A stretch of 64,000 nt of DNA from Gemmatimonadota bacterium (lineage in GTDB: Bacteria; Gemmatimonadota; Gemmatimonadetes; Gemmatimonadales; Gemmatimonadaceae). Shown here one piece after another: positions 1 through 64,000 of this stretch. The stretch is taken from NCBI GenBank assembly GCA_021298395.1, contig JAJTFH010000008.1, positions 1 through 64,000 of the forward strand, given 5' to 3'. Each line of letters begins with the position of its first letter. The stretch's first letter is position 1. A program made the position numbers and the translations under genes. Under the pieces are notes generated by a model. The model was given only the letters and a program-made list of their open reading frames with translations. It was not told the DNA's origin and did no database searches.

Positions 1-1532
1 TCCTCGCGCTCCCCGCCGATGTCCTGATGCCGATCGAGGAGATCGGTGAAGGAGGGGACGAGCACCTCGCCCCGCTCGAGCCGACTCACCGCCGCCATCC
101 CGAGCAGCCGGGCCATCAGCGCGGTGTCGGAGGGGATCCGGTCGTTCACGCGCTCATGCCGATGTTCGACCGCCGCAAGGGCGAAGCGATCGGCCCCGAT
201 CGCGCGGAACTCGAGATCGAGCTTCCCGACGGCGAGCCCGTTCGCGACACTGCGCGCCACGAAGGCCGGCGTCCCCGGCCGGACGTTGGGACGCTCCGGC
301 AACTCCACCCGCGTCCGCATCACCTCCGGCGCCCACCGCACCGGCATGTCGGCGAGGATCGCATCGACCCCGCGGATCTCGCTCGCGATCTGCGCATTCA
401 ACGCCGGATCGAGGTTGGAGAGGACGACGATCGCCTCGACCCCTCGCTCGCGCAGCGCCGCCACCTCGCGCTGCACCGCCGCGATTGGCGGGTCGATGGT
501 GAAATCCCCGAGCCGCGCCCGTGGGAGCCGCTCCCGCACCGCGGGATTCGTCGCGCCGATCAACCCGACCTGCGCGCCATCGAGCGTCACCACGAGATGC
601 GGGACGATGAGTCCCTTGGTCGCGCTCCGGAGATTCGCGGAGACGAGCGCCACCGTCGGGAAGGAATCCTGCAAGGCCGCAAGCCCCGCGGCCCCCACGG
701 CGAGCTCGAACTCGTACGGGACCACCACCCGCACCCCCGTCGCCTCCAACGCGGTGAAATCGAGCCGCGCCCGCGTCTCCAGCGGGAGGTTCAACTCCCC
801 GCGCTGATGCCCGAGGTCCACGCGCACCACCGCCCCGCCCCGTCGCTCCGTCTCCTCCGCCATCCGACGCATCAACGTCGCCCGGGGGCCCAGCCCCCCG
901 ATGTTCATCGGGAGCTCGAAGAGGCGTGACTCGAGCAGGTCGACGCGGTTCATCACGCCGAGTCGGAAGGCGCGGCCATCGGTGGGCCAGACCGCACCCG
1001 CCTCCTCGACGATGATCACGCGATTCCCACCAGGTTGCCGCAAGCGCGACACCGTCACCGTCGTGGGGACGAGGTCGGCGAAGTCGAGACGTTGGCGCGG
1101 ATTGCGCAGCAACATCGCGAGGAGGTCGGGGCCCGGCTGCCAGGGATCCTGCAGGAGCAACCCATTCTCCGATCGGAGCGCCCGCACCCGATCGACCCGC
1201 TCCGCCGTCGCCCGATTCGCCAGCGTCCACTCGAGCTCGTCGCCCTCCGGCTCCGCCCCGGGGAGGAAGATCATGATCCCCGGCACCCGCCACGCCGCAT
1301 GGCTGACGAGGGAGAAGGCGGTCCCCTCGGCGTGCGCCTGCTCGGTGAGGAGTTCGTGCTCGTCCTGCTGGCGACGGGCCCCGAGGGCGCCGAGGCTCCG
1401 GCCGGTGTAGACGATGGAGACGCGGGGGGGCTCCGCGGGCGCCGTCTGCGCCAACGCACGGGGAGGACCGCTGACCGAGGCGAGGAGGCCGAGCAGGAGG
1501 AGGCGCGTCGTACAGGTGGGGCGGGATCGCAT
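1..1532 (-). CDS. Secreted 5'-nucleotidase-like protein, metal ligands apparently lost (3' end beyond window)
   Basis: The reading frame is open from an ATG at 1532 to the window edge, giving at least 510 residues. It begins with a signal peptide (Leu-rich core, likely cleavage after ALA near residue 29), so the product is exported. The last 270 or so residues resemble the N-terminal metallophosphoesterase domain of 5'-nucleotidases: a VSANLRSA segment followed by LVVTLDGAQVGLIGATNP, then IVVLSNLD and GVDAILAD. The residues that normally bind the two metals are absent: the family SHxG is SNLD and the GGHTH block is ADMPVR. I read it as a non-catalytic or re-purposed relative. The zinc-ribbon gene lies 84 bp upstream on the same strand. 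The fold assignment is inference from motif order. Confidence 0.6.
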   Translation of the reverse strand, partial: MRSRPTCTTRLLLLGLLASVSGPPRALAQTAPAEPPRVSIVYTGRSLGALGARRQQDEHELLTEQAHAEGTAFSLVSHAAWRVPGIMIFLPGAEPEGDELEWTLANRATAERVDRVRALRSENGLLLQDPWQPGPDLLAMLLRNPRQRLDFADLVPTTVTVSRLRQPGGNRVIIVEEAGAVWPTDGRAFRLGVMNRVDLLESRLFELPMNIGGLGPRATLMRRMAEETERRGGAVVRVDLGHQRGELNLPLETRARLDFTALEATGVRVVVPYEFELAVGAAGLAALQDSFPTVALVSANLRSATKGLIVPHLVVTLDGAQVGLIGATNPAVRERLPRARLGDFTIDPPIAAVQREVAALRERGVEAIVVLSNLDPALNAQIASEIRGVDAILADMPVRWAPEVMRTRVELPERPNVRPGTPAFVARSVANGLAVGKLDLEFRAIGADRFALAAVEHRHERVNDRIPSDTALMARLLGMAAVSRLERGEVLVPSFTDLLDRHQDIGGERE

Positions 1533-1616
1533 GAGGGGAAAGGTCGCCCGCGCGGCCGACAGATGCCAGCGGAGGCGCGGCGCCCTGCGTCGGTGCGAGC
1601 CGCCAGACGGATTCCG

Positions 1617-1862
1617 CTACACGCGGCGCAGGATGCGCGCGAGCACGACCTGCATCAGGGCCAGGAGTCGACGTACTCCCGGGCGCGGCGCCGAACACCA
1701 GGGACAGATCGAGGCGCGCCACTCCACCATCGAGTCACAGGCCGCACAGACCGAGGCGACCCGATGCGGCGCCGGGACCGAGAGGAACCGGCGGCATTGT
1801 GGGCAGATGGAGGCGACGGGGAGTCGCTTCGCCGCACAGTGGGGACAGCGAACGTACGGCAT
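1617..1862 (-). CDS. Small zinc-ribbon protein (81 aa)
   Basis: The protein carries four CxxC pairs (CPHC, CPQC, CAAC, CPWC) spread over its first 55 residues, the pattern of two consecutive zinc ribbons. It ends in a basic, hydrophobic segment (LLALMQVVLARILRRV) that could be a short amphipathic or membrane-contacting helix. No catalytic domain is visible. It is transcribed away from the histidine kinase gene, leaving a 93-bp divergent intergenic region. The codon pattern and the preserved cysteines argue that it is real; the function is unknown. Confidence 0.7.
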   Translation of the reverse strand: MPYVRCPHCAAKRLPVASICPQCRRFLSVPAPHRVASVCAACDSMVEWRASICPWCSAPRPGVRRLLALMQVVLARILRRV

Positions 1863-1913
1863 AGTGGTGAGAGGGTACCATCAACGGTCCAGCCTCGAAC
1901 CTGTCACTTCTGC

Positions 1914-1923
1914 TAGGTTTTTC
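1914..1923 (+). promoter_or_regulatory. Candidate -10 element of the kinase operon
   Basis: TAGGTTTTTC starts 42 bp before the kinase ATG and matches the TANNTT element seen before several other genes here. No clear -35 lies 17 bp upstream. Confidence 0.35.
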
Positions 1924-1955
1924 TCGGCGCCATTCGTCCGCAACTTCCTCCACGC

Positions 1956-3752
1956 ATGTCCGTCGGTCCCCTCCGCCCCGTGCTCCGCCGCGCCCTTCTC
2001 GCGCTCCTCCTAGGCATCGGGACCGCCGGGGCTCAGGTGCGCCTGCCCCTCGGCGCCGGTTCGGCGGCCCAGCAGACCGATCGCTACGTGCTCATGCTCG
2101 ATTTCGGGGACCCGAATCGCCCCGCCTTCGTCCCCTTCAACGCAGCCTTCCTCGCCACGTTGCGGGCCGATACCACGGGTCGGACAATCGTCTTCCGCGA
2201 GCATCACGATCCTCGCATCTCCCTCGAAGCCGCCTTCGACTCGACGGCGGTCGCGATCTGGGGGGAGCGCTATGCGCGGGTCCCCATCGACCTCATCGTC
2301 GCGAACGGCCCGATCGAGCTGCAACTCGCCGTGCGGTTCCGGACGCGCCTCGGCCGGGAGATCCCGATTGTCTATCGCGTGTCCGCCTCCGTCCCGACCC
2401 AGCAGATGGAGCGACTGACCCGGATCCCGCTCGCGACGGGGGTCGTCGATGCCCCGCTCCTCGCTCCGGTGGTCGCCGACCTCCGTCGCCTCCGCCCCAC
2501 CCTCCGTCACCTGCTCCTCGTCGGGCAGAACGAGAACGACGTTGCCTTCGTCCGCGAGGAGACCGACTCGCTCCTGAGCGGGGTGACGCTCCATCCGTGG
2601 TTCGCCCCCTCGATCGCGGCGCTCCGCGATTCGGTGCGTCGACTCCCCGAGGACGCGGCAGTGCTTTATGTCTCCGTCTTCCTCGACGCCGATGGCCGTG
2701 TCTGGACCCCTGCCGACTACCTCGAGGCGTTCGCTCCCTTCTCCGCCCAGCCGATCTTCGGCCTCTACCGCAACCTGCTGGGCCGGGGAATCGTCGGCGG
2801 GCCAATCATCGATCCGATGAGCCAGGGGGAGGCGATGGCGCGCCGCACCCTTGACGTCTTGCACGATCGCCGTCTCGCTGCCACCCGCGTCATCGATACC
2901 CTCGCCGGATGGCAACCGACCTACGCCTGGCCTGAGCTCGAACGGCACGGGATCAGCCTGCGCGTCCTCCCCACGGATGCCGTCATCCTCGATCGCCCCA
3001 TCCCCATCTGGCAGGCGAACCCGATCGCCTTCAGCGCGGTCACCCTGCTCCTCCTACTCCAGAGCCTTTCCATCGGTGCCCTGATCGCCAACCGGCGACT
3101 CCTCGCCTCATCGAGGGCGCGGTTGCGCGCGCTCACGCACCGGCTTCAGACGACCCAGGAGGAGGAACAGGCGCGCCTATCCCGTGAGTTGCACGACACC
3201 CTCGGGCAGGACCTGCTGAGCCAGGCCCTCGACCTCGAGCGTTCTGCTCAGGAGACGGCGACCCCGCAGCAGGCGACCTTCGCCACGCGCCTGCGGCAAT
3301 CGGTGACGCGGCTCGAGGGGATCGCACGCGAACTGAACCCCAACGCCCTCCGGTTGATCGACCTCCGGTCGAGCCTCCGGCAACTCGCCACCGACCTACG
3401 CAACCGCACGGGGATCGCGATCACCATTTCGGAACAGGGGCTCGAGCGCTCTCTCCCGCCCGACCTCACGGTCGCGGTCTTCCGAATCGTCCAAGAGGCG
3501 CTCACGAACGTCCGCCGACATGCCCAGGCGAGTGAGGCGGCGGTCCTCGTACAGCGCCGAGAAGATACCCTGGAGGTCACCGTCCGAGATGACGGGGTGG
3601 GCTTCGATCCCGCGCGGTCGGCGGGGGCCCGCCTCGGCCTCCTCGGCATGCAGGAGCGCGCCCACGCCCTTGGGGGGCGCCTGACCGTGACCTCCGCACC
3701 GGAGGACGGTACCACCGTCACCCTCACTGTCCCGCTTCCCACCACCCTATGA
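1956..3752 (+). CDS. Sensor histidine kinase (NarL/HisKA_3 type) with extracytoplasmic ABC-substrate-binding-like sensor
   Basis: This 598-residue protein has a signal peptide (about 1-27), a periplasmic sensor of about 320 residues resembling the ABC_sub_bind fold (LLLVGQNENDV, then AVLYVSVFLDADG), and one membrane segment near residues 354-375. The transmitter follows: the HisKA_3 phospho-acceptor motif ELHDTLGQ with His413, then an HATPase domain (N-box IVQEALTNVRRHAQ, G1 DDGVGF, G2 GLLGMQER). It should phosphorylate the response regulator that overlaps it by four bases (ATGA). The ligand is unknown. The architecture resembles NarL-class kinases that sense small solutes through a periplasmic binding fold. 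Confidence 0.9.
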   Translation: MSVGPLRPVLRRALLALLLGIGTAGAQVRLPLGAGSAAQQTDRYVLMLDFGDPNRPAFVPFNAAFLATLRADTTGRTIVFREHHDPRISLEAAFDSTAVAIWGERYARVPIDLIVANGPIELQLAVRFRTRLGREIPIVYRVSASVPTQQMERLTRIPLATGVVDAPLLAPVVADLRRLRPTLRHLLLVGQNENDVAFVREETDSLLSGVTLHPWFAPSIAALRDSVRRLPEDAAVLYVSVFLDADGRVWTPADYLEAFAPFSAQPIFGLYRNLLGRGIVGGPIIDPMSQGEAMARRTLDVLHDRRLAATRVIDTLAGWQPTYAWPELERHGISLRVLPTDAVILDRPIPIWQANPIAFSAVTLLLLLQSLSIGALIANRRLLASSRARLRALTHRLQTTQEEEQARLSRELHDTLGQDLLSQALDLERSAQETATPQQATFATRLRQSVTRLEGIARELNPNALRLIDLRSSLRQLATDLRNRTGIAITISEQGLERSLPPDLTVAVFRIVQEALTNVRRHAQASEAAVLVQRREDTLEVTVRDDGVGFDPARSAGARLGLLGMQERAHALGGRLTVTSAPEDGTTVTLTVPLPTTL

Positions 3753-4375
3753 CCGTCACGTCGCCCCGCCCCCGACTTGTCATCGCCGACGACCATCGGC
3801 TCATCCTCGACGCCGTCGGCTTCCTCATCGCGAGCGTCGCCTCCGTGGTGGGAACGGCGACCGATGGCGCCGAGCTCCTCCGGGTGGTCGCGACGACGCA
3901 GCCCGATCTCGTGGTCACCGACCTCTCGATGCCGGAGCTGAACGGGATCGAGGCCACGCGTCAGCTGCGCGCACGTCCCCATCCCCCGCAGGTCATCATC
4001 CTGACCATCCATGCCGATCCCGCGGTCGCGCGCGCCGCCTTCGAGGCGGGGGCCTCGGGGTTCGTGGTCAAGAGCGCCGATGCGCGGGAGCTCCGGCTCG
4101 CGATCGAGACCGTGGCTCGGGGGGAGCGCTACATCAGCCCGAGCGTCTCCCTCGACGCCCTCGACGACACGAGATCAGACCCACTCACCGAGCGGGAGCG
4201 CGAGATCCTCACGTTGGTCGCGACGGGGCTCACCGCGAAGGAGATCTGCGAGCGCCTCGAGATCGCCGAGCGCACGGTGAACTTCCACAAGAAGAACCTG
4301 AAGGCGCGCCTCGGCGTCGGGACCACCGCCGAGGCGGTGGCCTGGCTCTCGCGCCAATCCCCTCAGGGGGTGTAG
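3749..4375 (+). CDS. NarL/FixJ-family response regulator
   Basis: The 208-residue protein has a receiver domain with the acidic pair D14/D15, phospho-acceptor D58 (VVTDLSMPEL) and conserved K108. A LuxR-type helix-turn-helix follows (about 144-200; LTEREREILTLVATGLTAKE). It overlaps the kinase by four bases, so the two are a cognate pair and the product is a DNA-binding transcription factor. Its last 13 bases overlap the end of the convergent creatininase-family gene. The target promoters are unknown; the katG and creatininase-family genes next door are possible but unproven targets. Confidence 0.93.
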   Translation: MTVTSPRPRLVIADDHRLILDAVGFLIASVASVVGTATDGAELLRVVATTQPDLVVTDLSMPELNGIEATRQLRARPHPPQVIILTIHADPAVARAAFEAGASGFVVKSADARELRLAIETVARGERYISPSVSLDALDDTRSDPLTEREREILTLVATGLTAKEICERLEIAERTVNFHKKNLKARLGVGTTAEAVAWLSRQSPQGV

Positions 4376-5130
4376 AGGTCGTTCGGGTCGAGCCGCGCGA
4401 GTTCGACCAGGAAGCCCGCGATCGTCGTGCAGACGGCGTCACGGAAGGCCGTGCCCTTCTCCGGGGTCGAGGCGCGCGGATCCCCGATCCCCGTATCGCG
4501 CGTCACCTGCGTCCACCGCCGTGGGGCCCACGCCCACCCCTCGCGGAAGGCCGCGACGCGCCACGGACGCGCATGACCATCCCCCGCCTCCTCGAGCGGC
4601 CGCACGAGGTCTGGCGCGATCACCTGCATCACGCTCGTCTCGAGCTCACCGGCATGGTCGCCGAGATCGGTGAAGAAGGGGCGCGCATCGACCACCTGCC
4701 ACCAGTTGAGCGTGCAGAGGAAGACCGCGGTGGTGGGTTGGAGCTCGCGGATCATCCACTTGAAGTCGTTCCCGCCATGGCCGTTGAAGATCAGGAGCCG
4801 GGGGATCCCCTGCCCCTCGAGCGCCTGCACCAGGTCACGCAGCAACGCGAGCTGCGTGGAGGGGTTCATGTTGAGTGTGAGCGGGAGATCGAGCTGCGTG
4901 GTGTTCACGCCGAACGGGACGGTGGGGAGCACCGCGATCCGCGCGCCGCGCGCCCAGGCCAGACGCGCCGACTCCGCCGCAAGCACATCGCACTCGATCG
5001 TGTCCGTCCCGTATGGCAGATGGTGGTTGTGCGGCTCGGTCGCGCCCCAGGGGAGGACGGCGACCTGGTACCCAGCGGTGCGCACGGCGGGGAGGGGTTG
5101 CTCGGCGAGGATCCAGGGACGGTCGGTCAT
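4363..5130 (-). CDS. Creatininase-family metal-dependent amidohydrolase
   Basis: This 255-residue protein belongs to the creatininase/MftE family. The divalent-metal residues are present: GATEPHNHHLPYGTD (E32, H34, D43), FNGHGGN, and DHAGELETS with its late Glu. The family hydrolyses cyclic amides such as creatinine or opens small amide rings in cofactor pathways, so the substrate cannot be named from sequence. No mycofactocin genes are nearby. It diverges from katG across a 101-bp intergenic region, and its 3' end overlaps the response regulator by 13 bp tail to tail. Confidence 0.88.
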   Translation of the reverse strand: MTDRPWILAEQPLPAVRTAGYQVAVLPWGATEPHNHHLPYGTDTIECDVLAAESARLAWARGARIAVLPTVPFGVNTTQLDLPLTLNMNPSTQLALLRDLVQALEGQGIPRLLIFNGHGGNDFKWMIRELQPTTAVFLCTLNWWQVVDARPFFTDLGDHAGELETSVMQVIAPDLVRPLEEAGDGHARPWRVAAFREGWAWAPRRWTQVTRDTGIGDPRASTPEKGTAFRDAVCTTIAGFLVELARLDPNDLYTP

Positions 5131-5165
5131 AGGGGAAGTATGGGGGCGCTCGGCGGAAACCGTGA

Positions 5166-7445
<2,280 letters not shown>

Positions 7446-7585
7446 GGCGCGACAGGGGCCGTGGCCCCGATCTCGCGCCACGCCACCTCGCTCGCACGCG
7501 CCCGCCGTGCCATATTCGCCAGACGCACGACCACGTTGACGTCGTGGGCATCTGCGTCCATGCGAAGCGAGGGATCGTGCCCACG

Positions 7586-10500
7586 ATGCTGTCGCTTCCC
7601 TCCCCTCCTCGACCGGGCTTTGCCGTGCTCCGACCCCTGCGCATCCTCTCCTGCCTCGCCGCCTTCGCCCCCACGCTCGCCCCTGACGCGCTCTCGGCCC
7701 AGCGCGGGACCGCGCCCGTCGCGATGGCCCGCCCGACGGTCGACACCACCGCCCTCGCCCGCCTCACCTTCCGGAACGTCGGGCCGGCCAACATGATGGG
7801 TCGCTCGACCGACATCGAGGGGGTCCCGGGGAATCCGAACCTCGTCTACGTCGGCACGGCAGCGGGCGGCGTCTGGAAGACCACGAACGCCGGGACCACC
7901 TGGAGCCCGCTCTTCGACCGGCAGTCGACCCTCGCCATCGGCGACCTCGCCCTCGAGCCCGGTAATCCGCAGGTGATCTATGCCGGCACCGGCGAAGGGA
8001 ATGTCCGCAACTCGGTCTCCTTCGGGCGCGGTGTCTTCAAGTCGACCGACGGCGGGACCTCGTGGACGAACATCGGGCTCGCCGACACGCGGCACATCGC
8101 GCGCGTGATGGTCCACCCCACCGAGCGGCAGACGGTCTTCGTCTGCGCGGTCGGGCATATGGCGGGGCCGAACCCGGAGCGCGGCGTCTTCGTCTCGCGC
8201 GACGGTGGCATCTCCTGGACCAAGACCCTCTACACCGACGACCGCCACGGGTGCGCCGATCTCGACATCGATCCGGTGAACCCGAACATCGTCTACGCGG
8301 CGATGTGGCAGTTCGATCGCAAGCAGTGGACCTTCCGCTCCGGTTCCGAGCAGGGCGGCATCCACAAGTCGATCGACGGGGGTCGCACCTGGAAGAAGCT
8401 CGGCGGCGGGCTCCCGGCGCTCATCGGCCGCATCGGCGTGAAGGTCGCCCCGTCGAGCCCGAACACGGTCTATGCGATCCTCGAGTCCCGCAAGGAGGGC
8501 TACGTCTGGCGGAGCGATGACCACGGCGAGACCTGGCGCCGCGTCTCCGATGATGCCAAGACGATCTGCCGCGGCTACTACTACTCCGACCTCCGCGTCG
8601 ATCCGGTCGACGCGGACCGGGTCTACGCAATCGCCTGCAACCTCTCCGTCTCGATCGACGGCGGCCGGACCTTCCGCACCATCTCGCAGCGCATCCACGG
8701 CGACCATCATGGCCTGTGGATCGACCCGACCGATCCCGCGCGCGTCTGGCAGGTGAACGACGGCGGCATCGCGGTCTCGCACGACCGCGCTGAGACGTGG
8801 CGCTTCCCGAACCAGTTCGTGCTCGCGCAGTTCTACCAACTGCACGCCGACAACCGGGAGCCCTTCTACTTCCTCGGCGGTGGCCTGCAGGACAACGGCA
8901 ACTGGGTGGGCCCGAGCCGCACGCGCGACCCACTCGGCATCCTCGTCGACGACTGGAACCTCATCTCATACGGTGACGGCTACTACCAGGTGACGCACCC
9001 TGACGACCCCGAGTACTACGTCACCGACGCGCAGGGCGGGATGATCTTCCGCACGCGGATGCAGACCCGAGAGCAGGAGGACATCTCCCCGCAGCCGCGG
9101 CGCAACGACGGCGGTCCGGTGAATCAGCTGCGGTACCGCTTCAACTGGAATGCGCCGGTCATCGCCTCGCCTCACGATGGGAAGACGCTCTACTTCGGCG
9201 CGCAGGTCCTCTTTAAGTCGACCGACTTCGGCGGGACCTGGACCGCGATCTCCGGGGACCTCACCAAGAACGACACCACCCGGCACGGGTGGGCCGGCGG
9301 CCCCGCGATGCTCGAGGCGACGACCGCCGAGTTCTACAACACGATCTACAGCGTGGCGGAATCGCCGGTGCAGGCAGGCCTCCTCTGGGTCGGCACCGAC
9401 GACGGCCACGTGCAACTCACGCGCGACGGCGGCCGCAGCTGGACCCGCGTCGATGCGCGCATCCCCGGGGTCGGGCCGGAGGCGGTGGTCAGCCATATCG
9501 AGGCGAGTCGTCGCGCCGCATGCACCGCGTACGTGACCTTCGAGCGGAAGTTCATGGACGACCTCAAACCGTACGCCTTCCGCACCACCGACTGCGGCGC
9601 CACCTGGACGAGCCTCGCGGGGAACCTCCCCGAAGGCGCGTACCTGCAGGTGCTGCGCGAGGATCCCAAGAATCCTGACGTGCTCTATGCGGGGACGGAG
9701 ATCGGGCTCTACGTCAGCGTCACCGGCGGCGGCGACTGGTTCCGCCTCGGTGGCAACCTGCCGGCCGTCCCCGTGCACGAGGTGCTCGTGCACGGGCGCG
9801 AGAACGACCTCATCGTCGCGACCCATGGCCGTGGGGCGTGGATCCTCGACGACGCCTCGGTGATCCAGGAGCTCGCCGCGGCGGCGGCGAAGCCGGCGCA
9901 TCTCTTCGCGATGCGCACGGCGACGCGGTTCGCCACCAAGATGAACAAGGGCTCCCTCGGCGACGACCTCTTCCGCGGACCGAACCCGGCCTATGGCGCC
10001 CTCATCCGCTATCACCTGAAGGCGTCGCCGGCGGCAGGGACCACGTCGAAGATGGAGATTGTCGACGAGGCCGGGCGGGTGATTCGCACCTACGCGAAGA
10101 TCCCGACCGCGGCCGGGATCAACACCACCGCATGGGACCTCGCGCATGAGGCGGCGCGTCCGCGGCGTGCGCCGGCGGCGGACGCCACCCCTGGCGGCGA
10201 TGATGGCGAGGGCGGCTTCGGCGGCGGGGGGGGGCCACGCGCCCTGCCCGGCCGCTACACCGTGCGTCTCACCATCGGCACGCAGGTGCTCGAGCAGCCG
10301 GTGATGGTGCGCGTCGATCCCACCGCCCGCACCACGCCCGAGGGGCTCCGCGCGCAGTTCGACCTCGCGATGCAGTTGCGGGACCTCGTCTCGCAGGCGA
10401 ACGACACCCTCCGCGCTCTTGACGCACGCAAGGGGGAGCTCGAGGCGCGTCGCCGCGCGGCCGAGGCGCTCCCGAACCAGGAGGGCGCCGCGGTGGTGCA

Positions 10501-10747
10501 GGGGCTGACGACGGAACTGGCCGAGGTGGACGCGTTGATCACGACCCTCACGAAGCCGGCGAACTATCCCTACTGGAGCGAGGGGCCGCGCGTGACCGAG
10601 CGGCTCGGCGGCCTCCAGCGCAACGTCGATGCGGGGCACTTCCCGCCCACGGCGCCGCAGCAGGCGCTCTCACGCGAACTCGCGACCGAGCTCAAGCAGG
10701 CGCTCGACCGCGTGCAGAAGTACCTGGGGCGCTACCTGACGATGTGA
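7586..10747 (+). CDS. Secreted Asp-box/BNR-repeat beta-propeller protein (sortilin/VPS10-like)
   Basis: The open frame reaches back into katG, but the first start that gives a signal peptide is the ATG at 7586 (or GTG 7577), making a protein of about 1,053 residues. The signal region runs to about residue 38 (ALSAQRG). The body is a long series of sialidase-type Asp-box motifs (KTTNAGTTW, STDGGTSW, SRDGGISW, SIDGGRTW, TRDGGRSW) typical of BNR/VPS10 propellers. The last 180 residues add an Ig-like strand region (YTVRLTIGTQVLEQPVMVRV), after a Gly-rich linker, and a charged helical tail. The role is unknown; such proteins are abundant in Bacteroidota and Gemmatimonadota and are often labelled glycosyl hydrolase without proof. 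Confidence 0.9.
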   Translation: MLSLPSPPRPGFAVLRPLRILSCLAAFAPTLAPDALSAQRGTAPVAMARPTVDTTALARLTFRNVGPANMMGRSTDIEGVPGNPNLVYVGTAAGGVWKTTNAGTTWSPLFDRQSTLAIGDLALEPGNPQVIYAGTGEGNVRNSVSFGRGVFKSTDGGTSWTNIGLADTRHIARVMVHPTERQTVFVCAVGHMAGPNPERGVFVSRDGGISWTKTLYTDDRHGCADLDIDPVNPNIVYAAMWQFDRKQWTFRSGSEQGGIHKSIDGGRTWKKLGGGLPALIGRIGVKVAPSSPNTVYAILESRKEGYVWRSDDHGETWRRVSDDAKTICRGYYYSDLRVDPVDADRVYAIACNLSVSIDGGRTFRTISQRIHGDHHGLWIDPTDPARVWQVNDGGIAVSHDRAETWRFPNQFVLAQFYQLHADNREPFYFLGGGLQDNGNWVGPSRTRDPLGILVDDWNLISYGDGYYQVTHPDDPEYYVTDAQGGMIFRTRMQTREQEDISPQPRRNDGGPVNQLRYRFNWNAPVIASPHDGKTLYFGAQVLFKSTDFGGTWTAISGDLTKNDTTRHGWAGGPAMLEATTAEFYNTIYSVAESPVQAGLLWVGTDDGHVQLTRDGGRSWTRVDARIPGVGPEAVVSHIEASRRAACTAYVTFERKFMDDLKPYAFRTTDCGATWTSLAGNLPEGAYLQVLREDPKNPDVLYAGTEIGLYVSVTGGGDWFRLGGNLPAVPVHEVLVHGRENDLIVATHGRGAWILDDASVIQELAAAAAKPAHLFAMRTATRFATKMNKGSLGDDLFRGPNPAYGALIRYHLKASPAAGTTSKMEIVDEAGRVIRTYAKIPTAAGINTTAWDLAHEAARPRRAPAADATPGGDDGEGGFGGGGGPRALPGRYTVRLTIGTQVLEQPVMVRVDPTARTTPEGLRAQFDLAMQLRDLVSQANDTLRALDARKGELEARRRAAEALPNQEGAAVVQGLTTELAEVDALITTLTKPANYPYWSEGPRVTERLGGLQRNVDAGHFPPTAPQQALSRELATELKQALDRVQKYLGRYLTM

Positions 10748-10758
10748 GGGGGGGACGT

Positions 10759-10797
10759 GAATGCGGCACCGATGCTCCGAGCATCGGTGCCGCATTC
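10759..10797. terminator. 18-bp perfect hairpin between convergent units
   Basis: An 18-bp arm (10759-10776, GAATGCGGCACCGATGCT) is followed by a 3-nt loop CCG and its perfect complement (10780-10797). It lies 12 bp after the Asp-box gene and just beyond the 3' end of the convergent tRNA-Met gene, so it most likely ends transcription from both sides. There is no long T-tract, as is common for GC-rich terminators. Confidence 0.75.
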
Positions 10798-10812
10798 GTG
10801 TGGTTGACTAAA

Positions 10813-10886
10813 TAGCTGGGGCGGGACTCGAACCCGCGACCCCGGCATTATGAGTGCCGTGCTCTAACCGGCTGAGCTACCCAGCC
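10813..10886 (-). tRNA. tRNA-Met (CAT), elongator type
   Basis: A 74-nt cloverleaf with anticodon loop CTCATAA (anticodon CAT), D-arm GCTCAGCCGGTTAGAGC and T-arm GCGGGTTCGAGTCCCGC. It resembles elongator tRNA-Met (GGC start, GGGGTC after the anticodon stem) more than the lysidine-type tRNA-Ile2, which also has CAT. The first pair is a G-U wobble. CCA is not encoded. Confidence 0.85.
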
Positions 10887-10903
10887 ACACCTTCCACAAA
10901 CCA

Positions 10904-10937
10904 CGAGGCGGCCGGTTCGGATGAACCGACCGCCTCG
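10904..10937. terminator. Hairpin between tRNA-fMet and tRNA-Met
   Basis: Arms of 15 bp (10904-10918 and 10923-10937) with one mismatch surround a GGAT loop. It follows the fMet gene by 4 bp on the minus strand and could terminate it or mark a processing site between the two tRNAs. Confidence 0.5.
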
Positions 10938-10941
10938 AACA

Positions 10942-11015
<74 letters not shown>

Positions 11016-11024
11016 GTAGTCTTT

Positions 11025-11055
11025 AAAATCTAGGCGACAGGTGCACCGGATTCAA
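11025..11055 (-). promoter_or_regulatory. Promoter of tRNA-fMet
   Basis: Read on the minus strand, TTGAAT (11055-11050), a 17-bp spacer and TAGATT (start 11032) precede the tRNA. The predicted start is about 5 nt before its 5' end. This is the best spaced example of the TANNTT -10 in the window. Confidence 0.6.
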
Positions 11056-11082
11056 GGTGTCGACGAGGCGTGCAGGGCGTGA

Positions 11083-11393
11083 TCAGGGATCCACGAACCG
11101 ATAGAGCAGCTCCCCCTCCCGGACCATCCCGAACTCCTCCCGGGCGATCCGCTCCTGGGTCGCCGGATCCGACTCGACCAGCCGCTTCCGCTCCCGCAGC
11201 CCCTGCACCACCCGCTCCAGCGAATCGACGCGCGCCCGGGCCTCCTGGACCCGGCCACGCTGCCGCAGGAGGTCGGTGGTCCCGTACTCCCCCCCCTGCA
11301 CCGCCCAGAACGCCACGAAAAGCCAGAGCCCCCAGAGGGCGAGCCGACGCGCGATCGCCTTGGGGTCCCGCTCCTCGCGCCGGCCCTTCGCCA

Positions 11394-11394
<1 letters not shown>
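11083..11394 (-). CDS. ftsB: FtsB/DivIC-type septum formation initiator
   Basis: A 103-residue bitopic protein with a short basic cytoplasmic tail, one membrane helix (about residues 18-35, LALWGLWLFVAFWAV) and a coiled coil (about 45-75, RVQEARARVDSLERVVQGLRE), followed by the conserved IAREEFGMVREGELLYRF motif. In the family it joins FtsL and FtsQ in the divisome. It follows eno with a one-base overlap (TGATG), the common eno-ftsB gene order. Confidence 0.9.
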
Positions 11395-12715
<1,321 letters not shown>

Positions 12716-12735
12716 CGCGCACGAAAGATATCGGA

Positions 12736-13485
12736 TCAGGCCGAGCCGTACGGCGGGGAGACGACGCCGTAACGCTCGCGCGCACAGGTGGCCATCGCTT
12801 CATACGTCCGCTTGGCGAGCGCGTCGCGATCGTCGTGGGTGAGGCCGGCGGTCGGGATCGGGGGGAGGTAGTGCAGATGGATCGTTCCCGGGTAGACCCG
12901 GAAGGTCCCGCGTGGGGCGAGCTCGAGCACCCCGTACACGAACATCGGGACGACCGGGACCTGGGCCTGGATGGCCAAGACGAACGGGCCCCTCTTGAAG
13001 GGACGGAGCGGATAGGCGCGCCCGCGCGTCCCCTCGGGATAAACGCCAACCGAGGCGCCGGCGCGGATGCGCTCGGTGGCGGTGGTGTAGGCCCCGAACG
13101 CGGCCTTCCGGTTCGCCCGCTCGATCGGGATCATCCCCGCATGACGCATCGACGGCCCGAGGATCGGGACCCGGAAGAGCTCCGCCTTCGCCACGAACTT
13201 GATCCACGGGAGGTGTCCCCCGAGGGCGAGGACGTCGAGGATGCTCAGGTGATTGGCGACGAAGATGTGCCCCGCCCCCCGCTTGTGCTCCACGCCATGC
13301 TCTTGGACGCGAATGCCGGCCATCCAGAGGGCGAAGCGCCCCCACCGGCGCGGTGCCAGCGCATAGGTCGAGTGCGGCCCGTCCGGCACCCGGAGCAGGG
13401 CGGCCACGATGCAGCTCCCGCCGAAGAGGATCGTCCCGACGGCGACGCTGAGCTGGAAGATCAGGAAACGGAGGAAGGACATCAT
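12736..13485 (-). CDS. plsC: 1-acyl-sn-glycerol-3-phosphate acyltransferase
   Basis: This 249-residue membrane-associated enzyme adds the second acyl chain in phosphatidate synthesis. The catalytic HX4D motif is ANHLSILD, followed by the glycerophosphate-binding block VYPEGTRGRAYPLRPFKRG. A hydrophobic N-terminal anchor (about residues 5-30) is present. It overlaps the end of thiL by four bases, so it is translated in the same unit. The acyl donor (CoA or ACP) cannot be told from sequence. Confidence 0.93.
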   Translation of the reverse strand: MMSFLRFLIFQLSVAVGTILFGGSCIVAALLRVPDGPHSTYALAPRRWGRFALWMAGIRVQEHGVEHKRGAGHIFVANHLSILDVLALGGHLPWIKFVAKAELFRVPILGPSMRHAGMIPIERANRKAAFGAYTTATERIRAGASVGVYPEGTRGRAYPLRPFKRGPFVLAIQAQVPVVPMFVYGVLELAPRGTFRVYPGTIHLHYLPPIPTAGLTHDDRDALAKRTYEAMATCARERYGVVSPPYGSA

Positions 13486-14423
13486 CTGGCGAAGTGATCG
13501 TGGGCCGACGGGAGTTCCACCGCACCACCGCGGTCGAGGAGGCGCACCGATCCCGCGGGGCCCGGGACGACCCGACCGATCGCGGTGAGTGCGAGGCCCG
13601 CCTGTGCCGCGGAGAAGGCCGGCGCATCGAGCGCCGCCGCGGTGAGGAGCAGCTCATACTCCTCACCGCTCGCGAGTGCCTCGCGCGGCGTCACGCCCTC
13701 ACTGACAGGGAGGCACTCGAGGTCGATCTCGGCGCAGACGCCGCTCGCCGCCGCGAGATGCGCGAGGTCCCCCGCCAGCCCATCGGAGAGATCGATCGCC
13801 GCCGTCGCACCCTGCTGGGCGCACCAGCGTGCAGCCGCGATCCGCGCCTCGGGGCGCGCGAAGCGTGCCCGATGCGCCAGCGTCGGTGCGCGCCCCGCGA
13901 GCCAGGCACCGAGCGCGGCGCCTGGGCCACCGAGCCGCCCGGTCACGTAGATCGCATCGCCCACCCGCGCCCCGCTACGCGCGAGGGGATGCGCCGCATG
14001 GCCGAGCACGGTGATCGCGAGGGCGAGACGGTCCCCAGCGGTCACGTCCCCCCCGACGATCGGGATGTCACCGTGCGCCGCCGCCTCCCCGATCCCGTGC
14101 GCGATCGGCGTGAGCGCATCGCGCCACGCGGTGGGGACGGTGAGGGCGAGGAGGACACCGAGCGGGGCGGCCGCCATCGCCGCGAGATCGGAGAGCGCCG
14201 CCATCGTCGCGCGCCACCCGATCTCCTCCGGCGTGAGCCATTCCCGACGGAAGTGCACATGCTCGACGGTGGTGTCGGTGCTCACCACGAGCTTGGAGCC
14301 CGGCGGTACGTCGAGCACCGCGCCATCATCGCCGATCCCCCGCGCGCGCGGCCCCCACGCCGCAAGGAGGGTGCGGATGGCGTCGAACTCGGCGCCGGGT
14401 CCGAGGGGGAGGTGCGTGGTCAT
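13482..14423 (-). CDS. thiL: Thiamine-monophosphate kinase
   Basis: This 313-residue ATP-dependent kinase converts thiamine monophosphate to the diphosphate cofactor. AIR-synthase-fold signatures are clear: GIGDDGAVLDVP, STDTTVEHVHF, IVGGDVTAGDRLAL and DLSDGLAGDL, with the metal-binding aspartates retained. It overlaps nnr and plsC by four bases on either side. Other thiamine genes are not in the window. Confidence 0.95.
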   Translation of the reverse strand: MTTHLPLGPGAEFDAIRTLLAAWGPRARGIGDDGAVLDVPPGSKLVVSTDTTVEHVHFRREWLTPEEIGWRATMAALSDLAAMAAAPLGVLLALTVPTAWRDALTPIAHGIGEAAAHGDIPIVGGDVTAGDRLALAITVLGHAAHPLARSGARVGDAIYVTGRLGGPGAALGAWLAGRAPTLAHRARFARPEARIAAARWCAQQGATAAIDLSDGLAGDLAHLAAASGVCAEIDLECLPVSEGVTPREALASGEEYELLLTAAALDAPAFSAAQAGLALTAIGRVVPGPAGSVRLLDRGGAVELPSAHDHFAR

Positions 14424-16003
14424 CGCGCCGCTCCGACGGCGGGGAGTGCCGCACGAACGGGTGCGACTGGCAGGGGATCATCGAGACGCCACACCATCGG
14501 GAGCGCGTCGATGACATCGATGAGATTCGTCCCGCGCACGGAGCGCCGTCCGTGCTGCTCGAGTCCCGGCGCCTCGATCCCCGCCGCGATCTCCCCCGCG
14601 CGACCATGCACCCAGGCGCCGGCGGCCGCCGCGACGAAGGGATCCCCGAGCTGCGCGAGGAGGGTGGCGACGATCCCGCTCAACACATCCCCGCTCCCCC
14701 CCGTCCCGAGCGCTGGGCTCCCCGCGGCCACGACCGCCACGCGACCATCGGGGGCGGAGATCACCGTCGGCGGTCCTTTGAGGAGGACCACCGCGCCGAG
14801 CGTCTTGGCAAGCTCTGCCCCCACGATGAACCGGTTCGCGAGGATCGCCGCGGGATCGAGCCGCATCAATCGCGCCGCCTCCACCGGATGCGGGGTCACG
14901 ATCGCGGGGCGCGCGCCGAGCAAGGAGCCCAGGGTGCGCGGCTCCCCTTCGAAGACGTTGAGCGCATCGGCATCGAGCACCACCGGGCCACGCCAGGTCA
15001 CCAGAAGACGCTCGACGAGCGCCCGCGACTTAGTCCCCATCCCGAGTCCGGGGCCGAGGAGGAGGAGATGCGACCACTCGAGGACTGGGGTCTGTTCCTC
15101 CTCGGTCATCGGCCATCGTGCCGCCATCGCCTCGGGCAACGCCCCCTGCACCACCGGGACGTTGGTGGGCGCGACGAGGAGCCGCACCATCCCGATCCCG
15201 CTGCGCAGGGCGCCGCGTGCCGCGAGCGCCGGGGCCCCGGCCATCCCATCCCCGCCCCCGACGATCGTGATCCGCCGCCGCACCCCCTTGTGCGCCGCCG
15301 CTGGGATCGGCGGCACCGCCGCGCGCACCCATTCGGCGTCGATCAACTCGGGGCCGAAGGCGCGCGCCGCGTTTCCATCGACGAGCGCACCGAGCCCGAT
15401 ATCGAGTACGACGAGCGCCCCCGTCTCATCACGCCGGAGCAGGAGCCCCTGTTTCATGGCATCGAAGGTCACGGTGCAGTCAGCGTGGACCACGCGCCCC
15501 CCGGCACCACTGGTGGCATCGATCCCGCTCGGGATATCGACCGCGACCACGCGCGCACCGGTCGAACGGAGCGCACCGATCCGAGCGATCGCGTCGGCGA
15601 GCACGCCGCGAGGCTCGCCCTTGGCCCCCGTGCCGAGGAGTGCATCGACGACCACCGCGGGCGCCGTGACCGCGCCGCGCTCCGCCGCCCGCTCGAGCGC
15701 CACCGAGGCCGCTCCCTTGGCGCGCTGTGCATCAGCGGAGGTCGGCTCACCGAGCGACTCGACCTGTACGGGGCACCCTTCGTGCGCGAGCACACCGGCG
15801 ATCACCCAACCGTCGCCCCCATTGTTCCCGGTGCCCACGAAGACGATTGCACCCTGGGTGCGCACCGCAGGGTAGTGCGCGAGGATCACCGCCGCCGTGC
15901 CTTCACCGGCAGCCCGCATGGCATCATACGAGGACCGCCCCGCCGCGAAGGCCTGATCCTCGCGCGCACGCATCCCCGCCGCGGTGCAGACTCGGACCGT
16001 CAT
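14420..16003 (-). CDS. nnr: Bifunctional NAD(P)H-hydrate epimerase / dehydratase
   Basis: This enzyme repairs damaged (hydrated) NADH and NADPH. From the ATG at 16003 it has 527 residues; the longer open frame upstream lacks homology. The N-terminal YjeF epimerase domain (about 1-225) shows VGTGNNGGDGW and VVDALLGTGAKGEPRG with AVDIPSGIDA. The C-terminal ribokinase-like dehydratase (about 240-510) has LLGPGLG, VTPHPVEAARL and the terminal GTGGSGDVLSGI motif. It overlaps thiL by four bases. Both halves look intact. Confidence 0.95.
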   Translation of the reverse strand: MTVRVCTAAGMRAREDQAFAAGRSSYDAMRAAGEGTAAVILAHYPAVRTQGAIVFVGTGNNGGDGWVIAGVLAHEGCPVQVESLGEPTSADAQRAKGAASVALERAAERGAVTAPAVVVDALLGTGAKGEPRGVLADAIARIGALRSTGARVVAVDIPSGIDATSGAGGRVVHADCTVTFDAMKQGLLLRRDETGALVVLDIGLGALVDGNAARAFGPELIDAEWVRAAVPPIPAAAHKGVRRRITIVGGGDGMAGAPALAARGALRSGIGMVRLLVAPTNVPVVQGALPEAMAARWPMTEEEQTPVLEWSHLLLLGPGLGMGTKSRALVERLLVTWRGPVVLDADALNVFEGEPRTLGSLLGARPAIVTPHPVEAARLMRLDPAAILANRFIVGAELAKTLGAVVLLKGPPTVISAPDGRVAVVAAGSPALGTGGSGDVLSGIVATLLAQLGDPFVAAAAGAWVHGRAGEIAAGIEAPGLEQHGRRSVRGTNLIDVIDALPMVWRLDDPLPVAPVRAALPAVGAAR

Positions 16004-16034
16004 GGCTGTGGCCACCGCGAGGTCATGGCGCGCC

Positions 16035-16436
16035 CTACGCGGTCGGGACCGCGTGCCAGGGATAGTTGCGGTCGAAGGCGTCGGTGAAGTCGAAGACGTC
16101 GACGAAATCCGCCTTGTCATCGTTGGGCTGCGCATGGAGCAGCCCGACGTCGACGAGGGTGAAGACCACCTCGCCGAGGTCACCGGAGGCGCGGATCCCC
16201 CAGTGCTCGAGCACGCTGCGCGCGAGCACGCCATAGCGCTCGAGCGCGAGGTCACGACACCCCAGTGCGAGCTCCCGCCCGGTGAGATGGCGCCGCTCGA
16301 TCAACCGCTGCTGACAGAACTCGAGCGCCGCGAGGACGAAGAGATAGGCGCGCTCATCGTACCGCGACTCCTTGAGTCGGATACGATCCATCACCCCGTC
16401 GCGGAAGGCGAGTTCAGCCATCGATCGATCCGGCAC
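16035..16436 (-). CDS. Minf_1886 (TIGR04138) family protein
   Basis: This 133-residue protein of unknown function has the family core HLTGRELALGCRDLALERYG, then VLEHWGIRASGDLGEVVFTLVD and the DVFDFTDAFD tail. The family was first described as largely restricted to Verrucomicrobia and Planctomycetes. A second ATG at 16421 is an equally good start. It lies between glyA (21 bp) and nnr (31 bp) and is probably cotranscribed. No catalytic motif is evident. Confidence 0.85.
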   Translation of the reverse strand: MPDRSMAELAFRDGVMDRIRLKESRYDERAYLFVLAALEFCQQRLIERRHLTGRELALGCRDLALERYGVLARSVLEHWGIRASGDLGEVVFTLVDVGLLHAQPNDDKADFVDVFDFTDAFDRNYPWHAVPTA

Positions 16437-16457
16437 GGGGGCGCATCGGCAACGCGC

Positions 16458-17762
16458 TCAGAGGTAGAGCGGGAAGGCGGCGGTCAGCGCGTGCACGTCG
16501 GCCTTCACCGCCGCGAGCACCGCCGCGTCGGTCGGCGCGGCCAGCACGCGATCGACCAACGCCGCGATCCTGACCATCTCCGGCTCCCGCATCCCGCGTG
16601 TCGTCACCGCTGGTGTCCCGATGCGGATCCCACTCGTCACGAAGGGCGACTGCGTCTCCTTGGGCACGGTGTTCTTGTTCACCGTGATCCCCGCCGCGTC
16701 GAGCGCCTGCTCCGCCACCTTCCCCGTGAGCGCGGCGCTCTTCGGCCGGAGGTCGCAGAGCATCAGGTGATTGTCGGTGCCACCGGAGACGACGTGCACG
16801 CCGTGCGACTGCAACGCCGTCGCCATCGCCTTGGCGTTCCGCACCACCTGCTCGCAGTACGTCGTGAACGCTGGATCGAGTGCCTCCTTGAACGCCACCG
16901 CCTTGGCGGCGATCACATGCTCGAGCGGCCCCCCCTGGGTCCCGGGGAACATCGCCTTGTCGATCGCCTTGGCATGCGCGGCCTTGCAGAGGATCAGCCC
17001 GCCACGCGGCCCACGCAGCGTCTTGTGCGTGGTGGTGGTGATCACATCGGCGTACGGGACCGGACTGGGGTAGACGCCCGTCGCGGCGAGCCCCGCGAAG
17101 TGCGCCATGTCGACCATGAAGATCGCCCCGACCTCACGCGCCGCCTCGACGAACTGCGCGTAGTCAAGCACACGCGAGTAGGCGCTGTATCCGGCGATGA
17201 TGAGCTTGGGGCGCTCCTTCCGCGCGAGCTCGCGCATCTGCGCGTAGTCGATCAGCCCTTCGCCGGTGACCCCGTAATGCACCGCCCGATAGTTGAGCCC
17301 GGAGAAGTTGACGGGGGAACCATGCGTGAGATGCCCCCCCTGCGAGAGGTCGAGCCCGAGGATGGTGTCCCCTGGCTTGAGGAAGGCGAGGAAGACCGCC
17401 GCATTGGCGGTCGCTCCCGAGTGGGGCTGCACGTTCGCGTGCTCGGCACCGAAGAGCTCCTTGGCCCGGTCGATCGCGAGCTGCTCGATCTTGTCGACGA
17501 CCTCACACCCACCGTAGTAGCGCTTCCCGGGAAGCCCCTCGGCGTACTTGTTGGTGAGGATCGACCCCGCCGCCTCGAGCACCGCGGGCGAGACGAAGTT
17601 CTCGCTCGCGATGAGCTCGATCCCCTCGCTCTGCCGCCGCGTCTCCTCCCCGATCAGCGCCGCGATCTCGGGGTCGCTCCCCGCGAGCGCCGCGCTCGGG
17701 AGTCGTCGCTCCCACTGGTTCCAGGTGAGGGTGTGCTTCCCGTCTGCCGTCCCGCTCATCAT
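16458..17762 (-). CDS. glyA: Serine hydroxymethyltransferase
   Basis: This PLP enzyme converts serine and tetrahydrofolate to glycine and methylene-tetrahydrofolate, feeding one-carbon units to purine synthesis. The open frame extends upstream, but the ATG at 17762 overlaps rpiB by four bases and gives a 434-residue protein of normal length. Signatures are [23 protein letters not shown], the PLP-lysine motif [14 protein letters not shown] (K247) and [12 protein letters not shown]. Confidence 0.97.
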
Positions 17763-18205
17763 GCCTCCGGTTCGATCTTCTTGACGCGCGACTCGTGGCG
17801 CCCCCCCTCGAATGGGGTGGCCAGCCAGGTCGTCAGGATCTTCGTCGCCTCGGCCTCGCTCAGGAACCGCGCCGGGAGGACGAGGACGTTGGAATCGTTG
17901 TGCTGCCGTGAGAGCGCCGCGACCTCCGGTGACCACGCGACCGCCGCGCGGACCCCGTGATGCCGATTGGCGGCATAGGCCATCCCGAGCCCCGTCCCGC
18001 AGAGGAGGATCCCGCGCTTCGCGCGCCCCTCCTCCACCTGCGCGGCCACCGGGTGCGCGTAATCGGGATAGTCGGTCGACGCCGTCGAGTGGGTCCCGAC
18101 GTCGTCGACCGCATAGCCCAACCCCGTCAACACCGCCTCGAGCTTCTCCTTCAGCTCGAACCCGGCGTGATCCGAGCCGATCGGGATGCGCTCCGGCTGA
18201 CTCAT
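17759..18205 (-). CDS. rpiB: Ribose-5-phosphate isomerase B
   Basis: This 148-residue enzyme interconverts ribose-5-phosphate and ribulose-5-phosphate. It has the RpiB signatures [18 protein letters not shown] and the active-site cysteine C69 in [16 protein letters not shown] prefer the ATG at 18205, which overlaps the dehydrogenase stop by four bases, over a start 18 bp upstream. Its 3' end overlaps glyA by four bases. Confidence 0.96.
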
Positions 18206-19281
18206 GCCTCCTTCCGCGGCCACTGTGGCCAGGTGCGGACCATCCCCGCCACCGCCGCGATCCGCTGCTCGGCAAGCTTGTCGGCCGCCACGTACGTGTA
18301 CACCTGCTGTTCCTTGGCGATGCGATAGACACCGAGGACGGTGTCATAGATCTCATCGGCCTTGCGAAGCGCACGCTCGCGCGTCCAGCCGGCGAGCTCG
18401 CCGTAGACGTTGATCACGCCGCCGGCGTTCGCGACGAAATCCGGAGCGTAGTCGATCCCCGCCTTGGCGAGCATCTCGCCATGCTTCTCGGGCTCGAGGA
18501 GCTGGTTGTTCGCGCCGCCGCAGACGATCTCGACCTTGAGCTTGTGGATCGTCTGATCGTTGAGGATCGCGCCGAGGGCGCAGGGGGCGAAGATGTCGGC
18601 CTTGGCGGCGTAGATCGCATCCCCCTCGACGGCCGTCGCGCCGAACTCCTTCACCGCATGCGCGACCTTCTCGGCGCGGATATCGCTCACGATGAGCTTG
18701 GCTCCGGCCGCATGGAGCTCCTTGCAGAGGTAGGTGCCGACGTTCCCCATCCCCTGCACGCTGATCGTCTTGCCGCCGAGATCCGACGAGCCCCAGCGAT
18801 GCATCGCTGAGGCCTGGATGGCGCGGAAGACGCCGTGCGCGGTGACCGGCGAGGGATCGCCCGACTTGTTCGCGAGCCCCGCGACGTAGTCGGTCTCCAT
18901 ATGGACGAAGTCCATGTCGGCGGTGCTCGTGCCGACATCCTCCGCCGTCACATAGCGCCCGCCGAGCGACTCGACGAAGCGACCGTGGGCACGGAAGATC
19001 ATCTCCCGATTGGGGGTGCGATTGTCCCCGATGATGACCGACTTCCCGCCCCCGAGGTTGAGGCCGGCGACGGCGTTCTTGTACGTCATCCCGCGCGCGA
19101 GACGGAGCGCGTCGACGATCGCCTCCTCATCGGAGGCGTAGGTCCAGAAGCGCGTGCCGCCAAGGGCGGGGCCAAGCGTCGTGTCGTGGATCGCGATGAT
19201 GCCGCGATAGCCGGCGGTCTCATCGGCGCAGATGACGAGCTGCTCGTGGCCCAGCTTCGCGATGGTGTCGAAGAGCTTCAT
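18202..19281 (-). CDS. Leucine-type (Glu/Leu/Phe/Val family) amino acid dehydrogenase
   Basis: A 359-residue NAD-dependent dehydrogenase that should oxidatively deaminate leucine or related branched-chain amino acids to 2-oxo acids. It has the substrate-site lysines in RGMTYKNA and GGGKSVI, the [10 protein letters not shown] segment typical of leucine and phenylalanine dehydrogenases rather than glutamate dehydrogenase, and a Rossmann motif GMGNVGTYL. The start codon is preceded by heptad repeats. The gene order with acyl-CoA dehydrogenase, hydroxybutyryl-CoA dehydrogenase and thiolase suggests amino-acid or short-chain acid catabolism. Confidence 0.9.
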
Positions 19282-19286
19282 TTGGT

Positions 19287-19321
19287 CAGGTATCAGGGGA
19301 CAGGTGCTAGGGGACAGGGAC
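19287..19321 (-). repeat. Heptad repeat before the leucine-type dehydrogenase (five units)
   Basis: On the coding strand the units are GTCCCTG, TCCCCTA, GCACCTG, TCCCCTG and ATACCTG, then ACCAA and the ATG. It has the same pattern and orientation as the arrays before eno and purH. Confidence 0.85.
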
Positions 19322-19326
19322 TGCGA

Positions 19327-20490
19327 CTACGAACCGCTCACTGCCGCGCGGCCGATCACGACGCGCTGGACTTCCGATGTCCCCTCGTAGATCTCCGTGA
19401 CCTTGGCGTCACGGAAGTAGCGCTCCACGGGGTACTCCTTCACATAGCCATAGCCGCCGAAGAGCTGCACGGCATTGGTGGTCACCCACATCGCGGTCTC
19501 GCTGGCGAAGAGCTTGGCCATCGAGGCCTGCGTCCCGATGTCGACCCCACGATCCTTGGCGGCGGCCGCCATGTGGAGCAGGCTGCGCGCCGCGGTGATA
19601 CGCGTGGCCATATCGGCCAGCTTGAACTGGACCGCCTGGAACTCGGCGATCGGCTTCCCGAACTGTTTCCGCTCCACCACGTAGGCGCAGGCGGCCTCGT
19701 ACGCGGCGCGTGCGATCCCGATGGCCTGTGCGGCGATCCCGAGGCGCCCATGTTCGAGTGAACGCATGGCGTAGGTGAATCCCATCCCTTCCTCGCCGAG
19801 CAACCGGTCGGCGGGGACACGCATCCCGTCGAAGACGAGCTGTACCGTCGGGGAGGCGCGCATCCCCATCTTGTCCTCCTTCTTTCCGACCGAGTACCCG
19901 GGGAGATCAGGGGTGATGATGAAGGCGGAGATCCCCTTCGCCCCCTTCCGCGCGTCGGGGGTATCGGTGCGGGCCATGGCGAGGATCACGCCGGCATGCG
20001 TCCCGCTCGTCACCCACGACTTGGCGCCGTCGAGGATCCAGTGGTCCCCCTCGCGGCGCGCCTGACAGCGGAGCGAGGCGGCATCGGAGCCCGAGTCGGG
20101 CTCGGAGAGGGCGAAGGCCCCGAGCAGCTCCCCACGCGCCATCGGCGCCAAGAAGCGCGCCTGCTGCGCCGCCGACCCGAAGTGGAGGAGCATCTGCGTC
20201 GGGAGCGAGTTGTGCACCGACATCATGACGGCGGTGCTCGCGTCGGCGACGGCGATCTCCTCGAGCGCCAAGAGATAGCTCCGCGCATCGAGCCCCAAGC
20301 CGTCGTGCTCGCTCGGCAGGAGCATCCCGAGGAAGCCGAGCTCGCCGAGCTTCGGGATCAGCGACGGCTCGAAGTGCGCGTCACGGTCCCACGCGGCAGC
20401 ATTCGGGCGAAGCTGCTCATCGGCGAAGGCGCGCGCCGTCTCGACGATCGCGCGCTGCTCCTCGGTGAGCTCGAGCAACGGGTCGGTCAT
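19327..20490 (-). CDS. Short-chain acyl-CoA dehydrogenase
   Basis: This 387-residue FAD flavoprotein introduces the 2,3 double bond in an acyl-CoA. It has the FAD-site segment LGAFALSEPDSGSDAASL, GAKSWVTSGTHA, the C-terminal LFGGYGYVKEYPVERYFRD block and the catalytic base E369 in YEGTSEVQ, at the position used by short- and medium-chain enzymes. It is likely butyryl-CoA- or short-chain-specific given its neighbours. It is spaced 36 bp from the hydroxyacyl-CoA dehydrogenase gene upstream; an electron-transfer flavoprotein is not in the window. Confidence 0.93.
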   Translation of the reverse strand: MTDPLLELTEEQRAIVETARAFADEQLRPNAAAWDRDAHFEPSLIPKLGELGFLGMLLPSEHDGLGLDARSYLLALEEIAVADASTAVMMSVHNSLPTQMLLHFGSAAQQARFLAPMARGELLGAFALSEPDSGSDAASLRCQARREGDHWILDGAKSWVTSGTHAGVILAMARTDTPDARKGAKGISAFIITPDLPGYSVGKKEDKMGMRASPTVQLVFDGMRVPADRLLGEEGMGFTYAMRSLEHGRLGIAAQAIGIARAAYEAACAYVVERKQFGKPIAEFQAVQFKLADMATRITAARSLLHMAAAAKDRGVDIGTQASMAKLFASETAMWVTTNAVQLFGGYGYVKEYPVERYFRDAKVTEIYEGTSEVQRVVIGRAAVSGS

Positions 20491-20526
20491 CGGCGGTGCG
20501 CTGGGGGGAGAATGCGACGCATCGAC

Positions 20527-21389
<863 letters not shown>

Positions 21390-21390
<1 letters not shown>

Positions 21391-22604
21391 CAGACCATCT
21401 CCACGCTGAGGGCCACCGCGTTCCCGCCACCGAGGCAGAGCGTCGCGAGGCCGGTCGACTTCCCACGCGCCTTGAGGGCGTGCACCAGGGTCACGAGGAT
21501 CCGCGCCCCGCTGGCGCCGATCGGATGACCGAGCGCGATCGCCCCGCCATTCACGTTGACGCGCGCCTCGTCCCACCCGAGCGCATCGCCATCGGCGAGC
21601 GCCTGCGAGGCAAAGGCCTCGTTGGCCTCGATCAGATCGTAGTCCCCGATCGACGCCCCGGTCTTCGCCATGAGATTCCGCACGGCGACGATCGGCGCGA
21701 AGAAGAGATCCTGCGGATCGCCGCCGCCGGAGGCATAGCCGGTGATCCGCGCGAGGATCGGGAGCCCATGCGCTTTCGCATACGCCTCGGAGGCTACGAC
21801 GACTGCGGCGCCCCCATCGTTCAGCCCCGGCGCGTTCCCCGCCGTCACGGTGAGCTCACTCGGGCTCATCTCCTTGGGCGCGTCCTTCGCGAACGCCGGC
21901 TTCAATGCCCCGAGCGCTTCTATCGACGTATCGGCGCGCGGCGACTCATCGGCGTTCACCATGGTCGGCCCCTTCTTTCCCGGGATCTCCACTGGGACGA
22001 TCTCCGCGTCGAACCGCCCCGCCTTCATCGCCTCGACCGCCAACTGATGCGAGCGATACGCGAAGGCATCCTGCCGCGCACGCGTGATCCCCGCCTTCTT
22101 CGCGGTGTACTCCGCGTGTCCGCCCATGTGGCGATCGTAGAAGGCGCACCAGAGCCCATCGGAGATGAGCCCATCGGCCATGGTCTGCGCGCCGAACTTC
22201 ACCCCGGTGCGCATCCCGCGTACGTAGTGCGGCGCGTTCGACATCGACTCCTGCCCGCCCGCCACCAGCAGCTGTTCGTCACCGGCGCGGATCGCCTGCG
22301 CCGCCATCATCACCGCCTGTAGCCCGGAGCCGCAGACCTTGTTGATGGTGACCGCGGGGACGGTGCCCGGGATCCCGGCCTTGATCATCGCCTGGCGCGC
22401 CGGGGCCTGTCCGACGCCGCCCTGGAGCACGTGGCCCATCAGCACCTCACCGATCGCACTTCCATCGACACCGGCACGCTCGACGGCGGCCCGGATCGCG
22501 ATCGCACCGAGGTCGGAGGCCTGCAACGAGCTCAACCCGCCGAGGAATCGGCCGATCGGGGTGCGAGCCGCGCTCACGATGACTGGGGTACGCTCACTCG
22601 ACAT
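21390..22604 (-). CDS. Acetyl-CoA C-acetyltransferase (thiolase)
   Basis: This 404-residue thiolase cleaves acetoacetyl-CoA or condenses acetyl-CoA. The nucleophile is C91 (NKVCGSGLQ), the base histidine lies in [10 protein letters not shown], and the second cysteine is C390 (CLGGGNAV). NEAFASQAL is also present. It precedes the hydroxybutyryl-CoA dehydrogenase gene with a one-base overlap, so the two are translationally coupled. No PHB synthase is visible, so the direction (degradation or synthesis) is undecided. Confidence 0.95.
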
Positions 22605-22640
22605 CAGAGGATCACCGACGGTTAGAGAGGATGAAGGAAT

Positions 22641-23147
22641 TCAGGGGGAGCGACGCGTCGAGTTGAAGCCGATCGACGCGCCAACGGCCGGAAGGAGGGC
22701 GATGAGGTTGGCGGTCGCCCAGCGCCCCCTGGTGCGCATCCCCGAGGGGGGATTGAGCTCGGGACCGAGGAGGACCCGCGCGAGTGCCATCGAGGCGGCG
22801 AATCCGACACCGGCGCCCAACGCCGTCGCATCGAAGTCGCCGGACTGGTCGCCGAGACTCCCGATCCCATACACGACCCCAGCGGTCGCGAGCCCGCCGC
22901 CGATGGTACCGGTCGCGAACCCCACCTGGCGGATCGTCGGCTCGTGCTCGCTCCCGAGGCGCTGCACGATCTCCTCACCCACATAGCGCCCGATGATGAA
23001 ACCGCCGATCCCCGCATAGGCGCCGAGCACCACCTCGCCCGCAACGCGTGCCGGCTCGAGTCGTGGCTTGGGTTGCTGCTGCCCCTCAGCCGCCCTCGCC
23101 GTCGCGACGAGCGCGAGCATCACCATCGCGAGGCGCGCGGCGCGCAT
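22641..23147 (-). CDS. Exported hypothetical protein with glycine-rich hydrophobic helices
   Basis: About 168 residues with a signal peptide (MRAARLAMVMLALVATARA) and two or three Gly/Ala-rich hydrophobic stretches (GAYAGIGGFIIGRYVG, ATGTIGGGLATAGVVYGIG, LGAGVGFAASMALA), the look of glycine-zipper envelope proteins. The start is either ATG 23147 (one base shared with the thrS stop) or GTG 23150 (four-base overlap), so it is translationally coupled to thrS. The function is unknown. Confidence 0.75.
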   Translation of the reverse strand: MRAARLAMVMLALVATARAAEGQQQPKPRLEPARVAGEVVLGAYAGIGGFIIGRYVGEEIVQRLGSEHEPTIRQVGFATGTIGGGLATAGVVYGIGSLGDQSGDFDATALGAGVGFAASMALARVLLGPELNPPSGMRTRGRWATANLIALLPAVGASIGFNSTRRSP

Positions 23148-25099
23148 CACTCCGCTCCGGCGGAGGACGGGGTGAGCGCGCGGGTGCGGATCTCCTCGGT
23201 CACCCGGGCGATGAAGGCGTCGAGCGCGACGACCTCCTGCTTCTTCCCGGCCCCGCGCACGCGGACGGCGACCTGCCCCGCCTCCGCCTCACGCTTACCC
23301 AAGACGAGCATGTACGGGGTCTTCTGGATCTCGCCGTCGCGGATGCGGTAGTTGAGGGTGTCACTGCGCGCATCGAGGTGCGCGCGCACCCCCGCGGCCT
23401 TGAGCGCCGCCGTCACCTGCTCGGCGTACGGGAGGAGCTCGTCGGAGATCGGGAGGACGCGGACCTGCTCCGGCGCGAGCCAGACCGGGAAGGCGCCCGC
23501 GAAGTGCTCGATGAGGATCGCGAGGAAGCGCTCGAACGACCCGCTCACCGCGCGGTGGATCACCACCGGACGATGCGCGGCGTTGTCCTCGCCGGTGTAG
23601 GTGAGGTCGAAGCGCTCCGGCGCATTGTAGTCGAGCTGGATCGTCCCGAGCTGCCAGGCGCGGCCGATCGAGTCGAGCACGTCGAAGTCGATCTTGGGGC
23701 CGTAGAAGGCACCGTCGCCGGGCTTCATCTCATACGGCCGCCCAGTGGCGTCGAGCGCCGCGCGGAGCGCCCCCTCGGCGCGATCCCACAGCTCATCGGA
23801 GCCGATCCGCTGTTCCGGGCGCGTCGCGAACTTGAGCCGGGCCTCGAGCCCGAAGGTGTCGTAGTACGCGAGGATGAAGCGCATGAGGAACGCGACCTCA
23901 TCGGCGATCTGGTCCTCGCGCAGGTACACATGGCAATCGTCCTGCGAGAACTGCCGCACGCGGGTCAGCCCGGAGAGCGCCCCCGAGATCTCATTGCGGT
24001 GGAGCGCATCGAAGGTGACGTAGCGCTTGGGGAGCTCTCGATACGAATGCTTGTCCGACCCGAAGTAGAGATGGTGGGACGGGCAATTCATCGGCTTGAG
24101 CGAGAAGTCGTGCTCCCCCGTCTCGTTGTCGAGGACGAGGAACATGTTCTCCTTGTACTTCCCCCAGTGCCCCGACTGCTCCCAGAGTCGCTTGTGGTAG
24201 AGGAGCGGGGTCTTGATCTCGAGAAAGGCGTCCTGCTGCCGCTCGCGGATGAACCCCTCGAGCGTGTTCCAGAGTTGCGTCCCCTTCGGCGTCCAGAAGG
24301 CGGCGCCCGGCGCCTGCGGGAAGAACTGGAAGAGATCGAGCTGCTTCCCCACCACGCGGTGGTCGCGCTTGCGCGCCTCCTCGATCCGATGGAGATGCCC
24401 CGCGAGCTCGTCCTTCTTGAAGAAGGCGGTCGCGTAGATGCGCTGCAGCATCTGCCGCTTCTCGTCACCGCGCCAATAGGCACCGGCCGCCGAGAGCAGC
24501 TTGAAGTGCTTCAGATACGAGGTATCGGGGACGTGCGGGCCGCGGCAGAGATCGGTGAACGGACCGTCGGTGTAGGTCGAGAGGATCTCGTCCGACCCCT
24601 CGAAGTCCTCAAGGCGCTCCAACTTGAGCGGATCATCGGCGAAGACCCGCTTCGCCTCCGCCTGGGAGACCTCGGCCCGCACAAAGGGGAAGGCCTCGGC
24701 GACCACCTTCCGCATCTCCGCCTCGAAGGCCTCGAGGTCCTCTGGCGTGAAGGGCCGCTCGACCTCGAAGTCGTAGTAGAAGCCGTCGTCGATCGCGGGG
24801 CCGAAGCCGATGTGCGCGTCCGGCCGGAGGCGACGCACCGCAGTCGCCAGGATGTGCGCGCCCGAATGCCGAAGGACGGCGAGGGCGCGCGGGTCCTTCT
24901 CCGTGATGACCTGGAAGCTCCCGCTCTGGCGGATCGGGGTCATCAGGTCCTGCACCTCCCCCTCCACCGCGACGGCGATCGCCGCCTGCAGGAGCCGGGG
25001 CCCGATCGTCGCGACGACGTCGCGGGCCAGGGTGCCGGGGGCGACCTCGCGGGTCGCCCCATCGGGGAGGGTCAGGATGAAGGGCGCGGCGTCGACCAT
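23147..25099 (-). CDS. thrS: Threonyl-tRNA synthetase
   Basis: The 650-residue enzyme charges tRNA-Thr. In order: an N-terminal TGS domain (1-60), the editing/SAD domain (HSGAHILATAV, then DGFYYDF), a class II catalytic core and a C-terminal anticodon-binding domain. The zinc ligands are kept: the Cys in MNCPSHH, the His in DCHVYLRED and the His in PVVIHRAVSGS. The usual CPGH motif reads CPSH here. No T-box leader is present; the -10 element is only a few bases from the start codon. Confidence 0.97.
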   Translation of the reverse strand: MVDAAPFILTLPDGATREVAPGTLARDVVATIGPRLLQAAIAVAVEGEVQDLMTPIRQSGSFQVITEKDPRALAVLRHSGAHILATAVRRLRPDAHIGFGPAIDDGFYYDFEVERPFTPEDLEAFEAEMRKVVAEAFPFVRAEVSQAEAKRVFADDPLKLERLEDFEGSDEILSTYTDGPFTDLCRGPHVPDTSYLKHFKLLSAAGAYWRGDEKRQMLQRIYATAFFKKDELAGHLHRIEEARKRDHRVVGKQLDLFQFFPQAPGAAFWTPKGTQLWNTLEGFIRERQQDAFLEIKTPLLYHKRLWEQSGHWGKYKENMFLVLDNETGEHDFSLKPMNCPSHHLYFGSDKHSYRELPKRYVTFDALHRNEISGALSGLTRVRQFSQDDCHVYLREDQIADEVAFLMRFILAYYDTFGLEARLKFATRPEQRIGSDELWDRAEGALRAALDATGRPYEMKPGDGAFYGPKIDFDVLDSIGRAWQLGTIQLDYNAPERFDLTYTGEDNAAHRPVVIHRAVSGSFERFLAILIEHFAGAFPVWLAPEQVRVLPISDELLPYAEQVTAALKAAGVRAHLDARSDTLNYRIRDGEIQKTPYMLVLGKREAEAGQVAVRVRGAGKKQEVVALDAFIARVTEEIRTRALTPSSAGAE

Positions 25100-25106
25100 A
25101 TCGGGG

Positions 25107-25193
25107 GAAAGCTAGCCGCCCGCCGAGTGGGGGCCAACCACGCCAACCCCAAGCGCGGCGCGTGGATGCGCCCCCTCCGAGCGGCTAGCTTTC
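25107..25193. promoter_or_regulatory. Symmetric divergent thrS/valS promoters in a 13-bp inverted repeat
   Basis: GAAAGCTAGCCGC (25107-25119) and its perfect complement GCGGCTAGCTTTC (25181-25193) flank the divergent spacer. Each copy holds TAGCTT pointing to its own gene: 7 bp separate the repeat from the thrS ATG and 4 bp from the valS ATG. For thrS a TTGGCC lies 17 bp upstream of TAGCTT; for valS a weaker TGGATG does. A shared operator is also possible. Confidence 0.55.
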
Positions 25194-25197
25194 ACGG

Positions 25198-27972
25198 ATG
25201 TCCGAGACCCCGTCCGCCGCCCCCGATTTCCCCACCCATTTCGACTTCTCGACCGCCGAACGCGAGCTGAGCGCCGCGTGGGAGGGGGCTGGACTCTTCC
25301 GGGCCGAGGCCGACCGGACGACCCGCTGTGGTGGGGACCGCGACCCCTTCACCGTCCTGATCCCCCCGCCGAACGTGACGGCGGTGCTCCATGTGGGGCA
25401 TGGGCTCAACAATACGGTGCAGGATGTGATCGTCCGGTGGCGCCGCATGTCGGGGGACGAGGCGCTCTGGCTCCCGGGGACCGACCATGCCGGGATCGCC
25501 ACGCAGAACGTCGTCGAGAAGCAGCTCGCCAAGGAGGGGAAGACCCGCTTCGACCTGGGCCGCGAGGCCTTCGTGAAGCGGACCGAGGCCTTCGTCGAGG
25601 AGACCGGGGGGACGATCCTCCGCCAGCTCCGCGCGATCGGCGCCTCCGCCGACTGGTCCCGCACCGCCTACACCTTCTCCCCCGCCCTCTCCAAGGCGGT
25701 CCGCGAGGCCTTCGTACGCCTCTATGAGAAGGGGTTGGTCTACCGTGGCCATCGTGTGATCCACTGGTGCCCGCGTTGCCTCACCTCGCTCTCGGACGAG
25801 GAGGCGGAGTTCCACGACAGCCAGGGGAAGCTCTACCACATCGCTTACCCGCTGGCCGATGACCCCTCGAGGAGCATCACGATCGCGACCACGCGGCCGG
25901 AGACGATGCTCGCCGACGTCGCCGTCGCGGTGCACCCGGAAGACGCGCGCTACGCCGACCTCGTCGGGAAGGAGCTGACCCTCCCCCTCGTCGGGATCCG
26001 CATCCCGGTGATCGCCGACGCCTACGTGGAGAAGGACTTCGGCACCGGCGCGCTCAAGATCACGCCGGCGCACGATGCCAACGACTTCGAGGTCGGCGCG
26101 CGGCATCAGCTCGGGCGCCCGGTGGTGATCGATGCCGAGGGCCGGATCCGTGCCGTCGCCGACGCCGCGGGCCGCATCCCCGCCGCTCTCGAGGGGCTCG
26201 ATCGCTTCGAGGCGCGCAAGAAGGTGGCCGAGCTGCTCGAGGCGGCAGGCGTGCTCGTGAAGGTCGCCGAGCATCCGAACAGCATCCGGCGCTGCTATCG
26301 CTGCGACACCGTGGTCGAGCCGCGCCTCTCGCAGCAGTGGTTCGTGAAGATGGCGCCGCTCGCCGAGCCCGCCCTCGCCGCGGTGCGCGATGGGACCATC
26401 CGGCTCCTCCCAGAGAAGTGGGAGAAGGTCTACATCAACTGGCTCGAGGGGATCCGCGACTGGAACATCTCGCGTCAGCTCTGGTGGGGACATCGCATCC
26501 CCGTCTGGACCTGCGGCGACTGCGGCGCGGTCTCGGCGCTTCGTGAGGATCCGAGCGCCTGTCCGTCGTGCGGCTCCGCGAAGCTCGAGCAGGACCCCGA
26601 CGTCTTCGACACCTGGTTCTCCTCTGGGCTCTGGCCGATCTCCACCCTCGGCTGGCCTGACGAGAACGCCAAGGACCTCAAGGCCTTCTTCCCGAGTGAC
26701 GTGCTCGTCACCGCGCCAGAGATCCTCTTCTTCTGGGTCGCGCGGATGATCATGACGGGGTACGCCTTCCAGGGGCGTCCTCCCTTCCACACGGTCTATC
26801 TCCACGGGACCGTGCGCGACATGCAGCATCGCAAGATGTCCAAGTCGCTCGGCAATGGGATCGATCCGCTCGACGTGGTCGAGCAGTTCGGCGCCGACGC
26901 GCTGCGCTGGACCCTGATCCAAGGGATGGGGCTCGGCGTCGACGTGATGCTCGACCCGAACGACCTCGAGAAGTCGTTCGCGCCAGGGCGCAACTTCGCG
27001 ACGAAGCTCTGGAACATCGGCCGGTTCATCCTCCTCCAGGTCGGGGAGCAGCCGGTGCAACCGCTCGTACAGATCGACGCGGCACAGCTCGCGCTCGCGG
27101 ATCGGTGGATCCTCGGGCGACTGCGTGCGACGATCGCCGAGTGCGATGCCGCACTGGGTCCAGCGCGTCCCACGAATGCGAGCGCGACCGCCGATGGCCA
27201 TTGGCCCGAGGAGGCGCGGCAGGTCGGCCTCCGGCTCGATGCCTACGCCGAGGGGGCGCGGCGCTTCCTCTGGAACGAGCTCGCCGATTGGTATGTGGAG
27301 GCGGTGAAGGGACGACTCGCGCAGCCCGGTGCCGACCGCGAGGTCGCGCGCGCGGTGCTGGTGCATGTGATGGATCAGGGACTCCGCCTGCTCCACCCGA
27401 TCATGCCCTTCGTGACGGAGTCGCTCTGGCAGCGCCTCCCCGGTACGCAACCCGGAGCCTTCCTCGCCGTCGCGCCCTGGCCGACGACGCAGGCCGCCGC
27501 CGCGCCCGAGGGGCGTGATTTCGAGGTGATCCGTGAGGCGATCGATGCGATCCGCGCGCTCCGCGCCGAGTATGGCGTGCAGCCCGGTGCAGGGATCCGC
27601 GCGCATGTGAGCGCGCACGCGGCGCGGGAGACGCTCCTGCGCGATGCGGCGTTGGTACAGCGCCTCGCGCGTTGTGAGCTCGATGGCGCGGCAGCGCCGA
27701 GCGGGGCGGCGGCACATGCCGTGCTTCCATCGGGGCTCGAACTCTCGCTCCCACTCGCGGGGATGGTCGATGTCGCGAAGGAACGCGCGCGACTCACCGG
27801 CGAGATCGAGGGGCTCACCAAGCAGCTCACCGGGCTGCGCGGGCGGCTCGCGAACGAATCGTTCACCGCCAAGGCGCCTGCCGCGGTGGTGGAGGCGGAG
27901 CGCGCGAAGGAGCGGGAGTGGACGGCGCGGGTCGATCAGTTGCAGTCGAAGCTCGCCGAGCTCGGCTCGTGA
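25198..27972 (+). CDS. valS: Valyl-tRNA synthetase
   Basis: The 924-residue class I synthetase charges tRNA-Val. It has HVGH (residues 65-68), the editing-domain TTRPETMLADVAVAVHPED, KMSKS (546-550) and the C-terminal Val-type coiled coil (about 860-920, ERARLTGEIEGLTKQLTGLRG). The zinc-type CxxC pairs (CGDC, CPSC) are present in the insert near residues 440-465. The predicted transcription start coincides with the ATG, so the mRNA may be leaderless. The 3' end overlaps the lipoprotein gene by four bases. Confidence 0.98.
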   Translation: MSETPSAAPDFPTHFDFSTAERELSAAWEGAGLFRAEADRTTRCGGDRDPFTVLIPPPNVTAVLHVGHGLNNTVQDVIVRWRRMSGDEALWLPGTDHAGIATQNVVEKQLAKEGKTRFDLGREAFVKRTEAFVEETGGTILRQLRAIGASADWSRTAYTFSPALSKAVREAFVRLYEKGLVYRGHRVIHWCPRCLTSLSDEEAEFHDSQGKLYHIAYPLADDPSRSITIATTRPETMLADVAVAVHPEDARYADLVGKELTLPLVGIRIPVIADAYVEKDFGTGALKITPAHDANDFEVGARHQLGRPVVIDAEGRIRAVADAAGRIPAALEGLDRFEARKKVAELLEAAGVLVKVAEHPNSIRRCYRCDTVVEPRLSQQWFVKMAPLAEPALAAVRDGTIRLLPEKWEKVYINWLEGIRDWNISRQLWWGHRIPVWTCGDCGAVSALREDPSACPSCGSAKLEQDPDVFDTWFSSGLWPISTLGWPDENAKDLKAFFPSDVLVTAPEILFFWVARMIMTGYAFQGRPPFHTVYLHGTVRDMQHRKMSKSLGNGIDPLDVVEQFGADALRWTLIQGMGLGVDVMLDPNDLEKSFAPGRNFATKLWNIGRFILLQVGEQPVQPLVQIDAAQLALADRWILGRLRATIAECDAALGPARPTNASATADGHWPEEARQVGLRLDAYAEGARRFLWNELADWYVEAVKGRLAQPGADREVARAVLVHVMDQGLRLLHPIMPFVTESLWQRLPGTQPGAFLAVAPWPTTQAAAAPEGRDFEVIREAIDAIRALRAEYGVQPGAGIRAHVSAHAARETLLRDAALVQRLARCELDGAAAPSGAAAHAVLPSGLELSLPLAGMVDVAKERARLTGEIEGLTKQLTGLRGRLANESFTAKAPAAVVEAERAKEREWTARVDQLQSKLAELGS

Positions 27973-29447
27973 GAGGGATCGTCCCCGCGCTCGCGCTGCT
28001 CGTGGGATGCGCCTCGCCCGGTCAACCGCCGGGCGGGCCACCGGACACGGAGCCGCCCAAGGTGCTGCGCGTCACCCCGGACACCGGGAGCCGCAATGTC
28101 CGTGCCGATCGCATCACACTGCGGTTCGACGAGGTGGTGAACGAGCGCTCGACGCCGCGAGCGCCGACGCCGGCGCCGAGTCCGGCGGCAGGTGGACGGA
28201 GCACGGCTGCTGGCGGTCGGGGTGGGTCGAGCGGGATGACGGCCGGTGGGATGATGGGCGGCGGGATGACCGGCGGCTTCGGAGGAGGCGGATTCGGGGG
28301 CGGCGGCGCGAGTGGGAACTCGAGCCTCGCGAGCATGTTCGTGCTCTCCCCGAGCGATGGGCGCGACCGCATCAATTGGAAGCGGGAGGCGATCGAGGTC
28401 GTCCCGCGTGGCGGCTTCCGAGCACAGACCACCTATCGCATCGTCCTGTTCCCCGGGATGGGGGATCTGCGGGGGAACTATGCGCCGGAGGGCCTCGATC
28501 TCGTCTTCTCTACCGGCCCGGCGATCGCGAGCGGCGCGATCAGCGGCGCGCTCTTCGATTGGCCCGCTGGGAAGGTGGCGACGAATGCGCCGCTGGAAGC
28601 CTTCCTCCCAAGTGATACCCTCTTCCGCTGGCGCACCCGATCGGATTCCACCGGTCGTTTCTCCCTCGCCTACCTGTCCCCTGGCACGTATGTCCTCCGC
28701 GGCTGGGTCGACCAGAACAGCAACGGGATGATCGACGCGCGCGAGGCGCTCGACACCGCGACCGTGCGCGTCGACTCGTCGGCCACGGTCGAGCTCTACG
28801 CCTTCGCGCGCGATACGATCGGCCCGCGCATCGAGCAGGTGGAGATCGTCGATTCGATGGCGCTGAGGATCAGGTTCGACCGGCCGACCGCGGTCGACTG
28901 GGTGCCGACGGCGGAGACGCTCCACCTCCTGCGCACCGACAGCTCCGAGGTCCCGCTCGGTCCGCTGCTCGCCGGCGAACCGCTGGATTCAGCGATCGCG
29001 AAGGCCAAGGCGGCGCGGGCGGCGGTACGGGATTCGATCGCGAAGGACTCCGTCGCACGGGATACCACCGCACGGGATACCACCACGCGGGATACGACGC
29101 CGATCGCGGCGCGCGATACCCTCCCGAGAGGCGCGGCCCGGCCCCGCATGGACGCCCGTGAGGAGCGGCAGGCCCCTGTGGTGGCTGACTCCATCGCCGC
29201 CGACACGGTACACTCGGTCCCCCGCCCCGTGCTGCAACGGCCGATCCCCGCGCAGACCTGGGGCGCGGTGTTGACCGAGCCGCTGCCGCCCGGGCTCTAT
29301 CGCGTGAAGCTTGCAAAGGTGCGCGGGATGAGTGGCGCAGTGCGCGATTCGGAGCGCGAGATCCGCCTGCGCCCACCGCCACCACCCAAGCGCGACTCCA
29401 CCGCCACACCGCGCCCATCGAACGCGCCTCCTGGACGCGTGCCGTGA
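27969..29447 (+). CDS. Ig-like (Big_5/SbsA-type) domain lipoprotein
   Basis: From the GTG at 27969 (GTGA overlap with valS) the 492-residue protein starts with a lipoprotein signal (LALLVGC, lipidation at Cys14). A Big_5-type domain follows (PKVLRVTPDTGSRNVRADRI, then LRFDEVVN), interrupted by a 40-residue Gly-Met-rich insert (about 83-116). A second sandwich region carries the SDSTGRFSLAYLSPGTYVLRG signature, then a low-complexity RDTT stretch. The C-terminus is Pro/Arg-rich. It is likely anchored to a membrane and facing the periplasm or outside; the partner is unknown. Confidence 0.8.
   Translation: MRGIVPALALLVGCASPGQPPGGPPDTEPPKVLRVTPDTGSRNVRADRITLRFDEVVNERSTPRAPTPAPSPAAGGRSTAAGGRGGSSGMTAGGMMGGGMTGGFGGGGFGGGGASGNSSLASMFVLSPSDGRDRINWKREAIEVVPRGGFRAQTTYRIVLFPGMGDLRGNYAPEGLDLVFSTGPAIASGAISGALFDWPAGKVATNAPLEAFLPSDTLFRWRTRSDSTGRFSLAYLSPGTYVLRGWVDQNSNGMIDAREALDTATVRVDSSATVELYAFARDTIGPRIEQVEIVDSMALRIRFDRPTAVDWVPTAETLHLLRTDSSEVPLGPLLAGEPLDSAIAKAKAARAAVRDSIAKDSVARDTTARDTTTRDTTPIAARDTLPRGAARPRMDAREERQAPVVADSIAADTVHSVPRPVLQRPIPAQTWGAVLTEPLPPGLYRVKLAKVRGMSGAVRDSEREIRLRPPPPPKRDSTATPRPSNAPPGRVP
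29055..29099 (+). repeat. 15-bp tandem repeat (three units) inside the Ig-like lipoprotein gene
   Basis: GCACGGGATACCACC occurs twice in tandem, followed by a diverged copy, coding ARDTT-ARDTT-TRDTT. It lies in a low-complexity linker and keeps the frame, so length changes would be tolerated. Confidence 0.8.
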
Positions 29448-30814
29448 CCTCCGCGCCGCGTGCCCTCCCCGCCGTCGGGTCGGTGATCGAGCGTGCGGCG
29501 ATCCGAGCGCTCGCCGAGCGCTGGACCACGCCGATGGTGACCGATGCGGTCCGCGCGATCATCGCCGCCGCCCGCACCGGGAGCCCACTCCCTTCGGATG
29601 ACACGGCATGGGTCGCCGCGATCGACGCGAGACTCACCGAACAGACCCGCCCATCACTCCGCGCCGCGATCAACGCCACCGGCGTCGTCCTCCACACGAA
29701 CCTCGGCCGCGCCCCCCTCGCGCGCGCCGCCCTCGCCGCGATCGGCGAGATCGCCCACGGGGCGAGCACCCTCGAATACGACGCCGAGCGCGGGGTGCGC
29801 GGTTCACGTCACACCCACTGCGCGCGTCTCCTCTGCGAACTCACCGGTGCGGAGGACGCGATCGTGGTGAACAACTGCGCCGCGGGCCTCGTGCTCGCGC
29901 TCCAGGCGCTCGCCGCCGGACGCGAGACGGTGGTGAGCCGTGGCGAATTGGTGGAGATCGGTGGGAGCTTCCGCGTCCCCGAGATCATGACCGCGAGCGG
30001 GACCACCCTCGTGGAGGTCGGCACCACCAACCGCACGCACGCCGACGATTACCGCCGCGCCCTCTCGCCGCGCACCGCGGCGATCGTGAAGGTGCATCGG
30101 AGCAACTTCGTGATCGAGGGCTTCACGGCCGAAGCCTCAGTGCGCGACCTCCGCCCGATCGCGAGCGAGGCGGGGGTGCCGCTGATCCATGACTTCGGGA
30201 GCGGGCTGATGCTCGACCTCTCCGCATGGGGCCTCACCGGAGAGCGGACCGTCCCCGAGACGGTCCGCGAGGGCGCGACCCTCATCATCATGAGCGGGGA
30301 CAAGCTCATGGGCGGACCACAGGCGGGGATCGTCCTCGGGACGCGTGAGGCGATCGGGGCGCTCCGTCGGCATCCTCTCGCGCGTGCACTCCGCGTGGAC
30401 AAGCTCACCCTCGCCGCGCTCGAGGCGACGCTCGCGCTCTATCGGGATCCCGTGCGCGCGCGCCGAGAGATCCCAGCGCTGGCGATGCTGACGGAGACGC
30501 CCGAGGTGATCCGCGCGCGCGTCGTCGCCATCGCTGACGCGATCACCGCAGCGACGGGCACCGCCGTCGCCATCGAGCCATGCGAGGCCACGGTCGGCGG
30601 GGGCGCCTTCCCCACCGCGCGGATCCCATCGTTCGCCGTCACGATCGCGGCCGACGCGCCGTCGCTCGAAGCAGGTCTCCGCCACGGTGCGATCCCGGTC
30701 GTCGGCCGCATCGCTGACGGACGGCTCTGGCTCGACCTGCGGAGCGTGCTCCCCGAGGACGACGAGGTGCTCGTGCAGATGCTCCTGCAGGCGCTGCAGC
30801 CTGGAGTGCGCTGA
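29444..30814 (+). CDS. selA: L-seryl-tRNA(Sec) selenium transferase
   Basis: The 456-residue PLP enzyme converts seryl-tRNA(Sec) to selenocysteinyl-tRNA(Sec) with selenophosphate. Motifs are NATGVVLHTNLGRAPLA, VNNCAAGLVLAL, VGTTNRTHADDY, KVHRSNFVIEGF and the PLP-lysine block SGDKLMGGPQAG (K287). The length matches the family. It overlaps the lipoprotein gene by four bases. No selB, selD or tRNA-Sec is in the window, so the rest of the selenocysteine machinery must be elsewhere if the pathway works. Confidence 0.96.
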   Translation: MTSAPRALPAVGSVIERAAIRALAERWTTPMVTDAVRAIIAAARTGSPLPSDDTAWVAAIDARLTEQTRPSLRAAINATGVVLHTNLGRAPLARAALAAIGEIAHGASTLEYDAERGVRGSRHTHCARLLCELTGAEDAIVVNNCAAGLVLALQALAAGRETVVSRGELVEIGGSFRVPEIMTASGTTLVEVGTTNRTHADDYRRALSPRTAAIVKVHRSNFVIEGFTAEASVRDLRPIASEAGVPLIHDFGSGLMLDLSAWGLTGERTVPETVREGATLIIMSGDKLMGGPQAGIVLGTREAIGALRRHPLARALRVDKLTLAALEATLALYRDPVRARREIPALAMLTETPEVIRARVVAIADAITAATGTAVAIEPCEATVGGGAFPTARIPSFAVTIAADAPSLEAGLRHGAIPVVGRIADGRLWLDLRSVLPEDDEVLVQMLLQALQPGVR

Positions 30815-30818
30815 CCGC

Positions 30819-31364
30819 ATGCCTCGCCCGGCCCTCCTCTGCGATCGCGATGGCACGCTGATCCACGATGCGCACTATCTGCGCGATCCCGCGCAGGTGC
30901 ATCTCTTGCCCGGCGCGGTCGAGATGCTCCGCGCCTTCCAACAAGCGGGATGGGCGCTGGTCGTGGTCACCAATCAGGCGGGGATCGCTCGCGGGCTGAT
31001 CACCGAGCCGCAGTACGAGGCCGTGCGCGCGCGACTCGATGCGCTGCTCGCGGCCGAGAGGATCACCCTCGACCTCACCCTGCATTGCCCGCATCACCCC
31101 GACGTCACCGGCCCCTGCGCCTGCCGCAAGCCGGGCATCGCGCTGCACGAGGTGGCGCGCGATCGGCTCGACCTCGACCTGGCACGCAGCGTCTGGATCG
31201 GCGACCGCTGGCATGATATCGCGCCCGCGACGGTCTTCGGTGGACGCGGGATCCTCATCCCAAGCGTGGATTCCCCGGCGGACGAGGTGGCCCGAGCCGA
31301 ACGCGAGGCCGAGGTGGCGCAGTCGCGTGACGAGGTCGTGACGCGAGTGCTCGGCGCGTCGTGA
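30819..31364 (+). CDS. gmhB: D-glycero-D-manno-heptose 1,7-bisphosphate 7-phosphatase (GmhB type)
   Basis: The ATG at 30819, four bases after selA, gives 181 residues; the longer open frame inside selA is a shadow. It is a HAD phosphatase with the nucleophile motif DRDGTL, VVTNQAGIARG, the zinc-binding loop CPHHPDVTGPCAC (CxH and CxC) that defines GmhB, and GDRWHDI. In the family it dephosphorylates heptose bisphosphate for LPS core or S-layer glycans. Histidinol-phosphatase-type activity is the usual alternative, but no his genes are nearby. Confidence 0.9.
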   Translation: MPRPALLCDRDGTLIHDAHYLRDPAQVHLLPGAVEMLRAFQQAGWALVVVTNQAGIARGLITEPQYEAVRARLDALLAAERITLDLTLHCPHHPDVTGPCACRKPGIALHEVARDRLDLDLARSVWIGDRWHDIAPATVFGGRGILIPSVDSPADEVARAEREAEVAQSRDEVVTRVLGAS

Positions 31365-31395
31365 TGTCGACGCGCTCCCCACACGAGCCGGACGG

Positions 31396-31403
31396 TAGAT
31401 TCC
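31396..31403 (+). promoter_or_regulatory. Candidate -10 element for purN
   Basis: TAGATTCC ends 4 bp before the GTG start of purN, which would put the transcription start at the initiation codon. No -35 is apparent. Confidence 0.4.
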
Positions 31404-31407
31404 CCTC

Positions 31408-32073
31408 GTGAGCACCCCCCGCGCGCGACTCGCGATCCTCGCCTCGGGTGGGGGATCGAACCTCCAATCGATCCTGGATCATCTCCGGAACCTCGGCACC
31501 GCCTCCCCCGCCGAGGTCGCCGTGGTGATCAGCGACCGCTTCGCGGCCGGGGCCCTCGATCGCGCACGCGCGGCGGGGATCCTCGCGGTCCATCTCCCCA
31601 CGAGTGAATCGCACACCCTCGCCGCCCTGCTCGAGGCGCAGGATGTCACCCATATCGCACTCGCGGGCTATCTGCGCCTGATCCCGGCCGAGGTGATCAC
31701 CGCGTTCGCGGGACGGATCGTGAATGTCCACCCGTCCCTGCTCCCTGCCTTCGGTGGCCCCGGGATGTACGGCCGCCATGTGCACGAGGCGGTGCTCCGC
31801 GCTGGCATCCGTGTCAGTGGGCCGACGGTGCACTTCGTGGATACCCGGTACGATGAAGGCGCGATCATCGCGCAGCGGCCCGTCCCCGTCCAGGCGGACG
31901 ACACCCCGGCGACCCTCGCCGCCCGCGTCCTCGCCGCCGAGCATCAGCTCTACCCGCGGATCGTCGCCGCCCTCTGTGCCGGGAGGATCACCCTCGCCGC
32001 CGATGGCACCGTCCGCGGCGCTGAGGAGTTCACCTCCGAGCAAGCCATCCCCGGCGCGCCCCCTGTTCCCTGA
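31408..32073 (+). CDS. purN: Phosphoribosylglycinamide formyltransferase
   Basis: The 221-residue enzyme transfers the formyl group of 10-formyl-THF to GAR in purine synthesis. It shows ILASGGGSNLQSI for phosphate binding, the catalytic Asn-His region VNVHPSLLPAFGG and the aspartate in DTRYDEGA. GTG is the start; no upstream ATG in frame is compatible with the gene spacing. The last codons and the TGA stop lie within a heptad repeat that also forms the purH leader. Confidence 0.95.
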   Translation: MSTPRARLAILASGGGSNLQSILDHLRNLGTASPAEVAVVISDRFAAGALDRARAAGILAVHLPTSESHTLAALLEAQDVTHIALAGYLRLIPAEVITAFAGRIVNVHPSLLPAFGGPGMYGRHVHEAVLRAGIRVSGPTVHFVDTRYDEGAIIAQRPVPVQADDTPATLAARVLAAEHQLYPRIVAALCAGRITLAADGTVRGAEEFTSEQAIPGAPPVP

Positions 32074-32093
32074 TCCCTGTCCCCCGACACCTG
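32059..32093 (+). repeat. Heptad repeat spanning the purN stop and abutting the purH start
   Basis: The units are CCCCCTG, TTCCCTG, ATCCCTG, TCCCCCG and ACACCTG, then ATG. The phase is exactly that of the array before eno. The first two units overlap the purN C-terminal codons, and the TGA stop uses the repeat. Confidence 0.85.
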
Positions 32094-33668
32094 ATGTCCC
32101 TCGCTCTCCTCTCCGTCTCGGATAAGTCCGGCCTGATCCCGTTCGCCCAGGGGCTCCGCGACCTCGGCTTCACCCTCCTCTCGACCGGAGGTACCGCGAA
32201 GGCGCTCCGCGAGGCGGGGCTCGCGGTCACCGATGTCAGCGAGGCCACGAAGTTCCCGGAGATGCTCGATGGTCGGGTGAAGACGCTGCACCCCGTGGTG
32301 CATGGCGGCCTCCTCGCGCGCCGCGACCTCCCCACGCACATGGCGGCGATCGCGGCCCATGGGATCGACCCGATCGATCTCGTCTGCGTGAACCTCTACC
32401 CCTTCCGTGAGACCGCCGCGAAGCCGGGGATCCACGCCGATGAGGTGATCGAGCAGATCGATATCGGCGGCCCCTCGATGCTCCGCAGCGCGGCGAAGAA
32501 CTTCGATAGCGTCACCGTCGTGGTCGACCCGGCCGACTATGGTCGTGTGCTCGATACCCTCCGCGGCCTCGCCGTACCGGCAGCCGATACCGCGACCACC
32601 GAAGCCGTCGCGCAGGGCGCGCGCACCCTCCGTCGCGATCTCGCCGAGAAGGTCTATGCCCACACCGCGGCCTACGACGCGGCGATCGCCGCCTGGTTCG
32701 CGACCCAACGTGGCGAGCGCTTCCCCGAGCGCCTCTCCCTGAGCTACGAGCGGGCGCAGTCGCTCCGCTACGGGGAGAACCCCGATCAGGCCGCCGCCTT
32801 CTATGTCGAGCGGCGTGGGGTCGGCCTTGGCGCACTCACGCAGCTCGGCGGGAAGGAGCTCTCCTTCAATAACATCCTCGACCTCGAGGGGGCGATGCTC
32901 GCGATCGACCCCTTCGGCACCGAGACCGCCTGCGCGATCGTGAAGCACACGACCCCGTGTGGGCTCGCGACGGGGCGCACCGCCCTCGAGGCCTACCAGA
33001 AGGCGCTCGCCTGCGACCCCGTCTCCGCCTTCGGTGGGATCATCGCCTTCTCCGTCCCCGTCGATGAGGCCTGTGCGCAGGCCATCGCCTCCCTCTTCGT
33101 CGAGTGCGTGGTCGCCCCCGCCTTCACCCCGGAGGCGATCACCGTCCTCTCCGCCAAGAAGAACGTCCGCCTCCTGCAAGGGAGCGCCCGCGAGGCGGCC
33201 CCTTCATTGGATGTGAAGGGGGTGCGCGGCGGCGTCCTCGTGCAGGAGCGGAGCCGCCCCGTGATCGACGCCACCGACTGGACCGTGGTGAGCACCCGCC
33301 GCCCGACCGACGCCGAATCCAAGGACCTGCTCTTCGCCTGGCGCGCGGTGGCGAGCGTGAAGTCCAATGCGATCGTCCTCGCCCGTGAGGGGGCGACGAT
33401 CGGGATCGGCGCCGGCCAGATGTCCCGGGTCGATGCCTCCTTCCTCGCCGTGCACAAGGCGCAGAGTGCGGGACATGCCACCGCGGGCGCCTCGCTCGGC
33501 TCCGACGCCTTCTTCCCCTTCCGCGACGGGGTCGACCAGGCCGCCACCGCGGGCGTCACCGCGATCGTCCAGCCCGGCGGGTCGGTGCGGGACGCCGAGG
33601 TGATCGCCGCCGCGAACGAACATGGGATGGCGATGGTCTTCACTGGTCGGCGCACCTTCCGTCACTAG
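32094..33668 (+). CDS. purH: Bifunctional AICAR formyltransferase / IMP cyclohydrolase
   Basis: This 524-residue enzyme performs the last two steps of IMP synthesis. The N-terminal cyclohydrolase domain (1-200) has SVSDKSGLIPFA, LLSTGGTAKALRE and GRVKTLHPVVHGG. The C-terminal transformylase domain has LRYGENPDQAA, GKELSFNNILD, the catalytic Lys-His KHTTPCG, and the C-terminal DAFFPFRDGVDQAA. It is placed after purN. It has no Shine-Dalgarno; the heptad repeat occupies that position. Confidence 0.98.
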   Translation: MSLALLSVSDKSGLIPFAQGLRDLGFTLLSTGGTAKALREAGLAVTDVSEATKFPEMLDGRVKTLHPVVHGGLLARRDLPTHMAAIAAHGIDPIDLVCVNLYPFRETAAKPGIHADEVIEQIDIGGPSMLRSAAKNFDSVTVVVDPADYGRVLDTLRGLAVPAADTATTEAVAQGARTLRRDLAEKVYAHTAAYDAAIAAWFATQRGERFPERLSLSYERAQSLRYGENPDQAAAFYVERRGVGLGALTQLGGKELSFNNILDLEGAMLAIDPFGTETACAIVKHTTPCGLATGRTALEAYQKALACDPVSAFGGIIAFSVPVDEACAQAIASLFVECVVAPAFTPEAITVLSAKKNVRLLQGSAREAAPSLDVKGVRGGVLVQERSRPVIDATDWTVVSTRRPTDAESKDLLFAWRAVASVKSNAIVLAREGATIGIGAGQMSRVDASFLAVHKAQSAGHATAGASLGSDAFFPFRDGVDQAATAGVTAIVQPGGSVRDAEVIAAANEHGMAMVFTGRRTFRH

Positions 33669-33673
33669 GTTTC
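33666..33673 (+). promoter_or_regulatory. Candidate -10 element overlapping the purH stop codon
   Basis: TAGGTTTC begins with the purH TAG stop. It lies 42 bp before the DUF2723 gene start. Confidence 0.35.
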
Positions 33674-33707
33674 ACGAGCCCTCCGAGATCCCCCGAGCCG
33701 ACCCGTC

Positions 33708-35855
33708 ATGACGTCTCTCGACACCCGCCCCTCCTACCTCGCCGCCACCATCGCGGCGGGGCTGACCTTCCTCCTCTACCTCGTCACCCTGTCCCCAGAC
33801 TCGGCGATGTGGGACACGAGCGAGTACATCGCGGCGGCGTACACCATGGGACTCCCCCATCCGCCGGGGAATCCCTTCTTCGTCCTGATCGGCCGGGTCT
33901 TCACGATCCTCCCCATCGCGCCGAATGTCGCGATGCGGGTCAATCTCCTCGCGGCGCTCTCGAGCGCGGTGAGCGCCGGGATGTGGTTCCTCATCACGGA
34001 GCGCGTCCTCGTCGGGTGGTTCGCCGAGCGGTGGCAGCGCATCGTCGGCGGCGCGCTCTCCGTCGTGATCGGCGCCACCGCCTTCACCGTCTGGAGCAAC
34101 TCCGTCGTCAATGAGAAGGTCTACACCGTCTCGCTCGTCGGGATGGCGATCTGTGCCTGGCTGATCGTCCGCTGGTGTGATGAGCCAGAAGGCCCCAAGG
34201 CCGACCGGCTCCTCGTCCTCGTCGCCTACCTCTGCGGCTTGGGCTACGCGAATCACATGGCGGGGATGCTCGTCCTCCCCGCCGCCGGCATCGCGGTCCT
34301 GATCCGCAAGCCGGCGATCCTCACGCGGTGGCGGTTGATCCTCGCCGCGGTCGGCGCCCTCGTTCTCGGCGCTACGCCCTTCGCCACGCAGCCGATCCGC
34401 GCCGCGCACTTCCCCGCCATCAACGAGGGGGAGCCAACCGCCTGCCGCGAGAAACTCGAGGTCGCCTGCACGTTCTCCGAAGGGACCTGGACGGCGTTCA
34501 AGTACAACTTCGATCGTGGGCAGTATCAGAAGCCGCCGGTGACCGAGCGCATGGCCCCCTTCTCGGCACAGATCGGGATGTGGTGGCTCTACTTCAAGTG
34601 GCAGTGGCTGCGTGATGCGCATGCCGAGCGGCCCGCGCTGCAGGGCGCGCTCGCGAGCCTCTTCTTCCTGCTTGGCTTACTTGGCGGATGGGTGCATTGG
34701 CGACGCGACCCACGAAGCTTCGCCTTCTTCGGCCCACTGATGCTCACCCTCACCCTGGTGCTCATCTACTACCTGAACTTCAAGTACGGGGCCTCGCAGG
34801 CGCCGGAGCTCGGGCAGACAGTCGATCGCGAGGTGCGTGACCGCGACTACTTCTTCCTCTGGAGCTTCTCGGCGTGGAGCGTCTGGGCCGCGCTGGGACT
34901 CGTGTATGTCTGGGAGACGATCGCCGTCGCCTTCGGCCGCGAGACGGTGCACGTGGGGACCCAGACGTTCGAGCTCCCGACCAAGCGTGGGTGGCTCTTC
35001 GCCTCTCCCGTGCTCGCGATCGCCTTCATCCCGATGTGGGGGAACTGGCAGGCGTCCTCGCGTGCCGGTCAGACCGACACCGCCGACTTCGCGATCGACA
35101 TGCTGAACTCGGTGGAGCCGTACGGGATCCTCGTGACCGTCGGTGACAACGACACGTTCCCGCTCTGGTACGCGCAGGAGGTCCTCGGGGTCCGGCAGGA
35201 CGTGGTGATCGCGAACACCTCGCTGTTGAACACCGAGTGGTACACGCGGCAGCTGATCCGTCGTCCCGTCTTCGCGTACGACGAGGCGAAGGGCCCCGCC
35301 GCCTACCGTGGGCAGCGCTGGGTCAAGCCGACTGGCCCCGTGCTCAAGATGTCGTTCGCCGAGGCGGACGCGGTCCCGCTCGGGCAGGAGATCACGCGCC
35401 CGGTGGTCTTCCAGAAGGGGAATATCCGCGCGACGATCCAGCCACGCTTCTTGCAGCGTGCGGAGGCCCTCGTGCTCCGCATGCTCAACGACAACGATCA
35501 GCGGGCGATCCACTTCAGTCGGACCTCGGCGACGCTCGCGGAGGAGCTCGGGCTCGGTGCCTATGTCGCGATGCAGGGGCATACGCGGAAGGTCTATCCC
35601 GATTCGCTCGTCGCCTCGGAGAATCTGATCCCGATGCCTGGTGAGGGGTTCGTCGACCTCGCCCGCAGCACCGCGCTCTGGAAGGAGTTCCGTGCCCCCG
35701 CGTCCTTGAGCCGTCGCGGTGATTGGGTCGATGCGCCCTCGCGCGGGATCCCGTTCCTCATGATCAACACGGGGATCATGACCGCCGAGGCCCTCAATCG
35801 CGCCGGTCAGCGGGTGCGCTTCGACGACGTGGCAGAGAGCCTCAAGCCGGAGTGA
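33708..35855 (+). CDS. DUF2723-family polytopic membrane protein (glycosyltransferase-like)
   Basis: The 715-residue protein has about ten hydrophobic helices in its first 430 residues and a soluble C-terminal part. The family N-terminus is clear: DSAMWDTSEYIAAAYTMGLPHPPGNPFF, with an acidic residue in the first extracytoplasmic loop as in GT-C/PMT-like enzymes, plus GDNDTFPLWYAQEVLGVRQDV further on. The role is probably transfer of sugar from a lipid carrier to a protein or lipid (inference). Its stop codon abuts the stop of the convergent TonB receptor with no intervening base. Confidence 0.88.
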   Translation: MTSLDTRPSYLAATIAAGLTFLLYLVTLSPDSAMWDTSEYIAAAYTMGLPHPPGNPFFVLIGRVFTILPIAPNVAMRVNLLAALSSAVSAGMWFLITERVLVGWFAERWQRIVGGALSVVIGATAFTVWSNSVVNEKVYTVSLVGMAICAWLIVRWCDEPEGPKADRLLVLVAYLCGLGYANHMAGMLVLPAAGIAVLIRKPAILTRWRLILAAVGALVLGATPFATQPIRAAHFPAINEGEPTACREKLEVACTFSEGTWTAFKYNFDRGQYQKPPVTERMAPFSAQIGMWWLYFKWQWLRDAHAERPALQGALASLFFLLGLLGGWVHWRRDPRSFAFFGPLMLTLTLVLIYYLNFKYGASQAPELGQTVDREVRDRDYFFLWSFSAWSVWAALGLVYVWETIAVAFGRETVHVGTQTFELPTKRGWLFASPVLAIAFIPMWGNWQASSRAGQTDTADFAIDMLNSVEPYGILVTVGDNDTFPLWYAQEVLGVRQDVVIANTSLLNTEWYTRQLIRRPVFAYDEAKGPAAYRGQRWVKPTGPVLKMSFAEADAVPLGQEITRPVVFQKGNIRATIQPRFLQRAEALVLRMLNDNDQRAIHFSRTSATLAEELGLGAYVAMQGHTRKVYPDSLVASENLIPMPGEGFVDLARSTALWKEFRAPASLSRRGDWVDAPSRGIPFLMINTGIMTAEALNRAGQRVRFDDVAESLKPE

Positions 35856-37952
35856 TCAGAAGCGCAGGGTGAGCGAGGTGCGCAGGAGCGTCGGCGCGCC
35901 CGGCGAGAGGTTGTTGTCGTTGTGGGCGGAGAACCAGTAGCGCGTCCCGGTCAGGTTCTCCGCATTGAACTGCACCCGCAGCGACTCGGTGAGGGTGAGG
36001 AAGAGCCCCCCATCGAGTCGCGTGTAGGCCGGGAGGGTGACGGCATTCGTGATGGAGGCGTACTGATCGCCCTGATGCACGATGCCAAGTGCGGCGCTCA
36101 CCCGGGGCGAGAGCAGCATGCGGTTCCAAAGGGACACACTGGTACGGGGCACGAGCGGCGCGCGACGCCCCGCGGGCGCGGCGCTCGTCGTCGCGGTGAT
36201 GCGGGCGTCCTGCAGCGCGAGCGCCCCGATCATCCGCCAGCGTGATGTCACCTCCCCCTGCACCGAGAGCTCGAGCCCCTCGGCGCGCTGCGCGCCGGTG
36301 AGGACCACAGTCCCAGGCAGAGCACCCGGCGCCGTGGTATTGGTGCGATCGAGTCGGTAGAGCGCGGTGCTGACGAGCAGCCCCTTCGTGGCCTGCCAGC
36401 GAGCGCCCACCTCGAGGTTCTCGAAGCGCTCCGGCTCGAGCCCCGCCCGCGTCAGGTCGAGGGTGCTGAACTGCTCGCCGGATTGCGGGAGGGCGGAGGT
36501 GGTCCATCCGCCATAGAACGAGAGGGTCGGCCGGGCCGCCCACACGAGCCCGATGCGAGGGGAGAGCATGGCATCGGTCCGGTCGACGTCGCGTGACCCG
36601 GCGCGACGATCATCGACGGCCAAGGCATAGCGCTCCCACCGGAGGCCCGCGAGCGCGGTGAGCCGCTCAGTGAGTTGGACCTGGTCCTGCGCCACGACCG
36701 CGAAGAGAGCGAGCGCGTTCGCGTTGTCGATGGCGGGGGTCCGGGAGAAATCGGGGACGAAGCGCCGTCCGCGATCGGCGAGCGAGAAGGTGCCGCCCGT
36801 GGTGTTGATGCGGCGATTCTCACTCTGCTGACGTCCCCCCTCGATCCCGATCAGGAGGGTATGACGCCGACCGACGATCGTCGGCTCCCAGACGAGGTCG
36901 GTCTGCGCGAGGAGGTTGGCGCGATCGGTCGCACTGGTGTAGGCGGCGATCGCCACGGTCCCCTGTGACGAGACGGCGCCTCCGGCGAAGACATTGTCAT
37001 AGAACTTCCCGTAGTTCCCGTATGAGACGACGGAGCGCACCGCCACACCCGCTCGAAGCTGGTGGGTCAGCTCGGCGCGGCCCGTGGCGACATCGATCGC
37101 GCTCCGCGACCACTCAGGGTTCCCGAAGAAGGTCCCCATCGCACCGCGCCAGGGGAGCCCGTCGAGCGACGGCACCCCCCGATCCACGCCGCGGTCGTCA
37201 CGGAACAGCTCCCCGCTGACCTCGAGTCGCGTCGAGGCGCCGAGCCTGATGCCGATCGCCGGCGCGAGACCGCGCCGCGAGATCGTCATCGCGTCGCGGA
37301 AGGTGCCACTCTCCTCGCTGACGGCATTCAGTCTCACGGCGACGCGCTCGTCGATGGCGTAGCCGAGATCCCCAGCGATCCGGCCCTGCCCATAGGAATC
37401 GCGCACGAGATCGAGCGACCGCACGCGCTGGCCATCGGCGGTCTTCGTCACGCGGTTGAAGGCGCCGCCCCCGGTCCCACGTCCGAGTGTGAGCGCCGCA
37501 GGGCCTTGGATGACATCGACGCGTTCCACGTTGTAGAGGTCGCGCAGGTACTGGAGGTCGTCGCGGAGGCCGTCGACGAAGAAATCGGCCGTGGTGAGAT
37601 TACCGCGCAGCACCGGCGCATCGCGATGCCCCTCCCCCTGCGCCATCGTGACGCCGGGCACATACCGCACGAGGTCCCCGAGCCCCGTCATCGCCTGGTC
37701 GTCGATCACCGCGCGGGTGATCACCGTGACCGCCTGCGGGATCCGCTCGATCGGGGTCGCGGTACGAGTGATGGAGCGCAGGGCGAGCGGACGATACGTG
37801 CGTGGGACCCCGATCACCTGGACCGACGAGAGAGGCTGGGCCGTGGTATCCCCAGTCGCCCGACGGGTGGAATCACCGGTCACCCCCCCCTGCTGCCCAT
37901 GAAGGAGGAGGGGGGCCACGACCAATCCAGCCCGAACCAGATAGCCTATCAA
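35856..37952 (-). CDS. TonB-dependent siderophore receptor
   Basis: This 698-residue outer-membrane receptor has an N-terminal signal peptide, a plug domain (about 55-170: PQAVTVITRAVIDDQ, YVPGVTMAQGEGHRDAPVLRG, ERVDVIQGPAALTLGRGTGGG) and a C-terminal beta-barrel ending in an aromatic residue (SLTLRF). The plug resembles FhuE/FepA-like ferric siderophore receptors. The promoter region has a Fur-like box, supporting iron regulation. No TonB/ExbBD or ABC transporter genes are beside it. The siderophore is unknown. Confidence 0.93.
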   Translation of the reverse strand: MIGYLVRAGLVVAPLLLHGQQGGVTGDSTRRATGDTTAQPLSSVQVIGVPRTYRPLALRSITRTATPIERIPQAVTVITRAVIDDQAMTGLGDLVRYVPGVTMAQGEGHRDAPVLRGNLTTADFFVDGLRDDLQYLRDLYNVERVDVIQGPAALTLGRGTGGGAFNRVTKTADGQRVRSLDLVRDSYGQGRIAGDLGYAIDERVAVRLNAVSEESGTFRDAMTISRRGLAPAIGIRLGASTRLEVSGELFRDDRGVDRGVPSLDGLPWRGAMGTFFGNPEWSRSAIDVATGRAELTHQLRAGVAVRSVVSYGNYGKFYDNVFAGGAVSSQGTVAIAAYTSATDRANLLAQTDLVWEPTIVGRRHTLLIGIEGGRQQSENRRINTTGGTFSLADRGRRFVPDFSRTPAIDNANALALFAVVAQDQVQLTERLTALAGLRWERYALAVDDRRAGSRDVDRTDAMLSPRIGLVWAARPTLSFYGGWTTSALPQSGEQFSTLDLTRAGLEPERFENLEVGARWQATKGLLVSTALYRLDRTNTTAPGALPGTVVLTGAQRAEGLELSVQGEVTSRWRMIGALALQDARITATTSAAPAGRRAPLVPRTSVSLWNRMLLSPRVSAALGIVHQGDQYASITNAVTLPAYTRLDGGLFLTLTESLRVQFNAENLTGTRYWFSAHNDNNLSPGAPTLLRTSLTLRF

Positions 37953-37971
37953 AACAGTCCCTTTGCATAGA

Positions 37972-37986
37972 TGAGAATCGCTCTCA
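37972..37986 (-). promoter_or_regulatory. Fur-like box before the TonB receptor
   Basis: TGAGAAT-C-GCTCTCA matches the 7-1-7 Fur palindrome at 5 of 7 arm positions. It lies just downstream of the predicted transcription start, 20 bp before the start codon, a good place for repression by bound Fur. Confidence 0.6.
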
Positions 37987-38000
37987 ACTGCTGACTATGG

Positions 38001-38030
38001 ATTCTATTTAATCCCGATAGAATCAGTCAA
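38001..38030 (-). promoter_or_regulatory. Sigma-70-like promoter of the TonB receptor
   Basis: On the minus strand TTGACT (38030-38025), an 18-bp spacer and TAGAAT (38006-38001) form a strong promoter. The region is unusually AT-rich for this genome. An 8-bp inverted repeat (GATTCTAT at 38000-38007, ATAGAATC at 38017-38024) with outer TGACT/AGTCA arms overlaps both elements and may be another operator. Confidence 0.65.
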
Positions 38031-38031
38031 G

Positions 38032-38060
38032 TTCATATGGACCGCATGCCGCGCTATCTT
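38032..38060 (+). promoter_or_regulatory. Promoter of the first tRNA-Ser gene
   Basis: TTCATA (38032-38037), a 17-bp spacer and TATCTT (38055-38060) precede the tRNA by 36 bp, divergent from the TonB receptor promoter. Confidence 0.45.
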
Positions 38061-38096
38061 CTTGACCTGGCGTCGGACCCGATTCAGGACCCGTCG

Positions 38097-38179
38097 GGAG
38101 GGTTGGCAGAATGGCTATTGCAGCGGTCTTGAAAACCGCCGTCCGAAAGGACTTCTGGGTTCGAGTCCCAGGCCCTCCG
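38097..38179 (+). tRNA. tRNA-Ser (TGA)
   Basis: Class II tRNA with acceptor GGAGGGT/GCCCTCC, anticodon loop CTTGAAA (anticodon TGA, reading UCA), a long variable arm (CGTCCGAAAGGACTT) and T-arm CTGGGTTCGAGTCCCAG. The discriminator is G, normal for tRNA-Ser. CCA is not encoded. It is not tRNA-Sec, which needs anticodon TCA and an 8-bp acceptor stem. Confidence 0.95.
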
Positions 38180-38315
38180 CTCTGCAGCACATCCGCGATC
38201 GTGTGCCGTCCCAGGACGCCGGATACCACGCGACGCCACCATCAATCGCCTTGCCCCGCCCTCTCCCTCGCGTGATATTGCGATTCTGTGGCGCGCAGAA
38301 CTCCGACGCCAGAGA

Positions 38316-38406
38316 GGAGACGTGGCCGAGAGGCTGAAGGCGACGGTTTGCTAAACCGTTATACGGGCTTAAACCTGTATCGAGGGTTCGAATCCCTCCG
38401 TCTCCG
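38316..38406 (+). tRNA. tRNA-Ser (GCT)
   Basis: Class II tRNA with acceptor GGAGACG/CGTCTCC, anticodon loop TTGCTAA (anticodon GCT), a long variable arm (ATACGGGCTTAAACCTGTAT) and T-arm GAGGGTTCGAATCCCTC, discriminator G. CCA is not encoded. It lies 136 bp after the other serine tRNA. Confidence 0.95.
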
Positions 38407-38410
38407 TGAC

Positions 38411-38445
38411 ACGGGCTCGTCGGTGTTCCTCACCGGCGGGCCCGT
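38411..38445 (+). terminator. Terminator after tRNA-Ser(GCT)
   Basis: A 15-bp stem (38411-38425 with 38431-38445, two G-U pairs) and a 5-nt loop are followed by TCTCTT. It separates the tRNA from gltX. Confidence 0.65.
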
Positions 38446-38463
38446 TCTCTTGACCCGACCCCG

Positions 38464-39927
38464 ATGACCGACGCTCGTCCCCTGCGCCTCCGCTTCGCCC
38501 CCTCCCCCACCGGGTACCTCCACGTGGGTGGGGCGCGGACCGCGCTCTTCAACTGGCTCCTCGCCCGTCGCACCGGCGGCCAATTCCTCCTCCGCATCGA
38601 GGACACCGACAAGGCGCGCTCCACCGACGACTCCACCCGCGCGATCTTCGAAGGGCTCACCTGGCTCGGACTCGACTGGGACGAGGAGGTCGTCTTCCAG
38701 GGGGCGAACCTCGAGCGCCACCGCGCCGATGCCGCGAAGATGCTCGCCGCTGGCGCCGTCTACCGCTGCTTCTGCACCACCGACGAGCTCGCGGCGCGCC
38801 GCGCCGAGGCGGAGCTCCGCAAGGAAGCCTTCAAGTACGACCGCCGCTGCGATCGCCTCCCCCCCGCCGAGGTGGAGCGCCGCGTCGCCGCTGGCGAGCC
38901 CTTCGTCCTCCGCTTCCGCGTCCCTGCCGGCGAGACCACCTGGCACGATCTCGTGCACGGGCAGATCAGCTTCCCGAACAAGGACATCGAGGACTTCGTC
39001 ATCCTCCGCTCCGACGCGACGCCGATCTACAACCACGCCGTCGTCTCCGATGACATCGCCATGGCCGTCACCCTCGTGATGCGCGGCGACGATCACATCT
39101 CGAACACCCCGAAGCAGATCCTCCTCTACGAGGCCCTGGGCGCGCCCCTCCCGCAGTTCGCCCATCTCCCGATGATCCATGGGACGGACGGGAAGAAGCT
39201 CTCCAAGCGCCACGGCGCGACGGCGGTCGGCGACTATCAGCACCTCGGGATCCTCCCACAGGCGATGGTGAACTTCCTCGCCCTCCTCGGCTGGTCGCCG
39301 GGGGGGGAGTTCGAGGAGGTGATGACCCTCGATCAACTCATCCACACCTTCTCGGAGGATGGCCTCCTTCGCAAGGCGAGCGTCTTCGATCCCAAGAAGC
39401 TCGAATGGATGAATGGGCAGCATCTCTCGCAGCTCCCACTCGCCGAGCTCGAGCCGCGCGTGACGCCGGCCCTCGTCGCGGCGGGGTATACGACCGCCGA
39501 GTATCTCGCGACGCATCACGATTGGTATCGCACCCTGCTCGACCTGCTGCGGGTTCGTTCCCGCCTGATCGACGACATCGTGCGCCAGGCGGGGCCCTAC
39601 TTCGTCGACGCGATCACCTATGATCCCGAGGCGGTGGCGAAGCAGTGGAAGGAGCCGGCGGTCGTCCTCCCGCTCCTGACGGCGACGCGCGAGACCTTGG
39701 CGGCGCTCCCCGAATGGACCCCGCCCGTGATGGAGGAGGCGCTCCGCCAACTCGCCGAGGCCAAGGGGGTCGGTGGCGGAAAGATCTTCCAGCCGCTCCG
39801 TGTCGCGCTCACCGGCCTCACGGTCTCACCGGGGATCTTCGATGTGATGGTGCTCTTGGGCCGCGAGCGCACCCTCGCGCGCATCGCCTCCGCCGAGGAC
39901 CATCTGGAGACGCTGGCCTCGGCGTGA
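38464..39927 (+). CDS. gltX: Glutamyl-tRNA synthetase
   Basis: The 487-residue class I synthetase charges tRNA-Glu, and possibly tRNA-Gln if the organism uses the amidotransferase route. It has RFAPSPTGYLHVGGARTALFN (HIGH equivalent HVGG), LLRIEDTDKARS, the GDDHISNTPKQ block and KLSKR (KMSKS equivalent). It is full length for the family. The GTGA at its end is shared with the LexA-like gene. Confidence 0.97.
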   Translation: MTDARPLRLRFAPSPTGYLHVGGARTALFNWLLARRTGGQFLLRIEDTDKARSTDDSTRAIFEGLTWLGLDWDEEVVFQGANLERHRADAAKMLAAGAVYRCFCTTDELAARRAEAELRKEAFKYDRRCDRLPPAEVERRVAAGEPFVLRFRVPAGETTWHDLVHGQISFPNKDIEDFVILRSDATPIYNHAVVSDDIAMAVTLVMRGDDHISNTPKQILLYEALGAPLPQFAHLPMIHGTDGKKLSKRHGATAVGDYQHLGILPQAMVNFLALLGWSPGGEFEEVMTLDQLIHTFSEDGLLRKASVFDPKKLEWMNGQHLSQLPLAELEPRVTPALVAAGYTTAEYLATHHDWYRTLLDLLRVRSRLIDDIVRQAGPYFVDAITYDPEAVAKQWKEPAVVLPLLTATRETLAALPEWTPPVMEEALRQLAEAKGVGGGKIFQPLRVALTGLTVSPGIFDVMVLLGRERTLARIASAEDHLETLASA

Positions 39928-40592
39928 CCACCCGCGCGCCGCTCACCCCCGCCGAGCGCGCGGTCTATCACCTGCTGATCGACCACCTGGCGGAGCATAC
40001 GTTCCAGCCGAGCGTGCGCGAGATCGGGCGTCAGCTCAGGATCCCCTCGACGAAGACGGTGACCGACCTCCTCGCGAGTCTCGAGGCCAAGGGGTATGTG
40101 CGGCGCGGTGGGGGACGCTCGCGCGGGGTCGTGTTGCTCGGATTCGCTGGGGGGGTGGGGACGATCCCTGTTCCGGTGATGCGGATCGCGACCGAGGCCG
40201 CGACCGAGGCCGCGACTGAGGCGGCGAACGCCGCGGATCGACCGGTGAGTGACTCGCTCATCCTCTCCCATCACCTCACGATGGATCGCACCCTCGTCCC
40301 GAGCGAGGAATCGTTCCTGCTCGTGCACGATGGTGCGGCGATCCCTTCGCATGGGGTGCACCCCGCGGACCTGTTGCTCATCGATCCGAGCGGGCGCGCG
40401 ACCGATACCGCGCTCCTCGCCGTACGGGTCGCGGGTCGGATCGACGTCCGACCGTTGCTCGAGCGTGGCGTGATCCTGCGGCTCGGTGGGGCGACGACGA
40501 ATGATGAGCTGCGCCTCGGCGTCCGAGACGACTACGCCGTGCTTGGGGTGGTGGCGGGCGTGATCCGCTCACCGGGAACGACGGGTCCCTGA
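39924..40592 (+). CDS. LexA-like transcriptional regulator with degenerate peptidase domain
   Basis: The GTG at 39924 overlaps gltX by four bases and gives 222 residues; the longer open frame inside gltX is a shadow. Residues 8-70 form a LexA-type winged helix (TPAERAVYHLLIDHL, PSVREIGRQLRIPSTKTVTDLLASLEAKGYVRR). The S24 fold follows, but the Ser of the catalytic dyad is Ala139 (HDGAAIPSHGVHPADLL) and the Lys is Arg (RIDVRPL). The Ala-Gly cleavage region is replaced by an ATEA repeat. It may therefore be a non-cleavable repressor rather than a normal SOS switch (inference). Confidence 0.8.
   Translation: MTTRAPLTPAERAVYHLLIDHLAEHTFQPSVREIGRQLRIPSTKTVTDLLASLEAKGYVRRGGGRSRGVVLLGFAGGVGTIPVPVMRIATEAATEAATEAANAADRPVSDSLILSHHLTMDRTLVPSEESFLLVHDGAAIPSHGVHPADLLLIDPSGRATDTALLAVRVAGRIDVRPLLERGVILRLGGATTNDELRLGVRDDYAVLGVVAGVIRSPGTTGP
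40188..40223 (+). repeat. 12-bp tandem repeat (three units) in the LexA-like hinge
   Basis: GCGACCGAGGCC twice, then GCGACTGAGGCG, coding ATEA three times at residues 89-100, where LexA proteins have their linker and cleavage site. Confidence 0.75.
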
Positions 40593-40614
40593 GCGTCGGC
40601 GCACCCGCGCGACC

Positions 40615-41487
40615 TTACGGCGGCGTGGTCCCCGCGCGCCGGGCCTCCTCCGCCTCCTTCCGCTCCCGCTCCTTTCGTTCGCGTAGCGCCTTCACCGCGC
40701 GATAGAAGTCATCATCGCGCTGCCGCCGCTCCGCCTGCTCGATGATCTCGGAGCGCATCGCCGTCAGTCGACGGGCCCGCTCCGTATCCATGTTCCCTGG
40801 CGGGATGTTGAGCGGGAGCAACGCCAGCAGCGCCGTGGGAATCGAGAAATCCCCGAGCCGGATCATCCCGCCGTCGAGCCCGTACTTCTTCCCATTCCGC
40901 TCGAAGACCCAACTCGGTACGGTCGAACCCGGGGGAAGCCGACGGAGCGAATCCACATACGCCGCGCCGAAGGCATCGACGATCGCTTTGAGCGAGTCCG
41001 CACGCGTCATCGGGCGATACGGCCCCTCGATGTAGTCGCCGGGACGCGCTGGCGCGAGCCAGAGACGCGGGTCGTTGAAGGAGGGACGGATCCCCTGCGT
41101 GGGCCCGCCTCCACCGACCAAGGGCCCTGTGCCGCCCGAGGGCACTCGTGCTGGGCCCGACGGCTCGGCGATCCCGACCGGCACATCACCTGGCGCGACG
41201 ATCGGCGCGGATGGCTCGGTCGGCGTGATCGGTGAGAGCGGACGGTCATCTCCCCCATCCCGTTGCTCGACGCGGCCACGCGCCACGCGCGGCACCGTGT
41301 CGACCGCGACGAAGCGGAGACGCTCCTCGCGGACCTCGCTGGACTGAAAGGCGTCGTACGCGATCGGGACGGCGATCGCCGATCCGAGGACCACGAGGAA
41401 GAGGAGCTGCAGGACGACCGCGATGAGCGACGCGCGCGGATCGCTCCCGCGCGTCGGGATCAGCGTGAATCGTCCGCGCGGCGTCAC
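40615..41487 (-). CDS. Single-pass membrane protein of unknown function
   Basis: From the GTG at 41487 (GTGA overlap with the FAH-family gene) the 290-residue protein has a basic N-terminus, one membrane helix near residues 20-42 (LIAVVLQLLFLVVLGSAIAVP), a Pro/Gly-rich extracytoplasmic linker (about 65-130), a folded region with FNDPRLWLAP and SWVFERNGKKYGLDGGMIRLGDF, and a charged Arg/Glu-rich coiled tail. The topology resembles envelope-spanning or TonB-like proteins, but the TonB C-terminal fold is not evident. I do not recognise the family. Confidence 0.7.
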   Translation of the reverse strand: MTPRGRFTLIPTRGSDPRASLIAVVLQLLFLVVLGSAIAVPIAYDAFQSSEVREERLRFVAVDTVPRVARGRVEQRDGGDDRPLSPITPTEPSAPIVAPGDVPVGIAEPSGPARVPSGGTGPLVGGGGPTQGIRPSFNDPRLWLAPARPGDYIEGPYRPMTRADSLKAIVDAFGAAYVDSLRRLPPGSTVPSWVFERNGKKYGLDGGMIRLGDFSIPTALLALLPLNIPPGNMDTERARRLTAMRSEIIEQAERRQRDDDFYRAVKALRERKERERKEAEEARRAGTTPP

Positions 41488-42098
41488 CCCGCGGCCACGA
41501 CCGGGTTGCGCACGCGGCTCCACCCGGGGATCTCGACCTCGACCACGTCGCCTGGGGCGAGCGGACCGACCCCGGCTGGCGTCCCCGTGATCACGAGGTC
41601 CCCCGGCTCGAGCGTCACCGCCTGCGAGATGAAGCTGATCACCTCGGCGATCGGGAAGATCATCTCCGCGCTGCGCCCGCGCTGCCGCTCCTCCCCGTTC
41701 ACGCGGGTGATCACCTCGAGTGCGGCGAGGTCGGGCGTCCCCTGCCGCTCGTCGCCGATGGGGCAGAAGGTGTCATAGCCCTTGGCGCGCCACCACTGCG
41801 GATCGCTCTTCTGGAGATCGCGCGCGCTCACATCGTTCACCGCGACCACGCCACGGACCGCCGCGGCGCAGGCGGCTGGCGAAGCCTTGGTCAACCGCTG
41901 GCCGATCACGAGGCCGATCTCCCCCTCGTAATCGATGCGTCCGATCCCGGCGGGGAGGGCGATCGCCTCCCCCGAGGCGATCACCGAGGACGGAGGCTTG
42001 AGGAAGATGACGGGCGTGGTGGGGACCTCGTTGCCGAGTTCCTTGGCATGCTCGCGATAGTTCCGACCGACGCAGAGGATCTTTCCGGGAGTGGGCAT
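41484..42098 (-). CDS. Fumarylacetoacetate hydrolase (FAH) family protein
   Basis: A 204-residue single-domain FAH-fold enzyme. Motifs are CVGRNYREHAKELG, IFLKPPSSV, the metal-binding IDYEGEIGLVIG, VNDVSARDLQ and TGTPAGVGPL. Members of this length include acylpyruvate hydrolases and oxaloacetate decarboxylases/tautomerases, so the substrate is open. It lies 15 bp after the JAMM-DinG gene and overlaps the membrane-protein gene by four bases. Confidence 0.9.
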   Translation of the reverse strand: MPTPGKILCVGRNYREHAKELGNEVPTTPVIFLKPPSSVIASGEAIALPAGIGRIDYEGEIGLVIGQRLTKASPAACAAAVRGVVAVNDVSARDLQKSDPQWWRAKGYDTFCPIGDERQGTPDLAALEVITRVNGEERQRGRSAEMIFPIAEVISFISQAVTLEPGDLVITGTPAGVGPLAPGDVVEVEIPGWSRVRNPVVAAG

Positions 42099-42113
42099 CT
42101 GAGCAATCTACCC

Positions 42114-44672
42114 CTAGGAGACGGTGTGGTTCGAGGTAACGATTGGGCTCGGACTCCCCTGGTAGAACGCCTCTAGCTCGGGACGGATCAGCGCCCAGGG
42201 CCCCTGGAGCCGACGTGCGGGTGGGAGTCCCTCGAGGAGGCGACGCCCATATCCCTTGGTGACGACGCGGGGATCACAGATCATCACCACCCCATGGTCG
42301 GTGGCGGTGCGGATCAACCGCCCGAACCCCTGCTTAAGGCGCAACGCCGCATGGGGGATCATGTAGTCCGCAAACGCGTCGCCCCCCTCCGCTTCGATCG
42401 CCTCGCACTGGGCGGCGGTCATCGGCTCGGTGGGGACGCGGAAGGGGATCTTGGCGAGGACGAGACCGCGGAGCGCGCGCCCCGGGACATCGACGCCCTC
42501 CCAGAAGCTCGCCGTGCCGACCAGGACCGCATCGCCATGCTCACGAAAACGTCGCAGGAGATCGTCGCGCGGCGACTCCCCATGGACGAGCAGGGGATGC
42601 GCGGCCGCGACCCCACGGTCGCGCAGGAGCCGCGCCCCCTCCTTCACGTCGCGGTGACTCGTGAAGAGGACGAAGATCCCACCCTCCGTCATCGCGATGA
42701 GCTCCGCCGCCGCCTCGACGGTCCGCTGGAGATGCGCGGCGCCCTCGACGTTTGGCAGGGGGAAGTCGCTCGGGATCGCGAGGATCGCCTGCGAGGGATA
42801 ATCGAAGGGTGAGGGGAGTGAGGCGGTCACCGGCGTCAGGGCGTCATCATCGGCGAGCCCCAGCCGTGTCGCCATGAAGTCGAAGCCATCCTCCCCGACG
42901 GTGAGCGTCGCACTGGTCACGACCGCGGTCTCCACCCGTCGGAAGAGGTCCTCACGAAGGACCGGGGCGAGATCGAGCGGGACCGCCGTCGCGCCGATGT
43001 TGCCATCCCCCCCACGTCGCTCGAGCCATCGCACCCGCGGCGCCCCCGCCACGTCGGAGCGGAGGGCCACCCGCAGGGCATCACCGGAGGACTGCAGCCG
43101 GCGGGTCACCCCGCGCACCTCGTTCAGCAGCGGCGCCAACTCCTCCGCTCGTTGCTCATCGCTTTCGAGGCGATCCCGCACCAGGCGTAACCCATCGCCC
43201 AAGAGATCGATGTCGGCGAGCAGGTCGTCGAGCGCCGCACCGAGGCCCGCGGTCCAGATCGGATCCTCATCGAAGCGATCGGTGAGCCGGATCTGCGGTT
43301 CGCGTTGCTCGTCCACCCACTGCGCGAGCAGATCATAGAGCACCGCGGTCCGCATCCGGGCTGACCCGAGCGAGGGGAAGAGCCGCGCGCGCACCAGGTC
43401 GAGACTCGCGACACTCAGCGCATCGATCCCCACCGCGAGCGCCCGCTCGAGCGCCGGGAGCAACCCCTTCCCGCGCCGCTCGAGGCGCGCGAAGAGCCGC
43501 TCCAGCCCGCGCCGCGAGACCGACTGCCCGAGGTGCTCGGCGGCGGCGTCCTCGAGGTGATGCCCCTCATCGATGATCAGCCGCTTGTACGCCGGGAGGA
43601 CCGCCGCGTCGTCCCAGCGCTGTGAGGCGCGCCGGACCGCGAGGTCGGCCATCAGCAGATGATGGTTCACCACGATGACATCGGCGGTCGCCGCCGCACG
43701 GCGCGCCTTGAAGACGAAGCACTGATCGAAGTGCGGACAGCGGAGCCGCGTGCAGAGATCGCTCTCCGCCGCGACCTCGTCCCACACCTCTGCACGGGGT
43801 GGCACTGCGAGATCCGCGAGCGACCCATCGGTCGTCTGTTCGGCCCAGGCCTCCAACAGCCCGAGGTCACTCGCGACATCATCCTCGAAGAGCGCCGGCC
43901 CCTGTGCCCGCGCCTGCTCGAGTCGCTGCAAGCAGAGGTAGTTCCGCCATCCCTTGAGGAGCGCGAAGGAGACGCGCTGATCCGTGAGCGTCTTCGCGAG
44001 GAAGGGGAGATCCTTCCCGACGAGCTGCTCCTGCAGGGTGATGGTATTGGTGCTCACCACGGTACGCTCCCCGCTCGCCGCCGCCCATCGGAGCGCGGGC
44101 ACCAGATAGCCGAGCGACTTCCCCACCCCGGTCCCCGCCTCGAGCAATCCGATCCCCCCCATGGAGAAGAGATCGGCGATGCGCGCGGCCATCTCCCGCT
44201 GACTTGGCCGGTCCTCATATCGCCCCAGACGCCCCGCGATCGGACCCTCGGGACCCAGGAGCGCAGCGACCGCCACCGGCTCAAGGCTCGCGGGGGCGGG
44301 CGGACGCGGGATCTCGACCACCACGTAGAGCCGCGAGGCCATGTTGTCGATGATCGCGAAGCCGATCCCATCGTCGTGCAGGCGCGCCGCGACCTCGAGG
44401 TCCGCCGACGAGGGCTCCAACCACCCACTCGGATGATTATGGAGCAGCAGCTCACCCCGGTTTGCGAACCCCGGGAGAGCGAGCACACTCCGCACATCGC
44501 CGCGCGCCACCACCCGCGCCGACTGCACGATCCCCTCGGCATCGACGGTGCAGACGAAGCAGACCTCGCGCCCCCCCGCGAGCTGGATCGCGAGCCGGAT
44601 CGCCGTCGCCGCGCTCGGGGTGACGCGTCCCGGGTCCCCGTGCGGTGCGCGCTCGGCCTCGGCCACGCTCAC
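42114..44672 (-). CDS. DinG/XPD-family helicase with N-terminal RadC-like JAMM domain
   Basis: The 852-residue protein starts at GTG 44672 (GTGA overlap with the upstream gene). Residues 20-125 form a JAMM/RadC-like domain with the metal motif LLLHNHPSGWLEPSSADL (H78, H80, S89, D91). A superfamily 2 helicase follows: Q-motif near Q158, Walker A AGTGVGKS (179-186), cysteines of an XPD-type iron-sulfur cluster (LCLQRL; CTRLRCPHFDQC), the DEGH box and C-terminal motifs (FTSHRDVKEG; GTASFWEGVDVPG; GFGRLIRT). It should unwind DNA 5' to 3' in repair or R-loop removal. The JAMM fusion is unusual. Confidence 0.93.
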   Translation of the reverse strand: MSVAEAERAPHGDPGRVTPSAATAIRLAIQLAGGREVCFVCTVDAEGIVQSARVVARGDVRSVLALPGFANRGELLLHNHPSGWLEPSSADLEVAARLHDDGIGFAIIDNMASRLYVVVEIPRPPAPASLEPVAVAALLGPEGPIAGRLGRYEDRPSQREMAARIADLFSMGGIGLLEAGTGVGKSLGYLVPALRWAAASGERTVVSTNTITLQEQLVGKDLPFLAKTLTDQRVSFALLKGWRNYLCLQRLEQARAQGPALFEDDVASDLGLLEAWAEQTTDGSLADLAVPPRAEVWDEVAAESDLCTRLRCPHFDQCFVFKARRAAATADVIVVNHHLLMADLAVRRASQRWDDAAVLPAYKRLIIDEGHHLEDAAAEHLGQSVSRRGLERLFARLERRGKGLLPALERALAVGIDALSVASLDLVRARLFPSLGSARMRTAVLYDLLAQWVDEQREPQIRLTDRFDEDPIWTAGLGAALDDLLADIDLLGDGLRLVRDRLESDEQRAEELAPLLNEVRGVTRRLQSSGDALRVALRSDVAGAPRVRWLERRGGDGNIGATAVPLDLAPVLREDLFRRVETAVVTSATLTVGEDGFDFMATRLGLADDDALTPVTASLPSPFDYPSQAILAIPSDFPLPNVEGAAHLQRTVEAAAELIAMTEGGIFVLFTSHRDVKEGARLLRDRGVAAAHPLLVHGESPRDDLLRRFREHGDAVLVGTASFWEGVDVPGRALRGLVLAKIPFRVPTEPMTAAQCEAIEAEGGDAFADYMIPHAALRLKQGFGRLIRTATDHGVVMICDPRVVTKGYGRRLLEGLPPARRLQGPWALIRPELEAFYQGSPSPIVTSNHTVS

Positions 44673-45967
44673 GTCTTCAACGGCTTCTGCTTCGCCGCGG
44701 GGAAGAGCACGTTGTTGAGGATCAGGCGATAGCCCGGCGAGTTGGGATGCAACGCGAGATCGGTCGGCGGGGCGCCGACCGCATGCTGCGGATCCTCGGG
44801 GTCATGCCCGCCGAGGTAGGTCCACGACCCGCGCCCGAAGCTCCCATGCACGTACTTCACCCAGGGGGCGCCCGCCTCCTCCGCGAGGATCGTGACCCCC
44901 GGCTTGAGCCGGTTCCGAGTGAACGAGGTGGTCACCCCGAAGTAGTCGCGAAGCACCGTGCGGTGGTTCTGCACGAGCATCGACGCCACCGGATCGAACT
45001 TCGCCGAGAAGCCGAAGAGGGCGAAGGTCCCGAGGGGCTGACGACGGAGGGGGACATTCACCTGATGGCCGTCGATGTCGCTCATCGCGTTGACTCCGGG
45101 CGCCATCTCGAGCGTCGCCCCAGCGAAGGCCATCGCGCGCGTCCACTCCATCTTGCCGTCGGCCCCGGGGTCGACTGGCGATCCATCAGCGGCGACGCCG
45201 GCGATATCGACATCGCGACCCGCGAGCGCGAGTTCCAACGTCTCGGTCGATCCGCACATCGCGAAGAGGAACCCCCCCCGCGAGACGAAGGCGGCGAGCC
45301 GATCCGCGACCGCCTTCTTGAGCGCGGGGATGTCGGCGTGACCGAACCGCCGCGCCATCGCGAGATCGCGCTCGCGGCTCCGCACGAACCAAGGCGCATC
45401 ACGATAGACCGAGGCGAGCTTGTGCTGCTGCCCCGTGAAATCCTCATGATGGAGATGGATCCAGTCGTACGTGGAGAGATCGGTGTCGAGCACCGCATCG
45501 TCCCAGATCGCGTCGTACGGGATCCCAGCATAGGTGAGCGCCAAGGTGACCGCATCGTCCCAGGGCGGCGCATCGGGAGGCGTATAGACGGCGATGCGAG
45601 GCGCCTTCTCCAGCGGCACCGCATCCATGTTCCCTTCCGCCATCTCGCCCCGGAGCGCACGCACGGCGGCCGCGTCCATGGCCTCCACGGTGACGCCCGC
45701 CAAGAGCGCCGCCCGTCGGAGACTCGGCAGGTCAGGCAGGAGGAACGCCCCGCCTCGATAGTTGAGCAACCACTCGCTGCGCACCCCCTCGCGGAGCGCG
45801 CTGAAGGTCACGCCATAGGCCTTGAGATGATTGGCCTGCACCGCATCCATCGGGAGGAGGAGGTGCTGGGCGGCGAGCGGGGACACCACGCCGCCGAGCG
45901 CTGCGACGCTCGACGACACGGCGAGAACGAACCGCACCACCTGCATCACCAGACGCCTCCCGGTCAT
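44669..45967 (-). CDS. Exported AsnB-like protein (labelled asparagine synthetase B in relatives)
   Basis: From ATG 45967 the 432-residue protein has an N-terminal signal (VLAVSSSVAALGGVVSPLAAQ), then LLLPMDAVQANHLKAYGVTF and WLLNYRGGAFLL, as in Bacteroidota proteins named asparagine synthetase B on weak grounds. No N-terminal Cys nucleophile or ATP-pyrophosphatase motif is present, so I doubt synthetase activity. The middle (FVSRGGFLFAMCGSTE) resembles a class I amidotransferase-like or ThuA-like fold. It overlaps both neighbours by four bases. Its true role, probably envelope-related, is unknown. Confidence 0.75.
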   Translation of the reverse strand: MTGRRLVMQVVRFVLAVSSSVAALGGVVSPLAAQHLLLPMDAVQANHLKAYGVTFSALREGVRSEWLLNYRGGAFLLPDLPSLRRAALLAGVTVEAMDAAAVRALRGEMAEGNMDAVPLEKAPRIAVYTPPDAPPWDDAVTLALTYAGIPYDAIWDDAVLDTDLSTYDWIHLHHEDFTGQQHKLASVYRDAPWFVRSRERDLAMARRFGHADIPALKKAVADRLAAFVSRGGFLFAMCGSTETLELALAGRDVDIAGVAADGSPVDPGADGKMEWTRAMAFAGATLEMAPGVNAMSDIDGHQVNVPLRRQPLGTFALFGFSAKFDPVASMLVQNHRTVLRDYFGVTTSFTRNRLKPGVTILAEEAGAPWVKYVHGSFGRGSWTYLGGHDPEDPQHAVGAPPTDLALHPNSPGYRLILNNVLFPAAKQKPLKT

Positions 45968-47673
45968 CGCCGCGCCTCCATCGCCAGGCCATCGAGCTCC
46001 CGCCGCGCCTGCGGCACGAGCGCACTGGTGGGATGCGTGAGGATCAGCTGTTCGAACCGCGCGCGAGCGGCGGCGCGGTCTCCCGTTCGCCGAGCGAGAC
46101 GCCCCCATTCGAGCAGCGCCTCCGCTGCCTCCGGTGCGCTCGCATATCGCTCGACGATCAGCGCCCAGCGCTCGGCCGCCCCCGCCGTATCCCCCCGCGC
46201 CGACTGTACCCGCGCCGCCGAGAGGATCGCGAGCGACGCGACCTCAGGCAACTCGGTCGCCACCTGTTCGAAGGCACGCACCGCGCGCGTCGAGTCCCCG
46301 CGCGCCAGCGCGAGATACGCCGCACCGATCGCCTGTGACCGCGTCGCCGTCGTCCGGGTGAGCAGCGCGAGGACCTCGATGCGCAGCGGATCGGGGGGAT
46401 CCGCCTGGCGCAACGCCGTCCGCGCGGTGCCGATCTCCCCGTCGTAGAGCGCGAGCCATCCACTGACGGCATCGGCATCTTCGAGCGGCGCCGCGCGCAC
46501 CGCGCGGCGCGCGCGGTCCACGTCACCGGCACGGATCCACGCCATCGCGATCGTGCGGGCCTGTCGCCGCGTCCCCTCCGGCCCGAGGGTCTTCGACGCC
46601 GCCGCGAGGACGCGCTCCGCCTCCGCTGCGCGTCCGAGCCGCGCGAGCACCTCGAGCTCGATCGGGACCGCTTCCGCCACACGGCGCTCGCTGACGGGAT
46701 CCTGCTGTGCCTCCCGCACGAGCCCCAGCGCGAGGGTGTCCGCCCCGGCACGCGTGGCGATCCGCGCCGCGCGCAACGCCTGCGCGCTCGACGGCCGCGC
46801 CCGCTGGATCGCCACCACCACCTCGGTCAGCACCCCCCAGGCCTCCACGCGCTCCACCTCCTGCGCGAACTGTTCCCAGATGGCGACGGTGGTATCGCGC
46901 ACCGGAAGCGAGGCGAGGAGCTCCCATCCGCGACGCGGGGCGCCCCATGCCACTTCGAGTTGGGCGAGCGCCTGCTGCGCGCCGAGGGGGGCGGTCGCCA
47001 CGCCCCACCGCACACGCACGCTGTCTCGCAGCGCCACCGGTGTCGGCTGCATCGAGAAGAACGCCGCCATCTCATAGTACGGCTCGGCCCGCATCACCTC
47101 GCGCCACGCACTCGCCGCCTCGGTCCACCGACCGAGTCCGGCGCGGAGCTGCGCCACCTCGAGCAGCATTCCACGGGTGGACCCGAGCCGACGCACCGCC
47201 TCCCCGAGCACCGTGTCGGCCGATGCCATCCGACCATTGAACAACAGGACGCGGGCGTAATCGCGATAGGGATCGATCGACTCAGGGTCGACCGCACGCC
47301 ACGCATCGAAGGCACGGTTCGCCTCGGTCGCTCGTCCGACCGCGACCAGCGCGCGCAGCTGCGCATTCCGCAGGGCGGCCTCACGCGGGAAGCGCGCCAC
47401 GAGCGTATCGAGCGCGGGGAGGACGGAATCCTCCTGTGCGACGAGCGAGAAGGCGCGCTCGAGCCCGAGGACGCCGGGGATCACCGCCCCACGGGCGATC
47501 GCCTCCCGATAGGCCGCGATCGCCTCGCGTGCGCGCCCCTGATTCTCAGCGTCCATCGCGCGGGTCAGCACCGCAGCGGCTGGATCAGGTTGGGCCGCGA
47601 GCGGGCTCGCGAGCAGCAACGCCCCACCGATCGCGTATACGAGGCGGCGCACCTGCGACCGCTGCGCGATCAT
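45964..47673 (-). CDS. Exported TPR-repeat protein
   Basis: A 569-residue protein with a signal peptide (ALLLASPLAAQ) and helix-turn-helix repeats of TPR type along its length (AMDAENQGRAREAIAAYREAI, then LEWGRLARRTGDRAAARARFEQLI). It presumably scaffolds periplasmic partners. It overlaps the DUF4175 and AsnB-like genes by four bases each, so the three are made together. There is no catalytic domain. Confidence 0.8.
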   Translation of the reverse strand: MIAQRSQVRRLVYAIGGALLLASPLAAQPDPAAAVLTRAMDAENQGRAREAIAAYREAIARGAVIPGVLGLERAFSLVAQEDSVLPALDTLVARFPREAALRNAQLRALVAVGRATEANRAFDAWRAVDPESIDPYRDYARVLLFNGRMASADTVLGEAVRRLGSTRGMLLEVAQLRAGLGRWTEAASAWREVMRAEPYYEMAAFFSMQPTPVALRDSVRVRWGVATAPLGAQQALAQLEVAWGAPRRGWELLASLPVRDTTVAIWEQFAQEVERVEAWGVLTEVVVAIQRARPSSAQALRAARIATRAGADTLALGLVREAQQDPVSERRVAEAVPIELEVLARLGRAAEAERVLAAASKTLGPEGTRRQARTIAMAWIRAGDVDRARRAVRAAPLEDADAVSGWLALYDGEIGTARTALRQADPPDPLRIEVLALLTRTTATRSQAIGAAYLALARGDSTRAVRAFEQVATELPEVASLAILSAARVQSARGDTAGAAERWALIVERYASAPEAAEALLEWGRLARRTGDRAAARARFEQLILTHPTSALVPQARRELDGLAMEARR

Positions 47674-50600
47674 GGCACCCGCTCCGCGTTCAGCCGACGG
47701 AAATACTCGAGCGCGAGGGCGCGCTCCTCGGGTGAGAGGGCGCGCAGCTCCGCCCAGGATGGCGTCGCGAACCGCTGGGCCTCCGCCCCCGTCGCGCGCG
47801 AACCGACGGGCGTGAATCGGGCCGGTTCACGCGCGGCGGCACGCGCCTCGCGCCGCTGCGTGGCATCGCGCTCCTCCTGCTCCAACGAGCGCCCCGCGTC
47901 GAGCATGCGACGCAGGAGACGTTCGAGCCGTTGTTCGGTCGCAGCGGTCGCGATCCCCTGGTCGAGCTGCTGCGCCAGGCCGCGCGCCTCGCGCGCCATC
48001 TCCTGCGCACGACCGCTCGGATCCACATCGGCCGCCTCGTCGAGCGCCTGCGCCACCGCCCGTTGCGACTGCGCGAGCCGACGCGCCTGCGCCTGCCCCT
48101 GTTCGTCGAGCCCCTCGCTCCCCGATTGCCCCGCGGCACGTGCCATGGAGAGGAGACTCTGCAACTGGCCGTTCATCGCGCCCTGCTGCTGGGCGGCCTG
48201 CTGCAACTGTTGCATCAGCTCGGGGAGCCCCGACGCCGACGACGCGGACGCCGCGCGTTCGCGATCGCGCGTCAGCTGCTGCGCCGCCTGGCGCAACGCA
48301 TCCGCCGCCTCGCGCATCTCAGCGTTCGATGCCCCCGGTCCCCCCTGCTGCACCTGACGCGCGGCCTCACTCACCTGCTGCTGCGCCGCCGCCATCGTCT
48401 GTTGCGAGCGCGGCGAGACCAGAGCCGACTGGCGCGCCTGTTCGGCGAGGCGCTGCTGCGCCGCCTGCACCCCCTGCTGCACCGCACTCTGCCGCGCGCG
48501 CACCGCGGGGTCGGCGGGATCCTGCCGCGCTTCCTCGGCCACGCGCTCCTGCTCCCGCGCGAGCTGCAGGAGTTCCTGCACCGAGCGATCGAGCGCCGAG
48601 GTGAGCTCACCTCGCCACTCGGCGAGCTGCGCGCGCTGCGTCTCGGCGAGGGTGCGCGCCGCCTCCTCCGCCGCCTGCGCCGCGGTCTCCGCCGCCCCCT
48701 CACGCGACGCCGCCTCCGCACGGCGCGCCGCCTCGGCGGCCTCACGCGCCCCCCGCGCGCCGGTCTGCGCCCGGGCCGAGGCAAGCCGCTGCGCCATCGC
48801 CTCGACGGCCTGCTCGAGCGCATCGGCGCGGCGCGCCAACTGCTCGGCGGTGGTCGGCGGCGGCGCGGAGTCCGCCGCGCCCTTCGCATCCGCGTACCGA
48901 CGCTGGTCCTTGGCGAGCGCCTCCGCCTGGTCGGCAGTCGTGCGCATCGCTCCTTCGAGCGCGGCCCGTTGCAGCATCTGCGCGCTCCGCTCCAACGCCT
49001 CACGCATCCGCTGTTGCTGTGCCGCGACCTCCGCGAGCGACTGGCGCGTGCGGTCGGCGTCGCCCGACTCTCGGGCCGCGTCGAGTCGCTGGAGCGACGC
49101 GTCGAGCGATCCCGAGAGCGCCTCACGTAACAACCGCTGCGCGTCCTGCAGTTGCCGTGCGAGCGTGGTGTCGAGCGCACCGGCCTGACGCAACCGTTCC
49201 TCGAGCGTCTGCGCGGTGGCCTCGAGCTCTGCCACCTTCTCCTGCACCGCCCGTTGCTGCGCCGCGATCTCGCGGGCCTGCTCGGCGCGCTCCGCCCGGA
49301 GCGCCCCGCGATCCCGGGCCTGCGCCGCATCGGCCGTGCGCTCCGCCAACGCCGCCTGGGCGCGTGCCGCCGCGACCGCCGCGGCCGCCGCCGCATCGCC
49401 GACCTCCCGCGCGGCCTCGCGGCCCTCATCTGCCGTCGGCACCTGCAGCTCGAGTGGCGCGCTCTCCACCACACGAGCCCGCGGCCCCGCCTCGCGCGCG
49501 ACCGCGACGAGACGGACCGTCGCGCCCGGCGTGAGTCCGAGTGCCGCGAGATCGAGCCGCACCGCGCCGACCCACGCCGCCTCTCCACCAGCGCTGAGCG
49601 TCGTCTCCGTCGATGCCCCGCCCTGCCCCGCCGCATCGATCACCTGCCGACGGATCGCGATCGTCCCGAGCCGATGATCATCCTCGGCGACCACCTCGAT
49701 CGCGACCCGCGACGCGGGATCGACGCGCACCGGCCCCTCCGGATTCACGATGCTGATCCGCGGCGCGAGGTCGGGGATCACCTCGACCGCCAACGGCGCG
49801 GGGAGATCCTCGATCGGCGTCGACCGCCCCACCGCCTCCCATGCATAGGAACCGCTTCGAGTCGGCGTGAAGCGCCCACCGAATCGCAGACCCTCCGCCG
49901 GCAGCGCCACGCGCGCCGTGCGCGCGACCGGGCGCGCGGCCGGGCCGGGCGCCTCCATGTCATCGACCGGGACGAGCGTCACGGACGCCAAGGCCTCCGA
50001 GGCGCGCCCCTCGATCGCCAGCACCGTCCCTTCGGGGATCTGCAGTGGCATCTCGGCATCGACCGACTCGGCGGGGCGTTCGAGATACGCCGGGAACACC
50101 GCCGTGACGCGCACATCGCCGAGGAAGGGGCGATCGACCGCGCGCACCTGTGCCGTATCGGTGGTGACGCGCCCATCGGAGGCGACGAGGCGGAGGTCGG
50201 CGTCGACACGCGCGAGGGTGAGACGCGCGCGCCCATCGGCGGCGACCGCGAGCAGCGTATCGCGCCATCCCGCCCCAAGTGGGCGCCAGGTCACCTGCAC
50301 CGTCGGCCGCCCATCGGCGCGCAGGTCGATCGCGAGCGAGCTCCCGCGCGCCACGCCGATCGGGAGTCCATCGAATCGCAACGGGGCGAGTAACTGCCCT
50401 CGCGCGGCGGCGATCGGCCGCTGCATCACGCGCCACCCATTGGGCTGAGCCCGCCACGTGAATCCAGCGACGAGCGACGCGCCGAGCATCGCCACCACCG
50501 CGAGCCCCATCCCACGCCGACGCCGAGCGGCGGCGCGAGGGGCGAGCGCATCGACAGCGGGCGCGAGCTGCTCCCCGATCCGCGCCGCCGCCGCGTCGAT

Positions 50601-50945
50601 GAGCACGCTCCGCGTCGACGCGAGCTCGAGCACGCCGACCAGCGCCCCCCGCCGGAGCCCCTGCTCCCCTTCGATCGTCCGCGCCACGTCGAGCGGCGCG
50701 GTCCGCCGCGCACTCCAGTGGTGGCCCCGCCAGGCGATCACCACCAACCCGGCGAGCACCGCGAACCAGCAGAACAGCGGGAGGAGTGCCGGCCAGGCGA
50801 TCCATCGCCCATCACCGAGGAGCGTGGCGGCCGTCGCGAGCCCGGCGAGCCCCCATGCGGCGCCCATCGCGGCGACCCGCCCGCGATCATCGCGTCGGAT
50901 CCGCGCCACCTCGCGCGCGACCAGGGCGACCGGATCCATCACCAT
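47670..50945 (-). CDS. DUF4175-family membrane protein with long coiled coil
   Basis: From ATG 50945 (7 bp after the DUF4159 gene) the protein has 1,091 residues. Two membrane helices lie near residues 25-70 and a third near 145-165 (GLAVVAMLGASLVAGF). A region of about 300 residues with Ig-like strands follows (FLGDVRVTAVFPAYLERPAESV), then more than 400 residues rich in Gln, Ala, Glu and Arg that should form an extended coiled coil. DUF4175 has no known activity. The coiled coil suggests a structural envelope role with the neighbouring DUF4159 and TPR proteins. Confidence 0.85.
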   Translation of the reverse strand: MVMDPVALVAREVARIRRDDRGRVAAMGAAWGLAGLATAATLLGDGRWIAWPALLPLFCWFAVLAGLVVIAWRGHHWSARRTAPLDVARTIEGEQGLRRGALVGVLELASTRSVLIDAAAARIGEQLAPAVDALAPRAAARRRRGMGLAVVAMLGASLVAGFTWRAQPNGWRVMQRPIAAARGQLLAPLRFDGLPIGVARGSSLAIDLRADGRPTVQVTWRPLGAGWRDTLLAVAADGRARLTLARVDADLRLVASDGRVTTDTAQVRAVDRPFLGDVRVTAVFPAYLERPAESVDAEMPLQIPEGTVLAIEGRASEALASVTLVPVDDMEAPGPAARPVARTARVALPAEGLRFGGRFTPTRSGSYAWEAVGRSTPIEDLPAPLAVEVIPDLAPRISIVNPEGPVRVDPASRVAIEVVAEDDHRLGTIAIRRQVIDAAGQGGASTETTLSAGGEAAWVGAVRLDLAALGLTPGATVRLVAVAREAGPRARVVESAPLELQVPTADEGREAAREVGDAAAAAAVAAARAQAALAERTADAAQARDRGALRAERAEQAREIAAQQRAVQEKVAELEATAQTLEERLRQAGALDTTLARQLQDAQRLLREALSGSLDASLQRLDAARESGDADRTRQSLAEVAAQQQRMREALERSAQMLQRAALEGAMRTTADQAEALAKDQRRYADAKGAADSAPPPTTAEQLARRADALEQAVEAMAQRLASARAQTGARGAREAAEAARRAEAASREGAAETAAQAAEEAARTLAETQRAQLAEWRGELTSALDRSVQELLQLAREQERVAEEARQDPADPAVRARQSAVQQGVQAAQQRLAEQARQSALVSPRSQQTMAAAQQQVSEAARQVQQGGPGASNAEMREAADALRQAAQQLTRDRERAASASSASGLPELMQQLQQAAQQQGAMNGQLQSLLSMARAAGQSGSEGLDEQGQAQARRLAQSQRAVAQALDEAADVDPSGRAQEMAREARGLAQQLDQGIATAATEQRLERLLRRMLDAGRSLEQEERDATQRREARAAAREPARFTPVGSRATGAEAQRFATPSWAELRALSPEERALALEYFRRLNAERVP

Positions 50946-50952
50946 GCCGCGC

Positions 50953-51621
50953 TCACCGTCCGACCGCACTCGTCACCGCATAGACGAAGAGGTTCACCCC
51001 CATCCGGAGCGCCGCCTCATGCGCCTCCGGCGGATCGGCGGGATAGGTGCCGATGTCCTCCCATCCGTTCCCGAGATCGCTCTCGTGCGAATAGAAGACA
51101 GCGAGGCGATCCCCGATGAAGATCCCGAACCCACGCGCGGGCTCGTTGTCGTGCTCGTGGATCTTCGGGATCCCCTGCGGGAAGGGATAGACGATCCGAT
51201 AGATCGGATGCGTGAGCGGGACATCCACCAGCGCGCGGTCGGGGAAGACGCGCGCGAGCTCACGGCGCACCGCCGGATCGAGCCCATAATTGTCATCGAT
51301 GTGCAGGAACCCGCCGCGCAGAAGATAGGTGCGCAGCCGCTCCACCTCGTCCTCGCGCAGGCGGATGTCCCCATGCCCGGTGAGATGCAGGAAGGGGTGA
51401 TCCCAGAGCCGCTCATCCCGCAGGGTGAGTCGCACCTCGTTCGGTTCGACCGCGAGTGTGGTGCGCGTACGGATCGCGCGAATGAGATTGGGGAGACTCG
51501 ACGGGTTGGCATACCAGTCATCGCCCTGGTATTGGACGCGCGCGACGGTGAGGCGTGGGACGGTGACAGCGGGCGCGCCAAGCGCCACGGCGATCACGAT
51601 GGCCGCGACGATCCCCTTCAT
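50953..51621 (-). CDS. DUF4159-family exported protein
   Basis: From ATG 51621 (ATGA overlap with rsmI) the 222-residue protein has a signal peptide, ARVQYQGDDWYANPSSLPNL, the GHGDIRL segment, RTYLLRGGFLHIDDNYGLD and the C-terminal GWEDIGTYPADPPE. The fold is thought to resemble class I amidotransferases without the catalytic Cys; here the equivalent position carries HIDDN. It is next to DUF4175, as often seen in such clusters. The function is unknown. Confidence 0.88.
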   Translation of the reverse strand: MKGIVAAIVIAVALGAPAVTVPRLTVARVQYQGDDWYANPSSLPNLIRAIRTRTTLAVEPNEVRLTLRDERLWDHPFLHLTGHGDIRLREDEVERLRTYLLRGGFLHIDDNYGLDPAVRRELARVFPDRALVDVPLTHPIYRIVYPFPQGIPKIHEHDNEPARGFGIFIGDRLAVFYSHESDLGNGWEDIGTYPADPPEAHEAALRMGVNLFVYAVTSAVGR

Positions 51622-52442
51622 TCGTGCGCCAGCCGATACGCGAGGTTCCGCGGTGCCCCTCGCTCCTGCAGCGCCTGCGACACCTCGCGCGCCGTGCGCC
51701 CCTCGGCACGCCACGATTCCACAAGCGATCGCAGCGCCGCCTCATCGAGCGCCACCGGCGCTCCCGCCCCGATCACGAGCACCACCTCGCCGCGCGGTGG
51801 CTGCGCCTCGGCCGCCGTCGCCACCTCGCGCACCGTCCCGCGCACCACCGTCTCGAACTGCTTGGTCAACTCACGCGCCAAGACGGCGGGGCGATCTCCA
51901 GCCCCAGCCACCTCGAGCTCCCGCAAGGTCTCCGCCGCCCGCGACGGTGCCTCATAGAGCACCGCGGTCTGCGGCGCAGCGACGATCGCCTGGATCGCCT
52001 CGGTGCGCTCGCGCCCCTTCCGCGCGAGGAAGCCGAAGAAGGTGAAGCGCTCCGCCGAGAGTCCGGAGATCACCAAGGCCGCCAGGAGCGCCGATGGACC
52101 AGGGACCGGGGAGACCGTCACCCCCGCCTCGATCGCCGCGCGCACCAAGCGGTCGCCCGGGTCGGAGAGCAGCGGCGTCCCCGCGTCGCTCACCAACGCG
52201 AAGGACTCGCCCGCGACGAGTCGCGCGACGAGTCCCGGGACCCGCGAGGCCTCATTGTGTTCGTGATAGGCCAGGAGCGGCGTGCGGATCTCGAACCGCT
52301 CGCAGAGCCCCCGGGTGTGCCGCGTATCCTCCGCGAGGATCGCCGACACGCCACGCAGCACCTCGACCGCCCGGGGACTCAGGTCGCCCAGATGCCCGAT
52401 CGGGGTGCTGACGACGTGCAGCGTCCCCCCGCCGGCGCTCAC
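51618..52442 (-). CDS. rsmI: 16S rRNA (cytidine(1402)-2'-O)-methyltransferase
   Basis: This 274-residue SAM-dependent tetrapyrrole-methylase-fold enzyme 2'-O-methylates C1402 in the decoding centre. Motifs are VSTPIGHLGDLSPRA, LAEDTRHTRGL, LVSDAGTPLLSDPG, VSPVPGPSALLAALV and YEAPSRAAETL. GTG is the start, with a four-base overlap with trxA. It is full length. Confidence 0.95.
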   Translation of the reverse strand: MSAGGGTLHVVSTPIGHLGDLSPRAVEVLRGVSAILAEDTRHTRGLCERFEIRTPLLAYHEHNEASRVPGLVARLVAGESFALVSDAGTPLLSDPGDRLVRAAIEAGVTVSPVPGPSALLAALVISGLSAERFTFFGFLARKGRERTEAIQAIVAAPQTAVLYEAPSRAAETLRELEVAGAGDRPAVLARELTKQFETVVRGTVREVATAAEAQPPRGEVVLVIGAGAPVALDEAALRSLVESWRAEGRTAREVSQALQERGAPRNLAYRLAHE

Positions 52443-52765
52443 CCCAGCTGCGCGTCGAACTTCGCCGCGAGCGCCGGCTTGGGCACCGCGCCGATCACCT
52501 GATCCACCAGCGTCCCATTCTTGAAGAAGAGGAGGGTCGGGATCGACCGGACCTGGAACTTCATCGCCGTCTTCTGATTGGCGTCGACGTCGAGCTTGGT
52601 CACCTTGACCTTGCCGTCATACTCCGCCGCCAGCTGGTCGAGGATCGGGGCGATCATGCGGCAGGGGCCGCACCAGGTCGCCCAGAAATCGACGACCGCG
52701 ACCCCGGCATGCTGCTCCACCTCGGTCGCAAAGGACTCATCGGTCACCACCACGGGCTTCGACAT
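52439..52765 (-). CDS. trxA: Thioredoxin
   Basis: The 108-residue cytosolic dithiol reductase has the active site WCGPC (31-35) and the cis-Pro block VRSIPTLLFFKNG. The ATG at 52765 is preceded by a good Shine-Dalgarno (AGGAGA), which decides it over the longer frame. It heads the nine-gene minus-strand operon, linking redox capacity to the exported proteins downstream only by position. Confidence 0.97.
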   Translation of the reverse strand: MSKPVVVTDESFATEVEQHAGVAVVDFWATWCGPCRMIAPILDQLAAEYDGKVKVTKLDVDANQKTAMKFQVRSIPTLLFFKNGTLVDQVIGAVPKPALAAKFDAQLG

Positions 52766-52817
52766 CGTGTTCTCCTGTTCGGATCGGGCGACGGTGCCAA
52801 CCACCGCCGCATCTCGC

Positions 52818-52826
52818 TAACGTTCC
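52818..52826 (+). promoter_or_regulatory. Candidate -10 region for the epimerase gene
   Basis: TAACGTTCC lies 49 bp before the epimerase start in the divergent trxA spacer. It contains the palindrome AACGTT, so it could also serve the other strand. There is no clear -35. Confidence 0.3.
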
Positions 52827-52866
52827 AGTGACCCTTCGTGCCTGCGTCGCACCCGGAGCCGCCTGA

Positions 52867-53280
52867 ATGACCACCCCTGCCACCCCTCGAGGCACCCGAC
52901 TCGCTCACATCGGCATCGCCGTCGAGTCGCTTCAGGGGATCCTACCGTTCTATCAGGAACTGCTGGGCCTCCCGGAGGTCCCGCTCGACGATGCCGATGG
53001 CGCGCGCATCGTCGGATTGGCCGCGGGAGAACCGCTGGTCGAGCTCCTCGAGCCGGCCGTCGCGGACTCCCCGATCGGGAAGTTCCTCGCCACGCGCGGC
53101 CCGGGGATCCATCACCTCTGCTTCCACGTCGACGACCTCGACGGCACCCTCGCGCGCTGCCGCGCCGCCGGGATCCGCCTGATCGATGAGACCCCGCGGA
53201 TCGGCGCGGAGGGGAAGCGGATCGCGTTCCTCCATCCGAGCGCGACCGCCGGTGTCCTCATCGAACTGATGGAATATTAA
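52867..53280 (+). CDS. mce: Methylmalonyl-CoA epimerase
   Basis: This 137-residue vicinal-oxygen-chelate enzyme interconverts the two methylmalonyl-CoA epimers, linking propionyl-CoA to succinyl-CoA. It shows LAHIGIAV (metal ligand H14), GPGIHHLCFHV and the C-terminal TAGVLIELMEY with the metal-binding Glu. The mutase and propionyl-CoA carboxylase genes are not in the window. It converges with the lipoprotein gene 8 bp away. Confidence 0.92.
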   Translation: MTTPATPRGTRLAHIGIAVESLQGILPFYQELLGLPEVPLDDADGARIVGLAAGEPLVELLEPAVADSPIGKFLATRGPGIHHLCFHVDDLDGTLARCRAAGIRLIDETPRIGAEGKRIAFLHPSATAGVLIELMEY

Positions 53281-53288
53281 TGGGGACG

Positions 53289-53717
53289 TTACCGGCAGAA
53301 GGCCGCGACGGGGGCCAGCCCCACGTCTTCCACGAACCAGCGCCCGATCTTGGGGTTCAGCACCGTCGTGAAGGTGGTGCGGGCCTTGAGGTCGCCCTGC
53401 ACCAGGTCCACCGGGATCAGTTGCCGTCCCCCCTGCCCCGTCTGCGGCATCCCCAGCGTCGCCTGGTCGTGGCGCAGATGGCAGATGATGATCATCGCGC
53501 GCTGCTCCACCTCGGCGGTCTTGGCTCGATCGCGGACCGGGGACTCGGCATTCCCCCACACCGAGGCGAGCCCACGCAGGTCGTTCCCGCGTGCCGCCGC
53601 CAGGAAGCCACGGACCGCAGCATCGGAGCTCTCGGCGCCGGCCACCGGCCCCGCGGGCACCGACGCGCACCCGGTGAGCCACCCCATCGTCAGCAGTATC
53701 ACGAGTCGACGCACCAC
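53289..53717 (-). CDS. Small lipoprotein of unknown function
   Basis: A 142-residue protein starting at GTG 53717 (a second GTG follows) with a lipoprotein signal (LLTMGWLTGC, lipidation at Cys17). The mature part has one helical region, SSDAAVRGFLAAARGNDLRGLASVWG, resembling the start of NTF2/SnoaL-like domains, and ends with AFCR; I cannot assign a family. It lies alone between two convergent or divergent plus-strand genes. Confidence 0.7.
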   Translation of the reverse strand: MVRRLVILLTMGWLTGCASVPAGPVAGAESSDAAVRGFLAAARGNDLRGLASVWGNAESPVRDRAKTAEVEQRAMIIICHLRHDQATLGMPQTGQGGRQLIPVDLVQGDLKARTTFTTVLNPKIGRWFVEDVGLAPVAAFCR

Positions 53718-53749
53718 GCACTCCCTTGTGAGAGGACCTCTCGCGGAAG

Positions 53750-54475
53750 ATGACCCGCCAACGCCTGTACATCAACATCGATCATGTGGCGACGGTGCGG
53801 CAGGCCCGCCGTGCCGCCTACCCTGATCCCGTGCGCGCGGCCCGCCTCTGCGAAGACGCCGGTGCCGATGGGATCACCGCGCACCTGCGCGAGGATCGCC
53901 GCCACATCCAGGATGCCGACATCGAGGGGCTCGTCGCCCAGGCGCGCACCCCGTTCAATCTCGAGGTCGCCGCCACCGACGCGATGATCGCCCTCGCGAC
54001 ACGGCTGCGTCCGCATCAGGTCACCCTCGTCCCCGAGAAGCGTGAGGAGGTCACCACCGAGGGGGGGCTCGACCTCTTCCACGACCCCGCGCGCCTCGAG
54101 GCGGCGATCCTCGCCCTACGCGCGGCGACCGTGCGCACCTCGCTCTTCATCGATCCCGACGCGCGGCAGGTCGAGCGCGCGGCCGCCCTCCGCGTCGAGG
54201 CGATCGAGCTGCACACCGGGCGCTACTGCGAGGAGCCGGGCCATACCCCGCACCTCACCGCGCTTCGCGCCGCGGCGGCCCACGCCGCCTCGTTGGGACT
54301 CGCGGTGCATGCCGGTCACGGCCTCACCCTCACGAACGTCGGCCCCGTCGCCGCCATCCCCGAGTGCGAGGAGCTCAACATCGGCCATGCGATCATCGCG
54401 GACGCGATCTTCGTCGGCCTCCCGGAGGCGGTGCACCGGATGCGCGCCGCGATGGACGCGGCCCGCCGTGGCTGA
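53750..54475 (+). CDS. pdxJ: Pyridoxine 5'-phosphate synthase
   Basis: The 241-residue TIM-barrel enzyme condenses deoxyxylulose phosphate with 3-amino-2-oxopropyl phosphate in the DXP-dependent vitamin B6 route. Motifs are YINIDHVATVRQAR, GADGITAHLREDRRHI, FNLEVAAT, VPEKREEVTTEGGLD, ELHTGRYC and GHGLTLTNVG. It heads a plus-strand group with a small protein, a flippase-like protein and ispE. Confidence 0.97.
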   Translation: MTRQRLYINIDHVATVRQARRAAYPDPVRAARLCEDAGADGITAHLREDRRHIQDADIEGLVAQARTPFNLEVAATDAMIALATRLRPHQVTLVPEKREEVTTEGGLDLFHDPARLEAAILALRAATVRTSLFIDPDARQVERAAALRVEAIELHTGRYCEEPGHTPHLTALRAAAAHAASLGLAVHAGHGLTLTNVGPVAAIPECEELNIGHAIIADAIFVGLPEAVHRMRAAMDAARRG

Positions 54476-54794
54476 GCGTCGCGCCGTCGGGGGGGGACTC
54501 TCCGGCGCGGGACTCCGCGACCTCCTCTCCTCGGGGATCGCCGGTCTCGAGTCGGTGCCCGCCGCGCGAGCCGAATCGCCACGCCCGGCGGCCCCCGCTG
54601 GTGATACCCGTCGTGCGCCCGAGGCCAGACCGGTCTCGGGCCCGCCCCCGATCGACCACTTCCTCTATCGCGGACCCGCGGCCCTTGCCGCCGCCCGTCG
54701 GCTCGCCGCCCGCCTCGCGCAAACCACGCACCCGCCCGACCCCACCGAGCTCGACGAGCTCCACGACCTCCTCCGTCTCGCCGGCGAGGACTGA
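54468..54794 (+). CDS. Small hypothetical protein
   Basis: A 108-residue frame from GTG 54468 overlaps the end of pdxJ by eight bases. It is Ala/Pro/Arg-rich with a disordered middle and two short helical parts (LRDLLSSGIAGLESV; AALAAARRLAARLAQ). No family is recognised. The tight fit between pdxJ and the next gene (4 bp) supports its being real. Confidence 0.5.
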   Translation: MAERRAVGGGLSGAGLRDLLSSGIAGLESVPAARAESPRPAAPAGDTRRAPEARPVSGPPPIDHFLYRGPAALAAARRLAARLAQTTHPPDPTELDELHDLLRLAGED

Positions 54795-54798
54795 CCCG

Positions 54799-55809
54799 AT
54801 GCGCATCGGCTGGCGCGGCATCCTCGGCATCGCCTTGAGCGGCCTTCTGCTCTGGCTCACCCTCCGGGATGTGGACCTCGCGGAGGTCGTCACCATCCTC
54901 CGCACCTCGAGCCTCGGGCTCTGGCTCGCCTGTACCGTCGTCGCGACCGCGATCTTCCCGCTCCGCGCCCGCCGGTGGCAGGCGATCCTCGCGCCGATCG
55001 CCCCGCGCGTCCCCGTCACCCCGCTCTGGCATGCGACCGCGATCGGGATGATGGTGAACAACGTGGTCCCCGCGCGCGCCGGGGAGATGGCCCGCGCCTT
55101 CGCCATCAGCCGCGCACGCCCCGAGATCCCATTCCCCGCCGCCTTGGGCTCGCTGGTCGTCGATCGGCTCTTCGACGGCACGGTGGTCCTCGGATTGATG
55201 CTCCTCGCGACCCTCGACCCACGGTTCCCCGCCGACGCCACGATCCTCGGATGGACGGCGGGGCGCATCGCGCTCGGCGCCGGTGCCATCCTTGCCATCG
55301 TTCTCGCGGGGATCGTCGTCCTCCTCTTCGCCCCCGATCTCGTCACGCGTAGCATCGGCGGCACGATCGGTCGACTCGCCCCTCGCATCGGCGAGCGACT
55401 CCAGCACCTCGTCACCGCCTTCACCGCCGGCGTGGCGGTCCTCCGCTCCCCGGCCCTCATGATCGAGGTGCTCTGGTGGACGCTGCTCCATTGGCTCACC
55501 AACGCCGCCGCCTTCTGGCTCGGCTGCCTGGCGATCGGCCTCGATGCACCATTCAGCGCGAGCCTCTTTCTCCAGGGGATCATCGCCATCGGGGTCGCGA
55601 TCCCCTCCTCGCCCGGCTTCTTCGGCTTCTTCGAGGCGGCGGGTAAGGCGGGGCTCGGGCTCTACGGGGTGCCGAGCGACCTCGCGGTGAGCTGGGCGAT
55701 CGGGTTCCACCTGCTCTCCTTCGTCCCCATCACCCTGCTCGGCGCCTGGTACTTCGTCCGCCAGCATCTGCATTTCCGCGATATGACCGCTGCCGGAGAC
55801 GCCGCATGA
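54799..55809 (+). CDS. Lysylphosphatidylglycerol synthase TM-type (UPF0104) membrane protein
   Basis: From ATG 54799 the 336-residue polytopic protein has about eight membrane helices. The family motif PLRARRWQAILAP is followed by MVNNVVPARAGEMARAF, and a later SPGFFGFFEAAG. It corresponds to the flippase half of MprF/AglD-like proteins without the aminoacyl-transferase domain, so lipid translocation is likely but the substrate is unknown. It overlaps ispE by four bases. Confidence 0.85.
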   Translation: MRIGWRGILGIALSGLLLWLTLRDVDLAEVVTILRTSSLGLWLACTVVATAIFPLRARRWQAILAPIAPRVPVTPLWHATAIGMMVNNVVPARAGEMARAFAISRARPEIPFPAALGSLVVDRLFDGTVVLGLMLLATLDPRFPADATILGWTAGRIALGAGAILAIVLAGIVVLLFAPDLVTRSIGGTIGRLAPRIGERLQHLVTAFTAGVAVLRSPALMIEVLWWTLLHWLTNAAAFWLGCLAIGLDAPFSASLFLQGIIAIGVAIPSSPGFFGFFEAAGKAGLGLYGVPSDLAVSWAIGFHLLSFVPITLLGAWYFVRQHLHFRDMTAAGDAA

Positions 55810-56690
55810 CCACAGGCACCGCCGCCCGCGTCGACGCGCAGGCGAAGATCAACCTCTCGCTGCGCATCCTCGCGCGGGAGACCACCGGCTTTCATCAGCT
55901 CGAGACCCTCTTCGCCCGCATCGACCTCGCCGACACCGTCGAGGTCGCGCTCGACACCAGCCAGCGGGACATCGTGGTCGAGGGGGCCGACGTGGGGCCG
56001 CCGGAACAGAACCTCGCGTATCGCGCCGCGGTGGGCTTCATCACGGCGACGCGATGGGAGACGGGGTTCCGTATCCGCATCGTGAAGCGGATCCCAGTCG
56101 GTGGGGGGCTCGGCGGCGGCAGTGCCGATGCCGGCGGCGTCTTGCGGATCCTGAACACCTTGGCCCCGCGGCCCCTCTCCCCCGCGGCGATGATGACGCT
56201 CGCCGTCCGGCTCGGCGCCGACATCCCCTTCCTCACCGTCGAGGCCCCGGCGGCCTTGGCCTGGGGACGCGGGGAGCGGATGCTCGCCCTCCCACCCCTG
56301 CCACCTAGAGATCTGGTCCTCGTGGTCCCCCCCTTCGGGGTGAACACCGCCGAGGCGTTCGGGTGGGTGGCGGCGCAGCGCGAGGGCCGGCCCATCATCG
56401 CCCCCGCCCCGTTGGTCGCGGACGATCTCACCCGCTGGGAGCGGATCGCTCGTCTCGCGGACAACGACTTCGAGCCGGTGGTGGTCGAGCATCACCCGGC
56501 GATCGGGAACTGTCTCTGGGCGCTCCGGGTCTCCGGAGCCCTGATCGCTCGCCTCAGTGGGTCGGGATCGACCGTGTACGGGGTCTTCGATGGGGGGGCC
56601 CCCGCCACCCTCCCGGGGCTCCCCGACGGGACGCGGATCATCCACTCGGGCTTCGCGACGCGGGTGGCCCCCGTGGAGCGACTCGGCTAG
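55806..56690 (+). CDS. ispE: 4-diphosphocytidyl-2-C-methyl-D-erythritol kinase
   Basis: This 294-residue GHMP kinase acts in the MEP isoprenoid pathway. It shows the substrate motif AQAKINLSLRIL, the ATP-binding loop PVGGGLGGGSADAGG and the C-terminal SGSGSTVYGVF. The TAG stop also forms the start of a likely promoter for tRNA-Gln. With pdxJ, it is another enzyme linked to deoxyxylulose-phosphate use. Confidence 0.96.
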   Translation: MTTGTAARVDAQAKINLSLRILARETTGFHQLETLFARIDLADTVEVALDTSQRDIVVEGADVGPPEQNLAYRAAVGFITATRWETGFRIRIVKRIPVGGGLGGGSADAGGVLRILNTLAPRPLSPAAMMTLAVRLGADIPFLTVEAPAALAWGRGERMLALPPLPPRDLVLVVPPFGVNTAEAFGWVAAQREGRPIIAPAPLVADDLTRWERIARLADNDFEPVVVEHHPAIGNCLWALRVSGALIARLSGSGSTVYGVFDGGAPATLPGLPDGTRIIHSGFATRVAPVERLG

Positions 56691-56695
56691 CTTCC
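56688..56695 (+). promoter_or_regulatory. Candidate -10 element of tRNA-Gln overlapping the ispE stop
   Basis: TAGCTTCC begins with the ispE TAG stop. The predicted transcription start is about 9 nt before the tRNA. Confidence 0.45.
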
Positions 56696-56707
56696 TCGAG
56701 TCCCTGC

Positions 56708-56778
56708 TGCCCCTTCGTCCAATGGCAGGACATCGCACTTTGGATGCGAGAATGGTGGTTCGAATCCACCAGGGGCAA
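56708..56778 (+). tRNA. tRNA-Gln (TTG)
   Basis: A 71-nt cloverleaf with acceptor TGCCCCT/AGGGGCA, anticodon loop CTTTGGA (anticodon TTG), and T-arm GTGGTTCGAATCCAC. The weak first pair (U1-A72) is typical for tRNA-Gln. CCA is not encoded. Confidence 0.95.
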
Positions 56779-56838
56779 CTCGGGGCGCCATCGGCACTTG
56801 CGCCCCCTTCCCCCCTGTCGCACCGGCCCCGGTTCTCC

Positions 56839-56846
56839 TAGCTTTC
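56839..56846 (+). promoter_or_regulatory. Candidate -10 element for prs
   Basis: TAGCTTTC, identical to the thrS/valS element, lies 80 bp before the prs start. Confidence 0.35.
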
Positions 56847-56918
56847 GGGGCTGTCGTTGGACGGGGTCGTCCGCCTCTGGGCGGTCCCGCACCGCCCCAC
56901 CTCGCTCGGACCTCGCGC

Positions 56919-57872
56919 ATGGACGGTCTCTCGGTCCCCCTGACAGGCTTCCGCGTCCTCACCGGCACGGCCAATCGGCCGCTCGCCGAGGAGATCGCCC
57001 GGTCGCTCGGCACCGAGCTCTGCCGCACCAATGTCACACGGTTCGCCGATGGAGAGGTCTTCGTCCGGCTCGATGAGAACGTCCGCGGCGCGGATGTCTT
57101 CATCGTCCAGCCGACGAACCCGCCGGCCGAGAACATCATGGAGCTCCTGCTCCTGGTGGACGCGGCGCGACGGGCCTCGGCAGCGCGCATCACCGTGGTG
57201 CTCCCGTACTACGGCTATGCGCGGCAGGACCGCAAGGATCAGCCGCGCGTCGCGATCGGCGCCAAGCTGATGGCGAACATGATCATGCGCTCCGGCGCGG
57301 ACCGGGTGCTGGGGCTCGACTTCCACCAGCACCAGCTGCAGGGGTTCTTCGACATCCCCGTCGATCACCTCTACGCGGCCCCGGTCTTCACGGCGCATTA
57401 CCGGAAGAAGAACCTGGTCGACCCCGTCGTGGTCGCCCCGGATGTCGGCTCGGCGAAGATGGCGCGTGGGTTCGCGAAGCGGCTGAACGCCTCGCTCGCC
57501 ATCATCGACAAGCGGCGTCCGGCAGCGAACGTGTCGGAGGTCGTGAACGTGGTCGGTGAGGTGGAGGGGAAGGATTGTCTCCTCGCCGACGACATGATCG
57601 ATACGGCGGGGACGGTGAGCGAGGCGGCGCGGGCGCTCAAGAAGCTGGGCGCGCGGGACATCTACGTCTGCGCGACACACGGCTTGCTGAGCGGCCCCGC
57701 GGTGCAGCGCCTCTCCGAGGCGCCGATCACCGAGGTGGCGATCACCGATTCGGTGGCGCTCGCCCCGGAGAAGCGGTTCCCTGCGCTGACGGTGCTCTCC
57801 GTCGGCGAGTTGTTGGCGAAGGCGATCCGCTTCACGCACGCGGATCAGTCGGTCTCGTCACTCTTCGAGTGA
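56919..57872 (+). CDS. prs: Ribose-phosphate pyrophosphokinase
   Basis: The 317-residue enzyme makes PRPP from ribose-5-phosphate and ATP for purine, pyrimidine, His, Trp and NAD synthesis. Motifs are NVRGADVFIVQPTNPP, YYGYARQDRK, LDFHQHQLQGFFDIPVDHL and the PRPP loop LLADDMIDTAGT. It is followed by rplY and pth, the conserved prs-rplY-pth order. Confidence 0.97.
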   Translation: MDGLSVPLTGFRVLTGTANRPLAEEIARSLGTELCRTNVTRFADGEVFVRLDENVRGADVFIVQPTNPPAENIMELLLLVDAARRASAARITVVLPYYGYARQDRKDQPRVAIGAKLMANMIMRSGADRVLGLDFHQHQLQGFFDIPVDHLYAAPVFTAHYRKKNLVDPVVVAPDVGSAKMARGFAKRLNASLAIIDKRRPAANVSEVVNVVGEVEGKDCLLADDMIDTAGTVSEAARALKKLGARDIYVCATHGLLSGPAVQRLSEAPITEVAITDSVALAPEKRFPALTVLSVGELLAKAIRFTHADQSVSSLFE

Positions 57873-57968
57873 CGCGGTAGGACCCTTTTTCATCCCGTTG
57901 GCGCGCCGCCGGGCCGGAGATACCGGGCACCCACGTCGCGCGCCACAGTGCAGCAGAGGTCACGTTCC

Positions 57969-58619
57969 ATGGCAACCGTTCCCTTCTCCGCCACCACCCG
58001 TGGCACCACCGGCAAGGGCGTCGCGCGCAAGCTCCGCGCCGCCGGCCAGGTCCCCGCGGTCATCTACGGGCACGCGCGGCAGCCCCAGCCCCTCGCGCTG
58101 GATCACCACGCGCTCACGCTCTTCCTCGAGAAGCACCCGTACCAGAGCACGGTGATCGCGCTCAACGTCGACGGCACCTCGAGCAACACGCTCATCCGCG
58201 AGGTGCAGCGTCACCCGTACAAGAAGCAGATCCTGCATGTCGACTTCCAGGAGCTCGTCGCGGGTGAGACGGTCACCGTCCCCGTGCCGCTCCACTTCGT
58301 CGGCACGCCGGAGGGCGTCCGCCTCAGCGGCGGCATGCTCGACCAGATCCTGCATGAGCTCGAGCTCGATTGCGATCCGACGAACATCCCGGGCCACATC
58401 AACGTCGATGTCACCGCACTCACGATCGGTCACTCGATCCACGCGGGTGAGATCGCCCTGCCGGCCGGCGTCACGCTCCGCTCGAACCCCGACGCCACCG
58501 TCTGCGTCTGCGCGGCGCCGCGTGTCGAGGCCGAGGCGGCCCCGGCCGAGGGGGCATCGACGTCGGAGCCGGAGCTGATCCGCAAGGCGAAGGCCGACGA
58601 AGAGGCCGAGGCCAAGTAA
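57969..58619 (+). CDS. rplY: Ribosomal protein bL25 (Ctc form)
   Basis: The 216-residue long form of L25 binds 5S rRNA. Residues 1-90 are the L25 core (RKLRAAGQVPAVIYGH, REVQRHPYKKQILHVDF) and 95-185 the TL5/Ctc beta domain (PLHFVGTPEGVRLSGG). The tail is Ala/Glu-rich. I chose ATG 57969 over a start seven codons upstream because the L25 family begins there and an AGAGG lies just before it. Confidence 0.95.
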   Translation: MATVPFSATTRGTTGKGVARKLRAAGQVPAVIYGHARQPQPLALDHHALTLFLEKHPYQSTVIALNVDGTSSNTLIREVQRHPYKKQILHVDFQELVAGETVTVPVPLHFVGTPEGVRLSGGMLDQILHELELDCDPTNIPGHINVDVTALTIGHSIHAGEIALPAGVTLRSNPDATVCVCAAPRVEAEAAPAEGASTSEPELIRKAKADEEAEAK

Positions 58620-58652
58620 CCCGTCCGGCGTCCGGGACCACCGAGTCCGTCG

Positions 58653-59225
58653 ATGAAGGTCATCCTCGGGCTCGGGAACCCCGGCGCGGAGTATGCGGAG
58701 ACGCGGCACAACGTCGGATGGTGGGTCCTCGACCATCTGGCGGAGGTCTGGCGGTTCGAGGGTTGGCGCAAGGATGGCGAGGCGCTGACCAGCACGGGAC
58801 GCATCGGCACCACCACGGTGCGCCTCGTCAAACCGCAGACCTTCATGAATCTGTCAGGTCGGGTGTTGACCCCCTGGCTCCGGCGCCCCTTCTGGGCCGC
58901 GGCCACCGACCTGGTGGTGATCTCCGATGAGGTGCAGTTGCCGGTGGGGACCTTCCGCTTCGGCGCGAAGGGCTCCGCCGGTGGTCACAACGGGCTCAAG
59001 AGCATCGAGCAGGCGCTCACGAGCCAGGACTACCCCCGACTCCGCATCGGGGTCGGGCCGAACGATCCGCAGCGCCGCATCGGCGACCTCGCCGACTATG
59101 TGCTCGGACGGTTCGGGAAGGACGAGGGCGCCGAGGTCCGCGCGCTCTTGCCGACGCTGGAGGAGGGGCTTCGGGTCTGGACGACCGAGGGGATCCTCTC
59201 CGTCATGAATCGCTTGAATCGCTAG
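58653..59225 (+). CDS. pth: Peptidyl-tRNA hydrolase
   Basis: The 190-residue enzyme frees tRNA from stalled peptidyl-tRNA. Catalytic residues are visible: N9 (GLGNPG), H19 (TRHNVGWW), the Asp in [11 protein letters not shown] and the Asn in GGHNGLKS. It follows rplY by 33 bp, as in many bacteria. Confidence 0.97.
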
Positions 59226-59250
59226 TCCCTCACCTCTCACCCCACCCCCC

Positions 59251-61302
<2,052 letters not shown>

Positions 61303-61317
61303 TGTCGTAAGCCCCAG

Positions 61318-61355
61318 CGACGGCGGGGGAGGCCCTCGGGTCTCCCCCGCCGTCG
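61318..61355 (+). terminator. Terminator after hppA
   Basis: A 17-bp stem (14 bp perfect, CGACGGCGGGGGAG with its complement, plus three inner pairs including a G-U) encloses a CTCG loop and is followed by TGTCT. Confidence 0.75.
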
Positions 61356-61385
61356 TGTCTCGGCCCTCCCCATCTCCCGCGTCCC

Positions 61386-62515
61386 ATGCTCTCTCTCGGC
61401 ATCGTCGGTCTCCCCAACGTCGGCAAGTCCTCGCTCTTCAACGCCCTCACGGCGGCGAAGGCCGAGGCGGCGAACTACCCCTTCTGCACCATCGACCCGA
61501 ACGTCGGGGTGGTGAACGTCCCCGATCCGCGGCTCGACCAACTCGCGGCGATCGTGCATCCCGAACGGACCGTCCCCGCGGCGGTGCAGTTCGTCGACAT
61601 CGCGGGGCTGGTGAAGGGGGCGAGCACCGGGGAGGGACGCGGCAACGCCTTCCTCTCGAACATCCGCGAGACCGATGCGATCGTGCACGTGGTCCGCTGC
61701 TTCGATGACCCCGACGTGATCCACGTCGACGGCTCGGTCGATCCCGTTCGCGATCGCGCGACGATCGAGTTCGAGCTCGCGCTGGCCGACCTCTCGGTGG
61801 TGGAGAAGCGGCTCGACAAGGCGAAGCGCGCGGCGAAGACGGGGGACAAGGAGGCCGCCGCGGAGGTGAGCTCGCTGGAGAAGGCGCAGGCGCCCCTCTC
61901 GAACGGTCAAAGGCGCAGGCGCCCCTCTCGAACGGTCACGCGCTCTGGCACGTCACCCTCTCCGCCGAGGACCGGGACCGGCTCAAGGGACTGCAGCTCC
62001 TCACCCTCAAGCCGATCCTCTATGCGGCGAACGTCACCGATGGCGAACTGACTGGGGCCGAGGGGGCCTACGTCACCGCCCTGCGCGCCGCGATCGCCGC
62101 CGACCATGAGCCGGCGCAGGTCGTCACCTTCTCGGCGAAGATCGAATCGGAGTTGGCGGAGCTCCCCCCTGAGGACCGGGCCGACTTCCTGAGCTCGCTC
62201 GGATTGGCGTCGGCGGGACTCGACCGCCTGATCCGCGGGGGGTATTCCCTCCTCGGGCTCCAGACCTACTTCACCGCCGGGGAGAAGGAGGTCCGGGCCT
62301 GGACCATCAAGGTCGGGGACACGGCGCCCAAGGCCGCGGGGGTGATCCACACCGACTTCGAGCGGGGATTCATCAAGGCCGACACCGTCAGCCTCGCGGA
62401 CTTCGTGGCGAACGGGGGGTGGAAGGGGGCCAAGGAGAAGGGGGTCGTCCGGAGCGAGGGGAAGGAGTACGTGATGCAGGACGGGGATGTGGTCCTCTTC
62501 AAGTTCAATGTCTGA
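61386..62515 (+). pseudogene. ychF: ychF (Obg-like ATPase) disrupted by a 29-bp tandem duplication
   Basis: YchF is a ribosome-associated P-loop ATPase. The first 174 residues are normal ([38 protein letters not shown]). A perfect 29-bp direct duplication (61881-61909 and 61910-61938) then shifts the frame, and translation ends at a TGA at 62049-62051. Removing one copy restores an uninterrupted frame through the TGS-like C-terminal domain (YFTAGEKEVRAWTIK, HTDFERGFIKADTV, KEYVMQDGDVVLFKFNV) to 62515, giving 366 residues, the family length. Either the gene is mutated, the reading is phase-variable, or the duplication is a sequence or assembly error. Confidence 0.93.
61881..61938 (+). repeat. 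Perfect 29-bp tandem duplication in ychF
   Basis: Two identical 29-bp units, each beginning AAGGCGCAGGCGCCC and ending GAACGGTCA, follow one another with no gap. Because 29 is not a multiple of three, the second copy breaks the frame. Confidence 0.97.
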
Positions 62516-62530
62516 GCCCGTGGGGGACGG

Positions 62531-62561
62531 TTGACTCCCCCTCCCTAACTCCGTACGTTTC
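62531..62561 (+). promoter_or_regulatory. Promoter of the rpsF operon
   Basis: TTGACT (62531-62536), a 17-bp spacer and TACGTT (62554-62559) form a good promoter. The predicted start near 62566 gives a leader of about 110 nt. Confidence 0.65.
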
Positions 62562-62623
62562 AAGGCTTTCCATAAACAGCGCGTTTCCCAGGGTCGGCCC
62601 TTGCCGGCCCGCGCGCCCAGCCT

Positions 62624-62650
62624 CCCGCCGCGTCGGCAACCCGCGGTGGG
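62624..62650 (+). promoter_or_regulatory. Leader hairpin before rpsF
   Basis: CCCGCCGCG (62624-62632) pairs with CGCGGTGGG (62642-62650, one G-U) around a 9-nt loop, 13 nt before the Shine-Dalgarno. It could be the S6:S18 autoregulatory site, but the diagnostic CCG bulge is not clearly matched. Confidence 0.35.
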
Positions 62651-62663
62651 CGATCACGACCAA

Positions 62664-62670
62664 AGGAGGA
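62664..62670 (+). promoter_or_regulatory. Strong Shine-Dalgarno of rpsF
   Basis: AGGAGGA lies eight bases before the GTG at 62679 and decides the start over an upstream TTG. It is one of the few strong ribosome-binding sites in the window. Confidence 0.85.
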
Positions 62671-62678
62671 TTGCCACA

Positions 62679-63044
62679 GTGTCTCGTGAATACGAGGCGG
62701 TGTACATCTTCGATGCCGGACTCGAAGACGCCGCCATCGCCGAGCGGCTCGACAAGCACCATGCGCTCCTCGGCACCACCACGCCCGTCACGCTCGACCA
62801 TTGGGGCCGTCGCCAGCTCGCCTATAAGATCGGCAGCAAGGAGACCGGCTACTACGTGGTCGCCCGCTTCACCGCCGAGGGGACGGTCCTCCCCGAGTTC
62901 GAGCGTGCCCTGAAGCTCGACGAGAGCGTGATCCGCTATCTGATCTCGGTCCATGAGCACGAGCTCGGCGCCCCGCCGATGACCGAAGAGCAGCTCGCCG
63001 CCCGCCGGGCGCGCGATGAGGACGACGACGAGGACGAGGAATAA
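62679..63044 (+). CDS. rpsF: Ribosomal protein bS6
   Basis: The 121-residue small-subunit protein starts with GTG behind a strong Shine-Dalgarno. It shows REYEAVYIFDAGL, DHWGRRQLAYKI and FERALKLDESVIRYLI, and ends with a very acidic tail (RDEDDDEDEE). It lies 3 bp before rpsR, its partner on the 30S platform. Confidence 0.96.
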   Translation: MSREYEAVYIFDAGLEDAAIAERLDKHHALLGTTTPVTLDHWGRRQLAYKIGSKETGYYVVARFTAEGTVLPEFERALKLDESVIRYLISVHEHELGAPPMTEEQLAARRARDEDDDEDEE

Positions 63045-63047
63045 CCC

Positions 63048-63272
63048 ATGCGCCGTTCCCGTAAGGTCTGCCCGGTCACCGAGGCCGGCATCCGTTTCAT
63101 CGATTACAAGGACGAGCGCTTCCTCGCCCGCTTCATCTCCGACAACGGGAAGATCCTCCCGAGCCGGTTGAGCGGCGTCGACGCCCGTCACCAGCGGCAG
63201 CTGGCGAAGGCGATCAAGAAGGCGCGCTACCTGGCGCTCCTCCCGTACACGCGCGGCCACACCGCGCAGTAA
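63048..63272 (+). CDS. rpsR: Ribosomal protein bS18
   Basis: The 74-residue protein has [41 protein letters not shown] and [11 protein letters not shown]. It keeps one Cys of the N-terminal motif rather than a full zinc set. It lies between rpsF and a YybS-like membrane protein. Confidence 0.97.
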
Positions 63273-63296
63273 AGGATGGGCCCGGAGGCGGAGTCG

Positions 63297-64000
63297 ATGG
63301 AGCCGCCTCGGGAGCGGGGGTGGGGACGGATCGTTCTGGTCCTCCTCGCGCTGGCGGTCCTGCCGGCGATCCCGCTCCTGCGTGTGGTGATCCCGATCGT
63401 CGACCCGTTGGTGCTCATCGCCCCGCTCGCGGCGGCGTTGGCCATCGCGGGGTGGCGACAGGGGGGACGGGGCTCGCTCGCGCTCCTCTGGGGGGCGGTG
63501 GCCGGCTGGATCCTCTGGCGGGCGAGTCAACGAGGGACGGCGTACGACGAGTTCGTGGTCGGCTGGTCGGTCCTCCTAGCGGTGACGTTCGGCGTGATCA
63601 TCGCGGTGATCCCTGGACGTGGCCCCCTCCTCCCGAAGGCCCTCGCGGCCCTCGCGGCGGCCCTGGGGGTCGGGGTGGTGATCATCGCGATGGTCCCGGG
63701 CGGGTGGACGGGTGCGATCGCGTTGGTGAGTGAGGAAATCGGTCGGCGCGCGGTGGGCGCCATGCGGGAGTGGCAGGCGATGACGGCCACCCCCGAATGG
63801 CAGGAGCTGATGGCCGGCTCCCCCACCTGGGAGGAGTCGAGTCGGACGGTGGAACGGCAGCTCGGTCTGGTGCCGGGACCCGCCCGCCAGCTCTTCCTCG
63901 CGATGCTGGCGCTGCAGGGGATGGTCGCGATGGCCCTGAGCTGGGCCATCTACCATCGGGTCGCGACGGTGCGACTCGGCCCCCCGCTCACCACGCTGCG
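63297..64000 (+). CDS. YybS/DUF2232-like polytopic membrane protein (3' end beyond window)
   Basis: The frame stays open to the right edge, at least 234 residues from the ATG at 63297, which has GGAGG 8-10 bp upstream; an in-frame ATG at 63276 is possible. It has about five hydrophobic helices before the edge (ILWRASQRGTAYDEF between two of them) and a soluble loop near residues 150-200. Its place after rpsR, where YybS-like proteins commonly precede rplI, supports the assignment. The function is unknown. Confidence 0.7.
   Translation, partial: MEPPRERGWGRIVLVLLALAVLPAIPLLRVVIPIVDPLVLIAPLAAALAIAGWRQGGRGSLALLWGAVAGWILWRASQRGTAYDEFVVGWSVLLAVTFGVIIAVIPGRGPLLPKALAALAAALGVGVVIIAMVPGGWTGAIALVSEEIGRRAVGAMREWQAMTATPEWQELMAGSPTWEESSRTVERQLGLVPGPARQLFLAMLALQGMVAMALSWAIYHRVATVRLGPPLTTL

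Follow-up and report, generated by a model that had tools for sequence, protein, structure and literature searches.

The best overall explanation for the region separating thrS and valS in this Gemmatimonadota genome, and one held with good confidence, is that two housekeeping promoters, independent but alike in consensus, face outward from it, give rise to leaderless transcripts and were joined by gene loss. In the window (the whole stretch of DNA analysed, 64,000 nucleotides long), the two genes are those named in an earlier note on this DNA, as attested by NCBIfam equivalog models. Indeed, thrS (23147..25099, minus strand) encodes a threonyl-tRNA synthetase of 650 aa (TIGR00418, 651 bits for a cut-off of 384; Pfam TGS, tRNA_SAD, class II core and anticodon domains) and valS (25198..27972, plus strand) encodes a valyl-tRNA synthetase of 924 aa (NF004349, 1053 bits for a cut-off of 704; Pfam matches), with ATG start codons at 25099 (minus strand) and 25198 (plus strand), respectively. 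Within the 98-bp spacer, the 13-mer GCGGCTAGCTTTC is found exactly at 25181..25193 on the plus strand and at 25107..25119 on the minus strand, with 4 nt between it and the ATG of valS and 7 nt between it and that of thrS; the inverted repeat of 13 bp and the two gaps described in the earlier note are both borne out. In a repeat search, each arm could be lengthened to 16 nt (94% complementarity), the arms then being separated by 55 nt.

Each arm overlaps a putative -10 box of sequence TAGCTT, at 25186..25191 (plus strand) for valS and at 25109..25114 (minus strand) for thrS, which each promoter would set directly on the start codon of its own gene. A putative thrS -35 element, TTGGCC (25132..25137, minus strand), lies 17 nt from its -10; a weak candidate for the valS -35 element, TGGATG (25163..25168, plus strand), also 17 nt from the -10, is proposed by position only and showed no conservation among relatives. 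The hexamers are 6 nt (valS) and 9 nt (thrS) from the ATG, and the 5' leaders are therefore predicted to be about 0-3 nt long, in agreement with the earlier proposal that transcription starts close to both ATGs. If transcription starts seven bases downstream of the -10 hexamer, in line with the usual -10 spacing, valS transcription is predicted to begin at the A of the ATG (25198, plus strand) and thrS transcription at 25102 (minus strand), with a leader of about 3 nt; the mRNAs of both genes would be leaderless or nearly so, and would be translated without a Shine-Dalgarno (SD) site. Leaderless transcription is probably the right reading for both genes. It has good support at valS and is likely at thrS, whose -10 box is farther from the ATG than that of valS, a difference that counts against it. 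Furthermore, the first T of TAnnTT lies 12 nt (valS) and 15 nt (thrS) before the start, both genes thus having the TANNNT core expected of leaderless genes, and none of the four motif-bearing genes of the window, thrS and valS included, has GGAG, GAGG or AGGA between -20 and -5.

The assignment of TAGCTT as a -10 box, put forward in the same note, is supported by valS orthologs, by tRNA genes and by a positional peak in a congener. Indeed (i) in 66 of 78 valS orthologs, a TANNTT begins 11-16 nt upstream of the ATG, for about 0.005 per gene expected from the remainder of the upstream region, and its middle bases vary between species (18 TAACTT, 16 TAGCTT, 12 TATCTT, others), a pattern that fits a -10 box, (ii) in the window's own genome (G000), TANNTT is present 11-20 nt upstream of 6 of the 30 tRNA genes inspected (42 found), genes that need no start codon call and many of which, when devoid of the motif, sit inside clusters, (iii) in 200 kb of the congener G012, 11 of 155 predicted gene starts are preceded by TANNTT at 11-16 nt and none in the flanking 6-nt bins (background 0.0013 per gene), with an SD-like motif in 1/11 of these genes versus 39/144 of the others. 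In the window, the motif is found at 11-16 nt in 4/51 genes, among them thrS and valS, and it therefore occupies a fixed place before gene starts in both samples, the starts being in both cases the predictions of a simple codon-usage gene caller (own script). The valS set comprised 82 loci (80 ValS relatives, the window and the related genome G004), of which 78 had a called start and sufficient upstream sequence; the 80 relatives are nearly all Gemmatimonadetes, Gemmatimonadaceae or Gemmatimonas by title, with one Roseisolibacter (L116) and one locus bearing another organism's name (L128), and they place the window in Gemmatimonadaceae. All 12 exceptions were counted as misses, including five (L129, L134-L137) in which the start caller's GTG runs into TTATCTT; in the others, the motif is located at 18 nt in one and at 22 nt in one, and is absent from five.

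A sigma-70 scan of the spacer, using an E. coli-type model, found no promoter. The string GCTANCTT-N4-9-ATG occurs 15 times in the window's own genome versus 6 times for a backward-string control, which matches coding-sequence composition poorly, and one of these occurrences precedes leuS. Across 59 family genomes, it fell below the same control (886 vs 1269; above it in 18/59), and this genome-wide count was dropped as support. At locus L182 (G000:C52:20440-20455), GCTAGCTTTC ends 3 nt before the ATG of leuS (TIGR00396), which would therefore be a third synthetase gene with the same promoter type.

Transcription could instead start upstream, with the repeat lying in the 5' leader of each mRNA as a hairpin or as a synthetase-binding or T-box-like leader. 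Aminoacyl-tRNA synthetase genes in other bacteria are often under leader control and the spacer is able to form a hairpin, but an Rfam search of the spacer returned no family at gathering score, its two hits being far below (E 0.38 and 0.76), and no T-box or other known RNA leader was recognised at that score in the 5' region. Moreover, TAnnTT keeps a constant distance before the valS orthologs across the family, and in two sister species, G001 and G009, the entire spacer measures 34 bp and a TAnnTT is still found 12 nt from each ATG, so that a leader could hardly be accommodated. The RNA-leader hypothesis was dropped for want of Rfam support and is considered extremely improbable.

Under the preferred reading of two separate leaderless promoters, the inverted repeat consists of two copies of a promoter consensus. 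The earlier note had seen in it one symmetric site for two synthetases, an interpretation that was not supported, each arm resembling the promoter of its own gene in relatives. As a symmetric operator, the repeat would be bound on both arms by one regulator co-regulating thrS and valS, and since the arms overlap the -10 boxes, binding would block both promoters. In keeping with such a site, the arms are identical at 13/13 positions, and when the 98-bp spacer was shuffled by dinucleotides, a perfect inverted repeat of at least 13 bp arose in only 1/2000 cases; the exact 13-mer is present in the 1.82-Mb genome at the two spacer sites only, a further site differing from it by one mismatch; and the spacer positions that differ between G004 and G000 (11/98) leave both arms untouched (probability 0.027). 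However, two plain promoters predict arm conservation equally, and the random-sequence null overstates the surprise of the repeat, because a recurrent promoter consensus accounts for most of the 13 positions. Similar sequences precede leuS, tRNA genes and unrelated genes, and no regulator gene is implicated. With two mismatches or fewer, four copies of the 13-mer are found in the window for 1.25 expected, a number reached by 3/100 shuffles. One such two-mismatch copy, TCGGCTAGCTTCC (56683-56695), ends 12 nt before a tRNA-Gln gene (56708) and is consistent with a -10 box.

The search for the repeat in orthologous thrS/valS spacers, which had been suggested as a check, also went against a joint site. 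Only G000, G013 and G004 show the symmetry, which is absent from G001 and G009 and from the more distant genomes compared; in G007, the exact 13-mer stands alone before valS, with no mirror copy on the thrS side. The operator was rejected on the ground that symmetry is not kept, being absent from G001 and G009, the two other genus genomes found with the genes directly adjacent. From the sequence comparisons, thrS and valS are probably not under one shared control site, and joint binding by one regulator is regarded as very unlikely.

The order of genes in relatives points to how the two promoters came to adjoin. The genes thrS and valS are divergent in all 71 loci in which both starts were found (71/71), with a gap of 34-1916 nt, and they were found directly adjacent in 5/17 genomes of the genus. 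In G000, G013 and G004, the spacer is 98 bp long and symmetric, and a search with the spacer region in the 17 genus genomes gave matches in these three only. In G001 and G009, the 34-bp spacer carries unlike -10 boxes, TACCTT for thrS and TACTTT for valS, and the thrS-side and valS-side 13-mers of G009 are alike at 8/13 positions. At these two loci (L008 in G001, L007 in G009), the -35 region of each promoter would lie in or at the other gene, and the two promoters should therefore compete. In eleven other genus genomes, a gap of about 0.87-1.1 kb contains a gene for a BON-domain protein and a small ORF, the latter located upstream of thrS and ending at it. The BON-type protein before valS was read directly in 8/11 of these genomes and in G015, PF04972 being tested on one, while in G007, G016 and G005 the assignment is based on the gap and on an opposite-strand reading.

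All eleven genomes with intervening genes have exactly one TANNTT on the thrS strand in the last 420 nt. Furthermore, thrS of G000, G013 and G004 and the small ORF of 7/11 of these relatives share a promoter of the form GGTTGGC, a spacing of 17-18 nt, GGC/CGC and TAnnTT, the putative thrS -10 and -35 elements of the window being placed accordingly. With a single TANNTT in all eleven genomes and the GGTTGGC spacing in seven, the simplest reading is that the thrS promoter of the window is an old one, from which the small ORF and thrS were both expressed. Both the BON-domain gene and the small ORF appear to have disappeared from the window's lineage, in which two older promoters were kept. This loss would have brought the thrS and valS promoters together, with thrS fused to the promoter it formerly shared with the small ORF, beside the promoter of valS itself.

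Two further observations concern the intervening region. A conserved element, TTGAANGCTG-N19-GCAAG, is found with fixed spacing between the small ORF and the BON gene (L013, L012, L009 and others) in 7/17 genus genomes and is absent elsewhere in those genomes, apart from a second, overlapping match in G016. Its interpretation as an RNA leader was dropped, as it is more simply read as a promoter of the opposite-strand BON gene; that strand looks like a putative promoter, TTGCCG-N17-CAGCCT, which overlaps the small-ORF promoter, and the two would therefore exclude each other. In G015 (L075), two opposite-strand ORFs are located between the BON-like ORF and valS and, from their translations, look like an antitoxin of the AbrB type and a toxin with a PIN domain.

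The degree of symmetry is itself to be explained. The thrS-side and valS-side 13-mers of the same genome are alike at 13/13 positions in G000, compared with 7-10/13 in the 12 other genomes compared, and symmetry in G000 therefore exceeds the usual yield of a shared consensus; between genomes, 13/13 likeness occurs in 3/169 pairs, all involving the thrS arm of G000 or G004. The likeness of the two promoters also continues somewhat past the 13-mer (GCGTGG.TG.GCCCCC), which is unexplained by a shared -10 consensus alone and counts against the reading of two independent promoters. Such symmetry could come from chance, from selection for the same strong -10 box, or from template-switch correction in a quasi-palindrome.

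An inverted duplication was first favoured because of this extended likeness: one of the thrS and valS promoters would be an inverted copy of the other, produced by template switching at a palindrome during gene loss and followed by palindrome-templated correction. The similarity spans about -40 to -7, the spacer halves align at a score of 44 versus a shuffle maximum of 32, and, without the 13-mers, the observed score is reached in 4/3000 shuffles, although the same inner similarity is matched by 70/5000 random window segments. As single-stranded DNA, the spacer folds into a single hairpin (z about -3 to -4), and the 34-bp spacer of the sister species looks quasi-palindromic too; the folding of the inner 61 nt, however, is no stronger than that of shuffles (z about -1). 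As an origin for the thrS promoter, duplication was demoted since the thrS-side -35 and -10 elements resemble a promoter already present in relatives, with no new promoter needed, and it is now judged unlikely. The single-strand hairpin was likewise rejected as a functional unit, its inner part being ordinary and 7/300 random 98-nt window segments reaching z -3.

A more far-reaching scenario for this small clade is also considered unlikely. It supposes that thrS, once leadered and driven as part of an operon, became leaderless with the loss of two genes, its promoter now pointing away from that of valS, that palindrome-templated copying mirrored the promoters, DNA symmetry thereby setting both synthetases to the same strength, and that the promoters in the 34-bp sister spacers overlap to such an extent that they can be occupied only one at a time. 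Within the favoured explanation, i.e. two older promoters joined by gene loss, near-perfect symmetry would not reflect selection for a joint operator but chance and the shared consensus, with palindrome-templated correction as a possible contribution. A striking repeat can thus consist of two copies of a promoter consensus, and the gene losses that joined them are still legible in relatives.

Back-to-back divergent promoters generally allow two genes to be read outward from one short spacer, as is the case here, but at thrS/valS nothing indicates shared regulation. In the literature covered, which includes few subscription papers, no paper on divergent thrS/valS promoters was found, judged by titles and abstract openings, and no earlier report of leaderless transcription in Gemmatimonadota; the anti-SD type of Gemmatimonadota is given in PMC10783764. 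The present analysis therefore brings sequence evidence for -10-adjacent leaderless promoters, a known promoter type, in a phylum for which no earlier report was found, and the TAnnTT motif could aid start-site annotation in Gemmatimonadota. According to the available text of Zheng et al. 2011 (PMC3160421), in which Gemmatimonadota are not named (0 occurrences of 'gemmatimona'), a TANNNT motif located some 10-12 bp upstream of the start codon marks leaderless 'TA-led' genes in bacteria, and high-GC genomes retain only the TAnnnT core, with no SD site. Like these genes, thrS and valS have a TANNNT core near the start and no SD site, but their motif, as counted here, has a T at the fifth base too (TAnnTT). 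A -10-like motif that replaces the ribosome-binding site, 6-7 bp before the ORF, was described for Deinococcus-Thermus by Zhong et al. 2025 (PMC12340547), and the hexamer-ATG distance of 6 nt at valS resembles this arrangement. The two differ in that Deinococcus-Thermus, another phylum, favours TACACT whereas TAACTT, TAGCTT and TATCTT are found here, and in that the thrS gap is 9 nt and a conserved -35-like GGTTGGC is present on the thrS side, the system described here being known from sequence.
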